From assembly GCF_028858725.1 (NCBI RefSeq), contig NC_084767.1, positions 2,779,501-2,843,500 on the forward strand: a stretch of DNA of 64,000 bases. The letters are read 5' to 3'. Source of the DNA: Colius striatus (Eukaryota; Chordata; Aves; Coliiformes; Coliidae). The position numbers were made by a program, and so were the translations under genes. The notes beneath the pieces are model-generated. The model saw only the letters and a list, made by a program, of their open reading frames with translations. It had not been told where the DNA came from and did no database searches. Numbering within the stretch: the first letter of the stretch is position 1; each line of letters begins with the position of its first letter. Positions 1 to 64,000 of the stretch are shown here, piece by piece.

Positions 1-679
1 CCGGCCTTATTATTTTCATTGCAACGTGCATAATTACCCACCATGCACTGCAGTGACATCAGACGCAGCCTGCTCCCCTCCGAGAGCCACTCCTCTTCCC
101 AGGGCTCCCGGCCTCAGGGACCCGCCTGCCCCCGCGGCTCTGCCCTGCACACTCAGGGTCCTGGTTGGGAGGGGGCGGTCAGAGCCGGTGGCAGAGCAGA
201 AAGGGGTACAGGGGGCAGAGAGACTCAGCGTGGTGGTGACCCAGGACAGGGAGGAGCGTGGGGACAAGCTCTGGACTTGCAGACACGAGTGGCCAGCTAT
301 GCTGGAACAAGAGCTTGCAGCCCAAGTGCCAGTGTGAAAGAGAACCACGCTGGTGGGATGAGGGGCTGTCACCGCACCGAGGGGCAGCCCCTGCCCGGCC
401 GCAGGCTGCCCGCAGGCCCCAACCCCCGTCCGGGAAAACAAACGCTGGAGCACAAGCAGCTGCCCGTGGCCTGGCCCCACGCATCCCCCGGGGGACGGGA
501 CTGCCACGGGCCCCACACGCACGGCATGGTCCGTGTCACCACTGTCTCACGGCCCCGGGTGCCGCCACCCCCACTCCATCATCTGTGGTTGTTTGTTTCC
601 TCCCTCCTCCCCGTTTGCAACTTTCTGAAGTTTTGCCACTTCCCCTCCTGTCCCCTCGCTCATCCCAGGCCGGGGCGGA
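1..679. other. Non-coding flank left of a CpG island
   Basis: I see no exon with conserved protein sequence here. Long frames exist on both strands only because the DNA is GC-rich. If the CpG island to the right is the promoter of a leftward gene, this stretch is the start of that gene's first intron. Confidence 0.4.
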
Positions 680-689
680 CCCTGCTTAC

Positions 690-1720
690 CGACCCCGGGT
701 CAGGCAGGTGGGCCCGGCAGGGGCGGACGGAGCATCCCCCGAGTGTCCGGTGCGCCGGGGACGTGGAATCGGCCTCGACGATAGCCACCGGCTACAGGCC
801 CGGACGGGGACGCGGCACCTGCCCCGAGAAGGGGCCGGCACAGCCCCCGCTCTGACGGCGAGGCCCCGAGAGGCGGCACGGCTCCCGCTCCGCCGCCATC
901 CCAGGCGGCCCCCGCCGCGCCCCCTCTTCCCCCCGACAACCGGGGGCTCCTCCCACCGGCGTGCGGCTGCCGGTGCACCGAGCCCCTCCGCGGCCATCAT
1001 CCCCCGAGCCTCGGTGCCCCACGCAGGCACCACCCCCCCCCCTCCCCACGCACCGGGCCCTGCGCTCGGCCTCGGCCCTGGCGCACCGGGCCTCCGACCG
1101 CCCGGGCCATCCGCCGCCTCCGAGCCACGGCGCGCTGGGCCCCGCTCGCTCCCCCGCCAGCCGCACCGGGCATCCGCCCCCCTCGCACCAGGCCCTGCCT
1201 GCGCCCTGCACGGGCTCTGCCCGCCGCCCTTCGCGGCGCGCCGGTGCCGGCCTCCCCACGCCGCCGCACCGACCCTGCCCACGTCCTTCCGCCAGCCGCC
1301 AGCCGCCAGCCTTGCCCGCCGCCGTTCCCCGGTGCACCGGCCCTGCCCCGCGCAACCAACCCGGGCCCGCGGTCGCCGCCGCGGCCCGTACGTACCGGAG
1401 GCGCGCCGCCGGCGCTGGCGGGCCGCTCGGTGCGTGCCCCGGCCCTGCCCGCCGCTCAGCCCGCTCGCATGGCGCGGCGGCCGGGCCCGCCGGGCTCGGT
1501 GTCCGTCCCAGTACCGCTGCTGCTCCGGCCTCGGCCCGGCCTCAGCCCCGCCTCATGGCGCCCCCGCGCGCACCGTCCCGATGGAACCGGCCGCGCCGCC
1601 CCCCGCGCTGCGCCGATGGGCGCGCCCGCCCTGCTCCCGCCGTACTGCCCCCAAGAGCCGCGCCGCCACAAATGGGTCGGCGGAGCGCTGCAGCCGTAAT
1701 GCTCCGAGGAGCAGCGCATC
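690..1720. promoter_or_regulatory. CpG island, probable promoter of a leftward gene
   Basis: About 1 kb of very GC-rich, CpG-dense sequence with sharp edges, unlike the CpG-poor sequence from about 1,750 to 3,250. A clean minus-strand splice donor lies inside it at 1396/1395. In human the gene immediately left of CDHR2 and divergent from it is RNF44, so this is most simply the RNF44 promoter. No RNF44 protein sequence is present to confirm that. Confidence 0.55.
1396..1700 (-). other. Candidate untranslated first exon of a leftward gene (RNF44 by synteny)
   Basis: On the minus strand the sequence reads CTCCG, then GTACGTACGG, a near-ideal splice donor, with the exon ending at 1396. The upstream limit near 1700 is a guess from the edge of the CpG island. 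No coding sequence is recognisable, so the exon would be 5' untranslated. The gene assignment rests only on gene order in other vertebrates. Confidence 0.3.
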
Positions 1721-2660
1721 TCACCGCCGTCCCGGGGCTGTGCCGGGGAACAGGTCCCGGGACAGACCTCGGGAGGTGCGGGGGTGTCCCGGGACAGCTG
1801 GGGACAGTTTGCAGAGGGGTGTTCAGCAACAGTCCCAGAGGGCTCAGGAGGGTTCATCCTGGGAAGCTCCCGGGGTACCTCCTGGCAGTCCAAGGGGTGT
1901 CTGTAGGGGTGTCGTGGCACAGCCTTAGAAGGGGCTGGGAGTATCCTGGACCAGCCTTGGAGGGGTTTTCTGGGACGGAGTCCTAGGCTGTACCCCTGTA
2001 TCCCCTTCTCAAGGGGCTCTCTGACTCAGATGTGGGGTGACATGTGGTCCTCAGAGCAGGCTGCTTGCTTGGGGGGGAACCACACAGCTTCCCGGGCATC
2101 CAGAGCCCACAGGTTCCCCAGAGAACAGGGCTGTGAAGGGGCCCAGGGCCATGGAGACAGGGGGTCCAGCAGGCCCAGGGCTGGCAATGCCACTCCCGCC
2201 ACCTCCCAGCCCTCTTCTGCCTGAGCGGAGCTGCACAATCCACCTTTGTCCCTCGTGGGTCCGAAGTAGGTCAGGGAGGCTGGGCTGAGCCCCCGAGGAG
2301 AGCAGTGAGTGGTAGGGGAGATGCAGAGGGGCCCAAACTCCCCGCTCTGGTAGTCACTCCACTGGGTTGGTGCCCACCCCCTGTCCTGATGGGACCCTGG
2401 TGTCCCCAGCCCAGGGAATGCTGGGCATTTCCACAGCCTTTCTCCAGTGCCCTGGGGTTCAGGATCCCTCTGCGTCCCCGCAGCCTCTCAGCTCTCCCGT
2501 GAGCCAGTCTCCGGGGTGCAGGCTGGGGTGGATGAATCCTGGGGGATGGCACCCAGTGTGGGGACCTGGTTTTGGGAAGCAAGTGTGGGGCTGGGGCTGG
2601 GCGGGAGCTGGGGGCTGAGTACAAGGAATAAGGAAGATGATAGAGGGATTTCTCACCCCT
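1721..2660. other. Intergenic, no feature recognised
   Basis: CpG-poor sequence between the leftward CpG island and the CDHR2 5' region. I found no conserved protein, RNA or repeat signature. Confidence 0.4.
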
Positions 2661-2668
2661 TAATTGCA

Positions 2669-2681
2669 GTTAATAATTGAT
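2669..2681 (+). promoter_or_regulatory. HNF1-like binding site upstream of CDHR2
   Basis: GTTAATAATTGAT matches the palindromic HNF1 consensus GTTAATNATTAAC at 11 of 12 or 13 informative positions, differing only in the last half-site. It lies about 95 bases before the donor of the putative CDHR2 leader exon. HNF1 factors drive many intestinal and renal brush-border genes, which fits CDHR2. The site is seen in the sequence; the function is inferred. Confidence 0.4.
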
Positions 2682-2689
2682 GAACGTGC

Positions 2690-2776
2690 TTACTTCAGGA
2701 GGCAAAGGTCTCTGTCGGTGTCAGGGTGTGAGCGCAGAGCGCTGGGCCAGCAGCATCCCCAGCAACGCAGCCGCAG
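2690..2776 (+). other. CDHR2: Candidate 5' untranslated first exon of CDHR2
   Basis: The sequence CCGCAG then GTAAGGG at 2771-2783 is a strong donor. The first CDHR2 coding exon is preceded by a good acceptor ending at 3256, so at least one upstream untranslated exon must exist, and this is the best donor in the interval. The start at about 2690 is arbitrary, chosen just after the HNF1-like site. Confidence 0.35.
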
Positions 2777-3269
2777 GTAAGGGATGTCAGCCCCTACCCC
2801 AGCCCCCCGGCACCACGGGCCATTGTGGGGGGAGGTGGGGGTGTCTGTCAGCTGTAGGGCTACCCACAGGCCATGGCATGAGGAGGGCGACACCACAGTG
2901 GCTGGTGTCACAGATTCCTCTCGGGCTCCAAAGCACTGCTTGAGGTGGCCTCATCGAGCCCCAAAAACGGACCCTCCAGACATATGCAGGAGAGGCTCCT
3001 GGGGTTCCCAAGCACCCTCATGGCTTCCAAAACCTGGAGGCCAAACCTGTCTCCCCATGCAATGTCCTCAGAGAGCCTATGCCTGAGCTAATGGCATGGA
3101 GCCTGGTGTTTGCCCACCAGCCCCGCTCAGCAGAGGGGACTGTCCCCACCAGAGCCCCTCCTGCCCTGGTGGCTGATCCCCAGGAAGGACTTGGGGTGCC
3201 CATGGGAACAGGCAGCCATCAGCCCCAGGCCTTTGTTCTCTGGTGTGTGCCCACAGGCTCACTGCCGGG

Positions 3270-6200
3270 ATGGCTTGGCACTGGCCGGTGCTGCTCCCCT
3301 TCCTCCTGACAGCAGGTGAGGACTTTGCTCTGTGGCTGGCATGGGTAGGTGGGAGGCACGGGGATGGGGGGGGGGGGTTCAGCCCACAACACTCATTCTA
3401 AATTCCCAAAACGGACTCCCAAAACAGCTGCACCCCCCATTGTCACCTTAGAGACCCAATGGCAAACCTCTTTGCCTCAGAGCAAGGCAGAGCGGGCAAG
3501 GGGCTGGGGTGGTGGGGACAGCATTAATCATGGGTGCTGCAGCTGGAGGGCAAGCACGGTCTGGACAGGGAGGTGTGGGATGAGCACAGGGAAGATGAGG
3601 AGGGGTGGATTCCCCTCCTCCCCCTGGAGACCAGCACCATAGCTGGGAGCTGGGACTGGAGCCGGGTAAGTGCAGGTAGAGCCTGGTGCAGAGGTGATGC
3701 TCAACACACCTCCTCCTTGTAGTTTCAGGCAACACAGCCCCCTATATTAACATGACCTTCGTCACCGTGCCAGAGGACCTGCAGCTGGGTGAGTGGGGCA
3801 GTCTTGGGGAGGCCCTGGGGCACAGAAGGAGTGTCTGGGGGGGTCCTCCACTGGGCTGACACTGCTTGTGCCCCCAGGCGAGTTTGCCTTCCAGCTGACA
3901 GCCGTTGACGTGGACCACGACTCCCTCACCTACAGCATCACTGGGACCGATGCCTTCTACTTCAGTGTTGACTCCAAGACAGGCAACGTGACTCTGCGAA
4001 ACTCCCTGGACCGTGAGGTGAGGGCAGAGACTGGGACAGATGTCCCTGCTTCAGCTGGGGATGTGTCTGGGGTGGCAGGACAGAAGGCAGAGCTGTGAGT
4101 CCCACGGGAGAGCTGCTCATGGCGGTACTGTGGGGCTCTCCCTGGCCCTGAAGCCCATCTCCAGAGGGCAGAGCCATCTAGGAGGAGCGTCCCACTCAGG
4201 GGTGGTAGGAGGAAGGGCGTTGAGGCTCAGCCAGCCAAGGATTCAGCTCTGTCTGGCCCTGACCAAGTCCTGCCTTTGTGTTCCCTCAGCTCCAGGCCAG
4301 GCTCGACATCAAGGTCGTAGTGACAGATGGCATTAACGATCCAGTGAGTGCTGGGACATGGCTGGGGGGCTGCCAGGGGCGACGGGGATGGGGAGGGAGA
4401 AGCGTCTCAGCAGGGCCATGGACAAGGCTTGGTGGGGGGAGCTGAGCTTTGCCCAGGGGCGGGTGATGCTGTCTGGCTCTGGAGGCAAGGATGGGTGCTG
4501 GAACTGCACTCAGCTCTGCTGAGGACCACCTCCCACACCTTCCCTCACCCTGGGCAGGTCTCCAAGAGAATCACAGTCATCGTGGAGGACCGGAATGACA
4601 ACGCCCCAGTCTTCCAGAACCTGCCTTACGAAGCCATCATCCCTGAGGTACCTCCCCAGGAGCTCCTGGCTGCTGCAGGCAGTAGGGAACAGGGTGCTGC
4701 GTGGCTCGAGGTGTGCCAGCAGCAGGGCGTGGGGTGGCCACGCGCCTGGTCGTGTGGTGACAGTGTGTCCAGGCACAGGGTGAAGGGGCAGACAGCACAG
4801 GTCTGTGCTGAAACAGTTCCTGATGGGCGTCTCTGTGCCGGTCCAAGGTACTGCTGTGTTGCCTGTGACTCTGCCCGTGTGATGAGTTTCTGTTTAGGGA
4901 ATGCCTTGGTTGCTACTCAGCCCGGGCCAGGGTGAGGCTGGATCAGAGTTCAGATGGGGTGTGAGGCTGAGCCCAACCCCTGTTCAGCAGCCCCAGGGCT
5001 GAGGTGCTGTCCCTGCTACCAGGGAGCCCTGTGGACTGTGGCAGGGGGGATCCAGCCTCTGCCCAGGGTGAGCAAGGGCAGCAGCTCACCCATGCACGGT
5101 CCAAGGCACTGGGCATCTCCTGGAGCCCAAACAGGGCCAGAACACCCTAGAGCAGGGCTGGCAGGGGCAGGCCCAGCATGACCTCTGCTGCTCCCCCGGG
5201 CAATGCCACCACCCCTCTGTTGTCCCCAGAACCTGACAGTCGGCAGCGTCGTCTACACCGTGTTTGCCAATGACAGCGACACTGGGAACGCCTCCAAAGT
5301 CAGCTACAGCATCGAGGGGGTGAGCACAATGCAGTGCAGAGAAGGGCATGCCTGGCAGAAGGATGGGGATTGAGCCCCCATCTCTGCTGGGACACTTCTG
5401 CTCCCCAATCTGGTGACACGAGGTGACGTCCCCTGCTCAGGTGATCCCAGACAGCACGGAGAATCGCTGGCTCTTCTATATCCTGCCCAATGGGAACGTG
5501 ATACTCAATGGCTCACTGGACTATGCCAAAAACACTTTCTACCAGCTCAAGATCCTTGCCAAGGTGGGGACCGACTGGGCCAAGGATGTAGGGCTACCAG
5601 GTAAGGAGGCTCTGGGACTAAGGAGTGCTCTGCTCCCCAGGATGGTGGCGGGCTGCTGCACAACAATTGGACCGTCCAGCAGAGCTCTACCTACCTGACC
5701 CTGCACATCCGTGACCTGCCCAACCTCGACCCACGGTTCCTCAATGAGCCCTACTCCGGCTCTGTGCCTGAGAACTGTGCCCTGGTAAGGAAGCTGCCTG
5801 CTCCAGCAGCATGGTCCTACCCCTGGCCCTCCCTGGGGGGCTCTGACACCTCAGGGTGTCTGGGCTGCTTGGCTTGGGGGTGGCTGGAAACATCACAGGT
5901 CCTGGCCTGATGGCTGTGTCCCCGTAGGGCACCAGTGTGCTGACTGTCACTGCTGTGGACAGAGACACAGGGGTGAATGATGAAATCTTCTACAGCATCA
6001 CCAGTGAGTGATGGGACGGGGTGGGGTGGGCAGGAAGGTGAGCAGGGGCAAGGGGGAGGGCAGGGAGTGAGCAGGCAGCAAGGAGCACCATGGGGACTGG
6101 TTCTGGGCTTCCAGGCACTTCCAGCCTGCCGTGCTGGCAGAGGGAGGGCCAGACCTGTGCTTCTGGAATGCTGCAGCTGGTTTCTGCTGTCCTCTTGCCC

Positions 6201-9200
6201 TAGACACCAGCGTGCCCTTTGCTATCAATGACACAACGGGCACCATCACTGTGAGCGAGTTCCTGGACCGTGAGCAGCTGCCAAGCGAGGAGGTGCTGCT
6301 GGAAGTGACGGTGAGCAGGAAGCAGCAAGGGGAACCCCCTCCTCATCCTCTTCCCGGGCCCATCTGACCCACCCTCTCGTCCTGCCCAGGCACGGGAGAA
6401 GAACCTGGACATCTACGGCCAAGTGTCCCAGACCAGCACCCTGGTGACCATCGTGGTGACCGATGTCAATGACAACAAACCCCAGTTCTACGACTGCTCC
6501 CTCTCCAGCTGTAATTTCTCTGCCGACACCCAGAACGACTTCAGGGGCAGCGTCATCGAGCACTCCTCCGCCAGAGTGCCCGTGTCCAACCTCAGCATAG
6601 TTACCTACGACCCGGACAAGGTGGGAGCCTGTCCATGGGGCTGGGCTGGGGTGCAGGTGTCTGTCCTGGCTGCACCACCCACCCTCACTGCTGCGTGTCT
6701 CTCCCTGACAGGGCATCAACAGCAGTTATGACCTGTACCTTCAGGGTCCGAATGCCAACGCCTTCACTGTGTCCCCCACGAAGATTGTGGGCACAGGGGA
6801 GGTCCAGATCCTGGTGCTAAACTCGTCTGCCGTGGACTACGAGATAACCCATGTCATGGTGGTGGAGGTGGGACCCATAGGGCTGGCTCACCATGGGGAC
6901 AATTCCTGCGTGTGCTGGTGCACAGGGGGGGACACAGCCCTCCTCCTGCAGGCTTCAAAAGCCAGAGAAGAACCTGGCTCTGCCTTAGCAGCTTGTTTGG
7001 TGCAGGGAATATGGGCTGGAGTGTGATAGGTCTTTCTCCTGTTTGGGGGCCCATGTGAGACACCGTCTCTTCTCTGTCCTGCAGATCGTTGCTAATGACA
7101 CAGGGAACCCCACAGACTGCTGCTCCACGGCCACCGTGACCATCGACCTCATTGACAGCAATGACCACATCCCTGAGTTCCCCCAGAGCACCTACTACCT
7201 GAGTGTGATGGAGAACAGCCCCGATGGCACCGTCATCGCCCCAAACATCACGGTCAGGCTCTGGGCAGGGAGTGGGCACAGCTTACATCCCCCGAGCAAG
7301 GCGCTGGGCAGGGAGCAGTTGAGGGCACTGCTCTGTCCATGCACACAGGAAGGAGCCAGTGCAAGCGAGCACACAGGGTGTGGGACCCCCACGTCCATCA
7401 GGGCCACGTTTTTGGGGTGCTCACTGCCGTTGCCCAGCGCTCCAGACTCCTGGCTGCCTTGGGGGCTGAGGCAGGTTGAGCAGATGCCTCCTTCTCTCTT
7501 TCAGGCCTATGATCCAGACAGCGGTGTCCTGGGCCAGATCACCTACCAGCTGTTCCCAGAGAGCATGTACGTAGGGGCATGGCCAGCCACAACCAGGGCA
7601 TTGTCCTGGGGATGGGGCTGTGGGCCTGAGCCTCGGTGTGTGCCGTAGGCGTACGATCTTCACGGTGAACGCCACGACCGGCGCCGTGCTGGTGCAGAAC
7701 GGGAGCTTGCTGGACAGGGAGACTCGCTCCACCTACTACGCCACCCTCCAGGCCAAGGATGGGGGCGACCTGGTGGGCACCACGCTGTTGGATATCACGG
7801 TGCTGGATGCCAACGACATGGCGCCCGTCATCATCGGCTCCTACTTCATCTCGGTGGAAGAGGGGCAGAACGTCAGCACGCGGATCCAGGTGTGCACCAA
7901 GGGAGATGGAGGGGACGACGGGGGGGGGCTGTGGGAGGGGTGTGGCAGGGGCTGTCCCTGGGGTGCTCCACAGCGCCATTCCAACCCCTGACCTTTCCAG
8001 GCCATCGACAACGACGAGCCTGACACTCCCAACAGCCAATTGGGCTTCAGGATCTTGCCAGGACCATATAGTGACAACTTCACCATCAACGCGACCTCGG
8101 GTGAGCTGCAGAGCAAGGAGCCGCTGGACCGCGAGGCCCTGGAAGACGAGCAGGGGCAGCTGGTGGTGACGGTGGAGGTGTACGACCACGGCGTGCCACA
8201 GCAAAACACCTCTGTGAATGTCACCATCACCGTGGGGGTGAGCCACAAACGGGGACACGCTGGGGCTTGCAGCTGGGATGGGTGGGCAGACGGAGGATCC
8301 CTGGCCGTGGCACAGGCACCGTGTCCACAGGCTCTCTGTGGGCACAGAGGGAACAGTAGATGCAGGAAGGAGGGGAGAGGGCTTGTGTGCCTCCTGCTTG
8401 TGAGCAGGCAAGTGTCCACACTCCTGTCCCCAGCTTCCTGGGGGAAACCCTGTTTCCTGGAGTGGCTACAACCACGGGCTTTGTCTCCTGCAGGACATAA
8501 ACGACAACATGCCCGTGTTCCTCCAGCAGGCCTATGAGTTCTCAGTCTTTGAAGACTCTCCAGGTAGTTGTGTGGCCGGGCTGGTGGGACCAGCAGTGGC
8601 CCAGAGTCGGTGCTCACCAGCCACTGAGCATCCGTGTCCACCTGCAGGGTCCCTTGTGGGAGACGTGGAGGCCACAGATGCCGACAAGACAGAGATTAAT
8701 TCCCGCATCTCCTTCACGCTGGAGAGGAACGGCGGATCCAGCAACTTCTTGATCCGCTCGTCCCGCCAGGGGCTGGGGTACTACATCGGGCGGCTGTTCG
8801 TAGACCCTGACACATCCCTGGACTATGACACCCTGACGCAGAAGTTCTTCTCCTTGGTGGTGCTGGCGGAGAACACGGCTGCTGACGATGTGGGGGACAG
8901 CGCCAGCGTGGTGGTGGTGGTCAACATCCTGGACGTCAACGACGAGCCCCCCACCATCCTGGCGAGCTCGCTGCAGGACGTGCACGTGAGCGAGAACGGC
9001 ACGCAGCAGGGGCTGGTCCGCACCCTGATCGCCTCCGACCCTGACACCAACCACTCGCTGGTCTTCGAGGAGCTGGCGGTCGCCTGCTTCAAGGGGGAGA
9101 GCAGCGCCGGCGAGGTGTGCTGGGACTGGTTTGTGCTGGCGGCCAACGGCTCGGTGCTGGTGAACGGCTTGGACATTGACTATGAGCTGTGCGACACGGT

Positions 9201-12200
9201 GGTGCTCACGCTGAGGGTTGAGGACCTGTACACCGAGAAGGGGAACCGCTACAGCCAGAATGGTACAGCACCCGCTCCCTGCTCCTTCCACCACCACTGG
9301 GCTTGGTGGGTGGTGGGACTTGCCTCTCCCGCCTCCCAGGAGGAGCTGGGGGGAGCAGCATGGGAGCCAGGCGATGAAGGGAGAGTGTCCTCCCCAGCTC
9401 TTTTGGTCCCTGCCACAGGGACCTGAGCTGGCTCCCGCAGGACGCAGAGGAGGGTGCTGCAGGGATGCTCTGTTGGTGACCAGAGCTCTGTTTTGGGGGC
9501 ATTTGCAGAAACCCTGAGGATCCTCATCACTGATGTGAATGACAACGCACCTTACTTCCTGGCCATCTCAGAGACCTTTGGTGAGCAACTGGGGCTGATG
9601 CATCCTGTGGGCTCCTCTCTGCACCCCCATGTTCTCTGCCACACTCCCCAGCAGCAGAGACCTTCCCCCAGCCAGGGCAGGGCTGCGAGAGGTGCAGGGG
9701 CCAGGCTGGGGTTACTCCATGCTTTCCACAAAGGCTATGGGGCTGAGGGCGGGAGGAGGATGCTCAAAGCTCCCTGGGGTTGCATGGGCGTGGGGTCAGC
9801 AGCAAGGCTGGCTGCACACCAGCATGACCAGACCATCTGTGTGTCTGTCCTCGGCAGTGGTTGTCCCCGAAATCTCTCCTGTGGACCTGACAGTGGCTAC
9901 TGTGAGGGTAAGAATCTGTGTGCATGCAGCCTGTGGGGCCGGGCTCGCCCAGCGTGCCGTGGGCAGGTGGCAGCCGTTCCCACCCATGCTCCTGCCACGT
10001 TGTGTCCCTGCAGGCCACCGATGTCGACTCAGGGAACAGTGGAGTCATCGTCTTCTCCATTGTCAGCGTGGTGCTCGTGCAGGATGATGGGTCTCAACAG
10101 TCCTTCGAGAATCTCTTCAAGGTGGTGACAACGTCTGACCAGAAGATCTACATCGGGAGCATCCAGTGAGGCCATGGGGCTGGGCTGGGCTGGCTGGGCT
10201 GGCTGGGCTGGGGACAATGTGGCTCTGCTCCTGTCTGCTGCAAGGCAGGGGCACAGGCAGGGCCAGCACAGGATGGGAAAGGTGAAAGCCATCCTGGGGT
10301 CCTGCCCTGGGTACAGTGGAGCTTGGGGGATGGCACTGCCATCCTGGGGACATCCTGTGCAGCCCAGTGGGGTTGATGACGTCTCTGTCCTCGCAGGGTG
10401 GCCAGCAACCTCGATATCTCGCTGAAGGGGCAGTACCAGGTGACAGTAGAGGCTCGGGACAGCCAGGAACCAGTGCACACAGCACAGACCACGGTGAATG
10501 TGAGTGTCACCCCCATCCCCCTCCATCTAGGGACACCCTGTGCCCTGCCCAGCCCCACTCACCCCTGCTCTCCACGCACAGATCTTTACGGTGGATCAGA
10601 GCTACCGAATTCGCCTCCAGTTCCTGACAACGGTGGATGAAGTCCAGAGTAACTCTGAAAGCATCAAACTGTAAGGGGTGCTGGGCTGGGGCAGGGGCTG
10701 GCTGAATGTGCAGCAGTGACCCCAGCACACGGGCTGTGTCACTCAGCATCCCTGGCCATGAAAGGAATAGGGCAGGCCAGTCACCCGCAGAGCCGGGGGG
10801 CTGCAGGGGGTCCAGCGGCGCAGCGGGACGCCTGGCCCAACTTCTCCCCCTCCATCCCTCCCATTCTTAGGGCCCTGACCAGCGTGACCAAGGCAGGTGT
10901 CTATGTGGCAGCCATCCAGAGCACGGAGGACAGACATGCCACTCAGTGAGTGGGGCCCTGCAGGTGTGGGGAAGGGGACGTGGCAGTGGGGCCGTGCCCC
11001 GCACCCCAGCACCCCGCTCAGCCCCCCTGTCTGATCCCACAGAAGGGAACCCAAGTCAGTGATGGAAGCGTACTTCGTCTACAGCAACGGCACAGCCCTG
11101 GACGTCAACGAGCTGACTGTGTACGTGCCGGGCCGAGGGCCGTGTGTGGGCACCGCCGCCACGTGCCGCCGTGGCCCGGCCCCGCTGCTCACGCCTTCGC
11201 TTTCCTTGGCAGCCTCATCCAGTCCGATCCACTGATGCTGGCTGAGCTGGTGCGCCTGGGCCTGGCTGTCATCGTGAGTGGGGCCGGGCAAGGGGCGTGG
11301 GGAGAGGGCAGCAAGCCCATGTGAGGCTCGGGGGATCTGCTGCCCAGGGCTGTGCCCTCATCCCTGCTTCGTGCCAGGGCCCCGGGGAGGTGACGAAGGC
11401 CACCAGGGAGACCGAGCTGATCGGCATCATCGCAGGGCTGGCGGGGCTCCTGCTTGTCGTCATCCTCATTATGACCTTGGTCGTGGTTCTCACTACCAGG
11501 AGGTACCTAACTGCCCACACCCCTCCTGCCTCCCCCCACCCTCACCAGTACCCCCAGACCCATCCCTACCCTCCATTTTCCTCCTGCCCGCCCCGTCCCA
11601 CAGCCCAGCTCCCCCCTGCCCCTCTCACTCGCCCCATCCCTGGGCTTTGCAGCTACAAGAGGAAGCTGAGTGCGATGAAGGCTCTGAAGGCAGCTACGAC
11701 GCTCAGTCCTGCCACGGTGCAGCAGGGACCCGGCATCCCTGGGACCAACCAGTACAACGCAGAAGGGTGAGTGGGGGCTTACTTGCAACAGGAAGGGAGA
11801 GCTCAGGCACGTCCCCAGAGCCAGGGCTGCGGGGCTCGCTGTCACATCCCTCCTGCCTGGGCAAAACGGCTGCCCCGGGCTGAGCCCACAGCCCCACGGG
11901 ACAATCACTCACCCGTCACCCATCCCTGGCCAGGGCCAACCCCATGCTGAACTTCCATCTGGATCCCTCCCACGACCTGGGCTTCCACGAGGACTCCATC
12001 TCTGTGGCCAGGTGAGCTCTGCAGGCAGGTCCCAAAGCCATGGGGCCATCACCCTGCATCCCCATTCCACTCACATCTGGGCCCTCTTCTACTCTCCATC
12101 CCCCTGCTCTCTGCAGCTTGAATTCCCTGGATGAAAACAAGGTAGATGCACCTGGGGACAACAACCTCAAGGCCAAGGTGAGTGTGCAAAGAGCTGCTGG

Positions 12201-12466
12201 TGCCCAGCAGGGAGTCCTGCCACCACATCCCCTCCTCCTGGATCCCTTGTGTCCCTTCCTCTCCATCCCCTTGACAGCTCTCATCTCCTGGGAAGGACAG
12301 GGCTGTCCCTGTCCCCATCCCCTCTGACCATGCTCTCCTCCTGCAGCAGGGCAAACAAGAGCCGATGAACCCCACTGACAACGAGGTGCTGGTGGCCGCC
12401 CTCAACCTGAAAGTGCCCACCGAAACAGCATATATCAACAACAGCTTCACCACTACAGACTTGTGA
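3270..12466 (+). CDS. CDHR2: Cadherin-related family member 2 (protocadherin-24), 31 coding exons
   Basis: An intermicrovillar adhesion cadherin of the enterocyte and kidney brush border. In mammals it pairs with CDHR5 at microvillus tips and is tied to actin through USH1C, ANKS4B and MYO7B. Coding exons: 3270-3315, 3729-3788, 3878-4017, 4290-4343, 4558-4647, 5230-5319, 5441-5563, 5641-5784, 5928-6003, 6204-6310, 6390-6620, 6712-6867, 7085-7252, 7505-7566, 7649-7889, 8001-8237, 8494-8563, 8648-9262, 9509-9580, 9858-9907, 10014-10165, 10397-10499, 10582-10670, 10871-10945, 11043-11120, 11213-11273, 11378-11502, 11653-11766, 11934-12011, 12117-12177, 12347-12466. They sum to 3,888 bases (1,295 residues; human 1,310). 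The signal peptide is MAWHWPVLLPFLLTA. Calcium-linker motifs recur: DRNDNAP (~112), DVNDNKP (~335), DSNDHIP, DANDMAP (~570), DINDNMP (~676), DVNDEPP (~797), DVNDNAP (~912). One membrane helix lies at ~1143-1167. The C-terminus TTDL is a class I PDZ ligand, fitting USH1C. Exons 25 and 31 have CAGAAG/CAGCAG tandem acceptors. Confidence 0.96.
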
Positions 12467-12542
12467 CCAGGCACACAGGGTACTGCAGGACCACAGTGGG
12501 ACTCTGGCAGCAGCTTTGGTGATGTTTTGTTCAGAGACTGGC

Positions 12543-12548
12543 AATAAA
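12543..12548 (+). other. CDHR2: CDHR2 poly(A) signal
   Basis: AATAAA lies 77 bases after the CDHR2 stop codon, giving a very short 3' untranslated region. The next gene, GPRIN1, ends facing it about 230 bases away. Confidence 0.75.
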
Positions 12549-12770
12549 CCAATCCCATAGGGGTCATCAGAGCACCCGAGGGCTCAAGCCAGCTTGAAGT
12601 GCTGGTTTTGGGCCAGGTTGGTGCCAGAGGGCAGGTGTCTGACACTTGTAGGGGCTTGGCATGGTTTCTTGTCCCCAAGACCATTTGCTGGGCCGCTGAA
12701 CTGGACCCTGGCCCTGCTCAGCCCTAGGGGAGGGAGGCACAGGCAGCCCCTACAGAGGTTTGTGCAAGGT

Positions 12771-12776
12771 TTTATT
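12771..12776 (-). other. GPRIN1: Probable GPRIN1 poly(A) signal
   Basis: TTTATT on the plus strand reads AATAAA on the minus strand, 1.7 kb past the GPRIN1 stop and just before the convergent CDHR2 end. It is the best-placed minus-strand hexamer I found in this interval. Confidence 0.5.
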
Positions 12777-14473
12777 ACCCAACATCCACACTGACAAGTT
12801 GGTCCTCCCACCCCCTTCCTCCCCCCAACCCCCAAATAAAGAAATAAAGAGGCAAAAAAGAAGAAAGTAGGTGATGAAGCCACAGCGCCAGTGTGCTGCA
12901 GCTTGGCAGCACAGGGCTGGAGGTGGGGACAGCCTGGGACAGGGGTGAGGGGGTGCCCCAGGGCTGCTGCCCATCCCCTCACAGCCACGGCACGGCTCCC
13001 GCAGGCCAAGGACCAGAGCAGAGCCAGCTCCTGGTGAGGGCCACGGCACAGAGCAGGCACTGGCCACAGCCCTGGCTGCCAGCTGGTGCTTCAGTGAGCC
13101 CTTTGCACCCCCCCCCCCCCGGGGCAAAAGACACCCCACAGGGCCCAAACAAGACCAGAATGTACAACAAGGGGGGGTTGAGGGGGCAAAACTCAGTGTC
13201 CCCTGCACCTCGAGCCCTCCTGCACTTTTGCCCAGAGGGGATGGTGCAGCTCCCCAAGCTCCCCCTGTTTGCACCCTCCTGCAAAGGGCAAAGGCCTGGG
13301 ACCCCTCGCTGTGCAGCGTGGAGTCAGCCCTCTGCACGGGGCCAGGCTGGAGGCAGGATGCTGTGCTGCTGCCAGCCACGGCGATGCTCACCCCCACTGC
13401 ACATCAAGCCTTCGCTCCAGATGCTCTCTAGCCCCACAGGGCACAGGCAACGTAGGAAAAGAGTTTGAAAAGAGGGTTATGGCCCCGCAGGCCACCGGAG
13501 AGGAGGCGGCTCCAGGCAGGATACGCACGGCTGAAAGTGTCTCTTAAAAAGCTCCAAGAACGCAAACACAGTTCAATAAAAGCCCTCCCTCCCCCTTGCC
13601 CTGTAAAACCCCAGCTGTAAAAAGTGGCAGCACTTTGCAGCCATCACATCCCCAGCTGCCATTGGAGAAGAGCAGCCAGCAGGGCCAGAGGCACTCGCAC
13701 GGGCCCAGGTTGGTGGGGCCTCTCCAGCAGTGGTGTCAGGGCTCCATCCCCACCGCCAGCCACGGCGAGGATGCACCCTGGCTGCTCGTGGGGAGGGGCT
13801 GGGGGCCACGGGCACAGACTCTCCACACGCCTCCAGCCGTGATGATGGGGAGGAGCAGCATCTCCAACGTAGGTCTCTCCCATTTGAGATCTGTGCCAGG
13901 GCCCCGCACAGCCACGTCCTCCCAGCTCCGGGGCACCCACAGCACGGCTGTGGGGCCGAGAGGACAAGGCTGGGCAGCCACAGAGACCCCCACATGCAGG
14001 GCCGTGAGCTGGTCAGAGAGCGGCTGAGGCCTGGGCAGGTGATGTGGTGGCACGGCAACGCACCAGCATCCCTCCAGCACGGGGAGCGATGCTGCTGCCT
14101 GCAGTCCAAGCGAAGACAGAGCTCAAGGCAGCCAGCAGCAGCCTGCCCGTGACAACTTTAAGCCATCTCCAGACACGTGCCACGAGCAGAAGACGCCGAG
14201 GAGCAGCCAGCTCCAGCTGGAGGGAGCCACGTGCTGCCTCGTCCTGCAAAAAGCCACCGAGCACAGAGACAGGGCACCAGCCTCACGTCCCAGGGCACCC
14301 CCATGGGGCTGTGCTGGCTGGGAGACCCTGGGCTGGCGGGGGGACCCCCGACAAAGGAGATGCCTTGTCCCAGCGTGCAGGGCCCCAAGCCACGAGCCCC
14401 GCACGCTGGCAGTGAGCATCTTGGGACGCCGCGGCAGGGACTTCTCCCCGCTTCCCCCAAGACATCCCGCAGC
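12777..14473 (-). other. GPRIN1: GPRIN1 3' untranslated region
   Basis: This interval lies between the GPRIN1 stop codon and the minus-strand AATAAA at 12771. No other exon is recognisable on either strand. It contains a C-rich tract near 13108-13121 and no clear repeats. Plus-strand AATAAA copies at about 12835-12848 and 13576 have no upstream plus-strand gene. Confidence 0.55.
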
Positions 14474-15850
14474 TCACTCGGTGGCGGGGCCAGCGCGGGA
14501 GCAGCACCGGGGCCGCCGGACGTTTTGCAGCAGAGCCCGAAAGACACTGGGCTGCCTCTTGGCCTCGCCTTTTTGGGGGGCCCCCTTGATGGAACCGGCA
14601 CGGGTGCTCTGAGGGGTCATCACCACCTGCCTCCCATGCTCCTCAATCTGCTTCTCCAGGTGCTTCTGGATGGCCATGCCTAGCACCTCCACCTCCATGG
14701 AGGCCCCGTACACCTCCCACGTCATCCCCTTCTCGTCCCAGCTCACCTCCCGGATGGGCTCCGGAACCTCTTCCACCACTGTCCCCTTCACGTGCACCTC
14801 AGGGTACGAGGCCTGCGGGGACTTGGCCACCGGTGTCATGGGCCCAGTGGCCACTGAGCGGGTCTCCACGGGCATGGACACCTGCATCTCCGCGTCCTTC
14901 TTGGAGGGCTCTGGGTGCAGGGGGGCAGCGGACCCCGGCTCTTTCTTGGGGAAGGTGAAGGCCCCCCCGCTCGGGGGGCTCATGGGGCTCAAGGCCACCG
15001 ACACCAGGGATGCTCGGCTGTCCACTTGCGTCCCTGTGTCCTGGGTCCCGGCGTCCTGCGGTGGGGTCACCTCGAAGGAGTACGACTCGCAGAGCAGCTT
15101 GGCTGTCCGGGGCTGCTGGCTGCTCCCAGCATCCACACCCCGGGCTGAGTTCCCCTTGGCTCTGTCCTGACCCAGTGCAATGGGGCTTGGCCCTGCCTTG
15201 CTTTGTCCCCCTCTCCCCTCAGGGCTGGTACTGGGGGGGTCTGCAGCATCCCCCTGGAGCTGCTTGAGAGCCTCACCGCCTCTCAGCTGGGGCACAGCAC
15301 CCAGGGATGTCCCTGTGCCACCCTGAAGCTGCTCTTGGCTTGGAAGTTCAGCCGCTCTGACGTTCGTGGTGGGCTCCACAAATGCCACGTGTTTGGCAGG
15401 AGCTGGCGCGCTCCCCATGTCCTTGCTGGGTGCCTTGAGGCAGGGCTCGGGTAGCGGGGGCACAGGGGCTGTGGTCTCCTTCTGGGTGCTGGGGAGCCCC
15501 ACCCCCGTAGGACCACAGGCAGGAGCAGCATCACTCGGTCCCCCACAGCTCCCTGTCTCTGCTGCCACACTTGGCTCCACAACAGTGTCCGGGAGAAGCG
15601 TGCCAGGAGCCAGTCCTGTCGGTGACGGCACCTTCTTCTCCGCTGCTGGGCCGGCCGTGGGGCCCTGGGCCTCTGGCTCAGCAGCGCAGCAGGTCCTCAT
15701 GGCACGGCCTTCCACTGCGCAGCCAGAGCCAGGTAGGCACTTGCCCACCACTGGGCAGCCAGGGGAGCTGGCGCTGGGCTCGCAGGCGTCCTCAGCTCCG
15801 GCTTGGTGGCTCAGCAGCTGCAGCCCCTCGGGCTCCTTAGCACTGCCCAT
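14474..15850 (-). CDS. GPRIN1: G protein-regulated inducer of neurite outgrowth 1
   Basis: A membrane-anchored effector of activated Gi/o/z alpha subunits that promotes neurite growth. The whole protein lies in one exon: 458 residues from the ATG at 15850. That start is chosen because [13 protein letters not shown] matches the start of mammalian GPRIN1, and because a splice acceptor for the minus strand lies 40 bases upstream (exon begins at 15890). The C-terminal third is strongly conserved: [28 protein letters not shown], then [39 protein letters not shown] and a tail [14 protein letters not shown]. The CC pair is the known kind of palmitoylation anchor. Human GPRIN1 is about 1,008 residues, so this protein is under half that length. 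The missing part corresponds to the long, repetitive, poorly conserved middle. The next gene leftward (CDHR2) converges on it. Confidence 0.93.
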
Positions 15851-16090
15851 GCCTGGGAAACGCTTCTCCCATGCTAGTCCCGCCGCAGGTCTGCAAGAGA
15901 GGATGGGAGTACTGAGGGAGGAGCAGCATACAGACCCCCAGCCTTCCCCCATCACCAACCATTTTCCTCCATGCCACCCGTGACAACAGGTTGGGCAGCT
16001 GCCTGCAGCACCCATTGGCCTGGCACAACCTGCAGGGCAGCACTTGGTGCCCGGCCCCACGGTAAGGGAGGAGCAGTGTCGGGCACCTAC

Positions 16091-16206
16091 CGTACAAGGC
16101 AGCCTTCCCCCGGCACGGCCAGACCGGGAGCAGGATCTGGGTGCTGCTGCAGCTGCCGGAGTGGGGAGACGTGGAGCAGGAGCAGGGGGACGTGGCGCAG
16201 GCACCC
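16091..16206 (-). other. GPRIN1: Candidate 5' untranslated exon of GPRIN1
   Basis: On the minus strand a pyrimidine-rich acceptor ending in CTGCAG precedes 16206, and a donor CTTGTACG then GTAGGTG ends the exon at 16091. Together with the acceptor before the coding exon at 15890, this makes a plausible middle leader exon. It may be skipped. Confidence 0.35.
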
Positions 16207-16959
16207 CTGCAGAGAGAGAGCCCGCTGGAGCATGCCCTGGGCACCGGGTTGACAGCCTCAGGGACTCAATACCCTCCCGTCTGCCAGGGCGGAGCTGGGT
16301 GCAGTGTGGGGTGAGAGGAAAACGGGCCTGGTGGCTATGAGGGGCTACAGAGAGGGGTACAGGGCAGCCCAAACCCTTCCTGCTGCTCACGGGGACCAGT
16401 GTCTCCCAGAGCTGTGAGCCAAATGTGTGCCCCAGCTACGGGAAACCGCCAGCTCAGCACCTACAACCGCTGTTGAGGCTGCTCCGAGCTCCCAGACGTG
16501 CAAGCACAGCAGGGAGACACAGGTTGGTGTCATCCAACGACCCCAAACCATCCCCAGCCCCCGGGGCAGCCCTGGAGCAGGAGCATGGCAGGAAACCCCG
16601 AGCCCTCCACAGGGCTCAGCCCTCCGAGGCCGGGAGCACACACTGCGTCCCGCAGCCGAGGGGGCACCACACGCCTCCGGCCACGGCCACTCGCGGGTCC
16701 CGGACAGGGTAAAGCCGAGCAGACACGGCAGGAGCCCAGCAAGTCCACGCCAAGGGACGCGGCAGGAGCAGGGACCGGGCTGGCCCCGCCGCCCCCGCGG
16801 CCGCCCGGCACCGCAGACAACGACCCCCTCCATTCCCGTTCGTGTCTTCCCACGCAGCACCCCGTTCCCGGGGGGGCCGTGGCACCCCGCAGCACAACCC
16901 GCCTGTGCCGGGGCTGGACGCGCTGTCCCGCTCCCGCCGCTCCACGGAGGAGCCGCCGG

Positions 16960-17085
16960 CGCCGGCACACGCGTACACACGCGCACAGGCTGACAGACAT
17001 GCGTGTGCACACGCACAGGCACGCACACGCCAGCACATGGCTACGGGCACACCCGCACACGCGGACACGCGTGTGCACGCCCCGG
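16960..17085. repeat. Alternating purine-pyrimidine (CA/CG/TG) tract
   Basis: A long run of imperfect CA, CG and TG dinucleotides, for example ACACGCGTACACACGCGCAC, lies in the putative first intron of GPRIN1 next to its CpG promoter. Such sequence is prone to form left-handed Z-DNA. It is visible by eye as repeated CACACGCG and GTGTGC words. Confidence 0.6.
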
Positions 17086-17089
17086 CTCC

Positions 17090-17480
17090 GGTTCCCCGGC
17101 CGAGCCCCGGACAAAGCCACCCCCGGGGCAGCACCGATCGCGGCGGGGGGGGGGGGGAGCCCGACCCCGAACCCCGACCGCGCCGCCTATCCCGGGCCCC
17201 CGCCACCGCCCCCCCGCCCCCGGGGGTCCCGGTTCGGGGCGTGCGGCGGCCGCGGCGCCCGGTCCGGTCCCGCCACGTGCGCGCCGGGCCGTCGGTACCT
17301 GCGGCGGCGGATCCTCCCGCCCGCTCCCGTCCCGTCCCGCTCCGCTCGGCTCCGGCGCGGCGGCGGCAGCGGCGGGGAGCATGCGTGGGGCGGCGGCGGC
17401 GGGGGCGGTACCGCGCCCCGGGCCGCTCCCCCCGGCTGCCGCCCGCCCGGGCGCCCCCGGGCACCGGGCGGGGGGGCGAG
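17090..17480 (-). promoter_or_regulatory. GPRIN1: CpG island promoter and first-exon donor of GPRIN1
   Basis: Extremely GC- and CpG-rich sequence. On the minus strand CCGCCGCAG then GTACCGACGG is a good donor, with the exon ending at 17299. The first, untranslated exon of GPRIN1 would lie between 17299 and roughly 17420, and the transcript would run left to the coding exon at 15890. The assignment follows from strand, distance and the lack of any other minus-strand gene nearby. Confidence 0.55.
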
Positions 17481-17499
17481 GGGCAGCCGGCTGCTGCTG

Positions 17500-19560
17500 G
17501 AAGCGTGAGGGTCCCGGCTCACACACACCCACTCCCGCCCCGCTGGGATCATCGCTGTCACCCCTCCGACCGGTCCTAGGAGCCCCCCATCATCTTCCCC
17601 CCTCCTCGGCACCCCCCGGCATTGCCACCGCAAATCCCCTGGAACGGTGGCCCCGGGGTACCGCGGAGCACGTGTCCGGCACCGGCCTGCTCAGGGGGTC
17701 CCCAGCCCTTAGCGTGTGTCTTGTGGGTGGGGGTGATAGAGAGACAGAGCCTGGTACCCCCATCCTACCTGGTGATGGAGACGGCTTCCCTCCCAGGCAT
17801 CACCGGGAGGCAGAGGGACGGCGCCTCAATTAGCCCGAGGCACGCGGCAGGGATGGAGGTGGGCTCCCGCGTACCCCTCGCCCAAGACTGGGGGGCGATG
17901 CGGAGGAGAGAACGTCCCTGTCTCCCTCCCGGCAGTGCTTGCCTCTGTTCCCGGGCTCAGGCTTTGTCTAACTCCTTCCCACGCACTCCCGCTCTCGCTG
18001 TGGGGGGGAAGGCAGCCTGCTCACCTCACCTGCATATCCCCCCCCACCCCAAAAAAAACCCCCTCTAGCTTTCCCAAAAAGAACCCATCCTGCCCCCATC
18101 ACCCTATAGGGTCAGAATCCCCCCCTCCTTGTCTTGTGAATGTCGGCACTGGAGCAGGAGCTATAGATCTCTAGGGTTGGAGTGGGATGCTAACATTAAT
18201 TTCAAGCCAGGGGAGCCCCATCTTGGGGTTAATGTTAGCACACAACACCCCAGCCCTATAGATCGGGGGAGGGGGGGCACACACAATGGGATCTGGCACA
18301 CCTGGTTGCTTGGAGACAAGGGAGGTTGGAAATGCTCCTTCCAGTAAACAGCCAGGCTAGAACAAAACCCTGAAGGCTAAAAATAGGGAGGCAGGATATG
18401 GAAATAAAATAACAAGCTTTGTCTTTCCCTCCCACCTCAGGGCGGAGTGGGGCACCCCTATGCCACTGCTGGGCACCTTGGTAAGTGGATGGTGTGGGGT
18501 GTATCGCTACACTCGTCAGTGTGTCCCCCTGAAGGTGTTTGTCCCCACCCATGGCCCCGTGTGCTGCACCCAGTCCTACAGCGCTGACTGTGCCCAGTTG
18601 CCCACCAGCCGTGGAGTGGGAGCATGGTGCAGGACATGCTATGGGTTTACATCCTGTGCTGCCCCGTGCGGGATCAGACCCAAACCGGGTCATAGACAAG
18701 GGATGCCGCGGGCAAGATGAAGTTCTGGCAGAGGAGGGGACCAAAACATCCCCCATCCCCTGGCCAGGACCCTGCAAAGGGTAGAGGGCTGTGGGGTCCC
18801 ATCCTGCTGCCGTTTCCTTCCACCTGCTGCTCTCAGCTCTGCCGGCAGCTGCTCTCCCCATCAGCACCTTGGCACCAGGCGTATCCCCCATCCCACCAGG
18901 GACGACCGGAATGGTCCTGAGGGGCATCTTCCCCTCTCCGTGGGGAGCCTTCATCCCAGGCTAGCTGCCTCCTCCTCCTCCTCTTCCCGCCCGGGCACCT
19001 CGGGGCTGGCAGGAGAACAATAGCGAGGAGGATGAGTAAGATGGTCCCTATTGCCTTGGAAACACACTCCCGCGCTGGCAGCGAGCGCAGTCAGGCAGCT
19101 GCCTGGGGAAAGAAAAAAGCGCACGTTCTCCCTCGGCAGAGGGGGCTGCGGGCGCAGGTAGCGCGGCAGCCCCCTCCCTCGGTGCGGCAGCCCACCTCCC
19201 ACGCCGCACGGGCAGCGCCACGTGAACGCGCCGCGCTCCCCCCAGCTGCCGGCACACGCGCCTGGCACACGGCTCGGCCCGGCCCGCGCTCAGCACCCTC
19301 CGGCGGGCCGGGGCCCGGACAGGCGCTGCCTGGCGAATGTCCCCTCCGGGGCTGCTCCCCAGGGGAAGGTGATGCGTTTCCGGCGACCGCTCGGAGCTGT
19401 GAGCACCTTGGGATGACAAAGATGCTACCGGGAGAGCCAACGGCACCAAACACCCTAAAAATAGTGCTGTTTTCCCAGCCACCTGGGTGCAGAGGTGCTG
19501 GGGGATCCCTCCTGCCCAGCACACTCTGCACCCCAGTGCCCTGAAGCCTGGGGTGCATCT
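17500..19560. other. Intergenic region right of the GPRIN1 promoter
   Basis: No conserved exon was recognised. It holds the hairpin at 18161-18264 and a small CpG-rich patch at about 19130-19340 that could be a minor promoter. The remainder is unremarkable. Confidence 0.4.
18161..18264. repeat. Long imperfect inverted repeat (hairpin)
   Basis: The arms GCTAACATTAA (18189-18199) and TTAATGTTAGC (18229-18239) are perfect complements. Pairing continues inward for seven more bases with G-T pairs, and outward through about 25 more mostly paired bases to CTATAGATC on both sides. The whole could fold into a stem of about 45 pairs with a loop of under 15 bases. It may be a small inverted-repeat element or a structured RNA; no family is recognised. 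Confidence 0.6.
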
Positions 19561-19678
19561 GGCCCATCCCTGTGGGGTGGGAGGGCATTGTGGCTGAGCA
19601 CATCACCCTGGATGCTCCTGGGTGCAGGCAGGACCCCATCCCCAGCGCCAGCGGGGCGGGCACAGGCAGGGACGAGGC
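19561..19678 (+). repeat. Direct repeat, copy 1
   Basis: About 100 bases sharing GGATGCTCCTGGGTGC-type sequence and a G/C-rich CCAGCG stretch with the copy at 20228-20328, in the same orientation. The two copies bracket the left LTR fossil, so the element and its flank were rearranged or duplicated together. Confidence 0.55.
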
Positions 19679-20230
19679 TGTAACCAGATAAAAGGTCATA
19701 GGAGAGAGATTAAATAGTATGCACTAGGTCCAGGAGCATAGGTGCTTTGTAGTTAGAACTAATATTTAGATAGTGCTGATCAAAGTAAATATATATGCAC
19801 TCAGGATGGACATGCTGTCCTCATAAAGGATGTCCTGGAGATCATAAAGGATGTTTCTCTGCCTGAGGGGGAGAGACCATCATCATCAGGTGGACAGCAT
19901 GGGCCTGGTTACTTTACATGTATGGCTTGTTCATGGTTGTATTCTTGAAGAGATCAGAAACTTTTAAGGACAGACTCCCCTGGCCTGCCAGAGGAGGGCT
20001 GATACTTACTCAGTATTCATAGCAGGTGGAGGACTCAATAAACAGAGTAACGTGTGTTATACAGGATGCAGTACAGAGGCATGGTGGGGTGTGCTGCTGG
20101 AGCTGCTGCTTTGTGGAGCTGCACCCCAACACCCGTCTCCACGCATGCATGGAATAAAGCACCGTCTCAACTCTGTGCAGACTGGCTTAGCACACACCAG
20201 GCACGAATCTGCTTTGAGGACAACAGGAGG
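19679..20230 (+). mobile_element. Solo LTR-like fossil of an endogenous retrovirus-type element
   Basis: The sequence opens with TGTAACC, has an AT-rich TATA-like region near 19964, carries AATAAA signals, and ends in CA either at about 20063 or at about 20230. That is the layout of a long terminal repeat. No internal protein sequence is present, so it looks like a solo LTR. Its U3-like part is matched in opposite orientation by the copy at 20345-20718, at roughly three-quarters identity by eye, so it is old. The family cannot be named from sequence alone. Confidence 0.5.
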
Positions 20231-20328
20231 ACACCGTGGCCCAGCACATCTCCCTGGATACTCCTGGGTGCTGGCAGGACCCTGTCCCCAGGGCCAGCGG
20301 CGCGGCTCAGGCAGGGATGGGGGCACAG
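20228..20328 (+). repeat. Direct repeat, copy 2
   Basis: The partner of 19561-19678, with GGATACTCCTGGGTGCTGGC and the following GC-rich stretch. It abuts the left LTR fossil on its right side and lies between the two opposed LTR copies. Confidence 0.55.
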
Positions 20329-20344
20329 GTAGTTGCAGCCCCAC

Positions 20345-20718
20345 TGCTGGGACGCACAGCGTGGGCAGGGGAGTCTGTCCTTATAAATCTGGGATCCTCC
20401 TTCAAGAATACAGCCATGAACAAGCCATACATGTAAAGTACCCAGGCCCACGCCATCAGACTGTCCGTGATGAAGTGCAGTGATTACCAAGTCATGCATG
20501 TGCACCCCATCCACCTGTTCATGATGGTCTCTCCCTCTCAGGCAAAGAAAGAATTATCATCATTCCAGGACATCCTTTATGAGAACAGCATGTCCATCCT
20601 GAACCCATATTTGTTCACTTTGATCAACACTATCTTAATATCAGTTCTAAATCACAAAGCATCTGGACCTAGCGTATACCATTTTGATCTATCTCCTACG
20701 GTGTTTTAACTGGTTACA
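20345..20718 (-). mobile_element. Second LTR-like fossil, inverted relative to the first
   Basis: Read on the minus strand from 20718 it opens TGTAACCAGTTAAAA and follows the 19679 copy through the shared words ATGGACATGCTG, CATAAAGGATGTCCTGG and ACTTTACATGTATGGCTTG, and on to AAGGACAGACTCCCC. It is incomplete at its far end. With the first copy it forms an inverted pair about 1.04 kb across. It is a fossil with no coding potential. Confidence 0.5.
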
Positions 20719-21464
20719 CTGGAGGTGTCCTTCCCCTTGCACAGAGGCAGCGCTGCCTGAGAGGTGGCGTGGGGCTGGCAGGCCCAGCACAGCCACCAGC
20801 ACCTGCCCTGTGAAGGGGTGAGGGTCAGGGGAGAGCCAGTCCTATCCAGCCCTGCATGGAGGATGTTGGCCACGCTCACTCCCACCAGGGCTGGGGAGTG
20901 GGAGCCTGGGCAGGGGGCATCTGAGTTAACATGGAGGTAGTCAGGGTGTGTATGGTGGTACTGAGGAGGAGGCCATCCTGGGATGCATCCCACAGAAAGA
21001 CGAGGGAAGCTGAGGAGATGGCTTTGCTAACTCGAGATGCAGCCCAGCTGCTGACACCATAGCACAGGAGTAGTGTGGCTGGCAGCCACCCTTGTGTGCG
21101 CTGGGCTCATCCTACACACCATATACCTGCTGCCCTAAACACACCTCAAAGCAGCAACAGCCTGAGGGGTCCCAAACTCTTGTTGCCTTGCCCTTATCCC
21201 GAGCCTTTCACCATGGAGCAGCTGCACAGCTTGAGCTGCTCCCCACAACACCCGTGTCTGTGGCCATGGGATGGCCAGCTGGTAGGAGCCTGCTTCCCAT
21301 TCTGTGGCAATCTGGAGGAAACTGGTCCAGCTGAATGGCTGCTGATCACCCATTGAGACTAGATGCTGCTGCTTCAGAAGAGTCAAAGCCTTTTCCTACA
21401 GTGCCTCCATGTCATTTGTGGTAACAAGGCAGAGACTCTTCAGTTCTTCTCTCTCCTTTCCCAG
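20719..21464. other. Non-coding; expected upstream exons of the dehydrogenase relic not found
   Basis: I looked here for the N-terminal exons of glutamate dehydrogenase (the region before GIRYST) and could not recognise any. The 5' part of the relic is either gone or too diverged to see by eye. Confidence 0.4.
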
Positions 21465-24400
21465 GGGTTCGTTTCAGCAGCTCAATTGATGTCAATGATG
21501 TGAAAGCCCTGGCTGCATTAATGACATACAAATGCGCCGTAGTGGGTAAGTACAAGGGGAACATAAAGCACATGGGGATTTGGGCATGGGATGGGGCTGT
21601 GATACAGTGAGTCAGAAGAGCCTGTGAGATGCTTTGAAAATCAGCATTGCTTTAGAAGTGCAGGATGTTCCTCTGGGCACGGATGTGTGAGGGCAAGGCT
21701 TGCTGTGGCTGCAGAATACACCGCTGGCAGTCCGGGATGTTCCTGTTAGCTCAGGGAACATAAAGCATTGTGCTCCTCAAATGAAGGCACCATGCCTGGG
21801 TTGTCATGGATTCAGCTCTACCTGGTAGTGTTTGTGGCAGGTTGAGGATTCGGATCCAGGTCCTGTCCTACCTTCAGCTCCATTCCACAGAAGCTGTCTG
21901 GTGTGGGGCAGGGCTGGCCCCTTCCCTGGACTCAACAAGGTCATGATTGCCGTGGTCACCTCCTCCCCCCCGAGGGCAGGGGAGCTGGCAGAGAACATCT
22001 GTCTGCCTTCCTCGTCTGCCTTTTCCAGATGTTCCTTGGTGGGTGTGAGGATCAATCCCAGGAAACAGAGAGTTCCTTCCCGTCCTTCCCCCATCGACAG
22101 CCTATAAGTCATGCTCCATTTTCCCAGTCCTCCCTCTCGTGCCCATCACAGCGATGCATTCTGACAGGCTGGCGAGTGGGGGGATGTTTGTGGTGAGTAA
22201 CACTCACCCAGCGACTGTGAGAAGCAGCTTCTTGGGGCAGGGAGGAGGAGTAGTGAACTCTGGTTTATGGGTCAATGCATCTGGCCAGAGAAACACTGAA
22301 GGAGTCTGGAGTTGGGATGCTGATGCCGCTGCCTCCTATGCACATTAGCAAGGGGCTGGAAGGACAGGGAGCAAAGGCACCAGGAGTTTGCACATCTCTC
22401 TTTTTAATTTAGATCCAGCTGCTGTGAATTAACTCCCTGGAGACATCAGGGTTGTCCTGTGTGGGCAAAGCAGAGCAGGGCAGGGCAGGGCAAGGCAAGG
22501 CAGGGCAGGGCAGGGCAGGGCAGCTGCCTGATGCTGCACCATGGCTCCAGGATTTTTCTTGGGGCCTGTAGCAACAACTGTGTTTTGCTGTTCTTATAAA
22601 GGAACATGAGCTGGAGGAAATAACGAGGCGTTTTACTGTAGAAATGGCCAAGAAGAGATTTGTAGGTGAGCGTGGTGACTTGGGCATGGGATGGGGGCTC
22701 AGTACAGAAAAGCTTGTGACGTGCTCTAAAAGTCAGCAGTGCTGGGCAGGAGTAGAGGCAGCTGCTCATCACCATCAGCAGCACTCACTGTCCTGGGGCT
22801 CTGCTGTCCTTCACCCCTTGGCCCTGGCTACCCTGTGAATTAGGAGGGAGCCTTTTGTGGTGCTGAGCATGGCGGGGCTGGCCCGGGCTGCCTCTTGAGT
22901 TTAGTGGGTGCTGGTCACAAGGCAAAGACCTTCACATCCCCTCTTTACTTGAATGACTCTGTGAAAGGCAAGGCCTGAGGGAAGCAAGGGAGACGCTGGG
23001 GCATGGGCAGCACCATGCTTTGGCCAGGGAACTCCTTGGTGTGCCCAAGGACAGGACCAGCCTGTGGGAATCGCCTGGCTGTAACGTGCCATTGGTTGGA
23101 GCAGAGCAATCGATCTGCAAAGACATCATCTGACAGATTTTTCTACCCCTCCAGGGCCTGGGATCAATGTGATGGCCCCTGATGTCAGTACCAGGGAGCA
23201 GGAGACATCCTGGATAGCTCACACCTACATCCACACGCTAGGGTACTGGCTAAGCTCCTGCAGTGCTGCTTTGGAGCCCGGGATGCTGTGGGCTACGAGG
23301 GTTTGTGCCCAGAGGCCCATGCCACTGAGTCATTTCAGGTTTAGCTGAGGCTTAGAGGAAAGTCCTCTCTAGAGAACGTGCACCAGATGAGATCTTAACC
23401 TTCCCTCTCCCCATCCCAGTCTTGCAGGACATCAGTGCCCAGGCATGTGTGATGGGAAAGCCCATCTGCCAGGGAGGCACCCACGGGTGATGCTCTGCCA
23501 CGGGCCAGGAGAGAGTTACATCACCAATACAGACCTCATGGACTGCATCAGCCTCAGCCACGGCTTGCCCAGCAGGACCTTCCCACTGCAGGGGAGTGCT
23601 CAGCCCAGCCAGAGCTTTGAAAGGAAGAACACTTCCTCAGCACCTTTCCAGGAGAGCTTTCGGCCTCAGTTCCTGCAGAGCTGCCTGGACGTGTTCTCCT
23701 GCATCTCTCCTCACCCTGTGCAGCTGGCAAGGCCTCTGAGCTGTGTTTCAGACATGCCCTGTGCAAAGCAGTTTCTAAGAGCTGATCTCTTAGAGCCTGG
23801 AACCAGCAGCCCAGGGGTGCTGCACTGCCCACACCGCACAGGCATTCCCAAGGTTTCTCTGTAGCCATCCTGCCTCAAAATGCTCACAGGGTGGAAGCTG
23901 AGGCTGGATCTCACCTGTGGAGCAGGCAGAGCAGAGGGAGAGTGGGCAGGACACAGCGGACTTTGCCAGACTCGATGGAACGAGCCGACCCCAGTGACAA
24001 CTTCACATTTCTGCTCCCTCAAACTGGCTACAGCAAACCATGATGTTAGCTACAGCTTGTGGCTGCAGCCCCCATCTCTTCTGGGTGCTCTGTGGGTCTG
24101 GCCCACAGTGGTCTTGCCTTGCCCAGTGGCCTGAGAGCTCAGTGGGACCCTGAGGGTGCCTGTCCTACCTTTTCCCCTCTCCTCCCAGCCCAGGGCCTGC
24201 TCACAACCGCGGTGAGCTGCTTCCCCCTGCTGTAACTCCAGCAGCTCTTGCTCTCTGCCAGGCTCTGCTGTCCAGAGCCACTGATCAGACCTTTCCTATG
24301 GAGCCCACTGCTCTCTGCAAAGGAGAAAGAAATCAACTGGAAAGCGTGCAGCTGAAGTCCTGCCTCTCTTGGGGCAGAGGCTTTGCACCTGCTGCCCTGG

Positions 24401-26880
24401 AGTTGCTGCCCTCGGGAATTACTCTCCCTTTGCTCATCCCTTTCCTCTCCATCTTTCTGCTTCACTGATACAGCAGAGAGTGAGAAGGCTGAAGTCTTTG
24501 GCTGCTGTGTGTACAATTTTGCTGTGTTTAGGGGCTGTTTTTGTGGCCCCAGGAGCCAGTGTTGCTTTTAGGAGCGTGCATTTTGGGGCAGACAGTGTAA
24601 AATCGCCTGTTCTGGTGAGAAGAGCAGAGCGACGCCTGTGCTGGTGCCTTGGCAGCTGATCACACTCCCTCAGAGTGGGGTGCAGGAGGATTGTTCACAG
24701 TGTGCCTGGACGCTGCATGCTGCCCACCAAGGGATTGTTTCTCACTGGAGCTGGTTTTTTGTTGAGATGGGCTCTTAGAAACTGAACGGCACACTGTGCT
24801 TGGAACATCGCGTCCAGAGCTCTGAGGTGATAAAGACAGGCTGAGCCAGAAGCCCGTATCCTACGGGCTCTTGCTTTTCACAGCCTTCTGACTAACCAAG
24901 GAGATCTCTGTCCTGCCAGGTCCAAGTCTGCCTCCAGCCAAAACCTTCACCAAGAACTTCTAGATGAGGGGTTCCAGCTTGTGCTCCTCGGCTCAGGCTC
25001 CTGAGAGGTGGCTGTTACCAGAGCAGTGGGTCAGTTTTCCACGTTTGTCCCCTCTCCCCAGAGTGTCCCTGCTCTGTGTTGCTGCAGGGCTTTGGCAAAG
25101 TGAGACTGCACACCATCAAGTACCTGCACGGGTCTGGAGCCTGCTGAGTCTGTGTGTGGGAGGCAGACAGAGCCATTTACAGTCCCAGCAGGGTCCCAAG
25201 GAGCCTGAGGACACAGAGTAGGGGGCTGCCCCTTATCTCCTGCAGAGCCCAGCTCCAAGGGCAGTGCCCAGCGCTGCCAGGCTGGGCCCAGCACTCTCCT
25301 GCTCATTCCAGGGCCATGGCTGGCTTCCCAAAAGCAGAGCTGTGTGACGGCAGCATCCTGGGGAGGTCCTGCAACTTCCTTATCCCTGCTGCCATCGAGA
25401 AGCAGCTCACAAGGGAGAATGCACCTTGGGTACCAGCAAAGGTACAGACCTGGCTCCCAACAGGCTCTGCATCAGAGTGAGGGGTGGCAGCTGGGCCGAG
25501 CCTCTGCTTTTGGCACCAGGGAGGTATCACGTCACACACTGACAACTCACACGCTGAGCCAGAGGGACGGGGCCTGAGGCAGAGGTGGCAGGTCACATCA
25601 TTGAGGGGGAGAGGAAAGCCTGAGCCCCTCCCTTTGCTGGCAGAGAGCCATGATTGTTGGAGTGTCCTTGTCCAGCTCTTCTGCCATCTCCTGTCTTCCC
25701 TGCTGTACCAGATCTTCCCCCCAGGGCAGGGAAGATGATGCCCTCGAGGGTACTGCCTGTCACAGGGTGGACACTGAAGATAATCATAGGCAGCAGCTAA
25801 GAGCGAGCAAGGCTACACACACCAACTCTCTCCCTTCACTGTGAGCTCTAGAGACCAAAGGGACAGGGCATGCTGGGATCTGGGACTCTCACACAGCCCA
25901 GGTCTTTTGCAGCCTGAGCCTTTAAATCACTCTGAGAAGCACGAGGCCTGAGCTTTTGCCCATCCCAAACAGCTCTGGCAGGGAGGTGTGTGCCCAGAGC
26001 CCTGCCACCAGAAGTGGCTTGGTGGGGGGATCCCAGCCACAGGGAAAGCAGCCTGTCACGGGCTTCTGCTTTCATTTCTTCCACTCATCTCACCTCTGCC
26101 CCACTCATGCTCCCAGATCATTGCAGAAGAATGGCCCCACTACAGCAGCAGCACATGAGATACTCCTGCAAAGAAACATCCTGGTCATCCCAGTCCATCC
26201 ATCTCCAAGCACAGGGAGGGCTCAGGGCTCACAGGGCCCCATGGTGCTGTCAGCTGCACTGATGTGGATCCAGCTGGGCTCTGCCAGGCTCTGGGCTCAG
26301 GCAGGGCTGCTGGTGCTATCTCTGTCAGCCTGTTCACTGCCTTGCCCCCAGCTCCTAGGCACATCTCAGATGCTTGTTCTTCCCTTCTCAACCCTCATGG
26401 TTCTTGGCTGCAGCAACAATAGACCATGAGGTTCCTGACCAGTACCAGGGCGTTCTGTGGCTGCTGATGGGCCAAGATCGAGTCCTGCCACATCACTGAG
26501 GGTGTCAGAGCAGCTGCTGTCTGCCCAGCAGCAAGTACAGGGTTATGGCTCCAGGATTCATACATCCAGGAACCACAGGACTGTCTGTGAGGGCAGAGCT
26601 TGACAGTGTGGGGAGAGACCCAAGGCAGGGGAGCAGAGATTCCCAGATGGGTCATGGGTCTCGGGGCCACCCTAAGCAGGACCACTGTCTTGCACCCAGC
26701 AGAGGGGTTGGTTTTGATACATAGGTTTGGGAGGCCAACCTTTATCCTCTTCCACAAAGGATTCACTTGTTCTGCCCCTCAGGGTGCCCTCAGAGAAGGA
26801 CATTATGTATTTGGGACTGACCTACACCACGGAGCAGTCAGCCAAAGTACCTACAAGGGCTCCTGCTCTCAGGCCCCTTG
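21465..26880 (+). pseudogene. Decayed intron-containing glutamate dehydrogenase (GLUD) paralogue
   Basis: Nine exon remnants match vertebrate GLUD1 in order: 21465-21545 (VKALAALMTYKCAVV), 22029-22068 (DVP...VRINPR), 22602-22665 (ELEEITRRFTVEMAKK), 23155-~23249 ([20 protein letters not shown]), 23428-23486 (DISAQACVMGKPICQGGTHG), 25088-~25219 (GFGKVRLHTIKYLHG), 25312-25441 (GSILGRSCNFLIPAAIEKQL), 26117-26193 (IIAE...NILVIP) and 26783-~26880 (SEKDIMYLGLTYTTEQSA). Several introns survive with GT-AG ends and consistent phase, as in GTG G / AT GTT at the first junction, so it is not a retrocopy. It is dead. A 13-base deletion in the second remnant removes the GGAKAG segment with the catalytic lysine and shifts the frame. 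The 25088, 26117 and 26783 exons carry frameshifts. Several donors are lost, and N-terminal, middle and C-terminal exons are unrecognisable. Conservation is roughly two-thirds in the best exon, so the split from GLUD1 is ancient. It lies between GPRIN1 and SNCB and points toward SNCB. Confidence 0.9.
22475..22523. repeat. (GGCAG/GGCAA)n microsatellite
   Basis: About ten 5-base units, mostly GGGCA with two AAGGC variants, in an intron of the dehydrogenase relic. Confidence 0.85.
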
Positions 26881-28432
26881 CCTCTCTGCAGAGACTCTGG
26901 GCTGTGTTTGAAGGTTGCTCACTCATAGAACCACACCACCACTCCTGAGGAGTCAGCACAAGGCCTGGGTTCATCATCCCAGTGGTGGCCATATCCCCAC
27001 TCTGGATAAAACCTCATGCTCAGCAGTGCCTCTCATTGCTGTTGGGACAGGGCTCCCTCCCTCCATCCCCCTAAGCCTCATCTCCAGTGTTGCTCCGATG
27101 TGCCAGGGGGTGCAGGGGGTGCAGGGGGTGCAGGATGGAGGGGCTATGCCATCCTTCAGGGAGGTGTGCCTGGAGCCCACCCATGGGTGCAAGGTCTGTC
27201 CCAGGGCTGTACTGTTGGGGCAGCAGTAGGAGGGCATCTCCAGACCCTGCAGAGGGGATACCCTGCTCTCCATGCACGGTTGGTTTGAGTACATTCTCCC
27301 CTTGCTGTCTGCCTCTCAGCTCTCCTGAGTAAGGAGCTGCCACCTTACATCCCTCTGCCCCAGCTCCTTTACAGCCGTGCTGATGCTGGTTTGGGTCTGC
27401 CTGCCTGTGGCTGGCAGAATTGGACAGGGGAAGGGAAAAAAATGTCACTTGCTGTAGGGGAGGGGATAGTCCACAGTACAGCCAGCCCCAGGAACAGTCC
27501 TCTGGGTCCTGCAAGCACTGCTGCAGCTGGTGCAGAGACGGGGAGCAGAGCCAGGGCGGGGATTTGCAGGCATCAGCAAACCTGTTGTGTGGCCATGCTG
27601 ACTGCTGCAGCTCCACTCGTTGCAGGCAGGGGATTAATCTGATAAACACGGTGGGGAGACTTGGACCAGCCTCCCACCCCAGCCTTGTGCTGCTCAAGGG
27701 GCTGGAGGCTGGCTGGGAAGCCAGGCTGGGTTGGTGGCCCTGTCCTGGGGGAGCTGAAGGCCCAAGGACTGCACTCTAGGGTGGGCACAGGACCCCCCTG
27801 CATCAAGGACATCGCTTAATGACACATGGCAGTCACCTGCCCTTGAGGTGGTCACTCTGCCACTGAGCTAGCCATGGATGCCACCCACGGATGCCACCCA
27901 CAGCCCTGGCCCCTGAGCGGAGCAGGGTCAGGCAGGAAGGCAGGGATAGCAGAGAGGCTCCTGTTTGCTGTGCTCTCCCATTTACTCCAGGAGGTACCTT
28001 ACAGACAGAGCAGCTCCTGCTGCAGGGAGGATGGGGGGAGGCCTGTGCCCAGGCCCCCAGCCCCCTCTGCTAACACTGGCAGCGTCTCTAGGGAGGGAAC
28101 CAGTGCTGGAGCCCAGGACGATGTCTGTCCTTGTCCTGGCTCAGGGTTCTCAGCCCCTAAAGAGCCCTTGAACTCACCTGCAGAGGAAAAGCCCTGCAGC
28201 CAGCACAGGACACTGCCTGTGCCCCGGGCCTTGGGCAGCGTGTGGCCAGAGGCACAGGACACAATGACCTGCCACCGATGCAGTAACAAGCAGACAGGAA
28301 GGCATCTTGTCCTCAGAAGGACCCAGTTCAGAGTCAGCTACTCTGCCAAAGCCCCTCATTCCTCCTCCCAAAACCACCCTTCTCCCCAGGGAACCCACAA
28401 CCAGGTCCAGGGGGCTACAGACAAGAGTTGGC
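26881..28432. other. Intergenic between the dehydrogenase relic and SNCB
   Basis: No conserved exon is recognised. It holds a short tandem run of GGTGCAGGG (three units, about 27106-27133) and a small tRNA-like word near 27842-27873. The terminal exon of glutamate dehydrogenase is not recognisable here. Confidence 0.4.
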
Positions 28433-28438
28433 TTTATT
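28433..28438 (-). other. SNCB: SNCB poly(A) signal
   Basis: TTTATT on the plus strand (AATAAA on the minus) lies 668 bases beyond the SNCB stop codon. It defines a transcript end near 28415. Confidence 0.65.
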
Positions 28439-29105
28439 CACGGACACGGGGGCAGCTGTGTCACTGGCAGCTGCCCTCGCCTTGCACATCCAGCGACGGA
28501 GGCGGGGGGATATCCATGCCACGGCACAACACAGCGTCGGCACTACGGGACCTCGGGGTGGGGGGCACGGGCACCGCCACCACCCAGCAGGCTGGGCAGC
28601 GGCCTTGGGCACCCGGGGCTCACAAAGGCGAAAGACCCATCCACCCAGAAATAGAGAGAGAGATATGTATATATAAAAAAAAAAGATAGTTCCACGAGGA
28701 CCAGAGCAGAACCACGGGGACACGCGTGCAAGCGAAATGTACAGCAGCCCACAGGCAGGGAAACATGCTTTGCCCAGACACAGCCACGCCGGGAGGCAGC
28801 CGGGGTTTATGGCGCTGGGAGGGACACAGCGATAAACCCAGGCTGCACACACACACACACCCCACTCACACACACACACTCGGGGGGTGGGACGCGGCGG
28901 GGGGGTTCTCACTGCTAGACACAATACAGAGACACAGACACGGTCCCTTGGAACGGAACTGGAGGAAGAACTCGTGAGCGAACGGGGCAGGAGCCCTCCT
29001 GCTCCTCCCTGGCCCGTGGGCACCGGCTGGAGCCGGCTGGGGAGGAGCAGGGGGCTCCTGGCGGTTCATTGTGCTGCTGGTGGAAGAGGCGAGGACGGGG
29101 GTCCA
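28439..29105 (-). other. SNCB: SNCB 3' untranslated region
   Basis: This lies between the SNCB stop and its AATAAA. It contains a CA-rich stretch at about 28848-28880 and an AT-rich run at 28660-28685. No other exon is recognised. Confidence 0.6.
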
Positions 29106-32345
<3,240 letters not shown>

Positions 32346-32960
32346 CCGCATGGGCCCCGTCCCCGCGCCGTCCTCTCCCGTCCCCGTCACGTCTCGTCCC
32401 CATCCCACCCTCTCTCTGTCCGGTCTCCTCCTGATCCCTACCTGGTCCTGATTCTGTCCCCTTGCCTCTACGTGCTGTCCCCATCCCATCCTGTCCCCAT
32501 CCTGTGCTTATGCCATTCCTGTTCACCGTCCCATACCCCCCTCTCCTCATGTTCTCATCCCACCCTATCCCCACCCCATCCAGTTCTGATCATATCCTCT
32601 CCCCATCCCACCGCATCCCATTCCTATCCCATCTCATGCCACACTCTCCCCATCTCTTTCCTTTCCCATGTTGTTCCCACCTCAGCCTGACACTATCTCA
32701 GTGTCCCGTCCTGCCCTGGCCCACACCACCTTGGTCCCACCTTACTACACCCTACTCCCCTCCCAGATCCCATTCCACTCTCACCCCCTGCCCTAAGGAG
32801 GATTCCTCCATCTCCCTGTTCCCAGGAGGGACAGGTCTGTGTGTCATGCCCCTGTAGCACACCACCCTCCCCCCTCACAAGTTGCAGCTGGGGCTGCCTC
32901 ATCCACCCGCCTGTGGGTACTTAAGAGCCAGGGCAGGGTGGGGAGGTTGGGCTGGTCGGG

Positions 32961-34441
32961 ATGGCTACTGGGGAGCAGGTGAGTGATCTCTGTGTGAGCT
33001 GTGGGTGGCTGCAGAGCCTCGGCAGCCCTTCCATCCTCTCAGGACTTCAGGCTCCCTGTCTGTGGTGTGAGGGAGGCTGAGGGTGCTGCAGGCTCCCTGC
33101 TGGGGTGGCCGTGGGGCTCCTCAGGGCTGTTCCTCCTTCCCCAGCGGAGGCAAGAGGAGCGGCGGCGGCAGAAGGCTCAGCAGCAAGAGCTGCTCCTGGC
33201 AGAGAGCCTGGGCAAGCATCCCCTGCAGAACAGGTATGGGGGGCCAGGCCATGGGCAGACTCTCCCAGTGTTGGGAGGGGGATGCTGGGGCTGGAAGGGG
33301 GCTCCAGCATGGCTGAAGATCCCCCATCTTCCCTCCCCAGATGGGCACTGTGGTTCTTCAAGAATGACAAGAGCAAGATGTGGCAGGCAAACCTGCGCCT
33401 CGTCACCAAGTTCAGCACTGTGGAGGACTTCTGGGCGTGAGTGTCCCGTGGGTGGGCAACGTGTCCCCTCCAGAGAGGTTTCACTGCAGGGGAGTATAAG
33501 GCCAGAGGAGGGTGCTGGGGGTCCCTGAGGCATCTCTTCTCACCTGCTTGTGTGTCTTATTTCCCCCTGGTGCAGGCTGTACAGCCACATCCAGCTTGCC
33601 AGCAAGCTCACATCTGGCTGTGACTACTCCCTCTTCAAGGTTTGTCACCCCTTCCACAGCATATCCCCCCTCAGAGCCCTCTACAGCACCCACCATTATG
33701 GGGGCATGCTGGGTGTTGATGGGGCTGGCAGGGTGCTCTGGCCATAGAATGGGAGGGCAAGCCTGACTGGTTGCCTGGAGCCCCTTGAGCTGGCTCTGTC
33801 AGGGTGCTCAGTGCCCCTGACCATCCCCTTGCCTGGCCCTAGGATGGCATCGAGCCCATGTGGGAGGACAGCCAGAACAAGCGTGGCGGGCGCTGGCTCA
33901 TCACCCTGGCCAAGCAGCAGCGGCACACCGAGCTGGACCGGTTCTGGCTGGAGACGGTGAGTGTGGCCCCGCTCAGGCTGCCCCACAGGCTCCGTCCCTG
34001 TGCAGCTGCCAAGCCCTGGCAGGGACTATCCTGGGCTCCTCTTCCCCCTCCAACAGCTGCTGTGCCTCATTGGAGAGATGTTTGACGAGTACAGCAACGA
34101 GGTGTGTGGGGCCGTCATCAACATCCGCGCCAAGGGGGACAAGATTGCCATCTGGACTCGGGAAGCAGAGAACCGGGAAGGAGTCACCCACATCGGGTAA
34201 CGTGGGGTCTGGGGCGGGCAGGGGGGATGTGTGAGGGCAGCTTCGTGGGGAATGGGATCCCTGGGCATGGAGCCAGAGGGGGAGGAGCAGCTCTGCCCTG
34301 TTCATGCAGCCCCTTCTCTCCTCCAGGCGCATCTACAAGGAGCACCTGGGTCTGTCGCAGAAGGTGGCCATCGGGTACCAAGCCCACGCAGACACGGCCA
34401 CCAAGAGCGGCTCCCTCGCCAAGACCAAGTTTGTGGTGTGA
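32961..34441 (+). CDS. EIF4E1B: Eukaryotic translation initiation factor 4E family member 1B (oocyte eIF4E), 7 exons
   Basis: A germline cap-binding protein. In vertebrate oocytes it binds m7G caps weakly and 4E-T/CPEB complexes well, holding maternal mRNAs silent. Exons: 32961-32978, 33145-33233, 33341-33436, 33576-33639, 33843-33956, 34057-34196, 34327-34441. They sum to 636 bases (211 residues). Diagnostic for 1B are HPLQNRWALWFFKND near residue 33, LYSHIQLASKLTSGCDYSLF, and the end AHADTATKSGSLAKTKFVV, all closer to mammalian EIF4E1B than to EIF4E. The cap-sandwich tryptophans are present in HPLQNRW and EPMWED, and the VEDFWALYSHI region for 4E-binding partners is intact. The short N-terminus is arginine- and glutamine-rich (RRQEERRRQKAQQQ), unlike EIF4E. 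I saw no AATAAA soon after the stop. Confidence 0.94.
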
Positions 34442-35765
34442 CTGTGGGGGGAGCAGGGCACTACCCGTGGGGTCCCTCTGTCCCCTCACACAATGAATGG
34501 ATGCAGATGAGCTCTGTCTGTGTGTCCAGGGCTGGGCCAGGGCTCTGGCACCCTGGGGTGGCTCTTGCTCGGGGACAAGTGGGGCTCCATCTCCTGGGTG
34601 GAAGCACAGAGCTGGCATTGTCTGGGCATCACTGTGGGCTTGGGCTACTGCCTGTGGCCTCCTGCATCCCTAGTGCTTGGGACCAGTGCCCCTTTCCCTG
34701 GGGTTGTGGGGGTGTCCCTCTGCTCTGGGGGGTCCTGGATAGTCCCCATGAGGATACTGGGCTCTGTCCTCACCTAGATGAGGTACAGGCACAGCTCACT
34801 GCCCTGTGAGCCTGCATGTGAAAAGGTGTACCAGAGCCCAGCTCCTCTGGGTCAGCTCAGCCTGGGGAGATGGTCCTTACCTCTCCCAAGCCCCTGTACA
34901 TCTGTGGGACACAAGTCTGACTTGTTGGGAAGACCAACTCCCCAGGCAATGGCTGCCCAGCATCCCAGCAGGCTGGGGCTGCAGCACAGCATCCCCCTCA
35001 CACAGCTGACCTAAACCTCTCTTTGCCCATGTCTCCTCCCACAGGCACCTGCAACAGAGCTGGTATGAAGCTTATTTGCTTCCCAAAGGTTTATTGGTGC
35101 TAGACACGGAGCTTCACACTCCATTGAGCCCTGGGAGTTTACTGACTCCTTTCCATGTCTTGTGTCTTCTGCTGTCTGTCCTTGCCCCAGACTAAGTGTC
35201 CCCCTTAGTCCCCACCTGCTCCAGCCCAGCCTAGGTTCTCACCTTTAATCTTTTGTGGTTTTGCCTGTTGGGTCTGTCCTTCCCCTCCACATCTGTCCAG
35301 GTTCTTGAGGTGGAGCTGCCTGCTCACCTCCTGACATTGCTATCTGCACTGGTGGCCTGTGTAGGGCCTGTGCTGGCCTGGTGCTGCCTTGCCTGGGGCT
35401 GCCACTTGCATCTGGGGTTTGTAGAGAGTGATTCCCACAGCAGGACATGGTCCTGAGTGTCTCCCATGTTGCACTTGGTTGAGGCAGATGCTGTTTCAGC
35501 TCTGCAGGCAGCACTGGGACTAGGGCTGCCTATAGTCCAGCCTGCACGCTGGAGCGTGCTGAGCCTTGCCAGGGCTGCATGGAGCTCTGTCCCTGGGATT
35601 CCATTGCCCCTCTCCAGGGCCAGCAGCCCTGCAGCTCCCCTGAGACAGCTGTGCCAGGGCTCTGACTGCCCTCCTGCCCCTTCATTGCCCCTTGGGCCAG
35701 GCAGGTGCTGCCTGAGAGGGGAGGTGAGAGTGTGTCCCTGGCCTGCAGGGTGCCAGACTCTGCCA
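34442..35765 (+). other. EIF4E1B 3' flank, no exon recognised
   Basis: No canonical poly(A) signal follows the stop within several hundred bases, so the transcript end cannot be placed. In human TSPAN17 begins downstream of EIF4E1B. I found no tetraspanin motifs (CCG, or the membrane helices) here or up to 43,200. Confidence 0.4.
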
Positions 35766-35990
35766 TCATAGAATCACAGAAGGATGTGGGGTGGAAGGGA
35801 CTTTAAACATCATCTAGTCCCAACTCCCCAGCCATGGGCAGGGACACCTTCCACTAGAGCAGGTTCCTCAACTCCCCATTCAGCTTGGCCTTGAGCCCTG
35901 CAAGGGAGGGGGCATCCACAACCCGTCCCAATGCCTCGCCACCCTCCCAGGGCACAACCCGTTCAGTGCATCTCATCTACATCTCCGTTC
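35766..35990 (-). mobile_element. CR1 LINE 3' tail
   Basis: CATAGAATCACAGAAGG followed by GGAAGGGACTTTAAACATCA, then GCCATGGGCAGGGACACCTT and CCACTAGAGCAGGTTCCTCA, is the well-known 3' end of avian CR1 elements read backwards. The element lies on the minus strand with its 3' end at about 35766. It is a short 5'-truncated, moderately diverged copy with no coding part. Confidence 0.9.
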
Positions 35991-35999
35991 TCTCGGCTG

Positions 36000-36230
36000 G
36001 GAGCCCCGCGGCGGGAGAGCGCGCAGGGGCAGCGGCTGCTGCCTGCAGCGCCGGCCGCTCGCCACGCGATGGAGCCGCTCGCCCGGCCTTGGCCAGCTCC
36101 GGCACGGGCAGCACGCCCTGCCCGCCGTGGGGCACGACCCACGGCCCTGCCCGACGGGGAGCGTCGCAGCTGCTCCCACCGGCCCCGTGGGCAGCAGCCA
36201 CGCGTGGGACGCGAGGCGTGGGGCTGGCAG
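36000..36230. promoter_or_regulatory. Small CpG-rich patch
   Basis: A few hundred CpG-rich bases right after the CR1 tail. No splice site or exon can be tied to it. It could be an orphan CpG island. Confidence 0.25.
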
Positions 36231-36559
36231 CGATGAGGCTGGGGAGGAGGGGGTAGAGGCTGGAGGGGTACGTGACATGCTGACATCCCCTTCCCCATCG
36301 TTAATGGCTCCTGTTTCTATCCCCCCCACCCCCAGCAGCATGAAGTGGGTGAGGGCCAGGGGCTGCTTATCCCTCTGCCCTTTCAAAGTGCTCCTCAGTT
36401 CTGTGTGGCCCCCATAAGCCCCCCACCTGCCTCTGGGGCTGTCGCCCCCAGGCCATGCTGGTACCTTGTCCCCTGAGCCCACAGTGGGTGCAGTGAGGGG
36501 GGTGTGCTCATAGGGCCCCCTGTGATACCTGGGGGGTGGTAGAGGCTGCTCCACACTGC

Positions 36560-36655
36560 CAGGGTTCATTGCCATTCGTGTGCAGCTGCTGTGGGATTTT
36601 ATTTGATTGGAAAGGTAATAGAGGCCATTTATCTCAGAGGCGTTATGTGCTCCTG
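36560..36655. promoter_or_regulatory. AT-rich block, candidate conserved element
   Basis: An AT-rich island in GC-rich surroundings with CAGCTG, TTTATTTGATTGG and CATTTATCTCAGAGG words. The compositional contrast suggests a constrained regulatory element. The target gene is unknown, with UNC5A the nearest developmental gene. Confidence 0.3.
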
Positions 36656-36924
36656 GCAGCCCTGAGGCACAGCCAGGCTGGGGGGCTGGCAGTGCCCACC
36701 CAGAGCCCACCCTTTGGCAACACGATGGCTTCCATCCTCAGCTCCTGCACCCGGGATCCCTGCCTGGGGGGCTGGAGGGTGCTGGACTGTGGGGAGTGCA
36801 CTTGGGGACCCCCCAGATAGGCACAGTGGTGGCCAGGAGCTACCCCGTGAGCCCAACAGAGCCAGGACTGTCCTCAGCCTGTCTCAGGCCGGGCAGCTGT
36901 CCCAGCTGGCAGCCAAGCTGGCAG

Positions 36925-36975
36925 CCCTGTCAATAATCATAATTGAAAACTAATACTAATCAAAAGAGAGAGGCA
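36925..36975. promoter_or_regulatory. TAAT-rich block, candidate conserved element
   Basis: A short stretch with CAATAATCATAATTG and ACTAATACTAATCAAAAG: several homeodomain-type cores in otherwise GC-rich DNA. Confidence 0.3.
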
Positions 36976-38967
36976 GATGGCAGCAGACAGGCGGCTGGGC
37001 TGCAAGTGGGGGCAGGGGGCACTGGGGAGAGGGAGCCAGCAAGGACGGGAGGGCAAGGAGGCAGTGGGGCAGGAGCTATGGGTCAGGGTGCTGTGGGGTC
37101 CAGCAGGGATGGGAGGTGCAGGGTAAGGGAATGGCAGGGATGGGGGATGTGGGGCCGGGTTGCTGTGGGGCAGGGCAGGCATAGGGACAGCAGCATGGGG
37201 CTGGGCACGGTGTGGGTCGGCAGTGCAGGTACCCACGCAGCAGGGTCACCTTGCCGGCAGCTGGTGCGCAGCCAGGGCCAGGCACCAATGGCCTGCGCCT
37301 CGCCTGGGCACGCTGCCAGCCGGCCTCTCCCTGCGCCGCAGCCCCGATGGCTCCCGCAGCAAAGACAGCCCCTGCCTCCTGCCCCTGGCACGTGCCTACT
37401 GCCCGGGTGGGTGCCGACACACATCCCGCTGCGACCCGCGGGCGCTGCAGGGTTAAAATCCCCCGAAGTAGCTGGGGAAGGAGCTGCTGGCTCCGAGGCA
37501 GGACACGTGGGCTGGGGAAGAACAGGCAGCGCTGGCTCACCGTGGGAGTGGGCAGGCAGCGCGGCTGCCGGCGCTGGGGCTGTGCCACGCTGTTCCTGTG
37601 GGGCCTGCACCCACCCCCCTGCCCCGTCGCCCACCCGGGGGTCACACGGATGCTCTGGGCCTCACGAGGGGAGAAGGGCACGCAGGCCACCTCCATCCCT
37701 GGGTACCACCAGCATCCCCTGAGTGTCCCTGGGGGAGATGGGCCCCCCATGAGGTGTACCATGCCCACTCTGCCCACCCTGATGAGGGCACAGGCTGAGC
37801 TCACCCTCTTCAGAATCACCGTGGCATGTGGGGAGGGGTACCCAGGGTGAGGGGTACCTACAGTGCACCGTTCCCATGACAACCTCCCCGGAGACAGCAG
37901 CCAGTGCGGGAGATGTGGGAGGCGGGGGGCCCATGGTCCCCTCCATGCTTGGTAAGACACGGTGGGGTGCAGCAGAGGGGCTGCACCCATGAGGTTTGCT
38001 CCTGGCCTTTGGGCTCAGCCTGCCCTGTCCTGTTCCCTGCCCACAGGCCCCGCAGTGTGCGGCAGTGCTGGTGCTGCTGGGTTTGCACGTGGGTGGTTGG
38101 CATGGATGGGACTGCACAGAGAGGAAACAGTTAAGTGCCAGCAGCAGATGAGGGAAAGAGAGGGGACAGTGTCTCCTGTACCTGAGAAGGGTCCCTCGCT
38201 GTCACTTCTCATCTGGGTAGCAACCAGGCTCCTGCAACACGGCTCAGCACTCTCCTTCCCCGCAGGGACGGGCTGGCACTTTATGCTTGGCAGAGGCGGG
38301 TGGGGGGAGGGAGCGGGTGGGTTGGGGACAGGGATGGGGACAGGGACGGGAGCTGCGTGGCCACAGACCCACAGGCATCAGCCCTGCAGGCGCAGCTTCA
38401 GCACGGTACTGCAGCAGGCTGCGGGCAGAGCCAGCCCTGCCACCCTGCCCTGTGCCCCTCTGCCCACCACCCCTTTGGCACATGCCCACGGAGCCTTGTC
38501 CCCCCCTCAGCCACTGTGCCCACACTGTCCTCCAGCCTCCTGCAGCCCCTGCCCACATCCCCATCGCCCACTTCCCCCAGCCAATGTCACCGGCCTGGAG
38601 GGACCGTCCTTTGCCTTCCCCCACACAGAAGCATCCCCAACACCTGGGAAAAGAGGAGGCTCCACCAGAACCCCCATGTCCTCCAGCCCCTCTCCTTGGG
38701 AGGAAGCAGCTGCCAGCCCCAGAGCTGCCAGGGCACGGGGCAAATGGCAGGCACTGCCACCAGCGCCTGTCCTTTCCCTCCTGGCCCTGTGCACCCTGGT
38801 GTCCCAAAGGGGCTGGTGATGCCGTGGGGCTGCCGTGCTGCTGGGCAGAGTGCCTTTCTACCCCAGCCTCTCTGGCTGGGAGGGCTGGTGTTTCCCAGGC
38901 GGTCGATTCACCCATCGATCCTGCGCAGCTCTGCCGGCTGCTCTCCCACCGCCCTGATAATTAATTG

Positions 38968-38989
38968 GCTGCTGCTGCTGCTGCTGCTG
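38968..38989. repeat. (GCT)7 trinucleotide repeat
   Basis: Seven GCT units directly after CCTGATAATTAATTG, a homeodomain-like word. Confidence 0.9.
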
Positions 38990-39889
38990 TGGGAGTAGTG
39001 CTGGGCACCCAAAGTGCCAGGGCTGCCTGCACTCTGTCCTGCTTGTGAGATCACAGCCCTTGCCCCACACATGGCCTGGAGGCCCCGTTGGAGCTGGCAC
39101 CCACACTTGACCCACCTGTGCCTCAGAGCAGGGGTTGGGGAGGGGGCTGGCAGCCCCTGGGCTGAGGTGAGGGGTAAAAGGGACTGTGAGGCAGGGGGAG
39201 CACGTGGCCACTTTTAGCCCTGATGGCTGCCCATGTCTAGGACATCTTCCCGCTGCCTGCAGCTATGCCCACCCCAGCCTGCGCCAGCCCCTGCCAGGGG
39301 CAGGGACACAGACAGGGACACTGCCTTTGTGGCGGGCTGTAATGAGATTTCTGCTTGGCTGCCTGGATAGAAAATCCCAGCTGAAGGATGCAAAAAGCCT
39401 CTCTGAGTCCTAACAGCCCCCTGCCCAGCCCAGAGTGTATGAGGGTGCCCACACCCCAGAACCCACAGTGCTGCCAAGGGGATCATCGGCACCAGCTCAG
39501 ACCAGGACAACTCATTGCACCGGCTGGCACAAGGCACCCGTGGGATATGCAGTGGCTTCACTACCCACTCACCCCATTCCCCACACTGCTAATGGTGCAG
39601 CCACCTCATGCCTGAACTGGGGGTGCCAGGACCCCGGGCTGCATGCCACCACTGTGCTCATTCACCCGTCTGCCAGCAGCCCAGCACCACCAGCCTCCAG
39701 TGCTCTCCCATGAGCTCCCGGTGCCACGGCACTGTGTCCACAGGACCCATGTCTGCAGCATGGCTACTCTCTGCCCCAGCTCCTCCAGCCACCCCGTTTC
39801 CCCCCACAGCAGCAGCAAATCCATTCTCCTTCAGAAGGGGGGAGAGGCCCCCGGGCTCTGGGGGCTGTGGGGAGTGGGCTGTGCCAGGA

Positions 39890-40050
39890 TGGGCTTTGCC
39901 ACGCATCTTAAGGGAGCTCTTCCCACCCCCGGCGCCGTGCACTGTTAATCTACTCTTGCAAATGGCTAATTTTGAAAATCCTCTTATCAGAATTAGGTCC
40001 TCAACATCCATATTTATTTACTTTTCATTTTCATAATCTTTCTGTTCTTC
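39890..40050. promoter_or_regulatory. AT-rich block, candidate conserved enhancer
   Basis: About 130 AT-rich bases with GTTAATCTACTC, GCAAATGGCTAATTTTG, CTTATCAGAATTAGG and TATTTATTTACTTTTC. Sharp compositional edges and dense homeodomain/GATA-type words suggest a conserved non-coding element upstream of UNC5A. Confidence 0.35.
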
Positions 40051-40314
40051 TTGAGGCTGGGGCTGTTCTCAACAGCTCCGTTTCCAAGCATCCCTGTGCA
40101 GAATAAGGCCCAGGATGTTCCCCACCGTGCAGTGCCACGCCGTCCCCTGCTGTGCCACGCTCTGGCACGTGTCCCTCACACAACACACACGTCCCTCACC
40201 CTGAGCTCTGACATCACCACCAGCAGCATCGATGCCCACTCCCAGCAGAGCAGCCTCCTGGCCCAGCACTCAGCACAGCCCGATCCCTGCCCGGGGGCCA
40301 CATCCTGCTCGCGG

Positions 40315-40515
40315 GGCCATGCATTATGCATTGTTTATTCGTCAGCACCTTCCCTGTTTGTAACTCAATTAGGCAGACGGCGGTTTTGCTAATGCAATGG
40401 TGTTTAATATTCGACTTCCTTAAATACCGCAAATGGATGGGGAGGCAGCGCCGGGCGATCCATTATACATGAGCTCAAATACCTATTTAAATATTTGATG
40501 GGAGTTTAGAAAATC
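40315..40515. promoter_or_regulatory. AT-rich block, candidate conserved enhancer
   Basis: 200 bases packed with transcription-factor-like words: ATGCATTATGCATTG, CTCAATTAGG, GCTAATGCAATGG, CCTATTTAAATATTTGATG. It stands out strongly from the GC-rich flanks and resembles vertebrate developmental enhancers. UNC5A, 2.8 kb away, is the likely target. Confidence 0.4.
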
Positions 40516-40824
40516 TCGGGGCCGGCCTTGCCCGCGGCTGCCGGGGCCGGGCGGGAGGTCGGGCAGGGCTCGGGCAGGGGCTGCGGGGGCCCGGCGGCAG
40601 CGGTGCGGTGCCGGGGCCATGCGGGGAGCGGGCAGCGGTGCCAGGGCCGCGCCAGCCGCGGGGAAGTGAGCGGCAGCCGCGGCCCACCGAGAGTGGGTGC
40701 CACTGTTTGCGGGATGATGCCCTCCCTCCACCCCCGCCCTAGTGGATGTTTTTCGGGAGAAAGCCCTGGCACAATGGCCGTGGCACGCGGCTGTGCCACG
40801 ACCGCAGCGCGCTGGAGAAGAGAA

Positions 40825-40875
40825 TTAATTTTTAATTCCATCTTAATTACTGTGAGTAATAATCCATTCACAGCA
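40825..40875. promoter_or_regulatory. TAATTA-rich block, candidate conserved element
   Basis: GAGAATTAATTTTTAATTCC followed by CTTAATTACTGTGAGTAATAA gives four or five homeodomain cores within 50 bases. Confidence 0.35.
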
Positions 40876-41199
40876 CCCCGTGGGGCCGGCGCTGCCGGCG
40901 TCCCCCTGGGGCTGCGGCGGTTGCGGGACGCCCAGGACCAGAGCGCGCTGTGCTGGGGGCACGGGGTCAGCCCAGCACCACGCTCCTCTCCTTGAAGCCC
41001 CCCGAGTCCTGGAGCTCCCCCTGTAACTGAGGCCCCCGCACCACCCCGGCGAGCAGTCAGGGGTCTTGGGTGACCCCATGCCCACGAGCCAGGCTGGCAC
41101 AGCTCCTTGGGGACGGGACTCAGGGCTCCAGCAGCTGTGGAGCAGGATCTGGTTCATCCGTCCCCTCAGCTCCGAGAAAGAGGAAGAGCGAGCGGAATT

Positions 41200-41250
41200 G
41201 AAAGTGATGTCCCCAATCTGTATTAATTAGAGTATATTAATTCGTCAGTG
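41200..41250. promoter_or_regulatory. TAATTA-rich block, candidate conserved element
   Basis: GTATTAATTAGAGTATATTA and ATTCGTCAG form a tight cluster of homeodomain-type cores. Confidence 0.3.
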
Positions 41251-41804
41251 CGTCCTGGCACTTCGCTACTGACGGCCCAGCCATGCCAGCCTGCGGTGCG
41301 GGAGGGACACGCAGGGTGATGCCACATGGCCTCGGTGCCGCACCCGCAACGGCCCCGCGTGTCACCAGCACACGCTGAGGGAACGGGGCACAGCCACGGC
41401 GGGAGCGGGCACCACCAGCACCCCGGGGTGTGCGGCAGGGCAGAGCAGAGCAGGGCGCTGCGGTGGGAGCGTTGTCACTGGCGCTGCCGGCACAGAGCCA
41501 GGAGCGGGAGCTGGAAGCCATCCCGGGAGAGCAGCGCAAGGAGCAGATGGGGCTGGCACCGCACCGGGGGCCCCAAGCACCCTCCCCGCTGCGCTGCCCC
41601 AGGGCAGCACTGTGCTGAGCCCCCAGCACAGGTGCCATCTGCGACGGGTACCCCCCACCGCCTGCCCAGGAGGTCCGGCCACCACGGGAGCCCGGGCTGG
41701 GGGTCTCAGCGCTGCAGGGGAGCTCGCCCCGGTTCCCATGGCAGCCCCTCGGGAGCTCACGTGAGACGCGGTGACTTCAGCAGGAGCAGATGGAGCCGCG
41801 AGGA

Positions 41805-41875
41805 GTAAAAACATCCTGTTTCCATGCAAATGCCATCAGTAATAAGGAGCCAGCCCGAGGGAGGGTGGTTATCGC
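41805..41875. promoter_or_regulatory. Octamer (POU) site in AT-rich block
   Basis: CCATGCAAATGCC contains a perfect ATGCAAAT octamer at 41824-41831, followed by ATCAGTAATAAGG and GGTTATCGC. It is a candidate neural POU-factor element 1.4 kb before the UNC5A start. Confidence 0.35.
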
Positions 41876-42189
41876 TGTGCCGGGGCTCTGCCCACAGTGG
41901 GTTGAAGGTGTCCTTCGCTGGATGGCCCCACCAGCGCTCGTGTGGGATGTGCCAGAGCTCGAGGAGCCGAGAGTGGGCATCCATGGGTGCCGCACCGCAT
42001 GCGCCGCCTCGCCTGTGCATGTGGCCGGCGCTGACACGGGAGATCCCGGACCAGGGCTGTGACGGTGGGAGACGGCTCTGGCCTCACCCCGGGGCTTTGC
42101 CCAGCATCCAGGGCGGATGAAGGGCACGGCACAGCCGGTGCCACCTGGGAGAGCCGCTCTGGCTTCACACCTGCTTCAGCTCTCGAAGG

Positions 42190-42240
42190 CGTCAGAGCGG
42201 TTGTTAATTGTTCCTGGAGCCGCTAATGAAACTATCGCTG
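42190..42240. promoter_or_regulatory. TAAT-containing block near the UNC5A promoter
   Basis: GGTTGTTAATTGTTCC and CCGCTAATGAAACTATCG, about 1 kb before the UNC5A start, resemble other homeodomain-rich blocks in the region. Confidence 0.25.
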
Positions 42241-42879
42241 TGTGGCGCTGGGAGCTGCTGCCTGGCCCCTGCCCGGCCCCCCGCGCTGGGCACAGTGGGC
42301 AGCTTGGTACTGCTGGCATAGGGTCTGGCTTCTGTGGGTTTGGGGAGCACCTCAGGCACCCTAATACAGCTTCATCCCTCTTCACACTTCGCCCGCACCA
42401 CCATTTGCCCAACGGTGATGGCAGCTGCTTGCCGGGCACCTTGGCCACACGCAGGGACAGCACGGGGAGGGGCCGCATCCTGCAGCCAAGTCAGATCCCC
42501 TGGGAGAGGCCAGCCTGGCAGAGTGGGGGATACTGTGAGACCAGACCCCACGCGTGGCAGGGAGGTGAAGCCCCACGTGTGGCACACGTTCCCTCCAAGA
42601 TGGTGGCCCTGCTTCTGTGACATTTCCCTGCGTGAAACACCACACTCGCCACGGAGCTGTGTTGGGGCCAGGTGGTGCAGAGCAGGACACCCGTGCGACC
42701 CTCTTCTCCTCGGGTTTCGTGTGTGTTCCCTCTCCTACTCGTGGGGTGCCAGGCTGGGCTGGAGCACGCCTGGGCATCATTTGGGCTGCAGCAGGGGCTC
42801 GGGAGTGCGCGGCGTCCCGGCTGGAGGGGAGGAAATGCCGTGCTGCTGGGGTGCCGCACCGTCCCCGCGCCGTGCAAAG

Positions 42880-43700
42880 CAGGGGCGCCGTGCCCGAGGA
42901 AGGCTGCGGACCCCAGCGCCGGCCCCGGGGGGGTGGGTGCGTGGGGATGCGGAGGGGAGATGCAGCCGGGGGGGGAGGTGCGGGGCGGGGGGGCGGCGGC
43001 GGGGGCGCGCCCAGCTGTTGCGCCGTCCCTTCGGCGGGCGGGTCCGCGCTCGCCGCCCCGCATTGGCGGCGCCCGGGCGGAGCGGAGCGGAGCGGCGCGG
43101 CGGCGGCGGGCGGCAGCAGCGGCGGGGCCGGCCCGGTGGCGGTGGCGGGGCCGGGGCCGGGGCCGCCATGGCCCGCTGAGGGCTCCGCCGCGCGCGGCCC
43201 GCCCTGCTCGCTCGCCCCGCGCCGCCCCGCGCTGCGCTCCGCGCCATGGGTGCGCGGCCGCGCCGCCGCCGGGCCCCCGCCGCCGCCCCCGCCGCCCCCG
43301 CCGCCGCGCCGGGGCCGCTCGCTGCCCTGCTCGCCGCTGCCCTCCTCGCTGCCGCCGGTGAGTCACTGCGCGCCCCCCCCGGCCCCCGCGGGCACCGGGC
43401 TGGGGCGGGGGGACACACGCGCGACGCGGACCGGGCGCCGGGCAAGGTCACCCGGGGAGCGGCGGCGGGCGGGCGTCCAGCGGAGACGCGGGTGCCCTCC
43501 CGGGGACGGGGCGCGGGGGGGGGCGGCGGACCGCGCGGGATGCGCCGCCGGCTGTGGGGTGCCGGGAGGAGGCGGGGGGGCTGGCGAGCGTGCCCCCTGC
43601 CCCAGCACAGCCACCGCCGCCCCCTCGCGCCGTGGCCGCACACGCGTGGCCGGCCAGGACTCCCCCGGACGCGGCGGGGGTGGGTGGGAGGGGGCTGGCG
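42880..43700 (+). promoter_or_regulatory. UNC5A: CpG island promoter of UNC5A
   Basis: Very CpG-rich sequence with GC-box-like GGGCGGGG runs and an inverted CCAAT (GCATTGGCGG near 43060). It covers the UNC5A first coding exon at 43246. Transcription probably starts between 43070 and 43200. Confidence 0.65.
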
Positions 43701-44243
43701 TTCCCCCCCTCGCCGGCACGGCTCCGCTCCCCCGAGGCTCTGCCAGCCCCGGGCACGGGTGTCCACGGCGGACCTGTCCCACGCGCGGCATCCCAGCCCC
43801 ACGCACAGTATGAGTCCCCGGCGTCCCCATCCCCTGGCCGGGACGCGGGGCAGCGCGGTGACGGGATAGCCTGGAGGGAGGGGTGCTGTCACGCCACGGG
43901 GGTGCGCGTGGGTGGCCGTGGAGGGGGAGAGGAGGAGTGTATGCGGGGATGCACCGGTGCTGCTGCAGACGCTGACGGTCCCGAGCCCGGCCACCCCCGA
44001 CTCTGTCTCCCTTCTCTCGGGATGGACCCGTCGAGGGAGGTCCCGGGCAGGGCCGGGCCCCTGGGACTGAACGGCACGGGCTGCAGAGTCGGGGGTCGGT
44101 GGTCCGGGGGATGCAGTGGGTGCCCGGGGCTGATGGCTGTGCTGGCAGGTGTCACGGCAGCCTGGAAGTGGCGGCTGCAGACAAAGGACCGGGCTGGGGG
44201 CGGGGAGCTGCGCGGGCTGGACGTGCGCTCTGCGGGGGGTCTG

Positions 44244-44278
<35 letters not shown>

Positions 44279-47200
44279 AGAACCTCACACACACACAGAG
44301 AACACAGGGGCACACACACACACGACCCCCCTCTCCACCCCGGGGTCTCAGCCCATCGACCCTCCTGCCACCACCAAAGACGACTCTTAGCTTGGTCTCT
44401 GTGTGTCAGGCAGGCATGGTGGGCACCCAGGGGGGCTGCAGCCCCCGTGCTCCCCGCAGCCGTCCTTCCCAGCTGGACACCCCCGGGGACCCCACGCCCA
44501 TCGTTCCCAGCACACTGCACAGCCGGCGCAGAGGGTGGCATGGAGGGTGGCACCCCTGAGGTGCAGGGCATCCATTTTTAGAGGGTGTTGTGGGTACTGG
44601 CCCCCAGGCACGGAGCCCTGCTGTCCCTGTGAGGCTGTGGTGATGGATGGAGCTGGGGGCAGCGGGATGAGGGTGCACCAGGCCACCCCACACCAGGTCT
44701 GCAGTGGGAGGCCCGGGGGGTCGGCGGTGCCAGCCCCGGCTTGGGGCAGTGTGGGTGCGGGAGCTGGTCGGCGCCGCTCGCTTGGCAGGCAGCTCACAGC
44801 AGCCACAGCGCGCCAGCACAGCCACCTGCGTGGCCACCGCTCCGCACCGGTGCAGCCAGGCTGGGCCTCTGCACACCGGCTGCTGCACCAGCCTGGCAAG
44901 GCATGGCATGGCAGGCCACCCGGTACCCAGCGGCACCAAGGCACAGGTTAGGGACAAGAACACAGGTGTCCAGGCAAAAGATCCCTGGCTACCGCCGTGG
45001 ACTGGCATCCCCGGTGCGGGCTGCTGGCTCTGCTGCTGGTGCCCACAGGGAAAGAGCGAGAGCAGCAGCAAGGGCTGGGGCTCACCCACGAGCAGTGGTG
45101 CCCAAGGGGCCAGGTCTGCCCTGCTGAACTGCTGCGCCAGGGGGAGTGGGCATGGTCACGGGAGCAAGGTCCTTCCCCTGGCTCAGCACAGCCATGGGCC
45201 CTTGGCATTCGTGGCCACTAGTTCTGGGCCCCAGTGCATCTCCCGCCCCTGGGCTGGCCCTTGCCCCAGCAAGTGTGACCCACAGCGGCCCCTGCCCCAG
45301 CCCCTCTGGCAGAGGCCACAGGCTCTGCTCTCACTGCATGTGCCATGTGGTGCCTCCGACTTCACCAGGCTGCCTGGGACCATCAGGCTTCAGCATCCAG
45401 CCCCCGACCCCTGTGCCCCTCAGCCTGTCACTCCAAGTCTCCACATCCCATCAGTGGCTGGGCGCCGGTGGCTCGGCGGGGCGGGCAGGAGGGCAGGGCG
45501 CCGGCAGGGCTGGCACACGCCGGGCGGCCGGAAAGCTGCCGTGCCGGCTGTCGGCGCGAGCACGCGGCAGACGCAGCCCGCCCAGGGCTGTTTGTTCTGG
45601 CTCGGTGCCACGCGGGGCTGGCACTACATCAAACCGTGCGGAGCCTGGCAGGTGCCTGCGGGGAGGGGACCGGGGCGCTGGTGGTGACACCAGGGGCTGG
45701 GCACCCCCGGAGCCACCGCGGGCACCTCGCAGCCCTGGATGTGGCTGGGAGCCTGTCCCGCCTGGGTGGTCAGCAGCGCCTGGGAACACCCCGGGACTGG
45801 TGCTCGTGCCTGCAGGACAGCATCACAGGGACCGTGCACTGTGCACGTCTCACCATGCCCTAGCCTGCGCCCAGGGGTGCACCCTCAGTGCCAGCTCCGT
45901 GCCGGCTGTCAGCTTGGTGCAGTGTGTGTCTGCCTGTGGGCAGGCTGGCATGGGCACACAGGGACCCCATCCTCGTCCAGTCAGGCCCAGGTGCCTGGTA
46001 CCCCTTGGTTCTGCCACCTGCCTGCTCTTTGGGTGCTGGTGCCAGGTGGGTGTGAGGCAGCTCACAGACCACCCTGGCCCACTCAGACCCTGCCCTCAGA
46101 GGATAGGGGTCTCAGGTGCCAGTCCCCTGCAGCCAGCCCTCACTGCTGCAGGGTTGTGGGGTGCTGGGGCTACCATCACCGTTGTGTGCCACTCGTGGGT
46201 GGGAGGGGGAGTGGCCACCAGGCTGGACCTTGGCACCCAGGACCATTGCGTGGCCAGGGGCTCCTTCCCAGCTCCCCACCCGTTCTCGTCTCCCCACTCC
46301 AGCAGGGACACAGGACTGAGGGTGACCTTGACGTTCCTCGCAGCAGGGCCAGGGCTCGGTGGGAGCATTTGCTCTTCACTGTCAGTTAGAGGAGAGCCAG
46401 CAAAGCTGCTCATCTCCCTGGGCCCCCACTGACAGCCCCGGCACATGGGACTGCGCTGGTCCTGTCCCCCCACATCACCCCAGTGCCAGGCCAGGCTGGC
46501 AGAGCATCCCCCACCGTCCCCTAGCAGGCCAGGGCCAGATCAGCACCCACTCCCTGTGCAGTGCTGCTGACAGGGGCTGGCATGGGTCCTGTGGGCACAC
46601 TGGGGCTGTGGGGGGCTGCGGGGCTCAGTGGGCACCCGGGACTAGCAGGGAACAGGGCTCTGTGTGTGCATGGGACAGAGGGGAGACCAGTTCCATGGCT
46701 ACCCAGGGAAGGATGCCCAGCACCGGGTGCCGAGGCCAGTAGCCCCCAGGCAGGCAGAGGTGGTCCCTGGGGAAGGATTGTTGCCCCTGGCTGCCTTTAC
46801 TGGCACCAGTGTGCCCCGACCCCGGGGCACAGGGCAGCGAGGGCCAGGTGTGGGCACGTCTGGGGCCGTGCTGCCCCCTCGGTGGGTGTCCGGGAGTCAG
46901 GCCCACCCTGGCACACGCTAATTGCATGTAATGGGGAGAGCTTATCGACTCAAATCCATAATTAGGCAGCTCCATTGTCATGCAAACCCGCCTGACTAAT
47001 TCATTCATAACAAGCGCTTGTTTAATCAGTGCCCAGACGCTGCCACGTGCTCGCCTGGAGTCGGGCGCCCTCCGGCCCCCGCTGCCCCCTCTCAGCCTCT
47101 CCCGTGCCCTTGGGGCTGGCACAAGTGGGGCACACGCCACGGGGGCCGGGACAGCGGCCGGCTCGTGGGGATGTGCAGGGAAACAGGGGGTGCGGTCCTG

Positions 47201-50200
47201 GGGCAGGCAGGGGCACCCCCGGGGGCACTGTGCCCGATGGAGCGGGGCGATGTGTCAGCACTCTGTGCCCGTCCTTACAATCTCCCTGGTGCTCACCACG
47301 TGCCAGACTGGCCGGGAGCCAGGCCATGCTGCCCAGCATTGGCATCCGACCCCGCTGGCTCCCTGCCCGGCCAGGGCTGGCACCGGCCACTGCCTGGCTG
47401 CATGGGGTGGGAAGGTGGGTGCTGGGAGAGTGTTGGCCGATGCCCAGATGCTCCGGGTGGGCTTTGGAGCAGCCGTGGGCATCTGGGCAGAGCTGGGCGG
47501 TGCCACGGCCCCTGATTCAGAGGCTCCTGTGGGCAGCACCGGCTCACTGCAGCTCGGTGCCAACTTCCCCCAGCAGGATGCTGCCCGGCTCAAAGCCTCA
47601 GACAAGCTTTTTGGTGGCAGGAAATCATGCCAGCTCCCCTCCTCCGTGCCCTGCGGAAAGCAAAGTGCCAGCAGCGGGGACCCCTGTATGCAGTGGGCAG
47701 GGCTGACAGCCCCAGGCTCCCCTGGGCACAGCTGGGCATCCTCTGCCCTCCCCCTGACGCCTACCCTTCCTTCGTTTGGGCCAGCGCAATCAGCAGTAAT
47801 TACTGCTTTAATTACCTGCTGCCGGGACGCGGGCCGGGTACCGGCAGAGTTCGTGTTACTGGCATGCCAGGGCTGGCGCGGGCACGATGGATGGGGTGCC
47901 AGCGGGGACTGCACGGGCTGGCCGCAGAGCCCACCGGCGTTCGGGGGGGTCCCCGAGGCGGGCAGGGCAGCAGAGGACGGCAGGCAGCCCCGGGCTGGGA
48001 GGCATCGGGCGGGGGCGCGGGCATGGCCCTGCGGCACCGGCGCGGTCTCTGCGCTGCTCGCGGGGCGGCCGTGCCGGGCGGGCACACGCCGGTGCCGGTG
48101 CCGGTGCCGCAGCCGCCGGCGGGCAGCCGCTCCGCGCCAAGAACGCGCTGACCTTCCTGCCTCTGCCCGCGGGGGCTGCTCCCGGCAGCGCCGGGAACCG
48201 GGCACCAGCGCCGGGGCAGGATCGGCTCTCTGCGGGCCGCAGGGACTGGGCTGGGAGGCACACGCTGGCACTTGCTGGAAGCGCCCTCCCTCCCCCCCGC
48301 TGGTCCTGCATTCTGTCCCCCAGCCCAGTGGCACCAGTACACCCGGTCTCTCTGATGCTGGGCGGTCCTAGGCGCTGTGAGCGGGCTGGCAGCGGCTGGG
48401 GGGCTCAGAGCCCGCAGCGGGGCGCCCCCATGCCCCTGTGTGCGCCGGGGTGGGTGCTGCAGCCCTGCGCCCCGGCCCAGCACCTGCCCTTTCCACAGGT
48501 GCCGCCGGGCTCCGTTAGCCCGCGGGGCTGGCGGTTAATTGCGAATCAAGCCCTGCTTAAGGTGCAGCCCGGCCCGGGCGGGACCCGGCGGCGCAGGAGC
48601 CAGCCGCGCTCCCGGTTACCCCTTCGGCTGCCGAGACAGCGGCCGGCCCGCGCCCCGTGCTCTGCCTCGCCGGGGGGGTCCCAGCGGCGAGCGGGACCCG
48701 GCGCCTGCCGCCCTCCTGCTCCCCGGCTCCCATCCCCGCCGAACTTCCCCGGTTCCCTTTGCCAAGGTGACATAAGCATCTCGCCTGTTTCCATGGCAAC
48801 GCAGCGGCAGGTGAGCGACGAGGCCGTTGCGGTGCGTGGGGAACCGCTGCCCACGGGGCTCCCACGCTGCACCCACGGGCTGGGGGGTGCCCGTGCTGGG
48901 AAGGTGGCGGTGGCACGGTGGGGGGGAGCCCACGGTGCGTGGGGGTGTCTTCAGGGGGAGAGCGCCTGTGGTCTGTCTGCAGGGTGTGGGACACTCACAG
49001 GGTGTGAGGGAGCTGTGCTGTGTGCAGTGCCCAGGGTGCAGTGGATGGCCACGGGGTGCATGCAGTGCCCGTGGTGCATGCAGTCAGTGCTCACGGTGCA
49101 TGGGTTGCCCATCATGCATGATGTGCCCATGGTGCACGGGGCACTCAGAATGAAGGCCCTCTGCCTCCTTGCTCAGGCTCTGGGCCAGCTCTAGCTTCCT
49201 GGCCATGAACACACAGAGCCCTGCTGGTGCTCAGCAGCAGGATGGCATCCTGTCCCAGGGCTTTGCAAGGTGCCTGGCAGCCCCCTGAGCTCAGCTGCTC
49301 GGTGCTCATCCCTGGCTCCATTTGCTGCCTGTGGTCCCACTCTGCCCACAAGGCACGTGGCCCCCTGGTTGAATGGGCAACTCTGTGCCCATCCTGCCTC
49401 CCCCATCCATTGCTGCCAGCCCCAGGCCTCCTGCACCCCACACTAAGCTGTGATGCACAGACTGAGGGCTGGGCGACAACTGGCCTTGTTTCCTGTGTGA
49501 TTACACAGCCAGTTCCCACAGCACCACTGCCCCATTCACCCGGTGTGTGCCCACCATGGCTGCCCAGGCGAGAGGCAGCGGAGATGCTCTGCACTCCCCA
49601 GCCTGGGATGTAATAAACAAGCGGAGTTGTCCCCTGCCCACCTCAGCCCCCTGGCCAGCGTGGGTGGCTCGGCGTGGGCGCCCAGGGGTGCTTGAGGGGC
49701 GGCACGGCCGTCACGAGGCGCCGTGGGCTGCAGTGCCACATGGCACCAGCGGCAGAGACGGCACCATGGCGGGCACCGCAGCGCCTGTCCGCACCGTGAC
49801 CCCGCGGGCCGGCCCCGGGCTGCGGCTCGGGGGGTCGTTAAACCAGTGAAATATGAAATGCCTGTGTATCCCTGACAGGGGTTTTAATTAAATTAATTGC
49901 CAGCAACATTGTAAAAGTGCTGATGGGGTAATAACCGTCGCATTATGGTGGCCGTTTATCTTCCCCGCGTAAATGAGCTGCCGCACCTTGCCTGTCCCGG
50001 CGGGCACCGCAGCGGGCTCGCTCCGCACCCACTCCCCACCTCACCTCGGAGGGGCCCAATCCGGCGGGGCCCGAGTCCCCCCTGGGGACTCAGCCAGGGC
50101 CCGAGGGACCCTCGTGTCCCACATGTCCCCTGTGTCCCTGTCTCATGGGCGGCTGTGCCAGGCGGGAGGTGCCCGGGGTGGGCACGGGCAATGGGGGTCC

Positions 50201-53200
50201 AGCGGGCACAGGGAAGGGGCGGGTGGTTGCCGAAGGAAGGCACTTAATTACTGCGCATTCCATCCCATTTAATTGCTTATTAAATCCTAACCAGCCAATT
50301 AGCAGCAGCAATTACAGCTTCATTCAGTGACACAATCGCTATTTTATCGTTTGTTAATCAAATGCTTATTTAGGGCCCTGCTTTATTAACTCTTTCCACA
50401 GCAGGAGCTGGTGGGAGGGGTTGGAGAGTGGGAGCGCCCGGCCTTGTCCAGGCTGGGGCACAGAGGCACTGCTGGACTGTGCCACATACTGTGTGCCCAG
50501 CACTGCTGTCCCTGTGAGGACCCTGCCCTGGTGCACAGCACCTGCAGCTTGCAAGCAAAGCTGATTGGGGGAGCCCCCAAGCTGCCTTTGCCACCCTCCT
50601 GGGGCAGCCAGGCCCTGTGTGCCATGCTCGTGCCCACTCTCAGGCAGGTGCCAGCAGCACAGAACAGGAGGCTCTGTCTCCCTGGTGTGTCCCCATGGCA
50701 TGAGGCACACACACCTCACCCACCCGCCATCCCTGTGCCACCTTGGGCTGCAGCAGAGAAGGATGTGGCCCCGATTGGTGCCTGGCAGCGTGCTGGGGCG
50801 GGGGGGCGGCCCGGGCAGCCTGAGCGATGGCCCTTGTTGGTCACACTACATTTCCTTTTCATTAGCACTAAGTGCAGACATGAGGGATCGGCGCGGGTTC
50901 AGCGGGCACAGCCATCGCGCGGCTGCTCTCCGTGATGGATGGCAGGGGCTGGGAGGGGGCTGCCAGCGGCGGGGGGTGGCGAGGGGACACGGGGCCACAT
51001 CGGGATGGATGATCACCCAGCCCCTGGGCACACTGGAGGTGGCCGAGCCCTTATCTCCCTGCAGGTGCTCAGCAAAGCGCAACCGTGGCCAACCCTGTGT
51101 CCGGCGCATCCCCAGACCTGCTGCCGCACTTCCAGCTGGAGCCGGAGGACGTCTACATCGTGAAGAACAAGGCGGTGAGCCTGGCCTGCCGCGCCACCCC
51201 TGCCACCCAGATCTACTTCAAGTGCAATGGCGAGTGGGTGCACCAAGGCGACCACGTCACGCAGCACAGCACCGACCGCAGCACCGGTGAGCGCCACGGG
51301 AGGAGGGACAGCCCCAGAGCCAGTGACGGGGAGCCATGTGCTCTGCTCCCTGGGGCAGGGGGGTGCATGGGGCTGCAGCTGCAGGGAGTGTTCCCAGTGC
51401 CACGGGAGGAGGGACAGCCGCAGAGCCAGTGACGGGGAGTCAGGTGCTCTGCTCCCTGGGGCAGGGGGATGCATGGGGCTGCAGCTGCAGGGAGTGTTCC
51501 CAGTGCCACGGGAGGAGGAACAGCCACAGAGCCAGTGACAGGGAGCCAGGCGCTCTGCTCCCTGGGGCAGGGGGATACATGGGGCTGTGGCCGTGGGGAG
51601 CGTTGCCAGCACACTGGTGCTGATGTGCTGCTCCCTGTCGGTGGCAGGGCTGCCGGTGATGGAGGTGCGCATCGAGGTCACCCGCCAGCAAGTGGAGAAG
51701 ATCTTTGGGCTGGAGGAATACTGGTGCCAGTGTGTGGCCTGGAGCTCCTCCGGCACCACCAAGAGCCAGAAGGCCTTTGTGCGCATCGCCTGTGAGTGTC
51801 TGCGGGTGGCCAGATGGGGTGTGGGGTGCTGATCCCAGCCCCCACCTCACCCCTGCACCTCCCCAGATCTGCGCAAGAACTTCGAGCAGGAGCCGCTGGC
51901 CAGGGAGGTTTCTATCGAGCAGGGCATCGTGCTGCCATGCCGCCCTCCCGAGGGCATCCCCCCCGCCGAGGTGAGCCCCCGCGGTGTGCCGTGGCAGGAG
52001 GCGGCTGAGGGTGCCCCCTTGCCCACGGGGGACACCATGTGTGCTCCCTGAGGCGGGGGCTTGGCCAGGCACCCAGACACATCCCCGTTCCCACCCCACA
52101 GGTGGAGTGGCTGCGCAATGAGGAGCTGGTGGACCCGGCGCTGGACGCCAACGTCTACGTGACGCCGGAGCACAGCCTGGTGCTGCGTCAGGCCCGCCTG
52201 GCTGACACCGCCAACTACACCTGCGTGGCCAAAAACATCGTGGCGCGGCGCCGCAGCGCCTCTGCTGCCATCACCGTCTACGGTATGACCCCACCGTGCC
52301 CGTCCCCACAGTGCTGCCCCGGTGTCACCCACCCCGGCGTGTCCCTCCCCGCCTCCCCTGTCCCAGAGGGGCTCTGACGGGTCCCTCTCCCCCAGTGAAC
52401 GGCGGCTGGTCGACATGGACGCAGTGGTCGGGCTGCAGCACCAGCTGTGGACGGGGCTGGCAGAAGCGGAGCCGGACGTGCACCAACCCCACACCCCTCA
52501 ACGGGGGCACTTTCTGTGAGGGCCAAAACGTGCAGAAAACCGCCTGCACCACCCTCTGCCCAGGTACCCCCCTGCCCGGGGCACCGCCGCCGCCCCCGCC
52601 GTGCCGATGCTGCACTCCCTGCTGCACCCATCACAGTCCCCATCCCTCCCCTGGTGTCTTGTCCTCCTCCCCTGCCGTGTGTCCTTCTCTGCCGGCCCTG
52701 GGGCAGGGGAAGGGGATGACAGCGGGGCGCTGACCCGCAGCTGTGCCCGCAGTGGATGGCGTGTGGTCGGAGTGGAGCAAGTGGTCAGTGTGCGGGGCCG
52801 AATGCACACACTGGCGGAGCCGGGAGTGCTCAGAGCCGGCACCGCGCAACGGGGGCCGGGACTGCCACGGCCCCGAGCTGGACACCCGCAACTGCACCTC
52901 CGAGCTCTGCAGCCACGGTGAGCATGGGAGGATGGCGGGGATGGTGGCATCGTCCCCTGCGGTGGGGGACTGGGCATGGCCATGGGCGCTGACGCCCTGC
53001 CCTGCGCAGCTGCCTCCGGCGCGGAGGACGTGGCACTGTACGTGGGGCTGGTGGCCGTGGCCGTGTGCCTGGTGCTGCTGCTGCTGGTCGGGGTGCTGGT
53101 GTACTGCCGAAAGAAAGGGGGCCTGGACGCTGACGTGGCCGACTCCTCCATCCTCACTGCCGGCTTCCAGCCCGTCAGCATCAAGCCCAGCAAGGCCGGT

Positions 53201-56200
53201 GAGTGAGGGCTGCGGGCGCGGTGCTGTACACACCTGCTGGGACAGGGTGTCCCTCAGGACCTGGGGGTTGTCTGTGTCCCTGAGGGAGCTGCAGGCAAGG
53301 GCTGTCTACTCCAGGGCATCCCTGGCCCTGGGTGAGACTTCTGTGCTCCATGTGTGGGGTCTATGGGCAGGGACTGTGGCTCCCATGGGGTCTGTGGTCT
53401 TGAGTGGGGGCTCCGTGCCATTTGGGGTGCATCTGGCCTAGGGATGAGCATGCCGTGCCTTAAAGGGTCCCTGCCTGTGGAGTCGGTGCTTTGGGCCACG
53501 TAGGGTGCTTGCCTGTGGGTAGGGGCTCTGTGTCCTGCAGGGCCTGTGCCCTAGATCAGGTGCTCAGAGCACCCCAGAGACGACTGTGCCTAAAAGTCTG
53601 TGCTGTGGGGCAGGGGCTCAATGCCCTTAGGACCCTCAAGGGCTGTGTGCCCCATGGGGTCCTTACCATGGGGCAAAGTCCGTGTGTCCCATGTCCCCCG
53701 GGGCTGGCTGTGCCGTTGTGTTGCCGATGGGGACCTTCCCCATCCCCACCGTGCCCTGGCACCACAGTCCCATGCTCTGTGCCACAGACAACCCCGGCCT
53801 GCTCACCATCCAGCCTGACCTCAGCACCACCACCATGACCTACCAGGGCTCACTCTGCCCATGCCAGGATGGCCCTGCCAAGCTCCAGCTGCCCAACGGG
53901 CACCTGCTGAGCCCGCTGGGTGCTGGCCGGCACACGCTGCATCACAGCTCGCCTGCCGCCGAGGGTGCTGACTTCGTGGCACGGCTCTCCACCCAGAGCT
54001 ACTTTCGCTCCCTACCCCGTGGCACCACCAACATGGCCTATGGCACCTTCAACTTCCTGGGGGGGCGGCTCATGATCCCCAACACAGGTATGGCGAGGCA
54101 GGCGCAGGGTGCTGGAGCGGGTGTGAGCGGGTGCCCACGGAGCTCACCCTGCTGCCTCCCCTCCAGGGATCAGCCTGCTCATCCCACCTGATGCCATCCC
54201 GCGGGGGAAGATCTATGAGGTCTACCTGACCCTGCACAAGCAGGAGGAGGTGAGGTAGGTGCTGGGGCCACCGGGGCACGGGGTTGCTGGGGCAGGAGTG
54301 TCCTTGCTCAGCTGCCCCGTCGCTGCCCCAGGTTGCCCCTGGCCGGCTGCCAGACTCTCCTGAGCCCCATCGTCAGCTGTGGCCCCCCCGGCGTCCTCCT
54401 CACCCGCCCCGCCATCCTGGCCATGGGCCACTGCGTGGAGGCCAGCGCTGAGAACTGGAGCATCCGGCTGAAGAAGCAGTCGTGCGAGGGCACGTGGGAG
54501 GTGAGCGACCGCTGGGGTGAGGGGGCCGGGGTTGGGTGGGCAGGGGGTGCTGATGCCCGGGGCGCATCTCTGCGTGGGTTCCACAGGATGTGCTGCAGCT
54601 GGGCACCGAGCCGTGCACGGAGCTGTACTACTGCCAGCTGGAAGCTCAGGCTTGCTACGTGTTCACGGAGCAGCTGGGCCGCTTCGCCCTGGTCGGGGAG
54701 TCTCTCAGCATGGCGGCCTCCAAGCGCCTCAAGCTGGTCCTGTTCGCGCCCGCCGCCTGCCCCTCGCTCGAGTACAACATCCGTGTCTACTGCCTCAGCG
54801 ACACCCAGGACGTCCTCAAGGTACCGCGGATCCCCGTGTAACCCCCACACCCCCTCCATCCCGGCTCAGAGTGAGGGCTGTGAGGCAGGGACCGGCTCCC
54901 GGGTGCAGCATCTCCTGCCTGACCGCTGCCTGTGCTGGCACAGGAGGTGATCCAGCTGGAGAAGCAGCTGGGGGGACAGCTGATCGGAGCCCCCCGGGTG
55001 CTGCATTTCAAGGACAGCTACCACAACTTGCGCCTCTCCATCCACGACATGCCCAGCTCCCTGTGGAAGAGCAAGCTCCTCGCAAGCTACCAGGTGGGGA
55101 GCCCGGCTGGCAGCTGGGGACAGCAATGAAGAGTGGGGGTTCTCTGCCATTCTGACCCACCTCATCACCTTCTCCTCTATCGTAGGAGATCCCCTTCTAC
55201 CACATCTGGAGCGGGCTGCAGCCCTTCCTGCACTGCACCTTCACCCTGGAGCGCCTGAGCCCCAGCACCTGTGAGCTGGCCTGCAAGATCTGGGTCTGGC
55301 AGGTGGAGGGCGATGGGCAGAGCTTCACCGTCAACTTCAACATTGCCAAGGTGAGGGCAGGGCTGAGGGTGCTCCAGGGAGTGACCCTGGATGGGATGAC
55401 ACCTCCCCCTCCCGATGCTCTCCCTTAGGACACGAGGTTTTCGGACTGGCTGGTTCCCGACAGCGAGGTGGGCGCCCCAGCCCTGGTGGGACCCAGTGCC
55501 TTCAAGATCCCCTTCCTCATCCGCCAGAAGATCATCAGCAGCCTGGACCCGCCGGGCACTCGGGGAGCTGACTGGAGGATGCTGGCCCAGAAGCTCAACC
55601 TCGACAGGTGACCTGGGATGGGGATAGGATGGAGATGGGGATAGGACGGGGATAGGATGGGGATAGGATGGGTATGGGGATAGGACGGGGATAGGGATGG
55701 GGATAGGATGGGGATGGGGATAGGATTGGGGATAGAATGGGGATAGGGATAGGATGGGGATGGGGATAGGACGGGGATAGGGATGAGGATAGGATGGGGA
55801 TGGGGATGGATGGGGATAGGATGGGGATGGGGATGGAGGGGGATAGGATGGGGATGGGGATGGATGGGGATAGGATGGGGATGGGGATAGGATTGGGGAT
55901 AGAATGGGTATAGGGATAGGATGAGGATGGGGATAGGATGGGGATGGGGATGGATGGGGATAGGATGGGGATGGGGATAGGATGGGGATGGGGATGACGA
56001 GGGTGAGGCAGCACAGTGGATGGGGATGGGGAGCTTCTGGCCTCATCCTGCACCTGTGAGTGGATACTGGGATGCTGTGGGACCCTGGGAGCAGGATGCT
56101 GCCCAAGGCGAGGCCACCACAGAGCTGGTCCTGGGGTGTGGGGCCATCCCTATGCCCTGACATGGTCCCTCTGTCATCCCTCCCGCAGCCATCTCAGCTT

Positions 56201-56354
56201 CTTCGCCTCGAAGCCCAGCCCCACGGCCATGATCCTCAACCTGTGGGAAGCGCGGCACTTCCCCAACGGCAACCTCTCGCAGCTGGCGGCCGCCGTGGCC
56301 GAGGTGGGCAAGCAGGACGGCGCCCTCTTCGCTGTCTCCGAAGCCGAGTGCTGA
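43246..56354 (+). CDS. UNC5A: Netrin receptor UNC5A, 16 coding exons
   Basis: A repulsive axon-guidance and dependence receptor for netrin-1. Exons: 43246-43357, 51065-51286, 51648-51791, 51867-51970, 52102-52282, 52396-52563, 52753-52917, 53010-53198, 53788-54087, 54167-54254, 54332-54500, 54587-54820, 54944-55093, 55186-55350, 55429-55607, 56189-56354. They sum to 2,736 bases (911 residues, matching the longer two-thrombospondin form). The signal peptide is rich in alanine, proline and arginine. Residues ~45-155 form Ig1 ([29 protein letters not shown]). Residues ~160-254 form Ig2 ([20 protein letters not shown]). Residues 255-310 and 311-365 are two TSP1 repeats ([18 protein letters not shown]). 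The membrane helix is at ~373-398. ZU5 starts near 515 ([17 protein letters not shown]), then UPA, and a death domain lies at ~820-905. The end VSEAEC is the UNC5A tail. The 7.7 kb first intron is far longer than the others. Confidence 0.97.
44247..44275. repeat. (AC)14 microsatellite
   Basis: A pure AC run in UNC5A intron 1, followed by further interrupted CACACA stretches up to 44325. Confidence 0.9.
46915..47035. promoter_or_regulatory. Candidate neural enhancer with a perfect SOX-POU composite site
   Basis: In UNC5A intron 1, an AT-rich island contains CATTGTCATGCAAA at 46973-46986: a SOX core (CATTGT), one spacer base and a POU octamer-like ATGCAAA. This is the standard SOX2/POU composite arrangement. 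Around it lie GCTAATTGCATGTAATGG, CCATAATTAGG, GACTAATTCATTC and GTTTAATC. SOX2 and POU class III factors act together in neural progenitors, which fits UNC5A. Confidence 0.5.
47785..47830. promoter_or_regulatory. Palindromic TAATTA block in UNC5A intron 1
   Basis: CAGCAGTAATTACTGCTTTA is a near-perfect palindrome around TAATTA, followed by a second ATTACCTG. It is a candidate paired-homeodomain element. Confidence 0.35.
48787..48800. promoter_or_regulatory. X-box (RFX) site in UNC5A intron 1
   Basis: GTTTCCATGGCAAC is a strong match to the imperfect palindrome bound by RFX factors (GTTRCC, short spacer, GGYAAC), with one mismatch in the left half. Confidence 0.4.
49840..49980. promoter_or_regulatory. 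AT-rich block, candidate conserved enhancer in UNC5A intron 1
   Basis: AATATGAAATGCC, GGTTTTAATTAAATTAATTG, CAACATTGTAAAAG and GCATTATGGTGGCCGTTTAT lie in 140 bases with abrupt GC-rich flanks. Confidence 0.4.
50240..50400. promoter_or_regulatory. AT-rich block, candidate conserved enhancer in UNC5A intron 1
   Basis: 160 bases with at least eight homeodomain-type cores: CTTAATTACTGCGC, TTTAATTGCTTATTAAATCC, CCAATTAGC, GCAATTACAGC, GTTTGTTAATCAAATGC, TTTATTAAC. This is the densest such block in the window. Confidence 0.45.
51294..51610. repeat. 106-bp tandem repeat in UNC5A intron 2
   Basis: Three copies start at 51294, 51400 and 51506, each opening CCACGGGAGGAGG and sharing AGCCAGTGACGGGGAG and GCTCTGCTCCCTGGGGCAGG. 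The period is exactly 106 bases. The array begins seven bases after the exon 2 donor. Confidence 0.9.
55613..56003. repeat. GGGGATAGGATGG minisatellite in the last UNC5A intron
   Basis: About 390 bases of imperfect GGATAGGATGGGGATGGGGAT units, with almost no C on the plus strand. It fills most of the intron between exons 15 and 16. Confidence 0.9.
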
Positions 56355-56739
56355 GCACGGCGGGGATGGCGGGAGGCAACCCTGCTCCTGCAGGACTGCT
56401 GCCATGGGGCAAGGCGGCCCCCAGGCCCCCACTGTCATGGGGAGATCTGCCCAGCCCTCTCACAGGAGAGGGACGCCTGTGCCCCACAGCGGCCGGGCGG
56501 GCAGCGGGGCTCATCCCGGCGCCGGGGGTCCCGCAGCCCCACGGCGGGGGCCGGGGGGCCCTGGGTGTGCGTCATGCGTGCGGTGCCGTCGTGCTGTCTG
56601 CGTGTGGGGCCGGGAGGCCCCGGGCCCTGTTGTGTAAAGACCGTTTTTTTAATTCTGTATTAAGTGCATTCAAGTATTTACACTTGGCCTTATGTACATA
56701 GCGGTGCCGCGGGCGGGGGCTCTGCCGGACGTGAATGTA

Positions 56740-56745
56740 AATAAA
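56740..56745 (+). other. UNC5A: UNC5A poly(A) signal
   Basis: AATAAA lies 386 bases after the UNC5A stop. The HK3 coding sequence ends, facing it, about 100 bases further right. Confidence 0.8.
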
Positions 56746-56845
56746 TTCGATATATATTGCTACGTGGGGCTGTGCCCGGCCGTGCGCTGCCCCACACACC
56801 CTGTGCCCCCCCAGCTCCAGGAGTCCAAGGTGCGGAGCAAAGCGC

Positions 56846-56851
56846 TTTATT
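56846..56851 (-). other. HK3: HK3 poly(A) signal overlapping the HK3 stop codon
   Basis: On the minus strand the last codons read CCA CAA TAA followed by AG, so AATAAA is built from the CAA codon, the TAA stop and one following base. No other hexamer lies nearby before UNC5A, implying a 3' untranslated region of only some 15-30 bases. Confidence 0.65.
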
Positions 56852-59800
56852 GTGGTGAGAAGGGAGCTTGCAGCAGCGGCCGTGCCCAGGCCACGGCCCT
56901 GCGGCAGGCCACGGCCGCCACCAGCGCGGCCCCTTTCCCCGAGCCGTCCTCTGAGCACAGGAAGGTGACGGTGCAGTTGGGCGCCAGGTCCCGCAGCGTC
57001 TCCTGCAGCTGCTGGGAGAAGCTGGCAGGGATGAGGGGGGAGGGGGTGAAGGCTGGGTGCCCTCACCCTAGACAGCTGCCGCAGGGCCAGCGTCCCCGGC
57101 GGCTACCCAACACCCCCGGCCCCACTCACCAGGGGTGCATCTTGTACAAGGTGCCGTCCACTCCCACGGTGACGGCCAGCTGCGCCAGGCCCCGGTTCTC
57201 CCGCATCTTCTCCACCACGGCGGCCATGCCGGCGGCGCAGAGCTGTGCTGCCCGCAGGGTGACAGTCCGGCACACCTCCCGCACCAGCATGCTGTCCTCA
57301 AAGCTGGCCTCCAGCTCCAGGTCCTGCAGGATGGCCTGGACCTGCTGCAGGGCCAGCCCATCGCTGCCCCGCACCAGGGCCACCGTTAGCACTGACACCC
57401 CCATCCGCAGCCCCAGCCTGGGGGTGGCATCACCCCGCACACTCCCCTGTAGCCTGGCCCCTTCTCACGGGGCCTCTGGCTTCACACTCCCCACCCTGGG
57501 CTCAGGGAGCCCACTGAAGCCCAGCACTCACGTCTCAATGGTGGTGAGGAACTTGGTCTGGAAGATGTCCCTGGTCTGGAGCTTGGGGCAGGGCCTGCCC
57601 TGGAACAGGAGCTGTTTCTCCACCAGCATCAGCAAGATGTGGCGCACGATCTCACCCAGGTACATGCCGCTGATGAGCTTCTCAAACCTGTCCCACGCAC
57701 AGCCTCAGCTGGGCACAGCCTCCCCACTCCAGCCCCCTTCCTACCCTGGGGCCCTGACCCACCTCTGCTTGCCCGGGTTGATGGTTTTCTTGTCCACCAG
57801 CTGGTCATATTCAGTGAAGATGTCATCCAGGCAGCCGTTGTCCCCAAAGGCCCCCCACTCCATGTTGATGCACATGCGGCCCTCCTCCCCCTCCACGGTG
57901 CCCACGTTCTTCATCTCCTCCATGTAGCAGGCGTTGGTTCCTGTCCCTGCTGGGCCCACAGGTGTCATCACTACTGTAGCCCTACCAGAGCTGCCTGGCA
58001 CCCCATGGCCATACCCTGTGGGCTGGGGGGTTGGAAGACCCCCTGGGTGTAGAGCTGCTCCTCACCTACGATGAGGCCGATTTCACAGTTGGGGTCCTCA
58101 TAGCCACAGGACATCATGGTTCCCACTGTGTCATTGACCACGGCCACCACCTTCAGCCCCAGGTGCTGCCAAACCGGAGACGGGGACACATGTGGCTTTA
58201 GTGGCACCCCAGGCAGGTCCCAGGGCTGGAAGTGGCACCCCGGGACAGGGGACAGGCCCCCAGCCCTGCCCTACCTGCTTGCGCTGGGCAGCTTCCCGCA
58301 GCAGCTGGACCACATCCTGCCCCACGCAGTCTGAGGCGCTGAAGCCTTTGGTCCAGCTCAGCAGCACTGCCTGTGAGAGAGGCAGGACAGGGGCTAGGCA
58401 GCTGCTCACACCTCAGAGCCCTCCCCATCTCCACTCAGGGCTGCAGCCACCCCCTCACCTTGTCCAGACCCATCTGCTTGCAGGGGAAGGAGAAGGTGAA
58501 GCCGAGTGGCAGGATCTGGTCCATCAGGTCCTCCTCCTGCTGGAAGTCCATGATGCACTCGATGATGTGATCAAAGAGCTGTGGAGAGCAGTCAGTCTCA
58601 GGGCTCAAGCTGGGGTGATGCCTTGGGGGTCTCCCAGCCCTGTCCCGGGCCCGCAGGCAGTGATGGGGGAGGGCATTCCCACCCCTCAACCCGTCCCTCA
58701 GCCAGGGGTCCTTGGCCTCACCGCCTCGCCGGTGCCCCGCATGATGTCGGTGGGGATGACGTAGATCTTGCTGGCAATGTGGATGTTCTCCTGCCCCACG
58801 TGCACTGTCAGCACCCGGAAATTGGTCCCTCCGAGGTCCAAGGCCAGGAATTGGCCTCGCTCTGCAGGGAGCCAGCACAGGACATCAGCGAGGCCGCAGC
58901 CACCCCTGGCAGCCCCGTTCCACAGGGCCCCGGCCCTCACCGGTGCCGTCGGGCGTGTTGCGAACGTAGGTGGGCAGCATGCGGACAGAGGCGTTGGCAT
59001 TGCTCTCCCTGCCCAGCCCCAGCTCCATCTCCTGCCTCATCAGCGCCTGGACGCGCTCCAGGTCGGCGCGGCTGAGCCGCAGCGGGGCCAGCAGCCAGTC
59101 CACCTCCTGGCGCTGGGCCGCCAGCCGCAGAGCCACCGCCGTCACCATGGCCGCCCCCAGCCCCGTGCTGTCCACCGAGGGCAGGAGGGTGACCACGCAC
59201 TCAGGGGCCAGCAGCCCAATCACGCTCTGCACGATCTCCCCAAACCTGCTGCAGCAAGGGGAAGATGATGAGGGCTGGGCCTGGGGCACCCTGCTGGGCT
59301 GGGACCTGGCAGGGACCTCACTGGGCTGGGACCCTGCTGGGCTGGGACCTGGCTGGGCTGAGACTTCACTGGGCTGAGACCTGGCTGGACTGGGACTCTG
59401 CTGGGCTGGGACCCCACTGGGCTGGGACCTGGCTGGGCTGGGACCCTGCTGGGCTGGGACCCTGATAGGCTGGGACCTGGCTGGGCTGGGATTTGGCTGA
59501 CCTGGGATCTCACTGGGCTGGGACTCTGCTGGGCTGGGATCTGGCTGGGCTGGGACCTCACTGGGCTGGGACTCCGCTGGCCTGGGACCCTGCCAGCAGC
59601 CCCGTGTCCCTCCTCACCTGCTGTAGCCCTGGTACAATTCTCCATCCACCCCTACGTTGACTGCCAGCTGCTTCAGCTCCCGGCTGCGGCACATGTGGGT
59701 GAGGATGGCGGCCAGCCCAGTGGCACAGAGCGCGGTGGCACGGCTGACCACCGCCCGGCACATCTGCTGCACCCGGCCACAGTCCTGCTCGCTCGGCTGC

Positions 59801-62548
59801 AGCCCCAGCGCCTCCAGAACGCGCCTGGTCTCCACCGCGCCTTCCTCGGTGCTGCAAGAGGGAGCACGATGCTGGCTGATGGGGCCACTCGCCACCCTCC
59901 CATCCTCCCGCCCGTGGCAGCTCCTGGTCCCCAGACACGCACTCGATCATGTCCAGGACGTGCCGGGTCTTGAGCACATCCTTGGTCCTCAGGATGGCAA
60001 CATTGCTGCCAACGAAGAGTGCTTTCTGAGCAGCCAGGGTGTTCAGCACATGCCGGACGATCTCCCCCAGGTACAGGCTTCCCACCAGCTTCTCAAACCT
60101 GTGTGCAGCCCAAGCTGCAGTCAGGCATCCCCCCCAGCATCCCTCAGCCCTCACAGAGCATCACAGAGGGCCATCGTGTGCTCCTGGGGTGGGGCCTGAC
60201 ATGCTGGATGGGAGCCCTGGGCCCCTGCCCTTGCTGGGAGGTGGAAGTACCTTTTCTCCCCAGAGTTGGAGGATTCCTGGTCCACACACTGGTCATAGGG
60301 GGTCAGGATGTCGCTGAGGCTGCCATCGTCACCAAAGCAGCCCCACTCGGTGTTGACACACATCCTCCCACTGGTCTCCTCTGCCATTTCCACTTGCTGC
60401 GCCTCGGCCATGAAACAGCTGTTGGTGCCCGGCCCTGTGGGGAGTGATGGGGGTTAGCATCACCACAGTTCCTCTCAGCACCCACCACCCTGGCACACGA
60501 GATGCCTGCTGCTCACCCACAACCAAGGCCACCTCACAAGGTTTCCCTCCCATGCTGCATGTCATCATGGTGCCCACAGTATCGTTCATCAGGGCGACAA
60601 CATCCACGTGGTAGAGCTGGATGAGGGCAAAATGAGAGCCTCACCAGCTGCCCTGTGGAGGCAGCCCCCAGCCAGGCCCTCCCACCCCGTGGCCCACACC
60701 TCCTGCTTCCTGATGGCCGACTGCAGCAGCTGCACAACATCCTTCCCCTCCACGTCACTGCAGCTGAAGCCCTTGGACCAGGAGATGAGTTCTGCCTGTA
60801 GAGTGCGCGTGACCAAGCCGTTGGCCTCCGGCATCGGGCCGGTGCCACTCCCCTCTATAGCAGGGAGGAGCTGGTCACAGTCCCAGGACAGGAGTGTGCT
60901 GCTCACCTTGTCCAGCTGCTTCTGCCTGCAGCTGAAGGGGAAGACGAAGCCCAAGGGGAGGCGATCCTGGGGACTGCCGATGTCCGTCAGGAACTGGCGC
61001 ACGCATTGCGCAATGAAGTCAAAGAGCTGCAAGGGCACGGCCAGGGGTGACCCACTGCTCCCCTTACCCAGCACCTGGGCTGCAGAAGGCCCCATGGAGC
61101 CCCAGCACTGTCCCAGTACTCTGCCGAGGCTCTGAAGTGCTGGGCAGTCCAGCACCAGCCACCCTCCGCCATGGCCTCCTCATACCGCTTCTCCCTTGCC
61201 ATGTATGATGTCCCCTGGCATGTTAAAGATTCTGGATGTCACTTGAGGGTTCTGGTTCCCATCGCCTGAGAGGGTCACCTGCAGGGTCCGGACATGGCTC
61301 TGGCACAGCTCCACCACCAGCAAGTTGCCCTTCTCTAGGGGAGAGCAGAGGCAGTGTCAGGCAGAGATGGCATCTGCAGCAGATCCCCTAAAATCGGCTC
61401 CTCACCCTGTCCCTGGGACAGTCATTCACCCATGGGGGAGGCTCTGGAGAGCCTGAGACTACTGCAGGGGCCGGGGAAGCCAGCTCTTGGCCTCTGCCCC
61501 TGCACTGGGGACTGGCAGAGGCAGCACAGGTGCATCTTATGGACCCCATAACTGACTGCAGACTGGCGGACCCGTCCTCAGCAGCCCCAGGGCCAAGTCC
61601 AGCAAGTCATGCAGGCCTGCAAGCGAGCAGAGCAGCCCATCCCAGGCCAGGCTGCCTTACCAGTGCCATCAGGTGTGGAGTAGATGTAGGTGGGCAACAT
61701 CTTCACGGTGGCCTCTGCATGAGTCTGGCGGCTCAGCCCTTTGCACATGGCCTGCAGCAGGCGGCCCTTCACCTCCTGCAGCTTCTCCAGCGGGAGGATG
61801 AGCGCTTGCAGGGCTTGTTGTACCTAGGGGTGGCTCGTCAGGGGGAGGTCTGAAGGGCAGGGGAGCCTGGGGCTGGGCACAGGGCAGGGATGGGCCTTAC
61901 CGGTGTGCAGACGGGATGTGAAGAGCGGTAGTGCAGCTGCTGGCTCCCCGAGGACCTGCGTGGAGGGACGTGGTGTGTCACCCTCTGAGCCCCGGCCCCA
62001 GGAAGACAGGACATGCACTGCGCGTCCTGCCCAAGCACACGAGCGGCTCCCACCTCCCCTCAGCATCCCTGCTCCGTGAGGCCGCGGCCTCCACAGAACC
62101 ATCGCTCTGCAGTGTCCTCCCACTGCAATCGCGGCCCTGCAGCCGCGGGTATAAGGTGCAACTGTGCCCCATGATAGCCAAGGGTCTGGGGCTGTCCTCG
62201 GGGGCCGCGGGAGAAAGGGGCTGCCACCAGCTCGCCCTGCCTTCGTCTCCTCCCCACCTGCAAGAAGCCAGAGGCTGGTGTCTCCCCTGGCAGGGGAGGT
62301 GTCAGCAGGCGGGGGCGGGGCGCGGAGAGAGCCGGCTCAGCCCCTTCCCCGGTCGCGACCGCCGCCTCCCCACACACGGCTCCGCTCGGCCGCCGCCGGG
62401 CCGGGGACCCTCACCGGCGGCGCGCCGCGTGGCCCCGCTCCTCCGGGCCCGGCCCCCGACCCGGGGAGCCATCGCGGCTGGGGGCGGCGGGGCTCTGCCC
62501 GGCCCAGCCGCGCCGCGGCGAGGAGCGGCGGCGCCCAGCACTGCTCAT
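56847..62548 (-). CDS. HK3: Hexokinase-3, 19 coding exons
   Basis: A type III hexokinase that phosphorylates glucose to glucose-6-phosphate, mainly in myeloid cells. Exons in order: 62548-62415, 61955-61901, 61823-61661, 61334-61186, 61026-60907, 60795-60700, 60616-60517, 60434-60251, 60098-59943, 59851-59618, 59245-58941, 58861-58722, 58578-58459, 58370-58275, 58165-58066, 57946-57763, 57687-57532, 57363-57130, 57021-56847. They sum to 2,901 bases (966 residues; human 923), with paired exon sizes in the two halves (120/96/100/184/156/234). The C-half keeps the catalytic set: [68 protein letters not shown]. In the N-half the phosphate loop has become [13 protein letters not shown], and SEDGSG has become SVDSTG, fitting a regulatory half. 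The first two exons are joined only by frame and splice sites, so the N-terminus is less sure. A CAGCAG tandem acceptor precedes 59245. Confidence 0.93.
59284..59592. repeat. GGGCTGGGACC minisatellite in an HK3 intron
   Basis: About 300 bases of imperfect tandem units such as GCTGGGACCTGGCTGG and CACTGGGCTGGGAC, in the intron between the 234- and 305-base exons. Confidence 0.9.
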
Positions 62549-62870
62549 GGCGGCGGGGCCGGCGGCGACCGTTGCCACCGCCGTTGGCCGTTACCCCGGC
62601 AACGGGAGCGGCGCCCGCGGGCGTCCCGCCCCGCCATTGGCCGCTCCGCCAGCCCCGCCGTGGCCAACGGGCGGCCCCGCGTCCCCGGCCCCGCGTCCCT
62701 GCTCATCGTACCGGCCCGCCCCGGGCGGCAGCTCGGATCGCGGGCACGGCGCAGAGCCCCGCGGGGACACGGGCGAGGCCGAGGCGGCGGGGACGGCGCA
62801 GTGGCGGCCCCGGGCCCGGGGGTAGGCTCCGGAGCTGGCTCTCGCCGCGCCCCAGCCCGGCTCGCGAAGA
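62300..62870 (-). promoter_or_regulatory. HK3: CpG island promoter of HK3
   Basis: CpG-dense sequence around the putative HK3 start at 62548. It contains inverted CCAAT words (CGCCATTGGCCGC near 62635), GC boxes and the X-box at 62590-62603. A strong minus-strand donor (GCCGCCG then GTGAGGG) ends the first exon at 62415. The UIMC1 3' end lies about 400 bases further right on the same strand. Confidence 0.6.
62590..62603. promoter_or_regulatory. Perfect X-box (RFX) palindrome in the HK3 promoter
   Basis: GTTACCCCGGCAAC fits the RFX consensus GTTRCC-NN-GGYAAC at every position. It lies 42 bases upstream of the proposed HK3 start codon, where it would normally act in a core promoter. Confidence 0.5.
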
Positions 62871-62949
62871 GCGCTGGTGTCCGCAGCGGCGGCTGTGCCG
62901 CCTCCCCTCCTCCCCCCAGCGCCTCCCCATCCCCAGAGACAGACAGCGC

Positions 62950-63188
62950 GGCTCCTCGGGCTTGCTGCAGTTTCATAAAAACATACATAAATATATTTCC
63001 GTTTCTTTACCAGAGAGCAAAGCTGCACAGGCACCTATAAAACACACAGTCACTGCTCCCCCCCGGCGCTCCCTGCGCAGCTCGTAGAAAACATACAAAA
63101 GTGGGGCGGGAGAACAAGGCAGGGGTGAAGCGGGGCCGCGCAGCACCGCGCCGGGGGGCCGCGGGGTGGTCCTGCCGCACCGCCGGCC
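62950..63188 (-). other. UIMC1: UIMC1 3' untranslated region
   Basis: This stretch lies between the UIMC1 stop and the AT-rich run at 62975-63010. There is no canonical AATAAA on the minus strand; AATATA-like variants in the AT-rich run may serve. The limit at 62950 is approximate. Confidence 0.4.
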
Positions 63189-63911
63189 TCAGAACTTGCG
63201 CTTCCTCCGGCGGCAGCCCTTGCTCTGCTGCTGGCTGCCCGGCCCGAGAGCCGCCCGCGGCTCCAAGGCCACCACGCGGGCCGTGGCTTCCGAGGAGGCG
63301 GCGGGTCTGGCAGGGGAGACGTCGAGGGGAAGCTGCAGGGAGCTGGGGCTGTCAGCTGCCGACGTCCCGGCTCCGGCTGAGAGCGGGGGAGGGGACTGTT
63401 GGTCTCCTAGTCCAGAGAGGGGGGTCTCTGCATCAGCATCTGCAAGGAGAACGCACGTCAGCCCTGGCTGGGTGCCCTCCAGCCTCTCCCCACCCATCTC
63501 CTCCTGTCCTTGGATGCGTAGAGCGCAGTGCTGGTGTGCAGGCAGGGAGGGAAACACCCTGTCAGCCCCTCCCCCGGGGAAGCTGGACATCTCTGGCTGC
63601 AACAGCTTGGAGCACACCCCTACCCCTGCGAGAGCTCTGGGCACTGGTCCCATGGGCACAAGCAGAGAGGTGGACAGTGGCTGGGGGGATGCCAGCAGCC
63701 AACAAATCCCACAGCCTACTGCTCTGCTCAGGAAGAACAGACCCCTCTCCAAAGGTAATTTGCTGTCCCAGGCTGAACCAGGACCAAAAGAGGAGAGCTG
63801 GGAAAGGGCAGCCCTGACCCAGGCAGGCATAGAATGCAGCTTCCCACCTGCAGACTTGCTCTCCGAGAGCTCCAGCATCCTGAGGAGTCCTCTCTCCTGC
63901 CTTCCGCGGTC
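63189..63911 (-). CDS. UIMC1: BRCA1-A complex subunit RAP80, last two coding exons only
   Basis: RAP80 binds K63-linked ubiquitin at DNA breaks and brings in the BRCA1-A complex. Only the C-terminus is in the window. The exon 63911-63848 encodes DRGRQERGLLRMLELSESKS and the next, 63439-63189, encodes DADAETPLSG through a basic end, CRRRKRKF. Mammalian RAP80 has RLLSFLEQSEHKTSDADI and the end GRGRRRKF at the same places, so the match is clear though this region evolves fast. The ubiquitin-interacting motifs and zinc finger lie in exons beyond the right edge. Splice sites are good (CTTGGCAG before 63911, GCAG/GTGGGA at 63848, CTTGCAG before 63439) and phase is kept. HK3 follows on the same strand. 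Confidence 0.88.
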   Translation of the reverse strand, partial: DRGRQERGLLRMLELSESKSAGGKLHSMPAWVRAALSQLSSFGPGSAWDSKLPLERGLFFLSRAVGCGICWLLASPQPLSTSLLVPMGPVPRALAGVGVCSKLLQPEMSSFPGGGADRVFPSLPAHQHCALRIQGQEEMGGERLEGTQPGLTCVLLADADAETPLSGLGDQQSPPPLSAGAGTSAADSPSSLQLPLDVSPARPAASSEATARVVALEPRAALGPGSQQQSKGCRRRKRKF

Positions 63912-64000
63912 CTGCCAAGGAGAAGAGAACCACCATCAGTCACAGCCTTGCCACGAGTGAAACTCATAGCCAGGCTGGCCCCGGGGCCACAGTCCCACTC

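Follow-up and report, generated by a model that had tools for sequence, protein, structure and literature searches.

The 64,000-nt window analysed here (Colius striatus NC_084767.1, 2,779,501 to 2,843,500 of the forward strand; coordinates below are positions in this window unless a contig is named) contains, between GPRIN1 and SNCB, the relic of a glutamate dehydrogenase (GLUD) gene, of which nine exons have left remnants, all on the plus strand and collinear with GLUD (Table 1). This agrees with an earlier sequence-only reading of the stretch, which had described GLUD exon remnants in GLUD order and one orientation. SNCB is placed tail to tail with the relic at a distance of about 2.3 kb and is adjoined by an EIF4E-family gene, which we take to be EIF4E1B. 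Pfam returned no family for the first exon of SNCB (41 residues), and a cadherin exon was detected on the plus strand upstream in the window (Pfam 1.4e-8).

Table 1 Features of the GPRIN1-SNCB interval and its surroundings in the window.
Feature	Position	Strand	Evidence	Signals and lesions
GPRIN1, large open frame	14477..16435	-	Pfam GRIN_C 9.1e-44	
Relic exon 1, 3' part only (GLUD1 residues 112-144)	20719..20817	+	tblastn 9.6e-5 (GLUD1), 4e-10 (bird GLUD-B P0123)	TGA stop in frame 20758-20760; donor GTGAGG intact
Relic exon 2 (residues 145-171)	21464..21544	+	tblastn 3.5e-15 with P0161; Pfam ELFV_dehydrog_N 5.4e-7	acceptor AG and donor GTAAGT intact
Relic exon 4 (residues 191-211)	22602..22664	+	tblastn 4.1e-6	donor GTGAGC intact
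Relic exon 5 (residues 212-242)	23154..23246	+	tblastn 1.3e-10	expected donor without GT
Relic exon 6 (residues 244-303)	23428..23594	+	tblastn 7.4e-15 with P0161, both frames together	frames 23428-23508 and 23511-23594; frame change near 23508; TGA stop 23488-23490
Relic exon 7	25085..25165 (3' limit approximate)	+	within 3.4e-25 match to P0161	TGA stop 25145-25147
Relic exon 8 (residues 356-395)	25322..25441 (5' limit approximate)	+	within 3.4e-25 match to P0161; own-genome match G000:C11:2804813-2804953	donor GTACAG intact
Relic exon 9 (to residue 422)	26118..26192	+	tblastn 2.4e-6 for 26130-26192; 26118-26129 read by eye	IIAE in one frame, frame change, then NGPTTAAAHEILLQRNILVIP
Relic exon 12 (residues 497-515)	26790..26846	+	tblastn 0.001 with P0161, 8e-4 with P0123	
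SNCB coding span, first to last codon including introns	29106..32048	-	read from sequence	
SNCB first exon	G000:C11:2811429-2811548	-		
EIF4E-family gene, coding span by eye	32961..34441	+	Pfam IF4E 2.8e-11 on one exon	

Searches by tblastn with queries from GLUD1 and from a second sauropsid family, here named GLUD-B, recovered exons 1, 2, 4, 5, 6, 7, 8, 9 and 12 of the relic, whereas no remnant of exons 3, 10, 11 or 13 was found at the locus by this method, nor one of exon 3 when intron 2 was searched. The PFGGAK motif of the relic was likewise not found, its carrier, exon 3, being absent from the tblastn matches. The range of 21465..26880 given in the earlier reading begins too late, exon 1 lying upstream, and the remnants span 6.1 kb (20.7-26.9 kb). 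Where exon limits can be read, they match those of the intact GLUD1 of the same genome to one or two residues. A donor GT persists 3' of exons 1, 2, 4 and 8 and is absent from the expected exon 5 donor. The Pfam catalytic-domain match of exon 8 (14.8 bits) falls under the curated cut-off of 23.4 bits. With nine exons across 6.1 kb and splice signals at GLUD exon limits, a processed pseudogene is refuted by the introns, as the earlier reading had argued, and a retrocopy origin, in favour of which nothing was found, deserves practically no credence.

The eagle GLUD-B protein P0161 gave nine tblastn matches (E <= 0.01) against the 64 kb, 9/9 of them on the plus strand, within 20.7-26.9 kb and in GLUD order, while 20 shuffles of the query yielded one match in total and the reversed query none. 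With stork GLUD1 (P0046) 7/7 matches fell inside the locus, against two from 20 shuffles and none from the reversed query. The turtle query P0145 was noisier, putatively because of its low-complexity N-terminus, with 8/12 matches inside the locus, three from 20 shuffles and seven from the reversed query. Chance matches as the source of the GLUD signal are ruled out by these shuffled and reversed controls.

The relic resembles GLUD-B far more than GLUD1: it is identical to eagle GLUD-B at 196/254 residues (77.2%) and to stork GLUD1 at 150/254 (59.1%), and at 67 sites separating bird GLUD-B from tetrapod GLUD1 it carries the GLUD-B residue at 49, the GLUD1 residue at two and neither at 16. In the maximum-likelihood comparison it grouped with bird GLUD-B (SH-aLRT 100), with Aquila as its nearest row (support 85), on a long branch (0.62) and with 46% of the columns filled. 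Placement inside bird GLUD1, the outcome by which the sequence-only reading would have recognised a recent segmental duplicate, was not found; constraining the relic there cost 77 lnL units (p-AU 2.8e-45), and joining it to all GLUD1 was also rejected (p-AU 3.9e-10). Compared with the GLUD1 of its own genome, the relic has a pS of 0.76 (95% 0.67-0.86, saturated) and a dN of 0.29, with 75, 53 and 146 differences among 255 at codon positions 1, 2 and 3, respectively. Recent segmental duplication from bird GLUD1 followed by decay would account for the retained introns and GLUD order, but it is refuted by the tree test, the diagnostic sites and the synonymous saturation together with the dN, and we regard it as hardly conceivable. 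These comparisons show the relic to be an ortholog of the GLUD-B proteins of other sauropsids and not of GLUD1.

The second GLUD gene that the earlier reading recognised is real, but it is dead and not "dying": stops lie in frame in exons 1, 6 and 7, exons 6 and 9 each switch reading frame, the exon 5 donor lacks GT, four exons are missing, and the relic is broken beyond function. A GLUD-B query against the same genome listed 12 matches, seven to GLUD1 (C10) and five to the relic (C11); no further GLUD or GLUD-B copy was present among these matches, whose numbers are minimum values from a possibly incomplete assembly. Disabling lesions are thus combined with open GLUD-B genes in other birds and with no working copy listed here, and the locus is very probably an intron-containing unitary pseudogene of GLUD-B, the SNCB-side counterpart of GLUD1 in the synuclein paralogon. 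The ancestral product would have been a mitochondrial GDH-type protein, the need for which presumably vanished in the ancestry of Colius striatus, with neutral decay since; the relic most likely has no present role in this bird.

The GLUD1 of Colius striatus lies on C10, and a whole-genome search located an SNCG-like exon 41 kb downstream of it, tail to tail. The arrangement of the relic and SNCB on C11 mirrors this layout, so that the tail-to-tail resemblance to GLUD1-SNCG put forward in the earlier reading is borne out within one genome, where the synteny of a paralogon is found; the adjacency of GLUD-B to SNCB was read in this one genome, Colius striatus. The relic and the GLUD1 beside SNCG share the fold family, the exon limits and the tail-to-tail placement of a synuclein gene. 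GLUD-B differs from GLUD1 as a separate and faster lineage, with a saturated synonymous distance and, in archelosaurs, without the PFGGAK lysine, and the relic differs further in being dead. The longest contigs carrying GLUD-B in Indicator and Bubo measure 21.6 and 22.5 Mb, and those carrying GLUD1 measure 40.7 and 43.6 Mb; separate chromosomes are therefore likely.

Open GLUD-B proteins were found in birds, turtles, a crocodilian, lizards and snakes, the P0123 cluster alone holding 108 member sequences. This bears indirectly on the other outcome that the earlier reading would have counted against an ohnolog, a lack of GLUD sequence at GPRIN1-SNCB in all other vertebrates. Sauropsid records titled "glutamate dehydrogenase 1, mitochondrial-like" and the like (P0123, P0145 and others) are orthologs of the relic under GLUD1- or GLUD2-like source names, and those used here are largely open where the relic is broken. 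Among the best 120 hits listed, no GLUD-B was recognised outside sauropsids, and none stood out in mammals. The GLUD-B clade (100/100) comprised squamates (100/99) and turtles, crocodilian and birds (100/98), matching species relations, and its sister was all GLUD1, including that of the shark (90/95). Placing GLUD-B inside sauropsid, amniote, tetrapod or bony-vertebrate GLUD1 gave p-AU values of 0.0152, 0.0194, 0.0079 and 0.0152, respectively. The GLUD1 clade has a bootstrap of 90, and within it shark and frogs join fishes, contrary to the species tree. The age tree has a long GLUD-B stem (0.37) and no lamprey row, and because of this stem, long-branch attraction to the outgroup would yield the same root. 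On these trees the split between GLUD-B and GLUD1 would predate, with moderate support, the divergence of the sampled jawed-vertebrate groups.

An ancestral block SNC-GLUD-SHLD-GPRIN, set out in the part of Marin 2023 (PMC10451939) considered here, predicts the position of the relic, which sits between SNCB and GPRIN1 where the block would have its GLUD; around SNCB this part of the paper reports only isolated block genes, without mention of a GLUD relic. Because of the mirrored synteny, the moderately supported root outside jawed-vertebrate GLUD1 and this block, we infer that GLUD-B and GLUD1 separated in one of the early genome duplications of vertebrates, the gene of the relic being most likely an ohnolog of GLUD1. 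The SNCB-side ohnolog proposed in the earlier reading is thus supported, but the gene is not lost from birds as a group, GLUD-B being open in others. Alternatively, GLUD-B may stem from an old single-gene or segmental duplication and lie beside SNCB by chance or through block duplication, an origin compatible with the only moderately supported deep root (90/95) and with recognition in sauropsids only, among the best 120 hits listed. We consider this unlikely, since the position between GPRIN and synuclein and the tail-to-tail orientation repeat the GLUD1-SNCG layout and the published block, and sauropsid, amniote, tetrapod and bony-vertebrate origins were rejected (p-AU 0.008-0.019). By filling the GLUD position beside SNCB in the synuclein paralogon, the relic also supports the genome-duplication account of the synucleins (PMC10451939).

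Apes apart, land vertebrates are generally credited with a single GDH gene. Judged from titles and abstracts, our literature searches brought up no recognisable description of a second sauropsid GLUD or of this locus. Neither "GLUD" nor "glutamate dehydrogenase" occurs in the main texts of PMC4290089 and PMC5901865, which deal with genes lost by birds and reptiles, and PMC4962313 mentions hominoid GLUD2 only. Hominoid GLUD2 resembles GLUD-B in being a second GLUD gene of some vertebrates but is a primate retrocopy of GLUD1, according to the part of PMC11050691 consulted, and groups with mammalian GLUD1 in our tree.

The lysine of the PFGGAK motif is a catalytic residue of glutamate dehydrogenase. 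In archelosaur GLUD-B it is replaced by methionine in 12/13 readable records and by valine in the remaining one (1/13), five further records being unreadable, while squamate GLUD-B retains it in 9/10 readable records. Passages of PMC5192433 and PMC8784811 assign the catalytic role to this lysine, the searched passages of PMC12018205 and PMC5372004 hold nothing on it, and its replacement in archelosaur GLUD-B is apparently new. One explanation, to which we give about an even chance on the aligned proteins, is that archelosaur GLUD-B may be an active enzyme with altered chemistry, or may be decaying slowly everywhere, the loss of the lysine marking relaxation. Consistent with this, GLUD-B changes faster than GLUD1 among birds (identities of 88-91% and 97.8%, respectively, in the pairs compared), the gene models of Aquila, Strigops and Strix extend into intron 2, that of Grus japonensis skips exons, and glutamate replaces the PCKGG lysine in the relic and in the gavial. 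Against it, side-necked and hidden-necked turtles agree at 525/581 and 488/554 residues (90.4 and 88.1%), the K of MTYK, the D of PAPD and the S of VTVS are present in 15/15 archelosaur rows, and the skipped exons may reflect faulty gene models, the exon being present, with the methionine, in Grus americana (P0179) and in the owls Bubo and Tyto.

A further reading, proposed tentatively and with somewhat less than an even chance, is that the GLUD-B found in turtles, crocodilians and birds would be a conserved vertebrate pseudo-GDH, in which a lysine-to-methionine change near the archelosaur base would have ended turnover while selection continued, perhaps on a regulatory subunit in GLUD1 hexamers, with later loss in some birds, including the lineage of the relic. 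A second GDH gene present since at least the sauropsid ancestor, with its active-site lysine replaced in archelosaurs, would alter the understanding of glutamate and ammonia metabolism in these animals and would offer a natural test of GDH subunit function without catalysis. In the snake GLUD-B protein P0171 the same lysine is replaced by glutamate, a change that apparently arose independently.

In the window (contig C11, 2779501-2843500, of the 1.21-Gb genome), the exons of the dead GLUD gene between GPRIN1 and SNCB, here the relic, are collinear and on one strand, bearing out the sequence-only reading of real, ordered GLUD remnants with introns; the span it gave, 21465-26880, stands from exon 2 onward and leaves exon 1 outside. 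All nine matches at E ≤ 0.01 obtained in the 64 kb with an eagle protein (P0161) of GLUD-B, our name for a second sauropsid GLUD family, fell within the relic, with one match in total from 20 shuffles of this query and none from its reversal. A turtle GLUD-B query (P0145) was noisier, with 8 of 12 matches inside the relic and seven from the reversed protein. Numbered after the 13 exons of this genome's intact GLUD1, relic exons match the exon limits of that gene to a residue or two. The donor GT is kept after exons 1, 2, 4 and 8 and lost after exon 5, in-frame stops occur in exons 1, 6 and 7, exons 6 and 9 change frame, and bird GLUD1 and GLUD-B queries detected no exon 3, 10, 11 or 13. These exon limits, donors, lesions and missing exons rule out both a retrocopy and a working gene.

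Location of the relic, its neighbours and related loci in the Colius striatus genome
Feature	Position	Strand	Basis
Relic exons 1, 2, 4, 5, 6, 7, 8, 9, 12	20719-26846, collinear	+	six-frame matches to GLUD1 and GLUD-B of birds
Short tandem run, GCAGG-type units	22466-22523, relic intron 2		by eye
GPRIN1	beside relic	-	Pfam GRIN_C
SNCB	beside relic	-	read from sequence
EIF4E-family gene (presumably EIF4E1B)	neighbour of SNCB	+	Pfam
Cadherin gene (presumably CDHR2)	upstream in window	+	Pfam
Stretch resembling bird CR1 retroelement end	about 35770-35990		putative likeness
GLUD1	C10 8333188-8360584	+	same genome
Synuclein first exon	C10 8401585-8401704, 41 kb downstream of GLUD1	-	same genome

GLUD-B was first retrieved by searching with the relic sequence set in a GLUD1 frame, and the list was extended by a profile built from six members. 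It comprises 11 bird records (P0123, P0126, P0129, P0130, P0161, P0164, P0166, P0169, P0174, P0175, P0179; the P0123 cluster holds 108 member sequences), six from turtles (P0145, P0155, P0156, P0158, P0167, P0168), one crocodilian (P0195) and 11 from squamates (P0124, P0125, P0157, P0159, P0160, P0162, P0163, P0170-P0173). The relic shares 196 of 254 residues with eagle GLUD-B and 150 of 254 with stork GLUD1, and at 67 sites separating bird GLUD-B from the tetrapod GLUD1 consensus it agrees with GLUD-B at 49, with GLUD1 at 2 and with neither at 16. It was placed among bird GLUD-B (SH-aLRT 100), its position among the birds being unsure because of its long terminal branch (0.62). Joining it to all GLUD1 was rejected (p-AU 3.9e-10), as was a place within bird GLUD1 (p-AU 2.8e-45), the tree check proposed earlier. 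The earlier interpretation is right in kind; what it called a dying, lost gene is better described as the dead version of one that persists in many sauropsids.

The longest listed contigs carrying GLUD-B and GLUD1 measure 21.6 and 40.7 Mb in Indicator and 22.5 and 43.6 Mb in Bubo, consistent with separate chromosomes in both; those of Calidris measure 20.0 and 11.1 Mb. No mammal, amphibian or fish GLUD-B stood out among the best 120 profile matches listed, not all of which were placed in the tree. Exon 3 is present in GLUD-B of Grus americana, Bubo and Tyto. The models P0161 (Aquila), P0164 (Strigops) and P0166 (Strix) continue past exon 2 into intron 2, and P0169 (Grus japonensis) goes from exon 2 straight to exon 5, which may reflect gene damage or poor modelling; databases hold these broken or badly modelled copies as coding genes.

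For the age of the family, 23 of the 29 GLUD-B records, 22 GLUD1 rows and two outgroups were hand-chosen from 207 retrieved proteins, giving a 47-row tree without the relic. GLUD-B formed a clade (100/100) with two branches, squamates (100/99) and a group of turtles, crocodilian and birds (100/98); this is also the species split, so the gene was already in the sauropsid ancestor. Its sister was all GLUD1 rows, shark included (90/95), a root to be read with the GLUD1-clade bootstrap of 90 in a tree that has no lamprey row. Inside GLUD1, shark and frogs group with fishes, contrary to the species tree, and the GLUD-B stem is long (0.37); long-branch attraction would push the root the same way. 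Forcing GLUD-B into sauropsid, amniote, tetrapod or bony-vertebrate GLUD1 gave p-AU of 0.0152, 0.0194, 0.0079 and 0.0152, respectively. Over 765 bases aligned between the relic and its own GLUD1 (254 codons counted, one stop codon dropped), pS was 0.76 (95% 0.67-0.86, saturated) and dN 0.29, with 75, 53 and 146 differences of 255 at codon positions 1, 2 and 3, pointing to decay that set in after long independent evolution under selection.

The GLUD1-SNCG and relic-SNCB pairs share a tail-to-tail layout, as had been claimed, within this one genome; from their known neighbours, we infer that the synuclein beside GLUD1 is SNCG and a third, on contig C4, SNCA. A GLUD-B query against the genome gave at least seven matches at GLUD1, at least five at the relic and none elsewhere among the matches listed. 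The ancestral SNC-GLUD-SHLD-GPRIN block set out in Marin 2023 (PMC10451939) predicts that remains of a GLUD gene should lie between SNCB and GPRIN1. The proposal of an SNCB-side ohnolog was right in kind, GLUD-B falling outside GLUD1 with moderate support (90/95) and the synteny mirroring GLUD1-SNCG; all evidence together, GLUD-B very probably originated by genome duplication.

The PFGGAK lysine, position 183 of the 558-residue primate GLUD1 precursor, is what we take to be the family's catalytic lysine (PROSITE PS00074), human Lys183 presumably being bovine Lys126. A review places human GDH1 Lys183 near the active site (PMC5192433), and an engineering paper names lysine 126 of E. coli GDH as the key catalytic residue (PMC8784811), against 128 by our own count, the numberings being unmatched. 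Among the 207 proteins the residue was K in 184, another in 14 and unreadable in nine (P0043, P0092, P0121, P0161, P0164, P0166, P0167, P0169, P0170), apparent K in Strix and Y in Strigops being intron read-through. The 14 are 12 archelosaur GLUD-B (M), duck GLUD-B (V) and a snake GLUD-B (E). Archelosaur GLUD-B (turtles, crocodilians and birds) therefore lacks the active-site lysine, in 13 of 13 readable records with five others unreadable, a finding beyond the earlier claim; squamate GLUD-B keeps it in nine of ten readable records, from nine species. In the exception, P0171 of Erythrolamprus reginae, neither lysine is kept: it reads GGSEAG, and MTYT for the preceding MTYK, which looks like an independent loss of active-site residues. 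Just two sites never vary among GLUD1, outgroup and squamate GLUD-B rows but differ in 90% or more of archelosaur rows, namely this lysine and one with a conservative I-to-V replacement. We found no description of GLUD-B or its lysine change in the literature searched.

Elsewhere, all 15 archelosaur GLUD-B rows keep the MTYK lysine, the PAPD aspartate and the VTVS serine; 14 of them keep the LNAGG asparagine and 12 the PCKGG lysine (E in gavial, one gap, and F in Psilopogon, probably a misreading). Turtle proteins agree at 525 of 581 residues (Emydura versus Caretta) and 488 of 554 (Pelusios versus Gopherus), so that, judged from sequence, the protein seems to have been retained after the lysine change. 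Archelosaur GLUD-B might then fill a role without need for normal turnover, for example as a non-catalytic subunit in GLUD1 hexamers. In the relic, the exon with the PFGGAK motif (exon 3) was not found and 20719-20817 reads E at the PCKGG lysine; PCEGG is common to the relic and P0195 (Gavialis), other GLUD rows with that exon mostly having PCKGG, whose K is a second active-site lysine.
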